A stretch of DNA of 36,133 nt from a virus. The first letter of the stretch is position 1. Every line of letters begins with the position of its first letter. The notes below the pieces were generated by a model, which was given only the letters and a program-made list of their open reading frames with translations, did not search any database and was not told the origin of the DNA. The stretch lies in the IMG/VR virus record IMGVR_UViG_3300020185_001492, positions 1 through 36,133 of that record; one strand, 5' to 3'. Below are positions 1-36,133 of this stretch, one piece after another. Both the position numbers and the translations under genes were made by a program.

Positions 1-555
1 TTAACTTTCATGTTCATGGACATATGTGGATTCACCCCCATAAGCGAACACTACATGAAACAGGACGACCCCGAAGGATTGGTAGAACTAATTAACAAGT
101 TCTTAGACATGCAAACAAAGATAATCCTAAATAATAATGGAACAATCGACAAGTATATGGGTGATTGTATTATGAGTTTTTGGAATGCACCTTTAGATTG
201 TCCCGACCATGCCGAGATGGCAGTCAAGTCTGCAGAAGAAATATTAATCGCAACCAAGGAACTTAATGAAGAACTCAAACCACTCGGCCTCCCTCCTATC
301 AATGTGGGTATTGGCATTAACACTGGTGAGTGTATCGTTGGAAACATGGGGTCAGAACTTAGATTTGACTATTCCGTCATTGGAGATGCCGTCAACCTTG
401 GTGCTAGACTCGAGGGACAAACAAGAAATTATGATGGGGTGGACGTGTTGTTGGGACAAGAAACATATCTCCAGTGTCCAAACAGAACATTCACTAAAGT
501 CGATTCAATTACAGTTAAAGGAAAATCAGAACCAGTCGTGGTTTACACTATCTGA
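1..555 (+). CDS. Class III adenylyl cyclase catalytic domain (5' truncated)
   Basis: Open from the first base, so the N-terminus lies outside the window; an internal Met at 10 is unlikely to be the true start because the family's first catalytic motif begins before it. The visible 184 codons hold a complete class III nucleotidyl cyclase core: FMDICGFT with metal-binding Asp at codon 7, KYMGDCIMSFW with Lys at codon 51 and the second metal Asp at codon 55, GINTGECIVGNMGS, then YSVIGDAVNLGARLEG with the transition-state Asn (132) and Arg (136). Lys51 and Ser125 sit where ATP-selecting residues lie, so ATP to cAMP is the likelier reaction. All catalytic residues are present, so it should be active, provided it dimerises. 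Upstream sensory or membrane domains cannot be seen. A nucleotidyl cyclase is unusual cargo for a T4-like phage. Confidence 0.9.
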   Translation, partial: LTFMFMDICGFTPISEHYMKQDDPEGLVELINKFLDMQTKIILNNNGTIDKYMGDCIMSFWNAPLDCPDHAEMAVKSAEEILIATKELNEELKPLGLPPINVGIGINTGECIVGNMGSELRFDYSVIGDAVNLGARLEGQTRNYDGVDVLLGQETYLQCPNRTFTKVDSITVKGKSEPVVVYTI

Positions 556-859
556 ACAACCTAGTAATCTTCAGTGGACTGCATTTATAACACTTCAACT
601 TGCAGATATCTATACCACATATCGTGGTCTCAAATATGATTGTGTCAAAGAACTAAATCCTTTCCTTGGTGAATCACCTTCAGTTCCACAAATGTTTGCA
701 TTTAAGACTGCAATTCTCATTCCTGCTATAAATTCAGATATTAAAAATGAGAGGATAACACCATACGATATGAATCAGATGAACTTCTTAATGTCTATGG
801 TGATTGCAAGTAATTATCATATATTAAGTAATGCAAAAGAAAGATGCAGAAAATTATAA
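554..859 (+). CDS. Small DUF5658-like membrane protein, start unresolved
   Basis: This frame (+1 relative to the cyclase) reads a coherent hydrophobic protein: a motif LQLADIYTTYRGLKYDC, then KELNPFLGESPSV and a second hydrophobic stretch FKTAILIPAI. It resembles the DUF5658-type small membrane proteins I recall from phage contigs, but the family name is from memory. The conserved part begins around base 575, yet the frame has no ATG, GTG or TTG between the ATG at 434 (deep inside the cyclase) and the ATG at 692 (inside the conserved part). The coordinate 554 is simply the first codon after the cyclase stop in this frame. The options are a long overlap from 434, a rare start such as ATT at 503, fusion to the cyclase by a +1 frameshift at ATC-TGA, or an indel in the assembly. 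It ends at TAA 857-859, which also begins the next promoter. Confidence 0.55.
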   Translation, partial: EQPSNLQWTAFITLQLADIYTTYRGLKYDCVKELNPFLGESPSVPQMFAFKTAILIPAINSDIKNERITPYDMNQMNFLMSMVIASNYHILSNAKERCRKL

Positions 860-894
860 AAACCCCTTGAAATTTCAAAAAAAGTCCTTATAAT
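857..894 (+). promoter_or_regulatory. Sigma70-like promoter upstream of hsp20 (A5C4 class)
   Basis: TTGAAA (867-872), 16-nt spacer, TATAAT (889-894). The -35 box is preceded by TAAAAACCCC, whose TAA is the stop codon of the preceding gene; the same element precedes three other promoters here. The -35 lies in a 12-bp perfect palindrome TTGAAATTTCAA (867-878). Predicted start is near 901, leaving a leader of about 75 nt. Confidence 0.8.
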
Positions 895-907
895 AGTAGT
901 ATGGTGT

Positions 908-915
908 TATAAATA
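908..915 (+). promoter_or_regulatory. T4-type late promoter in the hsp20 leader
   Basis: Perfect TATAAATA, the consensus recognised by the T4 gp55/gp33/gp45 late machinery. It lies in the loop of a short inverted repeat (ATGGT 901-905, ACCAT downstream). Together with the sigma70-like promoter upstream it would let hsp20 be transcribed both early and late. Confidence 0.65.
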
Positions 916-974
916 CCATTGTGATGCCCATTAGGGGTCACATAACAATAACTTGCTTAATAAAGGAGAAAACT

Positions 975-1391
975 ATGACTATCTATGACGATGTCTTCGG
1001 GAAATCATTCCCATTCGCAATCGGGTTCGACAGAACTCTTCAACTACTAGAACGTGCAAACGCACCTTCTAATACTAACTATCCACCTTACAATATTGTA
1101 AAACACGATGCAGAAAATTTCAGTATCGAAATGGCAGTGGCTGGATTTGATAAGAAGGAAATATCTATTTCTAAAGAAAAGGAACTTCTTACCATTGAAG
1201 GAAAAATTGATAAGGAAGATGAACTGGAATATGTTCATAGAGGATTAGCAACACGTTCATTCAAAAGAACATTTACACTTGCAGACGATATTGAAGTCAA
1301 AGGTGCAGATATGAAGAATGGTGTTCTAAGTGTTAGTTTGGAGAGATTAATCCCCGAAGAAGACAAACCTCAAGAAATCAATATTTCTTAA
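975..1391 (+). CDS. hsp20: Small heat shock protein, Hsp20/alpha-crystallin family
   Basis: 138-residue IbpA-like ATP-independent holdase that binds unfolding proteins as oligomers in the cytoplasm. The alpha-crystallin domain is clear: YNIVKHDAENFSIEMAVAGF at its start, ISISKEKELLTIEGK in the middle, RSFKRTFTLADDIEVKGADM and the conserved NGVLSVSLER near the end. The start at 975 is preferred over an in-frame ATG at 921 because GGAG (965-968) lies at normal distance and MTIYDDVFG is a typical IbpA-like N-terminus. Hsp20 is common in marine T4-like phages. It sits behind tandem early and late promoters, so it is probably made throughout infection. Nothing in it looks damaged. Confidence 0.93.
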   Translation: MTIYDDVFGKSFPFAIGFDRTLQLLERANAPSNTNYPPYNIVKHDAENFSIEMAVAGFDKKEISISKEKELLTIEGKIDKEDELEYVHRGLATRSFKRTFTLADDIEVKGADMKNGVLSVSLERLIPEEDKPQEINIS

Positions 1392-1428
1392 AAAACCCCT
1401 TTACGATACACCTGTTATATTGTATAAT
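1389..1428 (+). promoter_or_regulatory. Sigma70-like promoter for peroxiredoxin (A5C4 class)
   Basis: TTTACG (1400-1405), 17-nt spacer, TATAAT (1423-1428). The block TAAAAAACCCCTTTAC is identical to the one upstream of uvsX, and its TAA is the hsp20 stop codon. The spacer and -10 are buried in a large inverted repeat (see 1405-1437). The leader to the ATG at 1458 is about 23 nt and carries AGGAG. Confidence 0.82.
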
Positions 1429-1437
1429 AGGTGTATC
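1405..1437 (+). other. 15-bp inverted repeat over the peroxiredoxin promoter
   Basis: Left arm 1405-1419 (GATACACCTGTTATA) pairs with right arm 1423-1437 (TATAATAGGTGTATC) around a 3-nt loop TTG, with one G-T wobble. The right arm includes the whole -10 box. It is followed by TTTATAT, so the RNA hairpin could act as a weak intrinsic terminator for read-through from hsp20, while in DNA the same dyad could be an operator. Which role applies cannot be told from the sequence. Confidence 0.75.
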
Positions 1438-1457
1438 TTTATATAAAGGAGATTATT

Positions 1458-1955
1458 ATGATAAATGTAGGAGATACACTTCCGAGTGTTAACTTACCAG
1501 TGAGAGTTGAAGGGGAGTTTAAAACATTAAACACAACTGAACAATTCGCAGGGAAAAGAGTAGTGATATTTGCACTGCCTGGAGCATTCACACCAACATG
1601 TTCAACTTACCAATTACCTGGCTTTGACGAGAAATTTTCAGAGTTTAATGAGAAAGGTGTAGAACAAGTTTACTGTTTATCAGTAAATGATACATTCGTA
1701 ATGAATGCATGGTTTGAATCCCAAAATATTCAGAATGTTTATCCGTTGCCTGATGGTAATGGTGAGTTTACTGAATTACTTGGTGCTTCAGTAGCAAAGG
1801 CAAATGTAGGATTTGGAATAAGGTCTTGGAGATATGCAATCGTTGTAAACGATAATGTTGTTGAAAAGGTCTTTACAGAAGAAGGACAATCTGATAATAT
1901 AGATTCAGACCCTTATGAAGTATCAACGCCAGAAAATGTCCTTGCAAACATCTAA
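1458..1955 (+). CDS. Peroxiredoxin, Prx5-like thiol peroxidase
   Basis: 165-residue peroxiredoxin that would reduce hydrogen peroxide or alkyl hydroperoxides in the cytoplasm. The active-site block LPGAFTPTCS (residues 40-49) gives peroxidatic Cys48 with the family's Pro and Thr; FGIRSWRYA carries the conserved Arg near the C-terminus. The TPTCS form and length match the AhpE/Prx5 group, which is usually regenerated by glutaredoxin or thioredoxin; a phage glutaredoxin lies at 33617, but a link is only inference. The start at 1458 is chosen from AGGAG at 1448-1452. It follows hsp20 and has a strong promoter of its own. The 3' end overlaps the next gene by 20 nt. Confidence 0.93.
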   Translation: MINVGDTLPSVNLPVRVEGEFKTLNTTEQFAGKRVVIFALPGAFTPTCSTYQLPGFDEKFSEFNEKGVEQVYCLSVNDTFVMNAWFESQNIQNVYPLPDGNGEFTELLGASVAKANVGFGIRSWRYAIVVNDNVVEKVFTEEGQSDNIDSDPYEVSTPENVLANI

Positions 1956-3306
1956 ACTCTATTCGGTTCTTAAAGAACACTCAAATGAAGTAGGATTGCC
2001 TATAATGGATAATCCTACTTTTGAGTCTATTACTAACGAATATGGTAAAGAACATTTTCGTGAAGTCTTATCAGAATACATTGCAACTGAAAGACCTCCA
2101 TTCCCATTTAAAGATATATCAAAAGAAAAAATGAGAAAAACATTTCTCGCACTTAGGGATTCAGACCCATATAAAAGTATGACTGCAAAGAAAGACTTGC
2201 AGAAAGAGGTGTTAGAAAAATATGACGATTACAAATACAATTTTCAAGAATACGGATTAGGTTTTATAGATGCACCTTCTGTATATAATGATGCATCTAA
2301 TTACTTTCACCAAGACTTAAGACTTGCATGTGGAAGTTATGGTTTTAAATCACCAGTAGAAGTTTGGACTGAAGGAACTGCAAAACAAATATGGAGTTGT
2401 TTCGGGCCTATGTGGAGAGGAATCAATGGTGTAAAGAAAGTAGAGATAGAAGGTAAAGAAGAACTAAGAGGTGGACAACTTAATGAAAAAAGTTATATCT
2501 CTGCATTCAGATTAGGAACCTATATTGCAACTCAATTTAAACCCAATGTTGCAAGAACAATCTATTCAATGACTAATGCAAATACAGTTTTAGATACTTC
2601 ATGTGGTTGGGGAGATAGACTATGTGGTTTTTATACATCTAATGCAAATCATTATGTTGGTTGTGACCCGAACCCAAACACATTTGAAAGATACAAAAAA
2701 CAATGTATAGAATATGAAAAAATTCTTACAGGAAAAACACCCAATATATTAGAACAAGATGATTACTTTTCTTGCATAGGTTTAAAGAAAGTTGAGATAT
2801 ATAGATGTGGTGCAGAAGATTTACCATATGATAAATTACCACCTATAGATTGTTCATTTACTTCCCCACCATATTTTTCAACAGAAAGATATAATGAAGG
2901 TGGAGAACATTCAGAAGACCAATCATGGTCAAAGTTTAATGAGTATGACCAGTGGAGAGATGATTTTTATTTACCAGTATCACAAAAGTCATTTGATGCA
3001 CTTAGTGATAAAGGTGTAGTGTTAGTAAATATACTAGACCCTAAGATACATGGAACTAGATATAGGTCGGGAGACGAACTTTGTGATATGTTAAGAAATA
3101 ATTTCTTAGGTCAACTTGGTATGAGAATCATGCAAAGACCACAAGGTAAGGCAGTATTCAAAGACGAAGATGGAAACTTTGATAAAGAGGCCATGGACGA
3201 ATTTATGAATAAACTCTACATGGAAAATGTTTGGTGTTTTAGTAAAGACACTTCAATAGATTTATTTGAAAGTGTAAAGGTAAGTACACTTGAGAGTTTC
3301 TTTTGA
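1936..3306 (+). CDS. DNA methylase-like protein (SPPY motif) with clamp-binding-like tail
   Basis: 456 residues. An AdoMet-binding motif I is visible as VLDTSCGWGDR (Asp near 220), followed by GCDPNPNTF, and the amino-methyltransferase motif IV as TSPPYF (SPPY 310-313). This is the pattern of N6-adenine/N4-cytosine DNA methylases, with motif I before motif IV. Target specificity cannot be read. The first 200 residues are not recognised and may be a recognition domain. The last residues, STLESFF, resemble the gp43 C-terminus in this window (ASLDSFF), which suggests docking on the sliding clamp gp45. The ATG at 1936 is preferred to a slightly earlier in-frame start. It overlaps the peroxiredoxin end, and its TGA overlaps the next start. 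Confidence 0.78.
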   Translation: MSLQTSKLYSVLKEHSNEVGLPIMDNPTFESITNEYGKEHFREVLSEYIATERPPFPFKDISKEKMRKTFLALRDSDPYKSMTAKKDLQKEVLEKYDDYKYNFQEYGLGFIDAPSVYNDASNYFHQDLRLACGSYGFKSPVEVWTEGTAKQIWSCFGPMWRGINGVKKVEIEGKEELRGGQLNEKSYISAFRLGTYIATQFKPNVARTIYSMTNANTVLDTSCGWGDRLCGFYTSNANHYVGCDPNPNTFERYKKQCIEYEKILTGKTPNILEQDDYFSCIGLKKVEIYRCGAEDLPYDKLPPIDCSFTSPPYFSTERYNEGGEHSEDQSWSKFNEYDQWRDDFYLPVSQKSFDALSDKGVVLVNILDPKIHGTRYRSGDELCDMLRNNFLGQLGMRIMQRPQGKAVFKDEDGNFDKEAMDEFMNKLYMENVWCFSKDTSIDLFESVKVSTLESFF

Positions 3307-3866
3307 AACAATTAGATATCCATTTATCCACTCAACTTATCAATCCTATAAAAGAGTGGTGTGAAAACAATACAGACTTTGCACCAGTAGTGACCAAGTT
3401 TAATAAACAAGGACAATGGACTGCAATATCTCTCAAAGGATATAGTAGTGACCCAAACCAAATAGGAAAAGGTGGTGTATTAGGGACAACAGGTGTAGAC
3501 GAATTACAAACTACACCCTTATATGACCTACTAAATATAGATAAGATATTAGAATATATTCCTGCAGAGACTGAAAGAGTCAGACTCATGAAGTTAAAGG
3601 CAGGGACTAAGATATCTAAACACACTGATAAAGTGGATAAGGATATTAAAAGTGGTAAGGTAGTAAGACTACACATACCTATAATTACAAATGAAGATAT
3701 AACTATGAAGACATGGTTGACTGAAGGATTAGTCGACTTTAAGATGTCAGAAGGTGAATGTTGGTGGTTAGATGTTTCAAGACCACATGCAGTAGAAAAC
3801 AACTCTGATATAGATAGAGTACACTTAGTTATTGATGTATATAATAATGAGAACATAAATGTATAA
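3303..3866 (+). CDS. Aspartyl/asparaginyl beta-hydroxylase-like 2OG-Fe(II) oxygenase
   Basis: 187 residues with a TTG start overlapping the upstream TGA (TTGA); the next in-frame ATG is far inside the domain, so TTG is well supported. The iron-binding facial triad is visible: KHTDK gives His107 and Asp109, SRPHAVEN gives His162, and Arg172 in DRVHLVIDV is placed to bind 2-oxoglutarate. The surrounding pattern (RLHIPI, EGECWWLDVS) is that of the Asp/Asn beta-hydroxylase group of double-stranded beta-helix oxygenases, which hydroxylate protein side chains. The substrate is unknown. It is translationally coupled to the methylase and followed closely by a GNAT gene, so the three form a modification cluster. 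Confidence 0.83.
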   Translation: MKQLDIHLSTQLINPIKEWCENNTDFAPVVTKFNKQGQWTAISLKGYSSDPNQIGKGGVLGTTGVDELQTTPLYDLLNIDKILEYIPAETERVRLMKLKAGTKISKHTDKVDKDIKSGKVVRLHIPIITNEDITMKTWLTEGLVDFKMSEGECWWLDVSRPHAVENNSDIDRVHLVIDVYNNENINV

Positions 3867-4296
3867 AGTACAGGAATCAGATTTCGATACTATTTGGGAT
3901 ATATTCCAAGGTGCAAAGGAGTGGTTTCCTCATGTAAGAAAATCTCATTGTAGAGTTAGAATATCTAGAAGTCAAATGATTCTAGAAGACGGTGTTCTTA
4001 TCACATATCATAAAAATAAATCAAATAGAAAAATAGGATTTGACACTGATGTAAAAGTAGAAGGTGGCTGTCATATTTTACATCAAATAGTAAATTCAAA
4101 AATTGGTAATGGAAGTGCAGAGAAAGTTATAAAAAGATTCTTTGACTATGTAGATACTAATGTGTATCTTACAGTTCGTGCAGACAACATTCCTGCAAAT
4201 AAGTTCTATAAAAGAATTGGAATGGAAGATGTTGGATACATAAACTGGTCTAAAGGTGAAATGAAAGGTACGGTTTGGAAACATGTTATTCGGTAG
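3859..4296 (+). CDS. GNAT-family N-acetyltransferase
   Basis: 145 residues. The second half carries typical GNAT features: a glycine-rich turn with helix (SKIGNGSAEKVIKRF), a beta strand VYLTVRADN and then PANKFYKRIGMEDVGY, the usual 'N-x-x-A-x-x-F-Y-x-x-x-G' signature that closes acetyl-CoA binding. Substrate unknown. The first 60 residues are less conserved. It overlaps the oxygenase by 8 nt and the next gene by 14 nt, so the block is co-translated. Confidence 0.77.
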   Translation: MYKVQESDFDTIWDIFQGAKEWFPHVRKSHCRVRISRSQMILEDGVLITYHKNKSNRKIGFDTDVKVEGGCHILHQIVNSKIGNGSAEKVIKRFFDYVDTNVYLTVRADNIPANKFYKRIGMEDVGYINWSKGEMKGTVWKHVIR

Positions 4297-4585
4297 TTTA
4301 TATAGAGTGGTGGAGAATCCACATGAAAATGATGCAGGGATTGAAATTCTCGAAGGAGAGTATGAAGGATTGGTATACCAATACGGAAAGGTTCAGTTTG
4401 TTGAGGGTAAGAACCATTTAAACTTTCAGAGAACAATAAGACGGGTTCCTAAAAAAGGTGGGACTGTAGAAGAACTAAATAATAACGAAGAATTGGAACA
4501 GATTATGGGTGATATATTAGTTGAACTCATAGACGAACAAAGGAAAAAAGAGAATGAACAAAGAGATACTAAAGGAACAGATTAA
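4283..4585 (+). CDS. Conserved-looking hypothetical protein
   Basis: 100 residues, not recognised. The N-terminal 60 residues are mixed beta-type (FGSLYRVVEN, EGEYEGLVYQYGKVQFVEG), the rest an acidic and charged helix (VEELNNNEELEQIMGDILVELIDEQRKKE). No signal peptide or membrane segment. It overlaps the GNAT gene by 14 nt upstream and the lysozyme gene by 32 nt downstream, which supports real translation of this frame. Confidence 0.65.
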   Translation: MLFGSLYRVVENPHENDAGIEILEGEYEGLVYQYGKVQFVEGKNHLNFQRTIRRVPKKGGTVEELNNNEELEQIMGDILVELIDEQRKKENEQRDTKGTD

Positions 4586-5012
4586 AAGACATGAGGGAGA
4601 AGTCCTCGAAGTTTATGCAGATTCACTTGGATATTTAACACTAGGTGTTGGACATCTAATTAAAGAAGGTGATGCAGAACATGGTCAACCTGCTGGAACT
4701 CCAGTGAGTCAAGAAGTAGTAGATACATACTATGAATCCGACTTTGACAAACATGTAGAAGAAACTATTCATGTATTTGAATCAAAAGGTGGAGAAGATT
4801 TCTATGCATTACCCGAAGACATTCAACATGTTCTAATCAACATGACATTCAACTTAGGTGGAACAAGATTCAGTAAGTTTAATAACATGTGGAAAGGTGT
4901 TGTTGCATGTGACTGGGAAAAGGTTGCAATTGAAATGGAAGACTCCAAGTGGTTTGGACAAGTTGGTAGAAGGTCGATAGAACTACAGGAACTTGTCAGA
5001 AATGTTAAATAA
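4554..5012 (+). CDS. T4-type lysozyme (GH24 muramidase)
   Basis: 152 residues. The catalytic triad spacing of T4 lysozyme (E-x8-D-x5-T) is exact: Glu14 in RHEGEV, Asp23 in YADSLG, Thr29 in LTLGVGH. Downstream FNLGGTRFSKFNNMW and WFGQVGRRSIEL match the GH24 C-lobe. It cleaves the MurNAc-GlcNAc bond of peptidoglycan. There is no signal peptide or TM anchor, so it would need a holin, or it could be a virion-associated lysozyme. The spanin genes lie about 30 kb away, so lysis functions are not clustered. The start overlaps the upstream gene by 32 nt. Confidence 0.93.
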   Translation: MNKEILKEQIKRHEGEVLEVYADSLGYLTLGVGHLIKEGDAEHGQPAGTPVSQEVVDTYYESDFDKHVEETIHVFESKGGEDFYALPEDIQHVLINMTFNLGGTRFSKFNNMWKGVVACDWEKVAIEMEDSKWFGQVGRRSIELQELVRNVK

Positions 5013-5277
5013 AGATATACGTGCAGTAAAACTAATTGGTGGAGAAATCGTAATAGGTTTCTGTACTGAAAAAAAGTTAGGTGGTAAACTTCTTATAGAA
5101 GAAGCACAAGAATGTTTAGTTCAAATAATTGACGGTAAAATGGAAGTAGAACTTGCACCATGGCTACCATTTGCAATGGAGTATAACTTTGAAATAAGTA
5201 AGAGTTCAATCATAACGGTTTTCAAAGTAAGACCTAATTTAGAAATTAACTATAAGAAAAATACAGGTAATAAGTAA
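5002..5277 (+). CDS. Small Sm/LSM-like hypothetical protein
   Basis: 91 residues from the ATG at 5002; a TTG at 4993 is an alternative and sits closer to AGGA (4987-4990). The pattern of short strands (IRAVKLIGGEIVIGFCTEK, KLLIEEAQECLVQI, ELAPWLPFAM) resembles the LSM-like small proteins I recall near lysis and replication genes of marine T4-like phages; the family call is tentative. No catalytic motif. It overlaps the lysozyme end by 11 nt and its TAA overlaps the next ATG (TAATG). Confidence 0.6.
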   Translation: MLNKDIRAVKLIGGEIVIGFCTEKKLGGKLLIEEAQECLVQIIDGKMEVELAPWLPFAMEYNFEISKSSIITVFKVRPNLEINYKKNTGNK

Positions 5278-5513
5278 TGGGAAGAGAAACACTATTAAAA
5301 GCATTAATGAGTCAATACCAAGGTGAAATGGATATCGCAATGGCAAACATTCATGTTTACCAAAATAATCCTGTAGGTATTGGTGAACACCCTGATGTCG
5401 CAGAAGCACTAGATACTCAAATCGAAAGATACGCAAACGCAAAAGAAAAATATGACGCAGTTGGTGACATATTAGGTATCCAAAATGACGGTAAAACCAC
5501 ATTGACAGAATAG
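5277..5513 (+). CDS. Conserved small phage protein upstream of gp43
   Basis: 78 residues with a motif (NIHVYQNNPVGIGEHPDVAE) that I recognise from small proteins of marine T4-like phages, function unknown. The prediction is two helices: residues 1-27 and a second one QIERYANAKEKYDAVGD. Translationally coupled to the upstream gene (TAATG). The -35 box of the gp43 promoter lies inside its last codons. Confidence 0.72.
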   Translation: MGRETLLKALMSQYQGEMDIAMANIHVYQNNPVGIGEHPDVAEALDTQIERYANAKEKYDAVGDILGIQNDGKTTLTE

Positions 5514-5530
5514 TCCAATTGTAGTATAAT
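5502..5530 (+). promoter_or_regulatory. Consensus sigma70 promoter for gp43, predicted leaderless
   Basis: TTGACA (5502-5507), 17-nt spacer, TATAAT (5525-5530): a perfect match in both boxes and spacing. The -10 ends 6 nt before the gp43 ATG at 5537, so the expected +1 is the A of the start codon. No Shine-Dalgarno sequence precedes the ATG. A 7-bp inverted repeat TGTAGTA/TACTACA is centred on the -10. Confidence 0.87.
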
Positions 5531-5536
5531 TACTAC

Positions 5537-8053
5537 ATGGATTTCTATACAAATGTCTGCCGAACCCGTGACAAAATTCTAATCACTGGGTATCAAGGAA
5601 ACAAAAAACAAAAACTATCGGTCTCATACAGACCAAAACATTTCGTACCTTCAAAGAAAGGTGACACTGCACATAGGTCATTAGACGGAAGACCACTTGA
5701 AGTTGTTGAACTCAACTCAATGGGTGGTGCAAGAAAGTTTAGAGAACAGTATGCAGGAACCCAAGGGTTTGAGATTCATGGATATGACCGATATATCTAT
5801 ACCTATATTGCAGATAAGTGGCCAACAGAAGTTGAATGGGACTACAACAAAGTTAAAATTGCAACACTTGACATTGAGTGTGAATCAGAAAATGGATTTC
5901 CCGAACCTTCCCTTGCACAAGAGAAAGTCAATGCAATAACAGTAAAACCATTTAGACACAATTCACACACATTTGGTATTGGTCGTTGGGACGAGTGTCC
6001 TAGTAATGTTGTTTACTATGAATGTAAAGACGAGGCACACTTACTAGAAGAGTTTATAAAACACTGGAGAAAGGCCTCTTACGATATCATTACAGGTTGG
6101 AATGTAGATTCATTTGATATCACTTATCTCTGTAATCGTATTGATAGATTATTTGGAGAAGACCAACACAAAAGATTATCTCCATGGAACATGTCTGATG
6201 TCAGAGAATACACTACACAAGGATATCAAAAGAATCAACAGTACACTTTATATGGAATCAATGTTATTGATTATATGGCAATGTACAAACAGAGAACCTT
6301 TGTCAATCAAGAATCGTATTCACTAAATCATATTTCACATGTTGAATTGGGTTCTGCAAAGTTAGACTATTCAGAACATGGTTCATTGCATGGATTGTAT
6401 AAGAATGATTACTCTAAGTATCTTGCATATAATGTACAGGACGTTGTTCTCGTAGAAGAACTAGAGGAGAAACTTGGACTTATGGAATTGACCATGACCA
6501 TGGCTTACGATGCAAAGTGTAATTACTCTGATACTTTTGGAATGGTAAAATATTGGGAAACTATTATATACAACTTCCTTAAGAAACAGAATATTCAAAC
6601 ACCACCACAAAGACTTAAACAACAGACTAAAACCCATTCTATTGTTGGTGCATATGTAAAGGAACCTCTCGTAGGTAAACATGATTGGGTTATGTCATTT
6701 GACTTGAACTCACTTTATCCACATTTAATTATGCAGTTCAATATCTCACCCGAGACAATGATTAAAGGTGGTGCAAGAATGGACGTTGACATTCAAAAAA
6801 TGTTAGACGGAGAGTCAGAGTTATCTTCATTGAAAAAGACTAACAGAACAGTTGCACCTAATGGAGTAATGTTTAGTAGAGAGAAACAAGGATTCCTTCC
6901 TGAACTTATGGAAACATTCTATGACGAACGTAAGATGTGGAAGAAGAAGATGATTGCATATCAACAAGAGAAAGAAGTTTGTAAAGAACCTAAACGAAAG
7001 AAAGAATTAGAGAGTCTTATCAAACGTGCATACAACAATCAACAGGTTAGAAAGATTGCACTTAACTCTGCATATGGGGCTCTTGCAAATCAATACTTTG
7101 CATTCTTTGACCCTAACCTTGCAGAAGGTATTACTATGTCGGGTCAGTATGTTATTAAGACTGCAGAAAAAACAATAAACAATTGGATGAACAATGTCCT
7201 TAAAACAGAAGAAGAAGATTATGTTATTGCAATGGATACAGATTCAGTTTACATAACTTTTGATAAACTAGTGTCACAAGTGTTTCCCGAAGACACCGAC
7301 AAAGACAAAATTATAAACTTCCTTGACACTATCGGAAGAGATAAAGTTGAGAATGTTTTATCAAAAGGGTATGACGAACTTGCAGAATACACTAACGCAT
7401 TCCAACAGAAGATGGAAATGGGTCGTGAAGTAATTGCAGACAGAGGTATTTGGACTGCAAAGAAAAGATATATTCTAAATGTATTTGATTCTGAAGGTGT
7501 AAGATATGAAACACCTAAACTTAAAATGATGGGTATTGAGACTGCAAAGTCTTCTACACCACAATGGGTCAGACAGAAACTTACAGACGCATTCAAAGTT
7601 GTTATGAATGGAACTGAACAAGAACTATGGGAGTTCGTAGAGACTGCACGAAAGGATTTTAGAAACCTTCCAGTAGAACAAATGTCTTCACCAAGAGGTT
7701 GTAATAATCTTGAACAGTATTCAGACCCAAACCATATATACAGTAAAGGGACACCCATACATGTTAGAGGTGCTTTACTTTACAATTATCAACTTAAGAA
7801 ACTAAACATAGATAAACGATATGAGAATATCCGAAGTGGAAACAAGATTCTCTTTACCTATCTTAAATTACCTAACAAGTTAAATGAGAATGTTATATCT
7901 TATTCAAATGTCTTGCCAAGAGAATTAGAATTACAGAACTATATTGATTACGACAAACAATTTGATAAATCATTTATAGAACCATTGACTGCAGTTATCA
8001 GTAAGATTGGTTGGAATACCGAACCAGTTGCAAGTCTAGATTCATTCTTCTAA
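5537..8053 (+). CDS. 43: DNA polymerase, family B, T4 gp43-like
   Basis: 838 residues (T4 gp43 is 898), the replicative polymerase with 3'-5' exonuclease. Exo I is TLDIECE with Asp112 and Glu114, the same numbers as in T4. Pol motif A is DLNSLYP (Asp389), motif B is KIALNSAYGALANQ, motif C is MDTDSVY (Asp567, Asp569). The C-terminus ASLDSFF fits a sliding-clamp (gp45) binding peptide. The N-terminus MDFYTNV is typical, so the ATG at 5537 is right even though it has no Shine-Dalgarno. A perfect sigma70 promoter abuts the start. The stop TAA is part of the late promoter of the next gene. Confidence 0.97.
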   Translation: MDFYTNVCRTRDKILITGYQGNKKQKLSVSYRPKHFVPSKKGDTAHRSLDGRPLEVVELNSMGGARKFREQYAGTQGFEIHGYDRYIYTYIADKWPTEVEWDYNKVKIATLDIECESENGFPEPSLAQEKVNAITVKPFRHNSHTFGIGRWDECPSNVVYYECKDEAHLLEEFIKHWRKASYDIITGWNVDSFDITYLCNRIDRLFGEDQHKRLSPWNMSDVREYTTQGYQKNQQYTLYGINVIDYMAMYKQRTFVNQESYSLNHISHVELGSAKLDYSEHGSLHGLYKNDYSKYLAYNVQDVVLVEELEEKLGLMELTMTMAYDAKCNYSDTFGMVKYWETIIYNFLKKQNIQTPPQRLKQQTKTHSIVGAYVKEPLVGKHDWVMSFDLNSLYPHLIMQFNISPETMIKGGARMDVDIQKMLDGESELSSLKKTNRTVAPNGVMFSREKQGFLPELMETFYDERKMWKKKMIAYQQEKEVCKEPKRKKELESLIKRAYNNQQVRKIALNSAYGALANQYFAFFDPNLAEGITMSGQYVIKTAEKTINNWMNNVLKTEEEDYVIAMDTDSVYITFDKLVSQVFPEDTDKDKIINFLDTIGRDKVENVLSKGYDELAEYTNAFQQKMEMGREVIADRGIWTAKKRYILNVFDSEGVRYETPKLKMMGIETAKSSTPQWVRQKLTDAFKVVMNGTEQELWEFVETARKDFRNLPVEQMSSPRGCNNLEQYSDPNHIYSKGTPIHVRGALLYNYQLKKLNIDKRYENIRSGNKILFTYLKLPNKLNENVISYSNVLPRELELQNYIDYDKQFDKSFIEPLTAVISKIGWNTEPVASLDSFF

Positions 8054-8056
8054 ATA
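8049..8056 (+). promoter_or_regulatory. Late promoter, 5 nt before the next ATG
   Basis: TCTAAATA, 7 of 8 matches to TATAAATA. Its TAA is the gp43 stop codon. Five nt (CAAGT) separate it from the ATG at 8062, so the expected late +1 is the A of that ATG. Confidence 0.6.
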
Positions 8057-8061
8057 CAAGT

Positions 8062-8781
8062 ATGAAAGCATTTGTTATTACAGTTGACCACCCAAAATCT
8101 CATGAGAGTGCTGATAAATGTATAGAGTCTTGTGCAAAACAAGGTATACATGTAGAGAAGTTTAATGCAATAACTCCTAAAGATAATCCTATGGATATCA
8201 TAAGAGACATTACAGGTAATACTAAACCTATGATGTTTGATAGAGAACCATTTCCCGAGAGAGTTGCGGCCTGTTTTGCTTCTCAACTTACACTATGGGA
8301 TAAGTGTTCAAAAGATGGTGAACCTTATCTCATATTAGAACATGACGCAGTATTAGAACTACCCTTCCCACATGACTTAGAGTTTGATAGGTGTATTACA
8401 CTTGGTAGACCTAGTTGGGGTACTCATTTAGATTCACCACAAACTTTATCAAAAAAATATAACGAAGGTGTTAATAAATTGAAAAGTCATTGTTTTATTG
8501 GCAATCATGCGATATTAATAAAACCCGAAGGTGCAAGAGATATTATAGAAGTAGCAGGAACAAGACCATTGGAACCTGCAGATACCTTTCTTTCAAATCA
8601 TTACTTCACATTTTTAGAAGAATATTTTCCATGGCCTTTTGTAGTTAGAGAAACATTTTCTATGATTCAAGGAGATGCAAGTGGAGAAGGTAAAGCAAAT
8701 ACACTTCATATAAAAAACAATATAGACTTATGGACATATGAGGTAATAGACCCCGATGAAAACATTCATAATAACGATTAA
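8062..8781 (+). CDS. GT25-like glycosyltransferase, copy 1
   Basis: 239 residues. The pattern MKAFVITVDHP, ERVAACFASQLTLWDKC and EPYLILEHDAVL matches glycosyltransferase family 25 (lipooligosaccharide galactosyltransferase type), where the acidic 'E-x-D-A' after the hydrophobic strand is the metal/nucleotide-sugar motif; here it is EHDA. FIGNHAILIKPEGA matches the later acceptor-side block. The start at 8062 is preferred to an upstream in-frame candidate inside gp43. Paralogous to the next gene. It could modify host surface sugars, virion proteins or DNA; the sequence does not say which. Confidence 0.78.
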   Translation: MKAFVITVDHPKSHESADKCIESCAKQGIHVEKFNAITPKDNPMDIIRDITGNTKPMMFDREPFPERVAACFASQLTLWDKCSKDGEPYLILEHDAVLELPFPHDLEFDRCITLGRPSWGTHLDSPQTLSKKYNEGVNKLKSHCFIGNHAILIKPEGARDIIEVAGTRPLEPADTFLSNHYFTFLEEYFPWPFVVRETFSMIQGDASGEGKANTLHIKNNIDLWTYEVIDPDENIHNND

Positions 8782-9496
8782 AGGACACCCTTTATCAGAA
8801 AAGGAATCTAGGGAGTGTATAGAATCTGCAAAAGGATTCTATAAACATGAGATAGAAGTCTTTGACGCAATCACACCTAAAGGTGGATATCATCATATTC
8901 TAGGTGACAGACAAAACATATTTAATAATTACCCTAGACCTGATAGAGTTGCGGCTTGTTTTGCATCACACTATCTATTATGGAAGAAGTGTATAGAACT
9001 AAATGAACCCATACTTATACTAGAACATGACGCAGAGTTTGTTAGTGAGTTTCCCGATATAGATTTTGATATGTGTTGTACATTTGGAGAACCCACATAC
9101 TATAGACCCGAACACATAGATTTTGATACACCTAAGTTAGACGGATTGAATACACTTACAGATAGGAATTTTTTAGGACACCATGCATATGCAATGAAAC
9201 CTGAAGCCGCAAAGATATTTGTAGAAGATTGTGACACTACCGTGTTAAGTCCTAATGATTTATGGATGACAAAGGAAAGATATCCATGGTTGCAAGAGTA
9301 TAGACCATTTCCAATAACTGCAAAGAAGAGTGCTTCTACAGTTCAAGATTATGTAGAAGTGGATATGAGTGTCTATGTGTCTGCAGATGATTTTCATTTT
9401 ACAAACGGAACACAAGAACAAAGAGATTTTTTAAACAAATATTATTCTCGTGCTAAGATAGGACAAGATTGGGCATTTGACCAAGTAGAAATATAA
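8756..9496 (+). CDS. GT25-like glycosyltransferase, copy 2
   Basis: 246 residues, a clear paralog of the preceding gene: DRVAACFASHYLLWKKC, EPILILEHDAEF and FLGHHAYAMKPEAA align with the same blocks. The two have diverged strongly outside these motifs, so they probably act on different acceptors or sugars. The ATG lies 26 nt inside the upstream gene, which indicates coupled translation. The C-terminal 40 residues (TNGTQEQRDFLNKYYSR and on) have no counterpart in copy 1. The stop TAA is inside the next late promoter. Confidence 0.78.
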   Translation: MKTFIITIKGHPLSEKESRECIESAKGFYKHEIEVFDAITPKGGYHHILGDRQNIFNNYPRPDRVAACFASHYLLWKKCIELNEPILILEHDAEFVSEFPDIDFDMCCTFGEPTYYRPEHIDFDTPKLDGLNTLTDRNFLGHHAYAMKPEAAKIFVEDCDTTVLSPNDLWMTKERYPWLQEYRPFPITAKKSASTVQDYVEVDMSVYVSADDFHFTNGTQEQRDFLNKYYSRAKIGQDWAFDQVEI

Positions 9497-9499
9497 ATA
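9492..9499 (+). promoter_or_regulatory. Late promoter, 5 nt before the iscA-like ATG
   Basis: Perfect TATAAATA whose TAA (9494-9496) is the upstream stop codon. Five nt (TTAAT) separate it from the ATG at 9505. Predicted +1 coincides with the start codon. Confidence 0.75.
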
Positions 9500-9504
9500 T
9501 TAAT

Positions 9505-9822
9505 ATGATTGAAGTCACCGATAACGCAATACAACAACTTATTAAAAAAGATGTTAAGTTTATAAGACTTGGGGTCACTGGTGGTGGTTGTGCAGGGTAT
9601 GAATACTTCATAGAAGACACTTCAGACTTTATTAACATATCAGATAAACTTGTAAGTTTTGGAAAGTTTACTGTAGTGTTAGACGAAATGTCAGTTCCTT
9701 ACTTAGAAGGGTCAACACTAGATTGGGTCAACGAAGGACTAAATGAATTTTTCAAAATTATAAACCCAAAGGAAGAATCAGTTTGTGGTTGTGGTGTTTC
9801 AGTGCAATTTAAAACTGTATAA
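9505..9822 (+). CDS. IscA/HesB-like A-type iron-sulfur carrier
   Basis: 105 residues, the usual size. The three cysteines of A-type carriers are present: GGGCAGYEY in the middle and VCGCGVS near the C-terminus. These proteins hold and pass on Fe-S clusters or iron. Such genes are known in marine T4-like phages. Possible clients in this genome include Fe-dependent enzymes, but no specific partner can be named. No Shine-Dalgarno precedes the ATG, in keeping with a leaderless late transcript. Confidence 0.88.
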   Translation: MIEVTDNAIQQLIKKDVKFIRLGVTGGGCAGYEYFIEDTSDFINISDKLVSFGKFTVVLDEMSVPYLEGSTLDWVNEGLNEFFKIINPKEESVCGCGVSVQFKTV

Positions 9823-9825
9823 ATA
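9818..9825 (+). promoter_or_regulatory. Late promoter, 5 nt before the nuclease ATG
   Basis: Perfect TATAAATA with the upstream stop TAA (9820-9822) inside. The 5-nt spacer ATACT leads to the ATG at 9831. Confidence 0.75.
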
Positions 9826-9830
9826 ATACT

Positions 9831-10292
9831 ATGTACGAATATAAAGTTAAAGTAGTGAAAGTTGTCGATGGTGATACAGTAGATGTAGATATCGATTTAG
9901 GTTTCGGTATGGTCTATAAAAAACAAAGAGTCCGAATGGTTGGAATCGATACGCCAGAATCTAGAACTAGAGACAAAGTAGAAAAACTATTTGGTAAAGC
10001 TTCTAAAAAACACTTAAAAAAATTACTAGAAGAATGTGAAAGTATATCACTTGTATCACATGACAAAGGTAAGTTCGGAAGAATCTTAGGGACACTATAT
10101 GCACATCATGTAGAAGGACACCCTGTATTCGGAAACAAAGTAGATATCAATACTCAAATGATTAAAGATTGTCATGCAGTAGTTTACAGTGGAGAGAATA
10201 AAGACTTGGTTGAACAACAACATTTAGATAACAGAAAATTTGTTATGGACAATGGATATGTGACTCAAGAGGAGATTGATAAGGTATCATGA
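9831..10292 (+). CDS. Thermonuclease (staphylococcal nuclease-like)
   Basis: 153 residues. The SNase fold motifs are in order: VKVVDGDTVDVDID (calcium-binding Asp), VRMVGIDTPESR with the catalytic Arg and Glu, and GKFGRILG with the second catalytic Arg. There is no signal peptide, so it acts inside the cell, for instance in host DNA or RNA breakdown. The C-terminal 40 residues (from DINTQMIKDCHAVVY) correspond to the family's last helix. The stop overlaps the next ATG (ATGA). Confidence 0.9.
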   Translation: MYEYKVKVVKVVDGDTVDVDIDLGFGMVYKKQRVRMVGIDTPESRTRDKVEKLFGKASKKHLKKLLEECESISLVSHDKGKFGRILGTLYAHHVEGHPVFGNKVDINTQMIKDCHAVVYSGENKDLVEQQHLDNRKFVMDNGYVTQEEIDKVS

Positions 10293-10441
10293 TTATTAGT
10301 GCATTAGACTGTTTCTACATAATATCAATTGCAAGTATTTTTGGTTTCATTATTATGATGGAAATGCAAATAAAACAAATCAAAACTATGATGGAAGAAC
10401 ACATTAAGTTTGACTGCATAGACGACCACAAAAAAGATTAA
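10289..10441 (+). CDS. Small single-pass membrane protein (50 aa)
   Basis: Starts [20 protein letters not shown] and ends in a charged tail with [15 protein letters not shown]. One hydrophobic helix spans about residues 8-25, followed by a cytoplasm-type charged helix. The ATG overlaps the upstream TGA (ATGA), good evidence for translation. Function unknown; a holin is possible by size but nothing specific supports it. The stop TAA opens the uvsX promoter element. Confidence 0.65.
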
Positions 10442-10478
10442 AAAACCCCTTTACAAATAAGACACTTTTGTGTATACT
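10439..10478 (+). promoter_or_regulatory. Sigma70-like promoter for uvsX (A5C4 class)
   Basis: TTTACA (10450-10455), 17-nt spacer, TATACT (10473-10478), preceded by TAAAAAACCCC whose TAA is a stop codon. The -10 is the left arm of an inverted repeat TATACT-AGAT-AGTATA. The leader is about 28 nt and carries GAGG. Confidence 0.82.
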
Positions 10479-10512
10479 AGATAGTATATACATTTATGAG
10501 GAGTGTTTTATT

Positions 10513-11562
10513 ATGTCATTTATAAAAGATTTAGTTAAATCCAGTGGAAACGAATACGCAGGTATTGTTTCTGATGGTGTGCAGGCTGGAGATGTTGATT
10601 CGTTCATTGATACGGGTTCACATATCTTTAATGCACTTCTTAGTGGTTCACTATATGGTGGACTTCCTTCAAACAAAATTACTGCAATCGCAGGAGAATC
10701 AGCAACAGGAAAAACTTTCTTTGCACTAGGAATGTGTAAACAATTCTTAGAAGATAATCCTGATTCTGCAGTACTGTATTTTGAATCCGAATCTGCAATC
10801 AGTAAGGAAATGATTGAGTCGAGAGGAATTGATTCTTCTAGATTTGTTATTATCCCAGTTGTGACCGTGCAGGAGTTCAGAACACAGGCAATCAGTATAC
10901 TAGATAAGTATCTTGAAACTCCAAAAGACAAGAGACCACCTATGCTAATGTGTCTAGATTCCCTCGGTATGTTATCAACTACCAAAGAAATCGAAGACAC
11001 TGCAGACGGTAAAGAGACTAGAGACATGACTCGTGCCCAAGTTGTTAAGGGTGCATTCAGAGTTCTAACTCTTAAACTTGGTCGTGCAGGAGTTCCTATG
11101 ATTGTCACAAACCACACATATGATGTGATTGGTTCTATGTTCCCTCAAAAAGAAATGGGTGGTGGTAGTGGACTGAAGTATGCAGCTTCATCTATTATCT
11201 ATCTCTCAAAGAAAAAAGAGAAGGAAGGAACCGAAGTAATTGGAAATATAATCCATTGTAAGAATGCAAAGAGTAGACTTACAGTTGAGAATAGAGTAGT
11301 TGATGTAAGACTATCCTATGACAAAGGATTAGATAGATATTACGGATTACTAGATATGGCACTTGCATTCGGTATCTTTAAGAAATCGTCTACAAGAGTG
11401 GAACTACCAAATGGTAAAACAGAATTTGGTAAGACAATCAACAACAATCCTACAAAATACTTTACTGAAGAAGTAATGGCATTATTAGAGGACAAGGCAC
11501 AGGAATATTTCAAGTATGGCGAGACTAGAGACGACAATACTCAAGAATCTGATTCAGAGTAA
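10513..11562 (+). CDS. uvsX: UvsX recombinase, RecA-like
   Basis: 349 residues. RecA/RAD51-type strand-exchange ATPase for recombination-dependent replication and repair. Walker A is GESATGKT (residues 61-68), Walker B is [11 protein letters not shown], and the L2-like region is [24 protein letters not shown]. The C-terminus is acidic ([11 protein letters not shown]), as in UvsX, where it tunes DNA binding. The start at 10513 is chosen from GAGGAG at 10499-10504. It overlaps gp41 by 47 nt and sits between polymerase and helicase genes, the usual replication context. Confidence 0.95.
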
Positions 11563-12898
11563 TTCTTTTTCACGAAAAGTGCTTCCTTTCATTAAGGAAG
11601 AGTATTTCAACGAAATAGACGAACAGACTGTATTTAAAGAAGTATATTCATACTTTGACAAATACAATAAATCCCCAACTGTAGAGGCACTTCTCATTAA
11701 TCTAGACAATAGTACTACATTATCTGATAATATAGTGCAAGGGTCTAAGACAATTCTACAGAAAATGGGAACACCCGATGAAACTGCTGAAGAGTGGTTG
11801 GTAGACGAGACAGAGAAATGGTGCAAAGATAGAGCAATCTATATTGCAGTCATGGATTCTATCGAAGTGTTGGATGAAAAGTCTAAGAGGTCTAAAGGTG
11901 AGATACCCGAACTATTGAAAGATGCACTTTCCGTGTCCTTTGACACAAACATTGGACATGACCAAATTGAAGATTCAGACGCAAGGTTTGAGTTCTATCA
12001 TACGGAAGAAGAGAAGATTCCGTTTGACTTAGAATACTTCAACAAGATTACCAAAGGTGGTTTACCCAACAAGACTTTAAATATATGTCTTGCAGGAACT
12101 GGTGTTGGTAAGTCATTGTTTATGTGTCATATGGCTGGTGCAGGACTTCTGATGAACAAGAATGTATTGTACATTACACTTGAAATGTCAGAGGAAAGAA
12201 TTGCAGAAAGGATTGATGCAAACACATTAAACATTCCTATGAAAGATTTACCCGACTTATCTAAGAAACTCTTTGATAAGAAGATTGATAAAATTGCACA
12301 AAAGACTAAAGGTAAACTTATAATCAAAGAATATCCTACTGCATCTGCACATGTCGGTCACTTCAGACACTTACTACAAGAGTTGGAAATGAAGAAAGAT
12401 TTTAAACCCGATATGATATTCATTGACTATCTAAACATATGTGCAAGTGCAAGAGTAAAGCCAGGTGCTGGTGCAAACTCTTATACCCTTATTAAATCTA
12501 TTGCAGAAGAACTTAGAGGACTTGCAGTGGAGTTTGATGTACCTATTATGAGTGCAACCCAAACAACAAGAAGTGGATATGGTTCAACAGATGTAGAACT
12601 TACGGATACTTCAGAGTCCTTTGGATTACCTGCAACTGCAGACTTTATGTTTGCACTGATATCTTCTGAAGAACTAGAAGAGTTAGACCAAATGGTAGTG
12701 AAACAGTTAAAGAATAGATACAATGACCCAACCGTATTCAAAAGGTTTGTCATAGGTGTCGACAGAAGTCGTATGAAACTCTATGATTGTGAACAAGAAG
12801 CACAAGAAGAGTTGTATGAGAACACTACTGGTATTGATGATTCAATCCCTGTACATGACCGTGGAGGCAACACTAAATACAACGACTTCAAAATATAA
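11516..12898 (+). CDS. 41: Replicative DNA helicase, T4 gp41-like (DnaB family)
   Basis: 460 residues (T4 gp41 is 475). N-terminal helical domain to about residue 150, then the RecA-like motor: Walker A AGTGVGKS (193-200), [15 protein letters not shown], Walker [12 protein letters not shown], and [10 protein letters not shown] (sensor motif). Hexameric 5'-3' helicase that works with gp61 primase (28267). The start overlaps uvsX by 47 nt; [13 protein letters not shown] is a plausible gp41 N-terminus. The stop overlaps the next ATG by one base (TAATG). Confidence 0.95.
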
Positions 12899-13059
12899 TG
12901 AACAAGAAGACTTTACAACCTATCGAAGTGATTAATAAGATTCAAGAAAAAATAGAGCTCAAAAAGAAACTTAGAGATAACAAAGAAGATAAGAAGGCCA
13001 AAAAAGAATTAGTCAAGATTGATAAACAGTTAAAGAATAGTACACTCTCTAAGATATGA
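12898..13059 (+). CDS. Small basic helical protein (53 aa)
   Basis: Starts [20 protein letters not shown] and is almost entirely charged helix (KKKLRDNKEDKKAKKELVK). Linked at both ends: TAATG with gp41 and ATGA with the next gene, which supports it as a real gene. Its position after gp41 is suggestive of a helicase accessory factor, but there is no motif to back that. Confidence 0.62.
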   Translation: MNKKTLQPIEVINKIQEKIELKKKLRDNKEDKKAKKELVKIDKQLKNSTLSKI

Positions 13060-13679
13060 AAGTTCTACTATTAGGTACTGGTCGTTGTGGAACTTCTAGA
13101 CTTATTTGGGCATTGGGTGAACACTATAACATTCCGTTCACTTCCGAACCATTCAACTGGGATTATCAAAAAACTTCTAGACAAACAGAAGAGTATGTTG
13201 TATCCGATAATCATGCAATAAAATGTCTACCATGTTATCAACAATACATAGACCCCGAACTAAAAATACTTACACACGAGGAAGATGCAAGAGAAAGAAC
13301 CCTTTGGTTTATGGATTTAAGTTTAAAGTTTGATAAAGTAATCTTAATGACTAGAAAAGATTTATCACAAAGATTATTATCGGTTCTACATGCACAAAAA
13401 CATGGAACATGGTGGGAGAAGTACAACTTTAACCCTGTAGTCCTCACTGAAAAAGATAAACCAATTATAGACGATTTTTTCTATACAGAAAAGGTTATTA
13501 ATTCTATATCACAACAACTTGCAATACCCATAACATACATGGAAGATTTATATACTAAAGATATAGAAAAATCTAAGGAAACATGGTTATCCTTTACACA
13601 AGACTTTGAATATAAAGGAGACAACTTTATTGAAATATATGAAAAATTCTTCTCTTCAATGCATAAACAAAGAACTTAA
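13056..13679 (+). CDS. Sulfotransferase-like P-loop protein, copy 1
   Basis: 207 residues. MKVLLLGTGRCGTSRL is the N-terminal PAPS 5'-phosphate loop of the sulfotransferase superfamily; SEPFNWD follows, and VILMTRKDLSQRLLSVLHAQ matches the 3'-phosphate-binding block where R and S bind PAPS. Likely transfers sulfate to a sugar or a protein. The acceptor is unknown. A paralog lies at 14154. The start overlaps the upstream stop (ATGA). Confidence 0.7.
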   Translation: MKVLLLGTGRCGTSRLIWALGEHYNIPFTSEPFNWDYQKTSRQTEEYVVSDNHAIKCLPCYQQYIDPELKILTHEEDARERTLWFMDLSLKFDKVILMTRKDLSQRLLSVLHAQKHGTWWEKYNFNPVVLTEKDKPIIDDFFYTEKVINSISQQLAIPITYMEDLYTKDIEKSKETWLSFTQDFEYKGDNFIEIYEKFFSSMHKQRT

Positions 13680-13682
13680 ACT

Positions 13683-13690
13683 TATAAATA
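13683..13690 (+). promoter_or_regulatory. Late promoter with a short leader
   Basis: Perfect TATAAATA. Predicted start near 13696 gives a leader of about 16 nt containing CGGAG (13702-13706), 5 nt before the ATG at 13712. A conventional leadered late gene, unlike the leaderless ones. Confidence 0.75.
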
Positions 13691-13711
13691 AACATATAAT
13701 ACGGAGAAATT

Positions 13712-14134
13712 ATGCCTTATACAACAGACCAAATCGCAACTCAACAAGATGTTGTTGATACATTAAAAGAAGATATTAACTGGGTTAAAGATGTATCCTA
13801 CAATTTTGTAGGTAAAGGTACATTTGGCCATAGTTGGAATGGAACAAGAACTGCATTTTGGGCAGATTGGAGAACCAACAATCCAAATGCAACATTTAGT
13901 GGAAAACCTGAAGGTGTCACTGCACTTGCCATAGATGCTGAAATTGTAAATAGTGAATATGACGATAGTGGAACTACAAAGATACCAAGTGTCATTTATA
14001 ACTACTGGAATTGGGAAATGAACTCCGATGATGGATATGAGAATGGGGATTGGACTTCATGGATTTCTACAAAAGAATCAACTCTTACAACAGAGGAATC
14101 AACTCTTGCAACTATGCAAGCCGACCCTGCATAA
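13712..14134 (+). CDS. Late protein of unknown function, possibly virion-associated
   Basis: 140 residues, not recognised. Rich in Trp, Asn, Thr and Asp (FVGKGTFGHSWNGTRTAFW, YNYWNWEMNSDDGYENGDW), with helical ends; the composition suggests an exposed structural or fibre-type protein rather than an enzyme. A late promoter and a good ribosome site give strong late expression. A 21-nt duplication near the 3' end (14075-14112) encodes two ESTL-T/A repeats. It interrupts the pair of sulfotransferase genes, so it may be their substrate, which is only a guess. Confidence 0.65.
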   Translation: MPYTTDQIATQQDVVDTLKEDINWVKDVSYNFVGKGTFGHSWNGTRTAFWADWRTNNPNATFSGKPEGVTALAIDAEIVNSEYDDSGTTKIPSVIYNYWNWEMNSDDGYENGDWTSWISTKESTLTTEESTLATMQADPA

Positions 14135-14153
14135 TAGAATCTAAACTTATATT

Positions 14154-14792
14154 ATGAGAATTTTGATGATTGCCACGGGTAAGTGTGGTTCCAATTCATT
14201 AACAAATGCAATATCAGAAGACCACCATTTAACATGGGTAAATGAACCTTATAATGATTCAATGAATCATTCAGAAAGTCCTTATAGTATATCAGAGAAA
14301 CGTGAGTTAGTCAATTCTGATAATGTTATTGTAAAGTGTATAAATGGACTGTATCAACATTCTAACTCTAAAACTCAATCCCCCTATGATGATATAGAAA
14401 TACGAAATGAGTTCTTTAAGTCATTCTCTAAAACTTTTGATAAGGTAATCCTACTAGATAGAAGAAGTGAGTCTGATAGAATAATTTCAGTATTACATGC
14501 ACATCAAAATAATACTTGGAGTCAAAAAGAAAAGTATGAAATTAAAGATGTGGTTCTTAATAAACACTGGGCTCCATACTTAGAACACATTTGTCACCAA
14601 ACAGATTCAATCAATAAACTTTCAGACGACCTTGATTTACCTATATATCGTCTCGAAGATATTTGCACTAAAGACTATGAATTGTCAGAAAAAACTTATA
14701 ATAATATTATAGGAACTAAGAACTGTAAATTTTCATATCTGTATGAAACCTACTTCCACCCTACACATAAACAGGGTATTAAAATTACCTAA
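14154..14792 (+). CDS. Sulfotransferase-like P-loop protein, copy 2
   Basis: 212 residues, paralogous to the gene at 13056: MRILMIATGKCGSNSLTNAI is the PAPS loop, WVNEPYND aligns with the EPF block, and VILLDRRSESDRIISVLHAH aligns with the 3'-phosphate block. The remainder, including a common C-terminal YLYETYF / YEKFF pattern, is diverged. No clear promoter; a CTAAACTT sequence at 14141 is too weak to call. The stop TAA is inside the next late promoter. Confidence 0.68.
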   Translation: MRILMIATGKCGSNSLTNAISEDHHLTWVNEPYNDSMNHSESPYSISEKRELVNSDNVIVKCINGLYQHSNSKTQSPYDDIEIRNEFFKSFSKTFDKVILLDRRSESDRIISVLHAHQNNTWSQKEKYEIKDVVLNKHWAPYLEHICHQTDSINKLSDDLDLPIYRLEDICTKDYELSEKTYNNIIGTKNCKFSYLYETYFHPTHKQGIKIT

Positions 14793-14795
14793 ATA
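14788..14795 (+). promoter_or_regulatory. Late promoter upstream of the DUF6267-like gene
   Basis: CCTAAATA, with the upstream stop TAA (14790-14792) inside. It lies 36 nt before the ATG at 14832 and immediately ahead of a sigma70-like promoter, giving a tandem early/late arrangement. Confidence 0.5.
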
Positions 14796-14796
14796 G

Positions 14797-14825
14797 TAGA
14801 CAGGAACAGATTTTTCTGTTATAAT
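14797..14825 (+). promoter_or_regulatory. Sigma70-like promoter, predicted leaderless
   Basis: TAGACA (14797-14802), 17-nt spacer, TATAAT (14820-14825), then 6 nt to the ATG at 14832. No Shine-Dalgarno. The spacer holds an inverted repeat AACAGA-TTTT-TCTGTT (14805-14820), and the whole unit is flanked by ATAGTAG (14793-14799) and its complement CTACTAT (14827-14833). Confidence 0.78.
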
Positions 14826-14831
14826 ACTACT

Positions 14832-16031
14832 ATGGGCGCAAAGAATTTACATTTAGAACACTTAGAAGACGAGATTATCAATCAAGGTATTGATGGTGGT
14901 CGTGGTGCGATAAACTTCTTAAGAGGTCTTAGAGACATGATGAAGGGCAATTCTAAATCTTCTGTAAATATGACTGTAAAATGGGACGGAGCTCCTGCAA
15001 TCTTTTGTGGTAAGCACCCCGAAACTAATCAGTTCTTTGTTGCAAAAAAATCTCTATTTAATAAAGAACCTAAGTTCTATACTTCAGAACACGAAATTAA
15101 AAACTCAGACCTTTCGGGTCAACTACAAGAAAAATTCTTAACTTCATTTCAGTGTTTATCTAAACTATCTTGGAATACAATCATGCAAGGTGATTTAATG
15201 TATACTGATGATAAAACAAATAAAATTATAGATGGTAAAGAATATATAACTTTCCAACCAAACACTATTTTATATGCTGTAGATAAAGATTCTGAATTGG
15301 GTAAGACAATCGATAGTTCTAAAATGGGTATTGTGTTTCACACTACTTACACTGGTGGAACAATAGAAGACTTGTCTGCAAGTTTTGGTGCAAAGATATC
15401 CAATCTTGGAAGTAGTACAGATGTTTGGATAGATGATGCATCATATAAAGATGTGTCGGGTAATTCAACACTTACTGCAAAAGAAACACTTAAACTTACA
15501 CAAGAATTATCTCTAGTCGGTAAAGCATTCCATGGAATCAAAAAAACAGACTTAGTTAAGTTTCAAAAAATACAGGAGACTATCGCAAAGAAAGGTGCAG
15601 GTGCAACTTACAAAACATATTGTAATACACTTATAAGAGGCGGCTCATACAAACCAACATACAATGGATACATGAAACATTTTGAAAATTACTGGAGAGA
15701 TAAGGTAGTTGCAAAAGTTAAAATGGAAAAAACTAAACAAATTAAAACAGAGATTGGAGAACAACTTTATAACGAACTTCGTAGTTTAAATAAGTTCATT
15801 ACCAATCTTACTAAGTTCATGGAACACTTAGTAATTGCAAAACAGTTGATTATTGAAGGACTAAATAGAGTAAAGAGTATAGGAACCTTTAAGAAAACAA
15901 CAACAGGATTTGAAGTTGTAAATCCCGAGGGATATGTTGCAATTGATAAATCAGGAAGTGCAGTCAAACTTGTAGATAGAATGGAGTTTGCATTCAATAA
16001 CTTTACTGCACAAAAAAACTGGGACAAGTAA
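14832..16031 (+). CDS. DUF6267-like protein with ligase/nucleotidyltransferase motifs
   Basis: 399 residues. A conserved marine T4-like phage family that I believe is DUF6267. VKWDGAPAIFCG (Lys50-W-D-Gly53) matches motif I (K-x-D-G), the lysine that takes AMP in ATP-dependent ligases and capping enzymes. MQGDLMY (118-124) could be motif III, PEGYVAID (Glu366-Gly367) fits motif IV, and VKL (Lys379) could be motif V. The gap between III and IV is larger than usual. I therefore read it as a possible polynucleotide ligase or other nucleotidyltransferase; no activity is established. Adjacent to an NMNAT/kinase gene, start to stop overlapping (TAATG). Confidence 0.72.
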   Translation: MGAKNLHLEHLEDEIINQGIDGGRGAINFLRGLRDMMKGNSKSSVNMTVKWDGAPAIFCGKHPETNQFFVAKKSLFNKEPKFYTSEHEIKNSDLSGQLQEKFLTSFQCLSKLSWNTIMQGDLMYTDDKTNKIIDGKEYITFQPNTILYAVDKDSELGKTIDSSKMGIVFHTTYTGGTIEDLSASFGAKISNLGSSTDVWIDDASYKDVSGNSTLTAKETLKLTQELSLVGKAFHGIKKTDLVKFQKIQETIAKKGAGATYKTYCNTLIRGGSYKPTYNGYMKHFENYWRDKVVAKVKMEKTKQIKTEIGEQLYNELRSLNKFITNLTKFMEHLVIAKQLIIEGLNRVKSIGTFKKTTTGFEVVNPEGYVAIDKSGSAVKLVDRMEFAFNNFTAQKNWDK

Positions 16032-17314
16032 TGAAAAAGACATTCGGAAAATTTCTAACAGAGGCAAAAGACAAAGGTGCAGTTTTTACTTTTGGACGTT
16101 TCAATCCACCCACAACAGGTCATGGAAAGTTAGTAGATAAACTCAAAAAAGAAGCAAAAGGATATGAAGTTCTTTTGTTCTCTTCTCATTCAAATGATAA
16201 GTTAAAGAATCCCCTTTCACATAAAGATAAAATAAAATACCTAAGAAAGTTTTTTGGTCGTATTGTGGTAGACGCAGACGCAAGAACTGTATTCGATATT
16301 GCAAACGAATTACAACACAAAGGGTATAATAAAGTAAGAATGGTTGTGGGTTCAGACCGAGTAAAAGAATTTGAAATACTATTAAACAAATACAATGGAG
16401 TCAAAGCACGACATGGATACTATAAGTTTGAAAGTATAGAAGTAATCTCTGCAGGAGAAAGAGACCCCGAGGCAGATGATGTCAGTGGAATGTCTGCAAG
16501 TAAAATGAGAGCATATGCAGAGAAAGGTGATTTTGATAACTTTAAACTAGGAGTCCCTAGTAGAAAAAATAAAGATAAAGAACAATTATATAAAGATATT
16601 CGTAAAGGAATGGGTATTGCAGAAGGTACACTACCTGCATATATGTATGAAGACTTAATTACAGAAGGAGTCTATGACCCAGGCACGTTCAAAGCAGTTT
16701 TCTTTTCAGGTGGGCCAGGAAGTGGTAAGTCAACAGTAGTCGATGCACTTTCACTAAAAGCACTTGGTCTTAAACTAGTCAATACAGATAAAGCATTTGA
16801 GGTTGGTCTAAAAAAGGCAGGAATGACACTTGACCTTAGAGGTGCAGACTTTGATAAGGTAGACCCAATCCGTGCAAAAGCAAAAAAACTAACTGGTAAG
16901 AACATGGATAACTATATTGATGGTAGACTTGGGTTGATATTTGACACTACAAGTGCAAACCTTACAAAGGTAAAAGCATACAAAACAATGTTAGATAAAA
17001 TCGGATACGAGTCAAAAATGATATACGTAAGTGCATCATTAGATAATGCACAAAAAAGAAATGCATCTAGACCAAGAAAATTACCAAAAGAAATAGTTAA
17101 ACAAGACTGGGACAATGCACAAAAAAATGCACAATCCTTAAATAGGATATTCGGCAAAGACTACATTGAAGTCACAAATAATGACGATTTGAAATCACTA
17201 GAAACCAAAGCAAACAAACTCTATTCAAAACTCATGACATGGACTACTTCATTCCCAAGTAATAAACCTGCATTGAAGTGGAGAGAAACAGAACTACAGT
17301 CTAAAAAGACATAA
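16031..17314 (+). CDS. NMNAT-like nucleotidyltransferase fused to P-loop kinase, with capsid-targeting-like N-terminus
   Basis: 427 residues in two domains. The N-terminal domain (about 17-190) is a HxGH-type nucleotidyltransferase: FTFGRFNPPTTGHGKLVDKL (TTGH) and the closing SGMSASKMRAYA (ISSTxxR equivalent), as in NMN adenylyltransferase or cytidylyltransferase. The C-terminal domain (from 215) is a kinase/zeta-toxin-like P-loop: FFSGGPGSGKSTVVDAL. The first residues, MKKTFGKFLTEAKDKG, closely match the T4 internal-protein capsid-targeting peptide with cleavage expected after Glu11 (LTE-A). Two more such sites, IAE-G (Glu198) and ITE-G (Glu212), flank the linker between the domains. It may therefore be packaged and split in the head. 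Substrate unknown. Confidence 0.83.
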   Translation: MKKTFGKFLTEAKDKGAVFTFGRFNPPTTGHGKLVDKLKKEAKGYEVLLFSSHSNDKLKNPLSHKDKIKYLRKFFGRIVVDADARTVFDIANELQHKGYNKVRMVVGSDRVKEFEILLNKYNGVKARHGYYKFESIEVISAGERDPEADDVSGMSASKMRAYAEKGDFDNFKLGVPSRKNKDKEQLYKDIRKGMGIAEGTLPAYMYEDLITEGVYDPGTFKAVFFSGGPGSGKSTVVDALSLKALGLKLVNTDKAFEVGLKKAGMTLDLRGADFDKVDPIRAKAKKLTGKNMDNYIDGRLGLIFDTTSANLTKVKAYKTMLDKIGYESKMIYVSASLDNAQKRNASRPRKLPKEIVKQDWDNAQKNAQSLNRIFGKDYIEVTNNDDLKSLETKANKLYSKLMTWTTSFPSNKPALKWRETELQSKKT

Positions 17315-17317
17315 ATA
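17310..17317 (+). promoter_or_regulatory. Late promoter, 5 nt before the ATG at 17323
   Basis: CATAAATA, 7 of 8 matches. The TAA (17312-17314) is the upstream stop. The 5-nt spacer GTATT leads to the ATG; no Shine-Dalgarno. Predicted leaderless and the entry point of the late block of Lys/Glu-rich proteins. Confidence 0.65.
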
Positions 17318-17322
17318 GTATT

Positions 17323-18294
17323 ATGGATATGTTAAACACATTACTAGAAAAGAAAAAGGTCGCACAAGATAAGGATATCAAAGACCGTGACGGTACTCAA
17401 CCTAAGAAGTATTTTGCAAAAGATGCTGACGGTGATGAAATGGCAAAATCTACAAAAGACGCTCGTGCAAGACACTTCGAAAAAGGCAGAAAGGCTGCAG
17501 ATGATGATGATTCTGCATATGAACCTGCACCAGGCGATAAGTCTGCAGAAACCAAACCCTCACAACACACTAAAAAATATAAAAAAATGTTTGGAGAAGT
17601 AGAAGAGGGTAAACTAGTTTCTAGTATTGCTGAGATTATTGATGCAATTTTTAAAACACTTAAACGAAAATTAGAATCGGAATATAAAAAGAACCCTGAA
17701 AAAGGTCTTGGTATGATTAACACCGTAGGGTCATTTATAGGTTATAAAGTGACTGATAAGAAACAAGAAAAAAATAAACTGTTCCTTAAGTTTGGTGATA
17801 ACATACAAGAAGACGCGGCTGTTGATGCCGCTCAACTAAAGGCAAAACATGCTGAACAGATGGAAAGACTCAAGGCAAACCATGAACAAGAGTTAGAAGC
17901 ACTTAAAGATAGACACGAAAGAGAAACTTCTAGAATAGACCAACAGAAAGAGAAAGAAACTCAAGACAAACAAATTCAATCTAAAAGAGACGCAGATAGA
18001 AAATCTGCAGAAAAGAAAAAGGAATCTCAACAAGAAGAAAGAGATTATAAAAAAGAGTATGCAGACTACCATTCAAAACCTGAACAGGTTAAAAGAAGAA
18101 CAAAAAGAAATGAGGCACGAAGAAGTCTAAAAGATAGAAAAGATATAAAAGGAAAGGACGTTCATCATAAGGATAACAATCCCATGAACAACGATAAGTC
18201 TAACCTATCAATCGTATCACAAAAATATAATAGGTCTGAACCAAGACTTAGAAAACTAAAAGAGAAAGGGATATTACCAAATGGCAGGAAATAA
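17323..18294 (+). CDS. Late coiled-coil protein with C-terminal HNH-like motif
   Basis: 323 residues, very rich in Lys, Glu and Asp. Residues 1-90 are disordered-looking, 97-160 a folded segment, 165-245 a long coiled coil, and the C-terminus has KDVHHKDNNPMNNDKSNL (His281, His282, Asp284, then Asn), the core of HNH endonucleases, followed by SIVSQKYNRSEPR. Possible prohead-protease sites are VEE-G (95) and IQE-D (163); the latter sits just before the coiled coil. Likely a late protein, perhaps internal to the head, carrying a nuclease. It overlaps the next gene by 14 nt. The HNH zinc or metal ligands are only partly visible, so nuclease activity is inference. Confidence 0.68.
   Translation: MDMLNTLLEKKKVAQDKDIKDRDGTQPKKYFAKDADGDEMAKSTKDARARHFEKGRKAADDDDSAYEPAPGDKSAETKPSQHTKKYKKMFGEVEEGKLVSSIAEIIDAIFKTLKRKLESEYKKNPEKGLGMINTVGSFIGYKVTDKKQEKNKLFLKFGDNIQEDAAVDAAQLKAKHAEQMERLKANHEQELEALKDRHERETSRIDQQKEKETQDKQIQSKRDADRKSAEKKKESQQEERDYKKEYADYHSKPEQVKRRTKRNEARRSLKDRKDIKGKDVHHKDNNPMNNDKSNLSIVSQKYNRSEPRLRKLKEKGILPNGRK
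17794..17811 (+). repeat. 18-bp exact repeat, copy A (encodes GDNIQE)
   Basis: GGTGATAACATACAAGAA. The same 18 nt occur at 22385-22402 in another late gene, in the same frame. In both places it encodes GDNIQE, with IQE a possible prohead-protease site. Confidence 0.85.
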
Positions 18295-19477
18295 ACACGA
18301 CAACGGTGTACATGAACAAGGTACAGACGAAACAAGAATGGCATATCAAGAAGACACGCCTGGTCAATCAGTAGAGAAGTATATCGAAGATAGAAATAAG
18401 GCATATCATGAAGAGGCCATAGAAAAGAAAAAGAAACACTTTAGTCAAGTGTTCCAAAACCCTTTAAAAGGATTCCCTTACAACGAAGAGTTTGAAGTGT
18501 CACTGAAAGAAGACACCGAATTATCAGAAATGACTCAAGAAGTTGAACTTGACGAAGATTTTATGAGTTTTCTTGCAGTTGCATTACCAACCTTTATAGG
18601 AATAAATACAGTCGCATTAGTAGGCCTCATGGCATCCGAAATGGCAGGATTTGATATTGTTGGTAAAACTGAAAAGGCATTAGAAAACATAAAAAGTAAA
18701 TTTAAAAGAAATAAAAATTATAAACCTTCAAAAAGTGAACTAGAAACTCTTACAAAAATTGGTCAGGAAGTTAAAAAGAAAGACCCTAGTGCATACAAGA
18801 AAGCAGAAGCAAAAGCAAAAAGTATGAAAGAATCTTTTGAACCTCTAGAAGAAGGAACATTGGCTATTGGTCTTAAAGATAGAGACCCAAAAGAAAGAGC
18901 AAAAGCACAAGCACAACTGAAAGTAATGTTAAAGAAAATTGGTAATAAGAAAGTAGGTTCTAAAGAAGGTCAACAATTTGAATATGATATGGATTACGAC
19001 ATATTGTCAGATGATATATTGGCAGATGAGTTTGCAAATCCAAAAAACAAAAATATGAAGGTCAAAGACTTGTTGAAGAAACATTCAAAAAGACTTAATG
19101 TTAATTTTGACGAATCAGTAGAAGAAGGATTTGCAGACAGACAGAGAGAAAAAACTAAGTCTCAACAGAAAGCACATCAAAAATCAATGATTAAAATTGC
19201 AAGAAAATCTATCAAAGACTACGAGAAAAGAAATAAAAAGGAAGAGATAGAAGAAAATGCAGATGCATCTCTTAAAAAGAAATCAGAAAAGAGTGGTATA
19301 TCAGTCGGTATTCTAAAACAAGTATACAACCGTGGAGTCGCCGCATGGAAGACTGGACATAGACCAGGCACAACTCCTGAGCAATGGGGACATGCACGTG
19401 TTAATTCTTTTATCACTAAAGGTAGTGGAACATGGGGTAAGGCAGATAAAGACCTCGCAAAGAAAGCTGGCGGGTAA
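18281..19477 (+). CDS. DUF5824-containing late protein
   Basis: 398 residues. The C-terminal 65 residues (SGISVGILKQVYNRGVAAWK, then GHRPGTTPEQWGHARVNSF) match the phage domain DUF5824 as I recall it; its function is unknown. Residues about 95-122 form one hydrophobic segment (FMSFLAVALPTFIGINTVAL and on) that could cross or insert into a membrane. The middle is charged and helical. Possible cleavage sites are PLEE-GTL and SVEE-GFADRQ. The ATG lies within the upstream gene's end and the TAA overlaps the next ATG, so the block is coupled. Confidence 0.72.
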   Translation: MAGNKHDNGVHEQGTDETRMAYQEDTPGQSVEKYIEDRNKAYHEEAIEKKKKHFSQVFQNPLKGFPYNEEFEVSLKEDTELSEMTQEVELDEDFMSFLAVALPTFIGINTVALVGLMASEMAGFDIVGKTEKALENIKSKFKRNKNYKPSKSELETLTKIGQEVKKKDPSAYKKAEAKAKSMKESFEPLEEGTLAIGLKDRDPKERAKAQAQLKVMLKKIGNKKVGSKEGQQFEYDMDYDILSDDILADEFANPKNKNMKVKDLLKKHSKRLNVNFDESVEEGFADRQREKTKSQQKAHQKSMIKIARKSIKDYEKRNKKEEIEENADASLKKKSEKSGISVGILKQVYNRGVAAWKTGHRPGTTPEQWGHARVNSFITKGSGTWGKADKDLAKKAGG

Positions 19478-20010
19478 TGAAAACATTTAAAGAACTTGCA
19501 ATCAACGAAACACTTGATACACTTCAAGAGTCTAATACTAATCTATTAGACAATCCGTTTAGATTGGGTTCTATGATGTACTTTGAGGTAATCAAAGAGG
19601 CAAGAAAGAGATTAAATGAAGGTCGATACACACTTACAGAGGTCGACAAACAAATTTTAGAGACTGATTTAGGAGAGTTTGATATATGTGAAGGTGAATT
19701 AGTACCTTTAGATTGTCCTATGATTGTTGAAGAAGAAGAAAAGGAACCTGAACTCAACAAACCAAAAGTCGGTGGGTCTAAGAAGTACTATGTCTATGTT
19801 AAAGACGGAGACAAGGTCAAAAAAATATCATGGGGAGACACTACAGGTCTTAAAGTTAAATTAAATAACAAAGACGCAAGAAAGTCTTTTGCCGCTCGTC
19901 ATAAATGTGACCAACAGAATGACAAAACAAAGGCAGGATACTGGGCATGTAGATTACCACACTATGCAAAACAACTCGGATTGAGTGGTGGTGGGTCTTT
20001 TTTTTGGTAG
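19477..20010 (+). CDS. Late protein with CTS-like N-terminus, DUF5872-like C-terminus
   Basis: 177 residues. The N-terminus MKTFKELAINETLD resembles, less perfectly than others here, the T4 internal-protein targeting peptide (INE-T); LNE-G lies near residue 48. The C-terminal domain has YYVYVKDGDKVKKISWGDTT and ARKSFAARHKC, then GYWACRLPHY, a pattern of a small phage domain I recall as DUF5872 or similar, with two conserved cysteines. Function unknown. The codons for the last residues (SFFW) include a run of eight T (19998-20005), a possible slippage or sequencing-error site. Confidence 0.68.
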   Translation: MKTFKELAINETLDTLQESNTNLLDNPFRLGSMMYFEVIKEARKRLNEGRYTLTEVDKQILETDLGEFDICEGELVPLDCPMIVEEEEKEPELNKPKVGGSKKYYVYVKDGDKVKKISWGDTTGLKVKLNNKDARKSFAARHKCDQQNDKTKAGYWACRLPHYAKQLGLSGGGSFFW

Positions 20011-20018
20011 ACTAAATA
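20011..20018 (+). promoter_or_regulatory. Probable late promoter with leader
   Basis: ACTAAATA (CTAAATA core). Followed by AAGGAGA (20020-20026) and the ATG at 20032, so a leader of a few nt plus a strong ribosome site. Confidence 0.5.
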
Positions 20019-20031
20019 TAAGGAGATAATT

Positions 20032-20292
20032 ATGAGTCAAGTGATACACGAATACAGAAATGATAACAGGACTGCAACAGTCCGATTAACTTCAGAAGGT
20101 TTTGAAGTTGACTTAGCAAAAGATAATGTTATAATAGAAACTAGACAGGTTCATAACCATAGTGAATCTTATGCAGAAGATGTTGCAGATAACTATGTGT
20201 TAGGGGTGTTTGATGTAAAAAAGAACGAGAAGGAAGGAAGTTTTTATGGCTATAGGGAAAGAACCGACAATTACTATCCAGGCGATGACTAA
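20032..20292 (+). CDS. Small hypothetical protein
   Basis: 86 residues, not recognised. Beta-rich N-terminal half (VIHEYRNDNRTATVRLTSEG, then FEVDLAKDNVIIETRQV), then helix (SESYAEDVADNYVLGVF). No membrane segment. A strong AAGGAGA site supports the start. It overlaps the next gene by 47 nt. Confidence 0.66.
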   Translation: MSQVIHEYRNDNRTATVRLTSEGFEVDLAKDNVIIETRQVHNHSESYAEDVADNYVLGVFDVKKNEKEGSFYGYRERTDNYYPGDD

Positions 20293-20569
20293 TCCTTATA
20301 CAGAAGAGATTCTAGAACAACATGGAACTGGTTTAAAGTTTGTGGTTAGAAGGTTTTCACATGATGTATCAGAAGAAGACCTAGTATGGCACAGAGACAC
20401 TAAAAATAGAACCATACATATATTAGAAGGTTCAAAATGGGAGTTGCAGAAAGAAGATAAACTTCCAGTAGAATTAAAAGTAGGTGATGACTACTCTATA
20501 ACTAAAATGGAGTACCATCGAGTAATAAAAGGTGAAGGAGACCTCGTAATAAGGTTCCCGATTATATAA
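20246..20569 (+). CDS. Cupin-like small protein
   Basis: 107 residues. LVWHRDTKNRTIHILEGSKW, LPVELKVGDDYSITKMEYHR and GEGDLVIRF have the order of a cupin barrel: metal-type His, a glycine turn and a second His. A short cupin of this kind is conserved in marine T4-like phages, as I recall. Metal binding through the HR/H residues is possible; catalytic role unknown. The start at 20246 is supported by AAGGAAG about 6 nt upstream; ATG at 20285 is an alternative. The stop TAA lies in the next late promoter. Confidence 0.7.
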   Translation: MAIGKEPTITIQAMTNPYTEEILEQHGTGLKFVVRRFSHDVSEEDLVWHRDTKNRTIHILEGSKWELQKEDKLPVELKVGDDYSITKMEYHRVIKGEGDLVIRFPII

Positions 20570-20572
20570 ATA
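20565..20572 (+). promoter_or_regulatory. Late promoter, 8 nt before the ATG at 20581
   Basis: Perfect TATAAATA with the upstream stop TAA (20567-20569) inside. The distance to the ATG is 8 nt rather than 5, giving at most a 3-nt leader. No Shine-Dalgarno. Confidence 0.7.
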
Positions 20573-20580
20573 ATAGTACT

Positions 20581-21153
20581 ATGAGTTATAAATCAGAAAA
20601 CTGGAAAGAATCATTAGAACAAGTCCGTTCTCATGTTCAATTAAAAGAAGGTTCAATAGAAAAATCTGCTGAACAAATAATTGACGAAGAGATAGAGGCA
20701 GAACTTAGACTTTTTGAAACAGAAGTAATAGAAGAAGATATTCTATTAGAAGCATCTGCTGGTGCAATGATTGATAAGTTATTCAATCTTAAAGGTGATA
20801 AAGATTCACAATACGGTGTTGCAAAGATGCTATCTATGACTGGTGTCAAAGTAGTCCAATCAATGCAGAAACAAAACCCAAAAGGATTCGAAAAGTTAAT
20901 TGTTCAGTTAGGTAAAGAGAAAAAGATTACACTACCTACCAACAATAAACTAATGGCAATGTTCAAAGATGCAGGTGTTAAACCTATAAAAGAAGAAGTT
21001 GAAGTTATAGAAGAAAAACTTTCAGTAGAAAAAACAATAGAAAAGTTGACAGAAAAGAATATGTTAGGTAGACTTGCTAAATCTATGGAACTTAATGAAA
21101 ACAATAAAGAAAAGTTATTTAACTATTTCGACAAAGGGGAACTAAACCAATGA
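20581..21153 (+). CDS. Late Lys/Glu-rich protein, putative internal head protein
   Basis: 190 residues, almost all helical and highly charged, not recognised as an enzyme. The segment DILLEASAGAMIDKLFNLKG contains LLE-A, a good prohead-protease-type site, and the following ASAGAMIDK resembles ISQGAMIQK in the gene at 21608, suggesting a shared small module. QLKE-G near residue 21 is another possible site. Overlaps the next ATG by 4 nt. A core or scaffold role in the head is an inference from composition and sites. Confidence 0.62.
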   Translation: MSYKSENWKESLEQVRSHVQLKEGSIEKSAEQIIDEEIEAELRLFETEVIEEDILLEASAGAMIDKLFNLKGDKDSQYGVAKMLSMTGVKVVQSMQKQNPKGFEKLIVQLGKEKKITLPTNNKLMAMFKDAGVKPIKEEVEVIEEKLSVEKTIEKLTEKNMLGRLAKSMELNENNKEKLFNYFDKGELNQ

Positions 21154-21599
21154 TACATGACCTACCTAAAGACTTATTAGAAGCTTCTAAAACTTTACTC
21201 AAACAGGGTAAAGATTATGAAGACTTTTTTCAATCTGCACTTAAAAAATTTGGTGTGACTTCACCTGCAGAATTTAAATCAGACGAAGAAAAGAAAAAAT
21301 TCTTTGACTATGTAGACAAAAACTATAAAGGTAAAACCGAAGAAGACGAATCAAAAAAAAAAGTTAACGAAGAACTTTTAGACGAAAACATTCAGAAAGT
21401 CGTCAAAATGTTTCCAAGAGATAACGATTGGAAAAAGTTAGTCACAAAATACAAAAGAGATATTGAGGCCATGCGAAAAAACAGTAAAGATTTACCTTCT
21501 AAAGTAGAAGATGAACTCTTAACGTGGGGATTCGACAACGGTGAAATCAAAAACGAAGATGATGCAGAAAACTTCATCGACAAGATATTAAATGCATAG
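21150..21599 (+). CDS. Late Lys/Glu-rich protein, putative internal head protein
   Basis: 149 residues. N-terminal motif LPKDLLEASKTLL (LLE-A site near residue 11) and FGVTSPAEFKSDEEKKKFF, then YVDKNYKGK; I recall similar small proteins in other marine T4-like phages but no function. The C-terminal half (WKKLVTKYKRDIEAMRKNSK, then VEDELLTWGF) is helical. No membrane segment. Coupled to the upstream gene (ATGA) and followed by GGAG before the next ATG. Confidence 0.63.
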   Translation: MIHDLPKDLLEASKTLLKQGKDYEDFFQSALKKFGVTSPAEFKSDEEKKKFFDYVDKNYKGKTEEDESKKKVNEELLDENIQKVVKMFPRDNDWKKLVTKYKRDIEAMRKNSKDLPSKVEDELLTWGFDNGEIKNEDDAENFIDKILNA

Positions 21600-21607
21600 G
21601 AGTTGAA

Positions 21608-22939
21608 ATGAATTTATTTCAAGAATTAAAAGAACTCGCAAGAAAAGAATCTCTTAACGAGATATCTCAAGGTGCAATGATTCAAAAGGCAATAGATATT
21701 GCAACCTCAATGGGCGGTAATATGACAGGTGCTGTTAAAAGAATTGAAAAAATCAAAAGAGGTTTATCAAAAAATAAGAATGTTGCAAATGCATTAAGAT
21801 TAGCAAACGAAGAAGTAGTATCAGAAAAATTTAAACCTTACCTACCAAAAGGTAGTGAAAGAGTAATAGACATGTATATCCAATTCAGAGGAAATGGAGA
21901 AGAGAAAGACTTTGCAAAGGCAAAGAAAATGGTCATGGATTATTCTAAGAAACATAAATTAGATATCAAAGACCACCCAAGAAACAAAGTATTTGGAACA
22001 CCTCAAGAAGGTTCAAGTGCATATAAACTAAGTATCTATGCAAAGTTTACTAAAGACCCAAATCATGACCTTGCACCACTATACAAACAGTTATCCACAC
22101 TAAAGACTGCAGAAGACCACGGTGGTGGTTATGCAGAACCAATCAAAGAAGAAACTGTATCAGAGAACTACAGAACAGCCGCAAGACATGGAATGGGAAC
22201 TGAAGGTAAGAAAGAGGCAAGAGTAGGTTTAGAATTAGACTATTACGATAAAACTGGTGCAAAGCACATGGGTAAAATCGTAAAGAAAGACTCAAAAGGT
22301 TATACAGTTAAAGATGACAAGACTGGTAAGATGCATACTTTTGTTTACCATGACAGAGTAAAAGCAAAAAAATTCTTACAACAAGGTGATAACATACAAG
22401 AAAAAGTAGAGTATGCAGAATACAAATTCAGAAACAAAAGAGATGCTCAGAAAGCATTAGACTACTTTAAAAGTCAACAGTTAATCAAACTAGACATTAA
22501 CGATGATGGATTGAGTCAAGGTGAACTTGCAATTGATGCTGGTAAGAAAGATATGACTAAACAACACAAAGAAGTGTTAAAGAAATTCAAACCAAAAGTT
22601 CTAACAACAGAAATGGCATCTGCACAACAGGCCGCAATTGCAATCGCAAAGAAAAAGAAAAATGAATCTGTTATGGATGCATACAGAGACATGTGGGAAG
22701 AGAATCTTAACGAAGAGATGATTACTTACAGAGTTAAGAAGATGCAGAGACCTGAAGAAGAGAAATTTAAAAAGTCTGCTAAGATGATGGGTTTAAAGAT
22801 TACTATGGACAAAGGTAGAGACGATACAGTAATCGTTATGAGTGGAACTAAGAAGAAACTCAGAGACTTCGATTCAGTTGCAAGAGGTAAATCCTCATAC
22901 GGAGACCCTTCAACAATATCACACTTTGACGAGAAGTAA
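21608..22939 (+). CDS. Late multi-segment Lys/Glu-rich protein
   Basis: 443 residues. It looks assembled from small segments: an N-terminal helix with LNE-I (residue 18) and ISQGAMIQK; a folded part (KPYLPKGSERVIDMYIQFRG); a short beta segment with DYYDKTGAKHMGKIVKKDSK; then GDNIQE, an element shared at nucleotide level with the gene at 17323; and two similar small alpha-beta units (YAEYKFRNKRDAQKALDYF and ITYRVKKMQRPEEEKFKKS). Segment borders coincide with LxE-type sites, consistent with processing by a prohead protease. It has an AGGAG ribosome site. No enzymatic motif seen. Confidence 0.66.
   Translation: MNLFQELKELARKESLNEISQGAMIQKAIDIATSMGGNMTGAVKRIEKIKRGLSKNKNVANALRLANEEVVSEKFKPYLPKGSERVIDMYIQFRGNGEEKDFAKAKKMVMDYSKKHKLDIKDHPRNKVFGTPQEGSSAYKLSIYAKFTKDPNHDLAPLYKQLSTLKTAEDHGGGYAEPIKEETVSENYRTAARHGMGTEGKKEARVGLELDYYDKTGAKHMGKIVKKDSKGYTVKDDKTGKMHTFVYHDRVKAKKFLQQGDNIQEKVEYAEYKFRNKRDAQKALDYFKSQQLIKLDINDDGLSQGELAIDAGKKDMTKQHKEVLKKFKPKVLTTEMASAQQAAIAIAKKKKNESVMDAYRDMWEENLNEEMITYRVKKMQRPEEEKFKKSAKMMGLKITMDKGRDDTVIVMSGTKKKLRDFDSVARGKSSYGDPSTISHFDEK
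22385..22402 (+). repeat. 18-bp exact repeat, copy B (encodes GDNIQE)
   Basis: Second copy of GGTGATAACATACAAGAA, in frame. Sequence on both sides differs from copy A, so it is a short module boundary rather than part of a larger duplication. Confidence 0.85.
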
Positions 22940-22940
22940 T

Positions 22941-23513
22941 ATGCCATATAAAAGTTTAGTACAAGTAATTAAAGAACATAATACACCAGTAGAATTGGAT
23001 GAGATTAAACAACAAGAAGTTGATGCACTGAAAAAACTATCTAAAGATATGCAGGCAGTTCTAAAAGGTTATCAGAAGATTGCTCGTATGGGTGACAAAG
23101 AACTTACGAACACAAAATACAATAAAGATTACGAAGCAGTTCTTAAATCAAGAGACGTTATCTTACAACTTATTGGTAAAGTAAACACTCAAAAGATTCT
23201 CAATAAAGAAGAGAAAACAGTAGACTTAGACGAAGGTCTAATACCAATGTATAAGAAAACTAAGTTTGAAGGTAAAGAGTTCGACAGAAAGAAAGAAATC
23301 AAAAGTTGTAAGGATATGATTAAAGCAATTCATAAAGTTGCAAAGATGCAAGATGCTATGCAATACACCGCTGAAACAGGTGGTGGACTTACAGGTGGAA
23401 ACCCAAATAAAGTTTGGGAAAATCTAAGAGATGCAGAAAGAGCATTGTATGATTACATGGGTGGTATCGAAAGAGGTCATTACGATGGTGTCATAGACAT
23501 GGACAGAGACTAA
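22941..23513 (+). CDS. Late helical protein, putative internal head protein
   Basis: 190 residues from the ATG at 22941; an upstream in-frame extension to 22842 lies inside the preceding gene and is rejected. Starts MPYKSLVQVIKEHNTPVELD. A helical first half (residues 20-85), then VDLDE-GLIPMYKKT with an LDE-G site at about residue 105, and a C-terminal helical unit ending GGIERGHYDGVIDMDRD. Not recognised as an enzyme. The stop overlaps the next ATG (TAATG). Confidence 0.64.
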   Translation: MPYKSLVQVIKEHNTPVELDEIKQQEVDALKKLSKDMQAVLKGYQKIARMGDKELTNTKYNKDYEAVLKSRDVILQLIGKVNTQKILNKEEKTVDLDEGLIPMYKKTKFEGKEFDRKKEIKSCKDMIKAIHKVAKMQDAMQYTAETGGGLTGGNPNKVWENLRDAERALYDYMGGIERGHYDGVIDMDRD

Positions 23514-24070
23514 TGGAAAAAATGCTCACAGCAGATGCAAGATATAAAATCTTCAAAGAGAAATTGAAGAAACTTGGATATGTTAAGAAGTCTGCAATGG
23601 AAGTCAAAAAAATCATGGAGAAAATCGGTGATTTTGGAATGATGTCTGATGCAGGGAATAAGAAAGTTGCTCGTGCAGTATCACAATCTAAGAATGAAAA
23701 TGAACTTAGACAAAAATTAGAGAAAATCTCTAAAATGGCAAATGGTAAATATGCAGAGGCAGGTGAAGATGAAGTCATCAAAACTGCTGTAGGTGCATTA
23801 TCAGACAAGTCCACTGGTACACAATCATGGGCAGATAAGAATGTATTTGTACAGTTAGGTCAGTTCAGAGACTTATCTAATGTCAAAGACGGAGAAGTAT
23901 CAACCAACGACAATAAGAAAACTAAGGTCAAAAGGGACGATGCAGTTAAAGTTTATGACACTTTAATGAAAGTTAAGGCACCTCTTAGGCATAAATACAT
24001 ACAGTTATTACAGAAAGACGCTAAGTCTTTCAAAAAGACTTTTGACGCAGTGTTAAAAGTTTCAAAATAG
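23513..24070 (+). CDS. Late helical Lys-rich protein of unknown function
   Basis: 185 residues, basic. Starts MEKMLTADARYKIFKEKLKK. Helical throughout except for GTQSWADKNVFVQLGQFRDL and the segment around VSTNDNKKTKVKRDD. Same style as its neighbours and in the same coupled run (TAATG). LxE-type sites are not obvious in it. No membrane segment. Confidence 0.62.
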   Translation: MEKMLTADARYKIFKEKLKKLGYVKKSAMEVKKIMEKIGDFGMMSDAGNKKVARAVSQSKNENELRQKLEKISKMANGKYAEAGEDEVIKTAVGALSDKSTGTQSWADKNVFVQLGQFRDLSNVKDGEVSTNDNKKTKVKRDDAVKVYDTLMKVKAPLRHKYIQLLQKDAKSFKKTFDAVLKVSK

Positions 24071-24079
24071 GAGAAAAAA

Positions 24080-24619
24080 ATGGCACTTTGGGGAATTACA
24101 GACGGCGCAGAGTCTAAACCAAAATACCTAAAACAGGAAGATAAGAACAACACTATTGCAAAAGCAGAAGGTTGGGTATTAAAGAAAACTGTTGGTTCAA
24201 GAAACTTAGAAGAAGTTCTTGTTGCAGTAGGTTCTGCTACTAACCTTGCAACTGCAATTGCAGAGGCAACAATCACTGGAGTATGGTTCAAGGCTGCATC
24301 ATATGACCAAGGTGACACTGCAACTGTTGTTGTTAACTGGAATGAAAATGTAGATATCACTAACGGTGCAACATTAGTTGTCACTGGTTCAGTCACTGGT
24401 TCAATCACTGCAACTGCAGCTGCACAAACTGGTGTTAACAATGGTGAGTTCACATTTACAGTCCCATCTCAAGCAGAAGATTTATCAATCGGTGCTGGTT
24501 CTATAACAGGAACTATTGTTGATAATGGAACTTCTACTGTATCAGATAAGGCATTTGCCACTGGTGACAGATTGGGTGCTACTGGAACAGGTACATACGC
24601 AGACATTACTATTAGTTAA
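24080..24619 (+). CDS. Virion structural protein, Ig-like/decoration type
   Basis: 179 residues. The start MALWGITDGAESKPKYLKQE and EGWVLKKTVGSRNLEEVLVA matches a conserved structural protein of marine T4-like phages, as I recall. The second half is beta-sandwich-like, rich in Thr, Gly, Val and Ser (ATVVVNWNENVDITNGATLV, FTFTVPSQAEDLSIGAGSI), typical of an Ig-like surface domain. A 12-nt tandem repeat at 24381-24410 encodes VTGSVTGSIT. The strong AGGAGAAAAAA site predicts high expression, as for a capsid or neck decoration protein. Confidence 0.76.
   Translation: MALWGITDGAESKPKYLKQEDKNNTIAKAEGWVLKKTVGSRNLEEVLVAVGSATNLATAIAEATITGVWFKAASYDQGDTATVVVNWNENVDITNGATLVVTGSVTGSITATAAAQTGVNNGEFTFTVPSQAEDLSIGAGSITGTIVDNGTSTVSDKAFATGDRLGATGTGTYADITIS
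24381..24410 (+). repeat. 12-bp tandem repeat inside the virion protein gene
   Basis: TCACTGGTTCAG, TCACTGGTTCAA, TCACTG: two and a half units in frame, encoding VTGS units of the beta domain. Copy number could vary between relatives. Confidence 0.85.
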
Positions 24620-24621
24620 TC

Positions 24622-24849
24622 ATGGCTTGGGTCACGATAACTGGTTCGAATAACATATGGGAGTATGAAAATACTGCAACTAAATCAGATGCAGATACAT
24701 ACTCCGATTCGAATGGTACAGTTGCAAACGGTATTAGAACATTTACATCAATTGGTGGTAATACTGAAAGAGTCTACATTAAGTGTAGAAAAATTGGTGA
24801 AACAATAATTCGTGGAGAATTAAATAAAAATTTCTACGATAATCAATAG
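24622..24849 (+). CDS. Small virion-type beta protein
   Basis: 75 residues. MAWVTITGSNNIWEYENTA, NGIRTFTSIGG and VYIKCRKIGETIIRGELNK match a small conserved structural protein in marine T4-like phages, usually directly after the MALWG-type gene. All-beta, no signal peptide. Two nt separate it from the upstream stop. Precise place in the particle unknown. Confidence 0.72.
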   Translation: MAWVTITGSNNIWEYENTATKSDADTYSDSNGTVANGIRTFTSIGGNTERVYIKCRKIGETIIRGELNKNFYDNQ

Positions 24850-24857
24850 GAAAAATT

Positions 24858-25286
24858 ATGAAATCATTTAAAAATTTTATAACAGAAGCACAAGGAATAG
24901 ATTTAAGAACTTCAGAGAAAGTTCCTTATGATATTAATGACGCAGATGTTAAGAACAAAATTAATGCAATCTTAGGACACACTGCAGTATCAGAGTACTT
25001 AAATCCTATGTCTGCAGTTAAACAAATGGAAGCGAAACTATCTCTATTGGGATTAAATAGAACTAGTGTACCATCAGAAGACCCAAGAAATGAAACTTCA
25101 GACGTAGAGTTTACTGAAGGAACTGGTTCATTCACAATGCCATTCTCAAGATATGGTCAAATCATGGGTAAATCAGTAGATACACCTATTGATGAAATTG
25201 AAAAAGAAGAAGTAGTTTACAATCTAAACATCAGATACGAACAATTAGAAACAGGTTCTTACAAAGTATACGGTGAGTTAGGGTAA
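24858..25286 (+). CDS. Internal head protein candidate with capsid-targeting peptide
   Basis: 142 residues. The N-terminus MKSFKNFITEAQGID aligns without gaps to the T4 internal proteins I, II and III (MKTYQEFIAEA): Lys2, an aromatic at 4, Phe7, Ile8, Glu10 and Ala11. Cleavage by the gp21-type protease is expected after Glu10. The rest (residues 12-142) is a mixed alpha-beta fold with LNPMSAVKQMEAKLSLLGL and a beta C-terminus (VVYNLNIRYEQLETGSYKVY), no catalytic motif. Strong AGGAAAA site. It lies beside structural genes and ends at a short intergenic hairpin. Confidence 0.75.
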   Translation: MKSFKNFITEAQGIDLRTSEKVPYDINDADVKNKINAILGHTAVSEYLNPMSAVKQMEAKLSLLGLNRTSVPSEDPRNETSDVEFTEGTGSFTMPFSRYGQIMGKSVDTPIDEIEKEEVVYNLNIRYEQLETGSYKVYGELG

Positions 25287-25295
25287 ATCTTTCTC

Positions 25296-25316
25296 TTACA
25301 CTATATAATAGTGTAA
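25296..25316 (+). other. Perfect 9-bp hairpin in the intergenic region
   Basis: TTACACTAT (25296-25304), loop ATA, ATAGTGTAA (25308-25316), 10 nt after the upstream stop. It is followed by AT-rich sequence without a clear T run, so it could be a weak terminator or an operator. The right arm overlaps the late promoter 25312-25319. Confidence 0.65.
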
Positions 25317-25319
25317 ATA
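25312..25319 (+). promoter_or_regulatory. Possible late promoter
   Basis: TGTAAATA, 7 of 8 matches, 15 nt before the ATG at 25335. It overlaps the right arm of the 9-bp hairpin. Confidence 0.45.
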
Positions 25320-25334
25320 CAATTTAATTATATT

Positions 25335-25706
25335 ATGGGTCTATTTGACAAACTAACAACAAAAAACTTTAGTGCATTCGCACTACAGAACTATGACGAC
25401 CCTCAATGCGAAGACATGGAAGACTTCGAGGAGGACTTACGTAGGTTCAGATACTTCAAACGATTACTTCATAGATACTATGAATCAGGAGAAATGAGAG
25501 AGCGACTCATGTTGAATCATATCATAACATTATTTAATGTTTTTGGGTATGATGCATGTATGAGAATGTTAGAGTTTAAGATAAAGGAACCAAGATATTG
25601 GTGTTCAATTAAAACCATGTTGTTGTACTTAGGATACATAGAAGAGACATGGAGACCTGATATTCCATTAGAAGACGAATTGGTAGAAAGATTAAGAGAT
25701 TTATAG
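25335..25706 (+). CDS. Conserved T4-like phage protein (DUF7207-like)
   Basis: 123 residues. MGLFDKLTTKNFSAFALQNY, CEDMEDFEEDLRRFRYFKRL and RERLMLNHIITLFNVFG form a pattern I recognise from nearly all marine T4-like genomes, probably DUF7207. All-helical, soluble; function unknown. The tRNA gene begins 3 nt after its stop. Confidence 0.78.
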   Translation: MGLFDKLTTKNFSAFALQNYDDPQCEDMEDFEEDLRRFRYFKRLLHRYYESGEMRERLMLNHIITLFNVFGYDACMRMLEFKIKEPRYWCSIKTMLLYLGYIEETWRPDIPLEDELVERLRDL

Positions 25707-25709
25707 TGT

Positions 25710-25785
25710 GCTGGTTTAGCTCAGTTGGTAGAGCAACTGATTTGTAATCAGTAGGTCGTCAGTTCGAACCCGACAACCAGCACCA
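25710..25785 (+). tRNA. tRNA-Thr(UGU)
   Basis: 76 nt including an encoded CCA. The acceptor stem GCTGGTT pairs with AACCAGC; D arm GCTC...GAGC; anticodon stem ACTGA/TCAGT with loop TTTGTAA, anticodon TGT (reads ACA); T arm GTCAG-TTCGAAC-CCGAC with one A-C mismatch. ACA is common in the AT-rich phage genes here, so the tRNA may support late translation. It is the only tRNA in the window. Confidence 0.95.
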
Positions 25786-25803
25786 TTTTAACCTTTCTAA
25801 ACA

Positions 25804-25811
25804 CCTAAATA
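25804..25811 (+). promoter_or_regulatory. Late promoter, 5 nt before the ATG at 25817
   Basis: CCTAAATA, spacer GTAGT (5 nt), ATG at 25817. It sits between the tRNA and the gene, no Shine-Dalgarno. Predicted leaderless. Confidence 0.62.
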
Positions 25812-25816
25812 GTAGT

Positions 25817-26380
25817 ATGAGTAAGTTAATCAACACATTAATAGTTTTTAAGATTATAAAGATGTTAACAACACCTTTTGAAAAGACTAAAGCATATGAG
25901 TTAGGTCTTATTGATAGAATGGGTGTGAGACAAAAAGACAGAAAAGTAGAGACTCGAGACGAAAAGGCTGCATACACTATGTTAGACCGACTAGTGTTTA
26001 ATCTTAAAAGAGTTATAGAAAAAGTACCATTCGGTAAATCTAAATTTGCATCATATGCTATTGCACTTGCACTACTAAAAGAAGAAACTCAAATGACTGC
26101 AAGTCAGACTGATGAACTATGTGAAGACTTTTATAAGTATCTCAAAGAATATGGTTTACTAGAGGTAGAAGATTTAACTGAAGCTGCAAAGATTCCTACT
26201 GGATTGGTAGGAGAGACTTATAGACTAAGACGACAATTAAAAGAACAAAACGACAAAATTTATCCTGAAAAAACTGAAATACAATTAGTGGGAGAACATA
26301 GTATTATCTATGGAATCAAACTATATGTTGGCAAGATTGAAGAGGATAGGGTGTTGGTGACTGCAGATGACTTATATTAA
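25817..26380 (+). CDS. Conserved T4-like phage protein of unknown function
   Basis: 187 residues. INTLIVFKIIKMLTTPFEKT, KAYELGLIDRMG and KRVIEKVPFGKSKFASYAIA are recurring blocks in marine T4-like genomes; I recall no assigned function. Helical, with a short hydrophobic start that is not a clear signal peptide. The C-terminal 40 residues are beta-type. An alternative start is the ATG at 25862. It overlaps the next gene by 14 nt. Confidence 0.72.
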   Translation: MSKLINTLIVFKIIKMLTTPFEKTKAYELGLIDRMGVRQKDRKVETRDEKAAYTMLDRLVFNLKRVIEKVPFGKSKFASYAIALALLKEETQMTASQTDELCEDFYKYLKEYGLLEVEDLTEAAKIPTGLVGETYRLRRQLKEQNDKIYPEKTEIQLVGEHSIIYGIKLYVGKIEEDRVLVTADDLY

Positions 26381-27134
26381 GAATATACTAGAGGTTAATA
26401 ATTTAGTATTCGATAAAGACCCACCTAAAAAATTTAAAAAGAAAGAGGCAGATAAACTCTTTGACGATAAGTGGTTGGACATGAAAGTCCCCGAACCACC
26501 TAAAAACGATTCAAGACAAACACTCGGAGAAATCAATGAAATAATTGATAGAAGAGAAATGTTATCAGATTTCAATAAAAAGGTCTACATACACACAAAT
26601 AAAGATACTTCTTATTATATAAAGGAACACTTGGATAGTCAAGACCTAGAGTATGATTTAAAGGACATAGAACGCATTACAGACAGTGCTAAACACATTG
26701 GTAGATATTATAAGAACAAGTTCAATAGACCAAGACCTAGACAAATTGCAGAGAAATTAGGAATTGATAAGTTTACATACGAAAAATTAGAGACGACAGG
26801 TTCCCCTGCATATCCTTCTAATCATGCATTACAGGCACGAATGGTCGCACATTACTATGGTGAAAAGTACCCTGCACAAAAGAAATACCTTCTCAAGGCG
26901 GCTGACATGAGTGCAGAGGGACGAGTGAATGCAGGAGTACACTATCCTTCAGATAAACAATGTGCATATATGATTGCAGATACAATTAAAGACTATTTCA
27001 AAACAGATAAATTAACTGAAGATGCACCTATGAATGCAACAGGAAGTGCAGTATCAACAGACGTACCTATTGTTCGTAAAAAGAAAAAACATGTCCCAAA
27101 TCTTGTCTTTGATAAGATATACAGACGCAAGTAA
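26367..27134 (+). CDS. PAP2-family phosphatase
   Basis: 255 residues. The three PAP2 motifs are in order: K-x6-RP as KNKFNRPRP (Lys116, Arg123-Pro124), PSNH (150-153) in place of PSGH, and R-x5-H-x3-D as Arg186, His192, Asp196 (GRVNAGVHYPSD). Such enzymes remove phosphate from lipids, undecaprenyl pyrophosphate, nucleotides or, in the related haloperoxidases, use vanadate. No membrane helix, so it is a soluble class A acid-phosphatase-type member. The segment NLVFDK occurs at both ends (residues 12-17 and near 246). The C-terminal APMNATGSAVSTDVP plus a basic run is a tail type I recall from other virion proteins. Confidence 0.85.
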   Translation: MTYIKNILEVNNLVFDKDPPKKFKKKEADKLFDDKWLDMKVPEPPKNDSRQTLGEINEIIDRREMLSDFNKKVYIHTNKDTSYYIKEHLDSQDLEYDLKDIERITDSAKHIGRYYKNKFNRPRPRQIAEKLGIDKFTYEKLETTGSPAYPSNHALQARMVAHYYGEKYPAQKKYLLKAADMSAEGRVNAGVHYPSDKQCAYMIADTIKDYFKTDKLTEDAPMNATGSAVSTDVPIVRKKKKHVPNLVFDKIYRRK

Positions 27135-27137
27135 ATT

Positions 27138-27962
27138 ATGATTAAATATTTGAATTATATAGCCCTAATAACATCTATAACTATTGCAGGTATCGCCGCA
27201 TACTTTTCAGTTATAGGTATGGCAACTATATTCGCAGGTGCATATCTTGGAACTATAGTAATGATGACTGCATTAGAAGTTGGTAAACTAGTCACGGCTG
27301 CATATCTTCACCTTGCATGGGATAAAATGAACTACCTTAAATGGTATCTCCTTACTTCTGTTGGAGTATTAATGTTAATTACTTCATTGGGTATTTTTGG
27401 GTATCTATCCAAGGCAAACATTGAAGTGTCATTAGTTGGTGATGGAAACAACTTAGAATTATCTATACTTGACACTAGAATAAACGCAGAGAAAGGTAAG
27501 ATAGAAAGATATCAAGATAGAGTTGCAAACTTAGACCTAGTGCTATCTACTGGTAGACCACAAGATAGAAACTATATCAATAGACAACAGAGAGACGAGA
27601 GAAAACAAATTGCAGAAGATATAGATACCTCAATTGGTTTAATTACTGGATATACTGAAGATAAACTACCCATACAGAGAAAACAATTACAACAAGACTC
27701 TAAAATAGGGCCGATTAAGTATGTTGCAGAGGTGATATACGGTCAAGAGGAGAGTGTCAAGTATCTTGACAACGCAGTTAGATGGGTCATTTATGCACTT
27801 ATCTTTGTGTTTGACCCACTTGCAGTGCTACTATTGGTGACTTCAATAGGACTTATTCAACACCCTATTACAGGTAATAAAAAGAAACCACTTATGCCTT
27901 CACAAAAAATTGTATTACAAGTACCAAAAAAGAAGGTTCTAGACTTGTCAAAAGATAAATAA
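27138..27962 (+). CDS. Four-TM membrane protein with central coiled coil
   Basis: 274 residues. TM helices at about 7-28, 31-59, 69-90 and 215-240, with a charged helical loop between the third and fourth (LELSILDTRINAEKGKIERY, RDERKQIAEDIDT). LEVGKLVTAAYLH and LMLITSLGIFGYLSKANIE are signatures of a widespread marine phage membrane family with no function known to me. It may modify the host envelope during infection. The C-terminus is basic (KKKVLDLSKDK). Three nt after the PAP2 stop. Confidence 0.8.
   Translation: MIKYLNYIALITSITIAGIAAYFSVIGMATIFAGAYLGTIVMMTALEVGKLVTAAYLHLAWDKMNYLKWYLLTSVGVLMLITSLGIFGYLSKANIEVSLVGDGNNLELSILDTRINAEKGKIERYQDRVANLDLVLSTGRPQDRNYINRQQRDERKQIAEDIDTSIGLITGYTEDKLPIQRKQLQQDSKIGPIKYVAEVIYGQEESVKYLDNAVRWVIYALIFVFDPLAVLLLVTSIGLIQHPITGNKKKPLMPSQKIVLQVPKKKVLDLSKDK
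27954..27961 (+). promoter_or_regulatory. Late promoter with leader
   Basis: GATAAATA, 7 of 8, at the end of the four-TM gene (its TAA overlaps). Downstream is a 12-bp perfect palindrome GTTAATATTAAC (27966-27977), then TTAGGAG and the ATG at 27991. Confidence 0.6.
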
Positions 27963-27990
27963 TAGGTTAATATTAACTTAGGAGAACAAT

Positions 27991-28218
27991 ATGTCAGATA
28001 GTTATACAGACCCGAATGGAGTTGTAATCACAATTCCTAAAGTCGAGACTAGTCTTGCAGATAGAAAAGCTTGGTTTGAAGGTGCAGGAGCACCTGTACA
28101 ACCTGATGGGTATGCAGAAATGGCAGATGATGATGCACAAAAAGTATCATATGACGAGTCACTTGCAACTAATACAGCTCAAATCGCAGAAGTACAAGCA
28201 TTAATAGACGCAGAATAG
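27991..28218 (+). CDS. Small late protein of unknown function
   Basis: 75 residues, acidic. YTDPNGVVITIPKVETSLAD starts it; the C-terminal half is one helix (ESLATNTAQIAEVQALIDAE). A good AGGAG site and a late promoter suggest a strongly made late protein, maybe a tail-fibre-associated or virion part. No recognised family. Confidence 0.62.
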   Translation: MSDSYTDPNGVVITIPKVETSLADRKAWFEGAGAPVQPDGYAEMADDDAQKVSYDESLATNTAQIAEVQALIDAE

Positions 28219-28221
28219 TCC

Positions 28222-28260
28222 TAAAAACCCCTTGAAATAATGTGCATTTAGTGTTATACT
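28222..28260 (+). promoter_or_regulatory. Sigma70-like promoter for gp61 (A5C4 class), predicted leaderless
   Basis: TTGAAA (28232-28237), 17-nt spacer, TATACT (28255-28260), preceded by TAAAAACCCC; the first 17 nt equal those of the hsp20 promoter. Six nt separate the -10 from the ATG at 28267. A 10-bp perfect inverted repeat TGCATTTAGT/ACTAAATGCA (28243-28252, 28258-28267) spans spacer, -10 and the A of the start codon. Confidence 0.85.
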
Positions 28261-28266
28261 AAATGC

Positions 28267-29313
28267 ATGTTATGGTTAGAAAGGAAATACCTTTCTATGG
28301 TTATGGTTCAATTAGACCAAGCCAAATGGAAGAATGATAATACACTGAATCATCGGTGTAATTATTGTGGCGATTCACAAAAAAATACATACAAATGCAG
28401 AGGTTATCACTTTGTTGTAGACCAGTCTTTTGTATATAAATGTCATAATTGTGGTAAGTCCACATCTTCTCAGTCTTTTATCAAAGACCATTTCCCAACC
28501 GTACATAAAGAGTTTGTTAAAGAACTTATAACAGAAAAACACGGTAAGAAAAAGAGTGATAACAGAAGAATGCCAAGTGCGAATGCATTTAAGTTCACTC
28601 CAAAAAAAGAATTACTAAATACAGAACATAAGGGTGTAATGAGTATTGAGAACTTGAAATTTATTTGTAAAAATTGTGATGAAGTTGCAATTGCAAATGA
28701 ATATCTAAGTAAACGACAAATACCAAAACACCATTACAAAGATTTATGGTTTACTGAAAATCCACAATCTTTATCTTTCTTATCACCTAAGTATAAAGAT
28801 AGAGTTTTAGGAACAGACCCAAGAATTGTATTGCCATTTCTCAGAGATGGTGAACTCATAGGTATCAGTGGCAGAGCAATCAATAACTCTCCACTTAGAT
28901 ACTTAACTATGAGATTCAGAGATGACCTTCCACTCATCTTCAATCTAGATAACGTGGACAAAACAAAAACTATCTATGTGACCGAAGGCCCGATTGATAG
29001 TTTATTCCTACCAAATAGTATTGCAGTCGGTGGTAGTGACTTTAAGAAAATCGACAGTGATATAAAATCAAACAGTGTAATAATATATGACAATGAGCCT
29101 AGGAATATTGAAATACTTAAGAAGATAGAAGAAGTTGTGGACTTAGGATTCAATGTATGTTTGTGGAATGACAAAAGAGTACATGACTTAAAAGATATCA
29201 ACGAAATGGTAATGAGTGGGTTGACAAAGGAAGAAGTTAAGAGTATAATAGATAAGTCTACATTTAGTGGTCTACAGGCAAAGTTAAAATTTAAGGAATA
29301 TAAGAAAGTATGA
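28267..29313 (+). CDS. 61: DNA primase, T4 gp61-like
   Basis: 348 residues. Zinc-binding domain with CNYCGDSQKN and KCHNCGKS, then a TOPRIM core: TIYVTEGPIDSLFLPNS with the catalytic Glu and SVIIYDNEPRN with the metal Asp. It primes lagging strand synthesis together with gp41 helicase (11516). The N-terminus (LERKYLSMVMVQLDQAKWK) is typical for gp61, which supports the ATG at 28267 over internal Met codons that have an AGGAA upstream. The stop overlaps nrdA (ATGA). Confidence 0.93.
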   Translation: MLWLERKYLSMVMVQLDQAKWKNDNTLNHRCNYCGDSQKNTYKCRGYHFVVDQSFVYKCHNCGKSTSSQSFIKDHFPTVHKEFVKELITEKHGKKKSDNRRMPSANAFKFTPKKELLNTEHKGVMSIENLKFICKNCDEVAIANEYLSKRQIPKHHYKDLWFTENPQSLSFLSPKYKDRVLGTDPRIVLPFLRDGELIGISGRAINNSPLRYLTMRFRDDLPLIFNLDNVDKTKTIYVTEGPIDSLFLPNSIAVGGSDFKKIDSDIKSNSVIIYDNEPRNIEILKKIEEVVDLGFNVCLWNDKRVHDLKDINEMVMSGLTKEEVKSIIDKSTFSGLQAKLKFKEYKKV

Positions 29314-31592
29314 ATGCAGATATAAGAGTTGTTAAGTCAGATGGGTCAAAGGTAGATATAAATTTAGATAAGATTCATAGAATGGTAGAAAAGGCCTGTG
29401 CAGGTATTACAGGTGTATCAGAATCATTAGTTGAAATGAATAGTGGATTACAATTCTATGATGGAATTACAACACAAGAAATTCAGAAAATTTTAGTTAA
29501 GTCTGCAAGTGATTTGATTACACTAGAAAACCCTAATTACCAATTTGTTGCAGCTAGACTACTACTATTTGGAATACAGAAACAAGTGTTCAATACTAAA
29601 TGGAAAGATTCAGAGATATATCCACCATTAGGAGAAATCATACAAAGAAACATAGACTATGGTGTGTATGATGGAGATATATTAAATCACTATACTGAAG
29701 ACGAAATAGAAGAGTTAAACAAATATATCAAACATGGTAGAGATACAGACTTTACTTATGCAGGATTACAACAAATAGTAGACAAGTACTTAGTACAAGA
29801 TAGGTCTGCAAATATTGTATTTGAAACACCACAATTTATGTACATGTTAATTGCAATGGTGTTGTTCAGAAACTATACAAACAAATTAGATTATACAAAG
29901 AGGTATTATGACGCAATCTCAACATTCAAAATCAATATCCCTACTCCAATTATGGCAGGAGTTAGAACTCCTCTTAGACAATTTGCAAGTTGTGTACTCG
30001 TTGACTCAGACGACACTCTCGGGAGTATCTTCTCGTCTGATATGGCTATCGGAAGATATGTTGCACAAAGGGCAGGTATCGGTATCAACGCTGGAAGAAT
30101 TAGAGGAATCGGTTCAAGGATTAGAGGAGGTGAAGTCCAACATACAGGAGTTGTCCCTTTCCTTAAAAAATTTGAATCAACAGTTCGTTGTTGCACTCAA
30201 AACGGTGTCCGAGGAGGAAGTGCAACAGTTCATTTCCCAATATGGCACCAAGAAATCGAAGACATTATTGTCCTAAAGAATAACAAAGGAACAGAAGATA
30301 ACAGAGTTAGAAAGTTAGATTACTCTATTCAGTTATCTGAATTGTTCTACAAAAGATTTCTTGCAAATGAAGAGATAACATTATTCTCTCCAAATGATGT
30401 AGAAGGATTATATGATGCATTTGGTACACCCGAGTTTGATGAACTTTATGAAAAGTATGAACGTGCAACATCAATACCAAAAACAAAAGTTAGTGCAAGA
30501 GAACTAATAACAAATTTACTAAAAGAACGTGCAGAGACTGGTAGAATATATATTATGAATATTGACCATTGTAATGAACATAGTAGTTTCCTTGACAAAG
30601 TAAACATGAGTAATCTTTGTCAAGAAATTACTTTACCTACAGACCCGATAGAACATATTGACGGTGAAGGTGAAATTGCATTGTGTATATTGAGTGCTGT
30701 CAATGTGGGTATTATTAAGGAAGAAGAGTTAGAGAATCTATGTGACCTCGCAGTCAGAGGATTAGAAGAACTTATTGACTACCAACAATACCCAGTTGAG
30801 GCCGCAGAGAGGTCAACACTTGCAAGAAGAAGTCTTGGTATTGGATACATTGGACTCGCACATTTCCTTGCAAAGAACAAGGTTAAGTATGACGACCCTA
30901 AGGCATGGGAACTAGTACATGAACTTACAGAGTCATTTCAATACAACCTTCTAAGGGCATCTAATAATATTGCAAAAGAAAGAGGTGCATGTGAATACTT
31001 TGATAGAACTAAGTATGCACAAGGACTATTACCAATAGACCACTATAAGAAAGACGTAGATGAACTTGCAAATCCTAAATTAAGATATGATTGGGAACAA
31101 CTTAGAACAGACATAAAAGAATATGGTTTAAGACATTCAACATTGTCTGCACAAATGCCTTCAGAGAGTTCTAGTGTTGTATCTAATGCAACAAATGGTA
31201 TTGAACCACCAAGAGATTACTTATCAGTTAAGAAGAGTAAAAAGGGAACACTAAAACAAGTCGTACCACAATACTCACATTTAAAGAATAGTTATACACT
31301 ACTATGGGATATGCCTTCTAATGAAGGATATATAAATGTTGTTGCAGTAATGCAGAAGTTCTTTGACCAGGCAATTAGTGGAAACTGGTCTTATAATCCC
31401 GAGAACTATGATAACGGAGAAGTTCCAATATCAGTTATGGCAAAAGATTTACTCAACACATATAAATACGGTTGGAAAACATCATATTATCAGAATACTA
31501 TGGACGGTAAGACTGAAGATGTAATTGAAGATACTCCTTTACCATTAGGAGAGGAAGACAATGAGGAGGATTGTGACGCCTGTGCAATATAA
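29310..31592 (+). CDS. nrdA: Ribonucleotide reductase class Ia, alpha subunit
   Basis: 760 residues. N-terminal ATP cone (DIRVVKSDGSKVDINLDKIH), then the ten-stranded barrel. Catalytic residues match E. coli NrdA: Cys228 (SCVLVDSDD) and Cys459 (LCILSAVN) form the disulfide, Asn435-Cys437-Glu439 (NLCQE) is the radical site, and PSESSSVVSNATNG binds the substrate. The C-terminal CDACAI is the CxxC pair reduced by glutaredoxin. Makes dNDPs for replication. Head of a coupled run nrdA, 2OG oxygenase, nrdB, glutaredoxin. Confidence 0.97.
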   Translation: MNADIRVVKSDGSKVDINLDKIHRMVEKACAGITGVSESLVEMNSGLQFYDGITTQEIQKILVKSASDLITLENPNYQFVAARLLLFGIQKQVFNTKWKDSEIYPPLGEIIQRNIDYGVYDGDILNHYTEDEIEELNKYIKHGRDTDFTYAGLQQIVDKYLVQDRSANIVFETPQFMYMLIAMVLFRNYTNKLDYTKRYYDAISTFKINIPTPIMAGVRTPLRQFASCVLVDSDDTLGSIFSSDMAIGRYVAQRAGIGINAGRIRGIGSRIRGGEVQHTGVVPFLKKFESTVRCCTQNGVRGGSATVHFPIWHQEIEDIIVLKNNKGTEDNRVRKLDYSIQLSELFYKRFLANEEITLFSPNDVEGLYDAFGTPEFDELYEKYERATSIPKTKVSARELITNLLKERAETGRIYIMNIDHCNEHSSFLDKVNMSNLCQEITLPTDPIEHIDGEGEIALCILSAVNVGIIKEEELENLCDLAVRGLEELIDYQQYPVEAAERSTLARRSLGIGYIGLAHFLAKNKVKYDDPKAWELVHELTESFQYNLLRASNNIAKERGACEYFDRTKYAQGLLPIDHYKKDVDELANPKLRYDWEQLRTDIKEYGLRHSTLSAQMPSESSSVVSNATNGIEPPRDYLSVKKSKKGTLKQVVPQYSHLKNSYTLLWDMPSNEGYINVVAVMQKFFDQAISGNWSYNPENYDNGEVPISVMAKDLLNTYKYGWKTSYYQNTMDGKTEDVIEDTPLPLGEEDNEEDCDACAI

Positions 31593-32526
31593 AGATAAAA
31601 CAGTAAAAATAAAAAGAATTACAGATGACCCAAAAGAAAAACCTGTAATTGGTTGGACGAATGAAGAAACTTTACACTTTATGGAAAAGGGATATGTGGT
31701 TTTAAGAAAGTTTATACCACAAGAAATCATTGATATGACTATGGACGTATGGAAGACTATTGAACATAACGAACAAGTCCATGATGCAGTTTTTATTTTA
31801 GAAGAAGATATAATTCATGAATCTCCACCCGAGACACTATTTAAATCTCATGGGGGTCACACTAGTCCTATGGGTGTTATGATGCACAATTACTTAACAA
31901 AAAGATTATCTGAAGTTATAGATTTATCTTTAAAGGAAACATATACTTACACTAGAAAGTACGATAGAGGTGCATATTTAACTGCACATACTGATAGACC
32001 TTCATGCGAAGTTAGTTCTACCATATGTTTAGACTATAAGTCAGATGATGGTTCTCCATGGAAGATATGGGTCAAGAATGATGACAACTATGTACAAAAA
32101 GAAGATGGGTCTCCATTTGAACATCAAGAAATAGTAGACATGTCTCAAGGTGTTCCTTTAAGAGAACGAAAGAAAGACCCTAGTATGAAATGTATTACAT
32201 TAGAGGTTGGAGATTTGTTATTGTATCAAGGCCCGAATGTGATTCATTGGAGAGATACTTTTGTTGGAGACTATACATACCACATGTTTTGTCATTGGTT
32301 CAATGAACTAGGTATGTTAAACGAGGCTCCAGGCGCAATGACTGATGTCGAACCCAATATGCCAACTTTAAGAAATGTTCTTGCATACGATGGAAGACCA
32401 ACTAGATATCATACAGGTAATGAACAATCAGAAGAATTTAAAAGATTTGCCCAAGAATGGAATAAAGAAAAGGATAAAAGAAAATATTCCAATAACTATT
32501 ATCATATAGAAAGAGCAGAAAAATGA
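31561..32526 (+). CDS. 2OG-Fe(II) oxygenase between nrdA and nrdB
   Basis: 321 residues. Starts about 32 nt inside nrdA. FMEKGYVVLRKFIPQEIIDM is the PhyH/prolyl-hydroxylase-like opening; AHTDR gives His143 and Asp145 of the iron site and NVIHWRD gives the distal His229; LEVGDLLLYQG is the usual strand before it. The C-terminal region (residues 260-321) is charged and helical. Substrate unknown: protein, lipid or nucleotide. Its place in the RNR operon, coupled on both sides, hints at a role tied to nucleotides or to iron/oxygen supply, but no direct proof. Confidence 0.82.
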   Translation: MRRIVTPVQYKDKTVKIKRITDDPKEKPVIGWTNEETLHFMEKGYVVLRKFIPQEIIDMTMDVWKTIEHNEQVHDAVFILEEDIIHESPPETLFKSHGGHTSPMGVMMHNYLTKRLSEVIDLSLKETYTYTRKYDRGAYLTAHTDRPSCEVSSTICLDYKSDDGSPWKIWVKNDDNYVQKEDGSPFEHQEIVDMSQGVPLRERKKDPSMKCITLEVGDLLLYQGPNVIHWRDTFVGDYTYHMFCHWFNELGMLNEAPGAMTDVEPNMPTLRNVLAYDGRPTRYHTGNEQSEEFKRFAQEWNKEKDKRKYSNNYYHIERAEK

Positions 32527-33620
32527 CAGTATTTAATAAAAAAAATGTAGACTTTAAAAAGAATAAGATATTCTTCGGAGAGTCACTCAACACACAAAGA
32601 TTTGATGAGTTCAAGTATCCAATATTTGATAAACTTACTCAAACACAATTAGGATTCTTTTGGAGACCCGAAGAGGTATCTCTACAGAAAGATAGAAGTG
32701 ACTACAACTCATTATCTGATGCACAAAAACATATTTTTACTTCTAACCTAAGATACCAAACACTTTTAGATTCAGTGCAGGGTAGGGCGCCATCCATAGC
32801 ATTCTTACCATTTGTCTCTCTACCCGAACTGGAGTCATGTATTATAACTTGGGATTTTATGGAGACTATACATTCACGCTCTTATACTCATGTTATAAAG
32901 AATGTGTATAGTAATCCTTCAGAGATATTTGATACAATTATAGACGAAGAGGCAATTGTAAAACGTGCAGAAATGGTCACTGAAAAGTATGATGAGTTTA
33001 TAGCACTAGGTCGTAGAAGATTACTTGGATTAAAAGTAGACGATTATGACCTTTATAAGGCACTATATCTTGCACTTATATCAGTTAACATATTAGAAGG
33101 ACTTAGATTCTTTGTGTCATTCGCATGTAGTTTTGGTTTTGGAGAACTTAAACTTATGGAAGGTAGTGCAAAGATTATCTCTCTGATTGCAAGAGACGAG
33201 TCACAACACCTTGCAATATCACAACACATACTTAAGGCATATAAAAATCAAGAGAATGACCCAATAATGAATAAGGTTATGAAAGATTGTGAACCCGAAG
33301 TATACAAAATGTATGAAGACGCAGTAGAACAAGAGAAGGAATGGGCTGAGTTTTTATTCCAACATGGTTCAATGATTGGTCTTTCTACACAACTACTAGG
33401 AAACTATGTTGAGTATATTGCAAACAAGAGACTTCGTGCAATAGGATTAAAACCTATATATGATATCTCTTCAACAAACAACCCTTTACCATGGACACAA
33501 CATTGGTTCAACAGTAGAGGACTACAGAACGCACCACAAGAGACAGAGATTGAGTCGTATGTCATTGGTGGTATCAAACAAGATGTTGACGACTCTACAT
33601 TCGAGGACTTTAAACTATGA
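32523..33620 (+). CDS. nrdB: Ribonucleotide reductase class Ia, beta subunit
   Basis: 365 residues (E. coli 375). Ferritin-like diiron protein holding the tyrosyl radical: METIHSRSYTH gives Glu114, His117 and radical Tyr121; LLDSVQGR the first Asp; NILEGLRFF and ARDESQHL the remaining ligands. Supplies the radical to NrdA. The ATG overlaps the oxygenase stop (ATGA) and its own stop overlaps grx (ATGA). Confidence 0.97.
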   Translation: MTVFNKKNVDFKKNKIFFGESLNTQRFDEFKYPIFDKLTQTQLGFFWRPEEVSLQKDRSDYNSLSDAQKHIFTSNLRYQTLLDSVQGRAPSIAFLPFVSLPELESCIITWDFMETIHSRSYTHVIKNVYSNPSEIFDTIIDEEAIVKRAEMVTEKYDEFIALGRRRLLGLKVDDYDLYKALYLALISVNILEGLRFFVSFACSFGFGELKLMEGSAKIISLIARDESQHLAISQHILKAYKNQENDPIMNKVMKDCEPEVYKMYEDAVEQEKEWAEFLFQHGSMIGLSTQLLGNYVEYIANKRLRAIGLKPIYDISSTNNPLPWTQHWFNSRGLQNAPQETEIESYVIGGIKQDVDDSTFEDFKL

Positions 33621-33844
33621 TTGAAATATACGGAAAAGATAATTGCCCTTATTGCGATAAGGCAAAAGCACTATGTGAAAGAAAGGGATTGGATTATCAA
33701 TACAAACTACTGAGTTTTGATTTTACTAGAGAAGAAATGTTTGAAATGTTTCCAACTGCAAGAACCTTTCCACAAATCAAAGTTGATGGAAATGCAATCG
33801 GTGGATACACTGAATTAGAGGAAATACTTAACGTAGAAGACTAA
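33617..33844 (+). CDS. nrdC: Glutaredoxin
   Basis: 75 residues. CPYC active site (residues 10-13), FPQIKVDG with the cis-Pro and IGGYTEL as the glutathione-side turn. Likely reduces NrdA and maybe the peroxiredoxin at 1458. Coupled to nrdB and to the next gene (TAATG). Confidence 0.94.
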   Translation: MIEIYGKDNCPYCDKAKALCERKGLDYQYKLLSFDFTREEMFEMFPTARTFPQIKVDGNAIGGYTELEEILNVED

Positions 33845-34122
33845 TGAAATCATTTAGGTTATATCTTCCAAAAGAATCTGAACAGAATGTTCAGTGTGAA
33901 AGATGGAAACATCTTTTTAAGATGATTGATAGAATCCATAATGAAGTTAGAGTCTACATTTCGGGTATAGAGTTTTCTGAAAAGGATGCAAAATACCCAT
34001 TACCATATGCAGTAATAGAAGGCAAGAGAGTTTCATTTGAACACTTATATGATATGGTTATGATAAAAACTGGTAAAGCTGAGGACGATTATATCCCAAA
34101 GGAAGATAATGGACAAGATTAA
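33844..34122 (+). CDS. Small hypothetical protein
   Basis: 92 residues, unrecognised. Starts MKSFRLYLPKESEQNVQCER, which superficially resembles the capsid-targeting peptide (MKSF) but lacks the F-I-x-E-A part, so I do not call it one. Mixed alpha-beta, soluble. Overlaps the next gene by 14 nt. Confidence 0.62.
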   Translation: MKSFRLYLPKESEQNVQCERWKHLFKMIDRIHNEVRVYISGIEFSEKDAKYPLPYAVIEGKRVSFEHLYDMVMIKTGKAEDDYIPKEDNGQD

Positions 34123-34234
34123 AGAAGATAAGTTCTGTAATGAATGCACTACAGAATGTACAATAGAACACTATGGTGAATATGAATTACTATATTGTCC
34201 TTTTTGTGGTGAAGAATATGATGAAGATGAATAA
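34109..34234 (+). CDS. 41-aa zinc-ribbon-like protein
   Basis: Contains CNEC (residues 10-13), a third Cys at 17 and CPFCGEEYDEDE at the end (Cys30, Cys33), a rubredoxin/zinc-ribbon arrangement in a very small protein. The start lies inside the upstream gene; its TAA overlaps the next ATG (TAATG). A phage zinc knuckle of this size may be a transcription or nuclease cofactor; function unknown. Confidence 0.7.
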   Translation: MDKIKEDKFCNECTTECTIEHYGEYELLYCPFCGEEYDEDE

Positions 34235-34554
34235 TGGATATATTTTGCAAAGACTCTAAAATGTTGAAGATTGCAATTAATCTTGCAGAACAACTTGAAA
34301 TCGCAGACGAACACAATGTTGCAGTTTATGTCAAACGATTACCACCCTCTTTCCAACAGAAAGGAATCATAGAATACCCTAGACACTTCAAAGACTCAAC
34401 ACATATTGATATCTATATCAAATATGACTCAGAAAGATATATTACACTTGCACATGAAATGGTACATTTAAGACAAGTTTTGACTGATGGAGTTATAGAT
34501 GAAAATGAGGCATACACCTTAGAAAAGACACTAAAAGTGCTTGACAATGGGTAG
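34234..34554 (+). CDS. Small zincin-type protease-like protein (HExxH)
   Basis: 106 residues. LAHEMVHLRQ is a HExxH zinc metallopeptidase signature, with an acidic residue downstream (DENEAYTLE) that could be the third ligand. The family resembles SprT-like/minigluzincin short peptidases found in phages. No signal peptide. The -35 of the next promoter lies just before its stop. Confidence 0.72.
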   Translation: MDIFCKDSKMLKIAINLAEQLEIADEHNVAVYVKRLPPSFQQKGIIEYPRHFKDSTHIDIYIKYDSERYITLAHEMVHLRQVLTDGVIDENEAYTLEKTLKVLDNG

Positions 34555-34570
34555 CACTTTATAGTATACT
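34541..34570 (+). promoter_or_regulatory. Sigma70-like promoter, predicted leaderless
   Basis: TTGACA (34541-34546), 18-nt spacer, TATACT (34565-34570), then 6 nt to the ATG at 34577; no Shine-Dalgarno. An inverted repeat AAAGTGCT (34534-34541) / AGCACTTT (34553-34560) brackets the -35 and overlaps the upstream stop codon. Confidence 0.82.
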
Positions 34571-34576
34571 AACAGT

Positions 34577-35077
34577 ATGGAAAATAAAGTAATAAAGAGA
34601 ATCTTCGTTGATATGGACGGAGTACTAGCAGATTTCAACACTGGTGTTGAAACATTGACAGGGAGAGAGTTCCCTAACACCGACCAAGGTCATAATGACT
34701 ATGACGAAAGGAAGGAAGAGTTAACAAACAAAAGACTGTTCAGAAACTTACCACCTATGCCAGATATGTATGACTTAGTTGCATACATCAGACATACAGG
34801 ACTTCCTTGGGAAATCCTAACTGCGGCTGGTGTTATCAACAGAGAATTAGTGGTGTTCGATAAGAACGAGTGGATAAGAGAACATGTCAGTCCTTCAGTG
34901 GTAGTCACTTGTACTATGACTGGTAGTCAAAAAGGTATGTTTGCAATCAAGGGGAGTGTCCTCATTGACGACAGACAGAAGAACCTTGATGCATGGGAGA
35001 AACATGGTGGAATTGGTATCTTACACACTAGTGCAGAAGACACCATTGCACAACTGAAAGAACTAAGAAACAGTTAA
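34577..35077 (+). CDS. HAD-family 5'(3')-deoxyribonucleotidase
   Basis: 166 residues. FVDMDGVLADFN is HAD motif I with nucleophile Asp and acid/base Asp; WEILTAAG gives motif II Thr; SQKGMFA gives the Lys; VLIDDRQKN is motif IV. The NT5C type removes phosphate from dNMPs and is common in T4-like phages. It may balance dNTP pools with the RNR. Next to it lies no other nucleotide gene. Leaderless promoter predicted. Confidence 0.88.
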   Translation: MENKVIKRIFVDMDGVLADFNTGVETLTGREFPNTDQGHNDYDERKEELTNKRLFRNLPPMPDMYDLVAYIRHTGLPWEILTAAGVINRELVVFDKNEWIREHVSPSVVVTCTMTGSQKGMFAIKGSVLIDDRQKNLDAWEKHGGIGILHTSAEDTIAQLKELRNS

Positions 35078-35086
35078 TTTCAGACG

Positions 35087-35094
35087 ACTAAATA
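35087..35094 (+). promoter_or_regulatory. Late promoter with hairpin leader
   Basis: ACTAAATA (CTAAATA core). The predicted start near 35100 falls inside a perfect hairpin (35094-35117). Confidence 0.5.
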
Positions 35095-35117
35095 ATAGAC
35101 TGGTTATCCAGTCTATT
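35094..35117 (+). other. Perfect 10-bp hairpin in the 5' leader
   Basis: AATAGACTGG, loop TTAT, CCAGTCTATT. There is no T tract after it, so it is unlikely to be a terminator. It lies upstream of GAGGA (35125-35129) and leaves the ribosome site free. Confidence 0.75.
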
Positions 35118-35134
35118 CGCATATGAGGAACATA

Positions 35135-35371
35135 ATGGAAAAATTGAAAGATAAACTAATAAGATTTTGGAGATGGATATTCGCAGAAGAATATAATATT
35201 ACCATATACCGTCAATCAGAAGTATCGGGTCAAATGTATAAGTCTACTTATACTGCTCGTAAACTTTTGATTCAGAAAGAAAAACACTTAAAGTTCAGAG
35301 ATTGGGATACCAAAAAAATGGTAGAGATTCGCTCGTCCAGTGGATTGGACTATAAAATAGAGGAGATATAA
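35135..35371 (+). CDS. Small hypothetical protein near the spanins
   Basis: 78 residues from the ATG at 35135, chosen because GAGGA sits 5-6 nt upstream; an in-frame ATG at 35123 is less well placed. Basic amphipathic helix at the start (EKLKDKLIRFWRWIFAEEY), then beta-type residues (YNITIYRQSEVSGQMYKSTY). The Trp/Arg-rich helix could lie on the membrane, and the place next to the spanins suggests a lysis link, both unproven. Confidence 0.62.
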   Translation: MEKLKDKLIRFWRWIFAEEYNITIYRQSEVSGQMYKSTYTARKLLIQKEKHLKFRDWDTKKMVEIRSSSGLDYKIEEI

Positions 35372-35754
35372 TGAATCAATTTTTTATAGCAATTATATTG
35401 GTACTTGGATTAAGTTCTTGGTATCTGTTTAATGAAAATCAAACACTCACTGCAAATAATGTAAAATTAGAATCTGCAGTAGAGGAACAGAAACAGACTA
35501 TCCAAGCAATTAAGGATAATCTTGAAAAACAAGGAAAGGCACTTCAGAACATGCAGAGAAAGAATGCACAAATAGAGGCCGATAAAGACAAGTACTTGTC
35601 TATATTATCAAAACACAACTTTGAGAAACTTGCAATTGCAAAGCCAGGGTTGATGGAAATAAGATTTAATAATGGAACAGACGAAGTATTAAGGGAGTTA
35701 GAAAATGACACTAAGAACATTAGTAATATTGACGACACTAGTTCTAACGACTAG
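35371..35754 (+). CDS. i-spanin-like inner membrane protein
   Basis: 127 residues. One N-terminal TM helix (FFIAIILVLGLSSWYLF, about 4-20), then a long coiled coil (about 25-90), then KPGLMEIRFNNGTDEVLREL at the end. That is the i-spanin architecture (Rz type): anchored in the inner membrane with a periplasmic coiled coil. The o-spanin-like gene starts within it (overlap 50 nt), as in many spanin pairs. Disrupts the outer membrane at lysis. Confidence 0.78.
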   Translation: MNQFFIAIILVLGLSSWYLFNENQTLTANNVKLESAVEEQKQTIQAIKDNLEKQGKALQNMQRKNAQIEADKDKYLSILSKHNFEKLAIAKPGLMEIRFNNGTDEVLRELENDTKNISNIDDTSSND

Positions 35755-36133
35755 TGCATGTTCCCTACTGGGAACAAAACAGATTGAGGTAGTATCAAAA
35801 CCAGTTCAACTGGATATCATACAACCAACATTACCAAGAGAGATATCTCTACAAACACCAAAGTGGTATGTTGTATCAGAGGCACGAATAGTTAATCCAT
35901 GTGTTAAGTCTTTATCATATGAACCTAAGAGATTCAATGACGAAGGTGTAGAACAATTCAAAAGACCAAAAACTTGTGATTTGACTGAAAGAGAGAATCC
36001 CGAGTGGCCAGTTGGATACACTTACTTGGATAGATTTCTTGACGACATGAAAGACCAAAACAATGGAGATGTTGTATTTGTTGCAACGACTGTTGGGGAC
36101 TATAAAAAAATGACAATCAACAATCAAGAGATT
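35705..36133 (+). CDS. o-spanin-like lipoprotein (3' truncated)
   Basis: 143 codons, running off the window. Signal peptide with lipobox LTTSAC, lipidated Cys19 expected. Downstream PVQLDIIQPTLPREISL then TPKWYVVSE resembles o-spanin-like proteins of marine T4-like phages. Starts inside the i-spanin gene in a different frame. It would reach from the outer membrane to the i-spanin. The host therefore is Gram-negative. Larger than Rz1 of lambda, which is usual for this group. Confidence 0.74.
   Translation, partial: MTLRTLVILTTLVLTTSACSLLGTKQIEVVSKPVQLDIIQPTLPREISLQTPKWYVVSEARIVNPCVKSLSYEPKRFNDEGVEQFKRPKTCDLTERENPEWPVGYTYLDRFLDDMKDQNNGDVVFVATTVGDYKKMTINNQEI

Follow-up and report, generated by a model that had tools for sequence, protein, structure and literature searches.

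The internal proteins IPI-III and Alt of phage T4 lose a peptide to gp21 in the prohead and are delivered together with the DNA (PMC9026906, PMC9958956). Cleavage by gp21 follows the rule L/I-x-E (PMC9026906). In phiKZ-like phages and SPN3US, several cut sites are sometimes found within one propeptide (PMC9026906, PMC10052503). The polyvalent proteins described by Iyer et al. in 2017 are multidomain proteins that are delivered with the DNA, include zeta-toxin-like kinase domains and were likened by these authors to viral polyproteins (PMC5512222). In cyanophages, Sullivan et al. detected the protein family GC190 in virions of S-SM1; it was not detected for S-PM2 (PMC3037559). Virions of S-CREM2 contained a cytidylyltransferase, for which the authors caution about co-purification (PMC10665884). 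In the open literature that was searched, no case is described in which gp21 frees two enzymes from a common precursor.

Here we analyse a DNA of 36,133 nucleotides from a marine T4-like virus (the window), a 36-kb fragment with T4-like replication genes; the gp21/gp23 region lies outside it. One of its genes encodes an NMNAT-like domain and a P-loop kinase in a single chain. Our best explanation, to which we assign a probability of about 0.6, is that this protein is a head-packaged precursor that is cut in the head into two enzymes.

Domain organization and motif placement

The fused gene (16,031 to 17,314, plus strand, as are its parts, the DUF6267 gene and the four downstream genes below) was delimited by its open reading frame, Pfam domains and an AlphaFold model, and encodes 427 amino acids. 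Its first 11 residues, MKKTFGKFLTE (16,031 to 16,063), form a predicted capsid-targeting-like peptide with a predicted cut after E11. Residues 12-198 (16,064 to 16,624) are the NMNAT-like nucleotidyltransferase domain, which matches the phrog_3041/395 cytidyltransferases and, at residues 20-118, the Pfam family CTP_transf_like (PF01467, 28.8 bits against a cut-off of 21). It carries GRFNPPTTGH and SASKMR, corresponding to the GxFxPxxxGH and SxSxxR motifs of NMNAT-like nucleotidyltransferases. Residues 213-427 (16,667 to 17,311) form a P-loop kinase of the polynucleotide-kinase/zeta-toxin type with the Walker A sequence GGPGSGKS; Zeta_toxin/AAA_33 is placed at 221-386, and the kinase matches comprise Zeta_toxin (5.7e-11), AAA_33 and AAA_17. 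Between the domains lie two candidate prohead-protease sites, IAE198/G at the C-terminal edge of the NMNAT domain (16,616 to 16,624; a slash marks a predicted cut) and ITE212/G (16,658 to 16,666), and the linker 199-212 (16,625 to 16,666; YMxEDLIxE). Residues 197-220, at 16,619 to 16,690, read AEGTLPAYMYEDLITEGVYDPGTF.

A preliminary description, made from the sequence alone, had named LTE-A (E11), IAE-G (E198) and ITE-G (E212) as cleavage motifs, the latter two 14 residues apart. All three are present with this spacing, and the claimed position of E198 and E212 at the joint between the domains is borne out by the Pfam borders at 118 and 221 and by model disorder at 200-214. The claimed N-terminal targeting peptide is likewise supported, as MKKTFGKFLTE/A resembles the start of T4 IPII/IPIII in the T4 record, MKTYQEFIAE/A. 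The fragments of about 22 and 24 kDa that had been proposed agree with calculated masses of 21.2 kDa (12-198) and 23.9 kDa (213-427). The protein has no [LI]xE motif besides those of E11, E198 and E212, and VKE at 113 is the sole further [LIV]xE; proteins shuffled at constant composition contain a mean of 2.8 motifs. An arrangement with one or more motifs in 1-13, two or more in 196-214 and no others was obtained in about 1e-5 of 200,000 composition-preserving shuffles, with regions that were picked post hoc, after the model and the claim had been seen. Within the folded cores of both domains, 68 fused homologues average 0.68 [LI]xE per protein compared to 1.9 expected.

The AlphaFold model of the fused protein was built from 43 fused homologues. 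Its pLDDT is below 50 at residues 1-13, 145-152 and 200-214, and the motif sites flank or fall within two of these three disordered stretches (1-13 and 200-214). E198 comes after the last NMNAT helix (180-193). The pTM is 0.47, so the mutual position of the two domains is undefined. Modelled alone from 67 relatives, the kinase reached a pLDDT of 91.5 and a pTM of 0.86 and was ordered from its first residue, G213, where the kinase fold starts directly after the predicted E212 cut. Its nearest PDB folds are the polynucleotide kinase (PNK) 4gp7, zeta toxins, adenylate kinases and dephospho-CoA kinases (for 4gp7, TM 0.73 by target length and rmsd 3.9). In sequence searches against the PDB, neither the kinase nor the fused profile gave a match.

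Bacterial NadR has the same domain order, NMNAT and then kinase, and Foldseek aligns NadR 6gzo across both domains. The fused protein could thus be a single bifunctional NadR-like enzyme, possibly packaged with the loss of only the N-terminal peptide, in which the linker would serve domain docking or substrate transfer; invariant linker residues beyond the sites (see below) also fit this. We regard it as unlikely, because TM-scores to NadR are only 0.24-0.28, the pTM of 0.47 and the disordered linker do not suggest a fixed arrangement, and the two enzymes are separate elsewhere, far apart in phage Melnitz and adjacent in HTVC008M. The kinase has no match to the Pfam domain AAA_28, the ribosylnicotinamide-kinase domain of NadR. 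Membership of the NadR family was rejected on the kinase family (Zeta_toxin, AAA_33 and AAA_17 instead of AAA_28) and on TIGR01526, which scored 24 against a cut-off of 341 and covered residues 20-75 only.

Conservation of the candidate sites and the linker

Conservation was assessed in the 68 distinct fused homologues. The fused gene was seen in uncultured contigs only. E198 is present in all 68, always with I or L at P3 and with eight different residues at P2. E212 is equally invariant, with I, V or L at P3 and Gly at P1' in 68/68 and seven different residues at P2. E11 is kept in 67 of the 68. Conservation of [LIV]xE was nevertheless rejected as proof of cutting, since E113, which lies within the NMNAT fold, has the same pattern and is equally conserved.

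It had been proposed that the sites are conserved while the linker drifts. The first part holds for E198 and E212; the second does not, as the linker residues P202, Y204, E207, D208 and L209 are invariant in the 68 homologues. The linker is conserved beyond the needs of a discarded spacer, and this counts against the precursor reading, as do two sequences (L180 and L187) that have no N-terminal peptide and retain the linker. Because it does not drift, the linker looks like a retained targeting peptide and not like a neutral spacer.

For E198 the evidence is divided. The NMNAT fold does not need this residue, since the free-standing NMNATs of the jumbo phages G17, RaK2 and PA5oct and the S-PM2 protein stop before its equivalent, and the IAE198-type site is missing from a related NMNAT clade. 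On the other hand, an equivalent of E198 is also found in NMNATs without a kinase (MGVRE, MGLKE), and three NMNATs (L208, L212 and L245) have LKKE there, with the Leu out of place. These sequences would fit a variant that overlaps with the best explanation, in which cutting is confined to E11 and E212, the conservation of E198 belongs to the NMNAT C-terminus itself and the NMNAT keeps a 14-residue tail. We consider this variant possible, at odds clearly below even, given the NMNATs that end before E198 and the pattern of I/L at P3 with a free P2 in 68/68. The chances that E198 is used as a cut site appear evenly balanced. As sites, E212 is strongly supported and E198 moderately.

Origin of the linker site

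The decisive evidence comes from comparison with relatives, in most of which the kinase has a gene to itself. Its free-standing form has a T4-like N-terminus, MKTFxELQE/GVYDP, with which the fused linker aligns. Among 122 distinct free-standing kinases, the P1 Glu is present in every one, P3 is Leu (90), Ile (29), Met (2) or Val (1), and P2 is occupied by 11 different residues. ITE212/G thus corresponds to the N-terminal LxE/G of these proteins. In the isolate Melnitz EXVC044M the kinase starts with MKTFAELQE/GVYDP, and its gene is far from the Melnitz NMNAT gene; in HTVC008M, also an isolate, the kinase (gp129) starts with MIPFILKE/GLYDPG and adjoins a cytidyltransferase gene. L234, the closest relative without the fusion, encodes NMNAT and kinase in two separate genes that overlap and follow the order of the fusion, with the kinase start MTLEETYASLNE/GINDPG. 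In the kinase tree, the fused NMNAT-kinase sequences form one group (100/100), which L234 adjoins (96/63). Because separate kinases bear the LxE/G start and L234 is an unfused sister, the most plausible reading of the E212 site is an N-terminal site that was inherited. It is rather likely that E212 is a retained targeting and processing site.

M205 aligns with the start Met of the free-standing kinases, so the kinase could in principle also be made separately from an internal translation start. This is extremely improbable: position 205 is Ile in 5/68 homologues, and no purine-rich ribosome site is found at the usual spacing, with AGAAGG ending 16 nt upstream.

The kinase is also carried by 17 contigs from metagenome-assembled genomes (MAGs) or single cells (L328-L344, comprising bacterial and archaeal MAGs among the GTDB genomes). 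Nearly all of the kinases read from them have the same LxE/G start, and one is an 83-aa fragment. These contigs are probably misbinned phage contigs. Their use as a cellular control was dropped on account of the phage-type start on nearly all of them.

Many relatives (L257-L325, for example L258, L266 and L280) carry nearby a second, different adenylate-kinase-like P-loop kinase. This second kinase likewise begins with a start peptide, for example MKSFRDFIFE or MKTFLDFITEAE, that is particular to it.

Protease and virion context

Two larger genomes, G001 (145.9 kb) and G007 (51 kb), carry the fused gene together with gp21 and an LxE-type gp23. The region of their gp23 that aligns to the T4 maturation site reads NLEE/AAPLNATG or SLEE/AAPLNATG. 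The NMNAT family of the fused protein is T4-GC190. The S-SM1 member starts with MKKFSAFLNE/A, and that of S-PM2 comes after a DUF6267-like segment and lacks such a start. The presence of the start peptide thus tracks detection in virions in a comparison of one phage with one, which is suggestive only. In published virion proteomics, the NMNAT family is reported; for the kinase, we found no evidence from virions.

It might be argued that the [LI]xE motifs are fortuitous and that the protein works in the infected cell and not in the virion. The motif is short, E113 is as conserved as the candidate sites, and N-terminal enrichment across the HTVC008M genome is weak (11 of 167 ORFs, 6.6%, against a background of 4.5%, with a crude ORF caller). 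However, T4-like N-terminal peptides are found on both enzymes when these are separate, the placement probability of about 1e-5 is low even if post hoc, and the family occurs in virions of S-SM1 and S-CREM2 (PMC3037559, PMC10665884). We therefore consider fortuitous motifs very improbable.

Related fusions and multi-enzyme chains

LxE sites are also present at different joints in other lineages. In L294, L302 and L326 an adenylate-kinase-like domain is joined to this kinase, and in L294 the sole [LI]xE of the whole ORF sits at this joint. L326 (fused, GKTLNEFRHYLNE/G) and L311 (separate, MKKTLDEIRQYINE/G) lie close together in the tree, and their peptides are similar. L276 encodes a four-enzyme chain, kinase-PAP2-NTase-NMNAT, of about 1181-1195 aa. 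LxE is found around its domain borders at 226/276, 428 and 612/631/712, and one site lies also inside PAP2. Its PAP2, kinase and small downstream module match separate parts of the window, and the 650-aa NMNAT protein of Melnitz corresponds to modules from four genes of the window.

Where an NMNAT is preceded by 60 or more codons of open frame (59 distinct proteins), [LIM]xE[AGS] stands directly before the fold in 46, compared to 1.6 expected; because the sequences are related, these are not independent events, and about ten different peptides are involved. S-PM2, P-SSM2, S-SM1 and S-SCSM2R have no site immediately before the internal NMNAT, which counts against the precursor reading; in the latter three, it is the protein itself that starts with a T4-like peptide. 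The full targeting-peptide pattern inside proteins was found 3 times against 1.0 expected, which is not significant.

In L217 (2501-3700), an NMNAT protein starts with the T4-like FKSFSEYLTE/A, and a copy-like peptide, LKSFSQSLEE/A, is found at residues 317-330 or so, directly before a DUF5824-like module.

A group of marine T4-like phages may, with about equal odds for and against, fuse separately packaged proteins into head-packaged polyproteins of two to at least four enzymes, in which former targeting peptides act as cut sites. The enzymes involved would be NMNAT, polynucleotide-like kinase, adenylate kinase, PAP2 phosphatase and NTase. If former targeting peptides are kept as cut sites between domains, the capsid-maturation protease would double as a polyprotein-processing protease.

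Neighbouring genes

The upstream partner of the fused gene (14,832 to 16,031) encodes a DUF6267 protein (Pfam 5.8e-100; phrog_455), a GC71-type neighbour in S-SM1 (the S-SM1_189 neighbour). No [LI]xE was found near its N-terminus. This protein carries VKWDG, which resembles motif I (KxDG) of covalent nucleotidyltransferases and ligases. Further upstream, the ORFs at 13,056-13,679 (start MKVLLLGTGRCGTS) and 14,154-14,792 (start MRILMIATGKCGSNS) look sulfotransferase-like by eye.

Downstream, two genes at 17,323 to 19,477 are modules of NMNAT proteins in other phages, matching residues 397-480 and 516-595 of HTVC008M gp130 and residues 266-337 and 376-442 of the Melnitz protein. The next gene (19,477 to 20,010) has a targeting-like start, MKTFKELAINE/T, and corresponds to residues 473-650, the module at the C-terminus of the NMNAT protein of Melnitz. 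A PAP2-like gene (26,367 to 27,134) corresponds to module 248-477 of the four-enzyme ORF of L276. Near its C-terminus, the PAP2-like protein reads KLTE-DAPMNATGSAVSTDVPIVRKKKK, closely like the sequence after LxE in a gp23 of the same phage group (L357), NLEE/AAPLNATGSAVANWNPILISLVRR; this likeness could possibly reflect a shared head-interior signal. A short motif, GTDxxR...TPGQ, recurs in many such proteins of several modules, at 18,281-18,450 of the window, in L203, L235, L276 and C48C1 and in HTVC008M gp130.

Proposed mechanism

A targeting peptide in front and cut signals between the enzymes suggest packaging in the head, cutting there and injection of both enzymes. We infer this course, including packaging of the kinase and an enzymatic role of the products, as follows. 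Peptide 1-11 would target the chain to the prohead core, like the T4 internal proteins. A prohead protease of the T4 gp21 type would then cut on the C-terminal side of E11, E212 and probably also E198, and these cuts would remove both the targeting peptide and the linker of 14 residues. Two free enzymes, one NMNAT-like of 21 kDa and one polynucleotide-kinase-like of 24 kDa, would be left in the head, and both would be injected into the bacterium with the DNA. The linker would descend from the N-terminal targeting peptide of a kinase whose gene was once separate; this gene was presumably fused in frame to the upstream NMNAT gene with its targeting peptide kept.

The injected enzymes may have a role in NAD restoration or nucleic-acid end repair early in infection. 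Judging from sequence, the DUF6267 protein and the neighbouring PNK-like kinase could be an end-repair pair, and an early NAD-related activity might bear on NAD-depleting defences. If the proposal is true, T4-like phages follow a virus-style polyprotein strategy: a single head-maturation protease matures the capsid and also frees the injected enzymes. From the very start of infection, the host would contain NAD-related and end-repair-like activities. Additionally, injected cargo would become predictable from sequence alone in abundant ocean phages, and the locus would illustrate how chains of several enzymes arise in evolution from single cargo proteins.

Comparison with known systems

Head proteins of phiKZ-like phages and SPN3US resemble the fused protein in being cut after Glu in a short motif (PMC9026906, PMC10052503). 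In phiKZ, however, this motif is S/A-x-E, and multiple cuts remove propeptides and are not presented as separating two enzymes. Bacterial NadR shares the order of NMNAT and P-loop kinase in one chain, but its kinase belongs to another family by sequence, and there is no significant full-length match. The cyanophage T4-GC190 proteins belong to the same NMNAT-like family and have a T4-like start peptide and, in S-SM1, DUF6267 upstream; unlike the window protein, they are not fused to a kinase. With T4 IPI-III and Alt the fused protein has in common the short N-terminal capsid-targeting peptide ending in [LI]xE (PMC9026906, PMC9958956). The T4 proteins are single proteins trimmed at their ends, whereas a two-enzyme chain with a targeting-type site in between is not described there.

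Polyvalent proteins are the nearest published concept (PMC5512222). The words nicotin- and cytidylyl- are absent from that paper, and Pfam scans of the fused protein and of L276 found no peptidase domain, which is common but not universal in polyvalent proteins. These proteins are processed by their own peptidase domains (PMC5512222), whereas the predicted cutter here is a separate gp21-type protease. The likeness lies in the joining of two or more biochemically disparate domains, NMNAT and kinase in the fused protein and four enzymes in L276.
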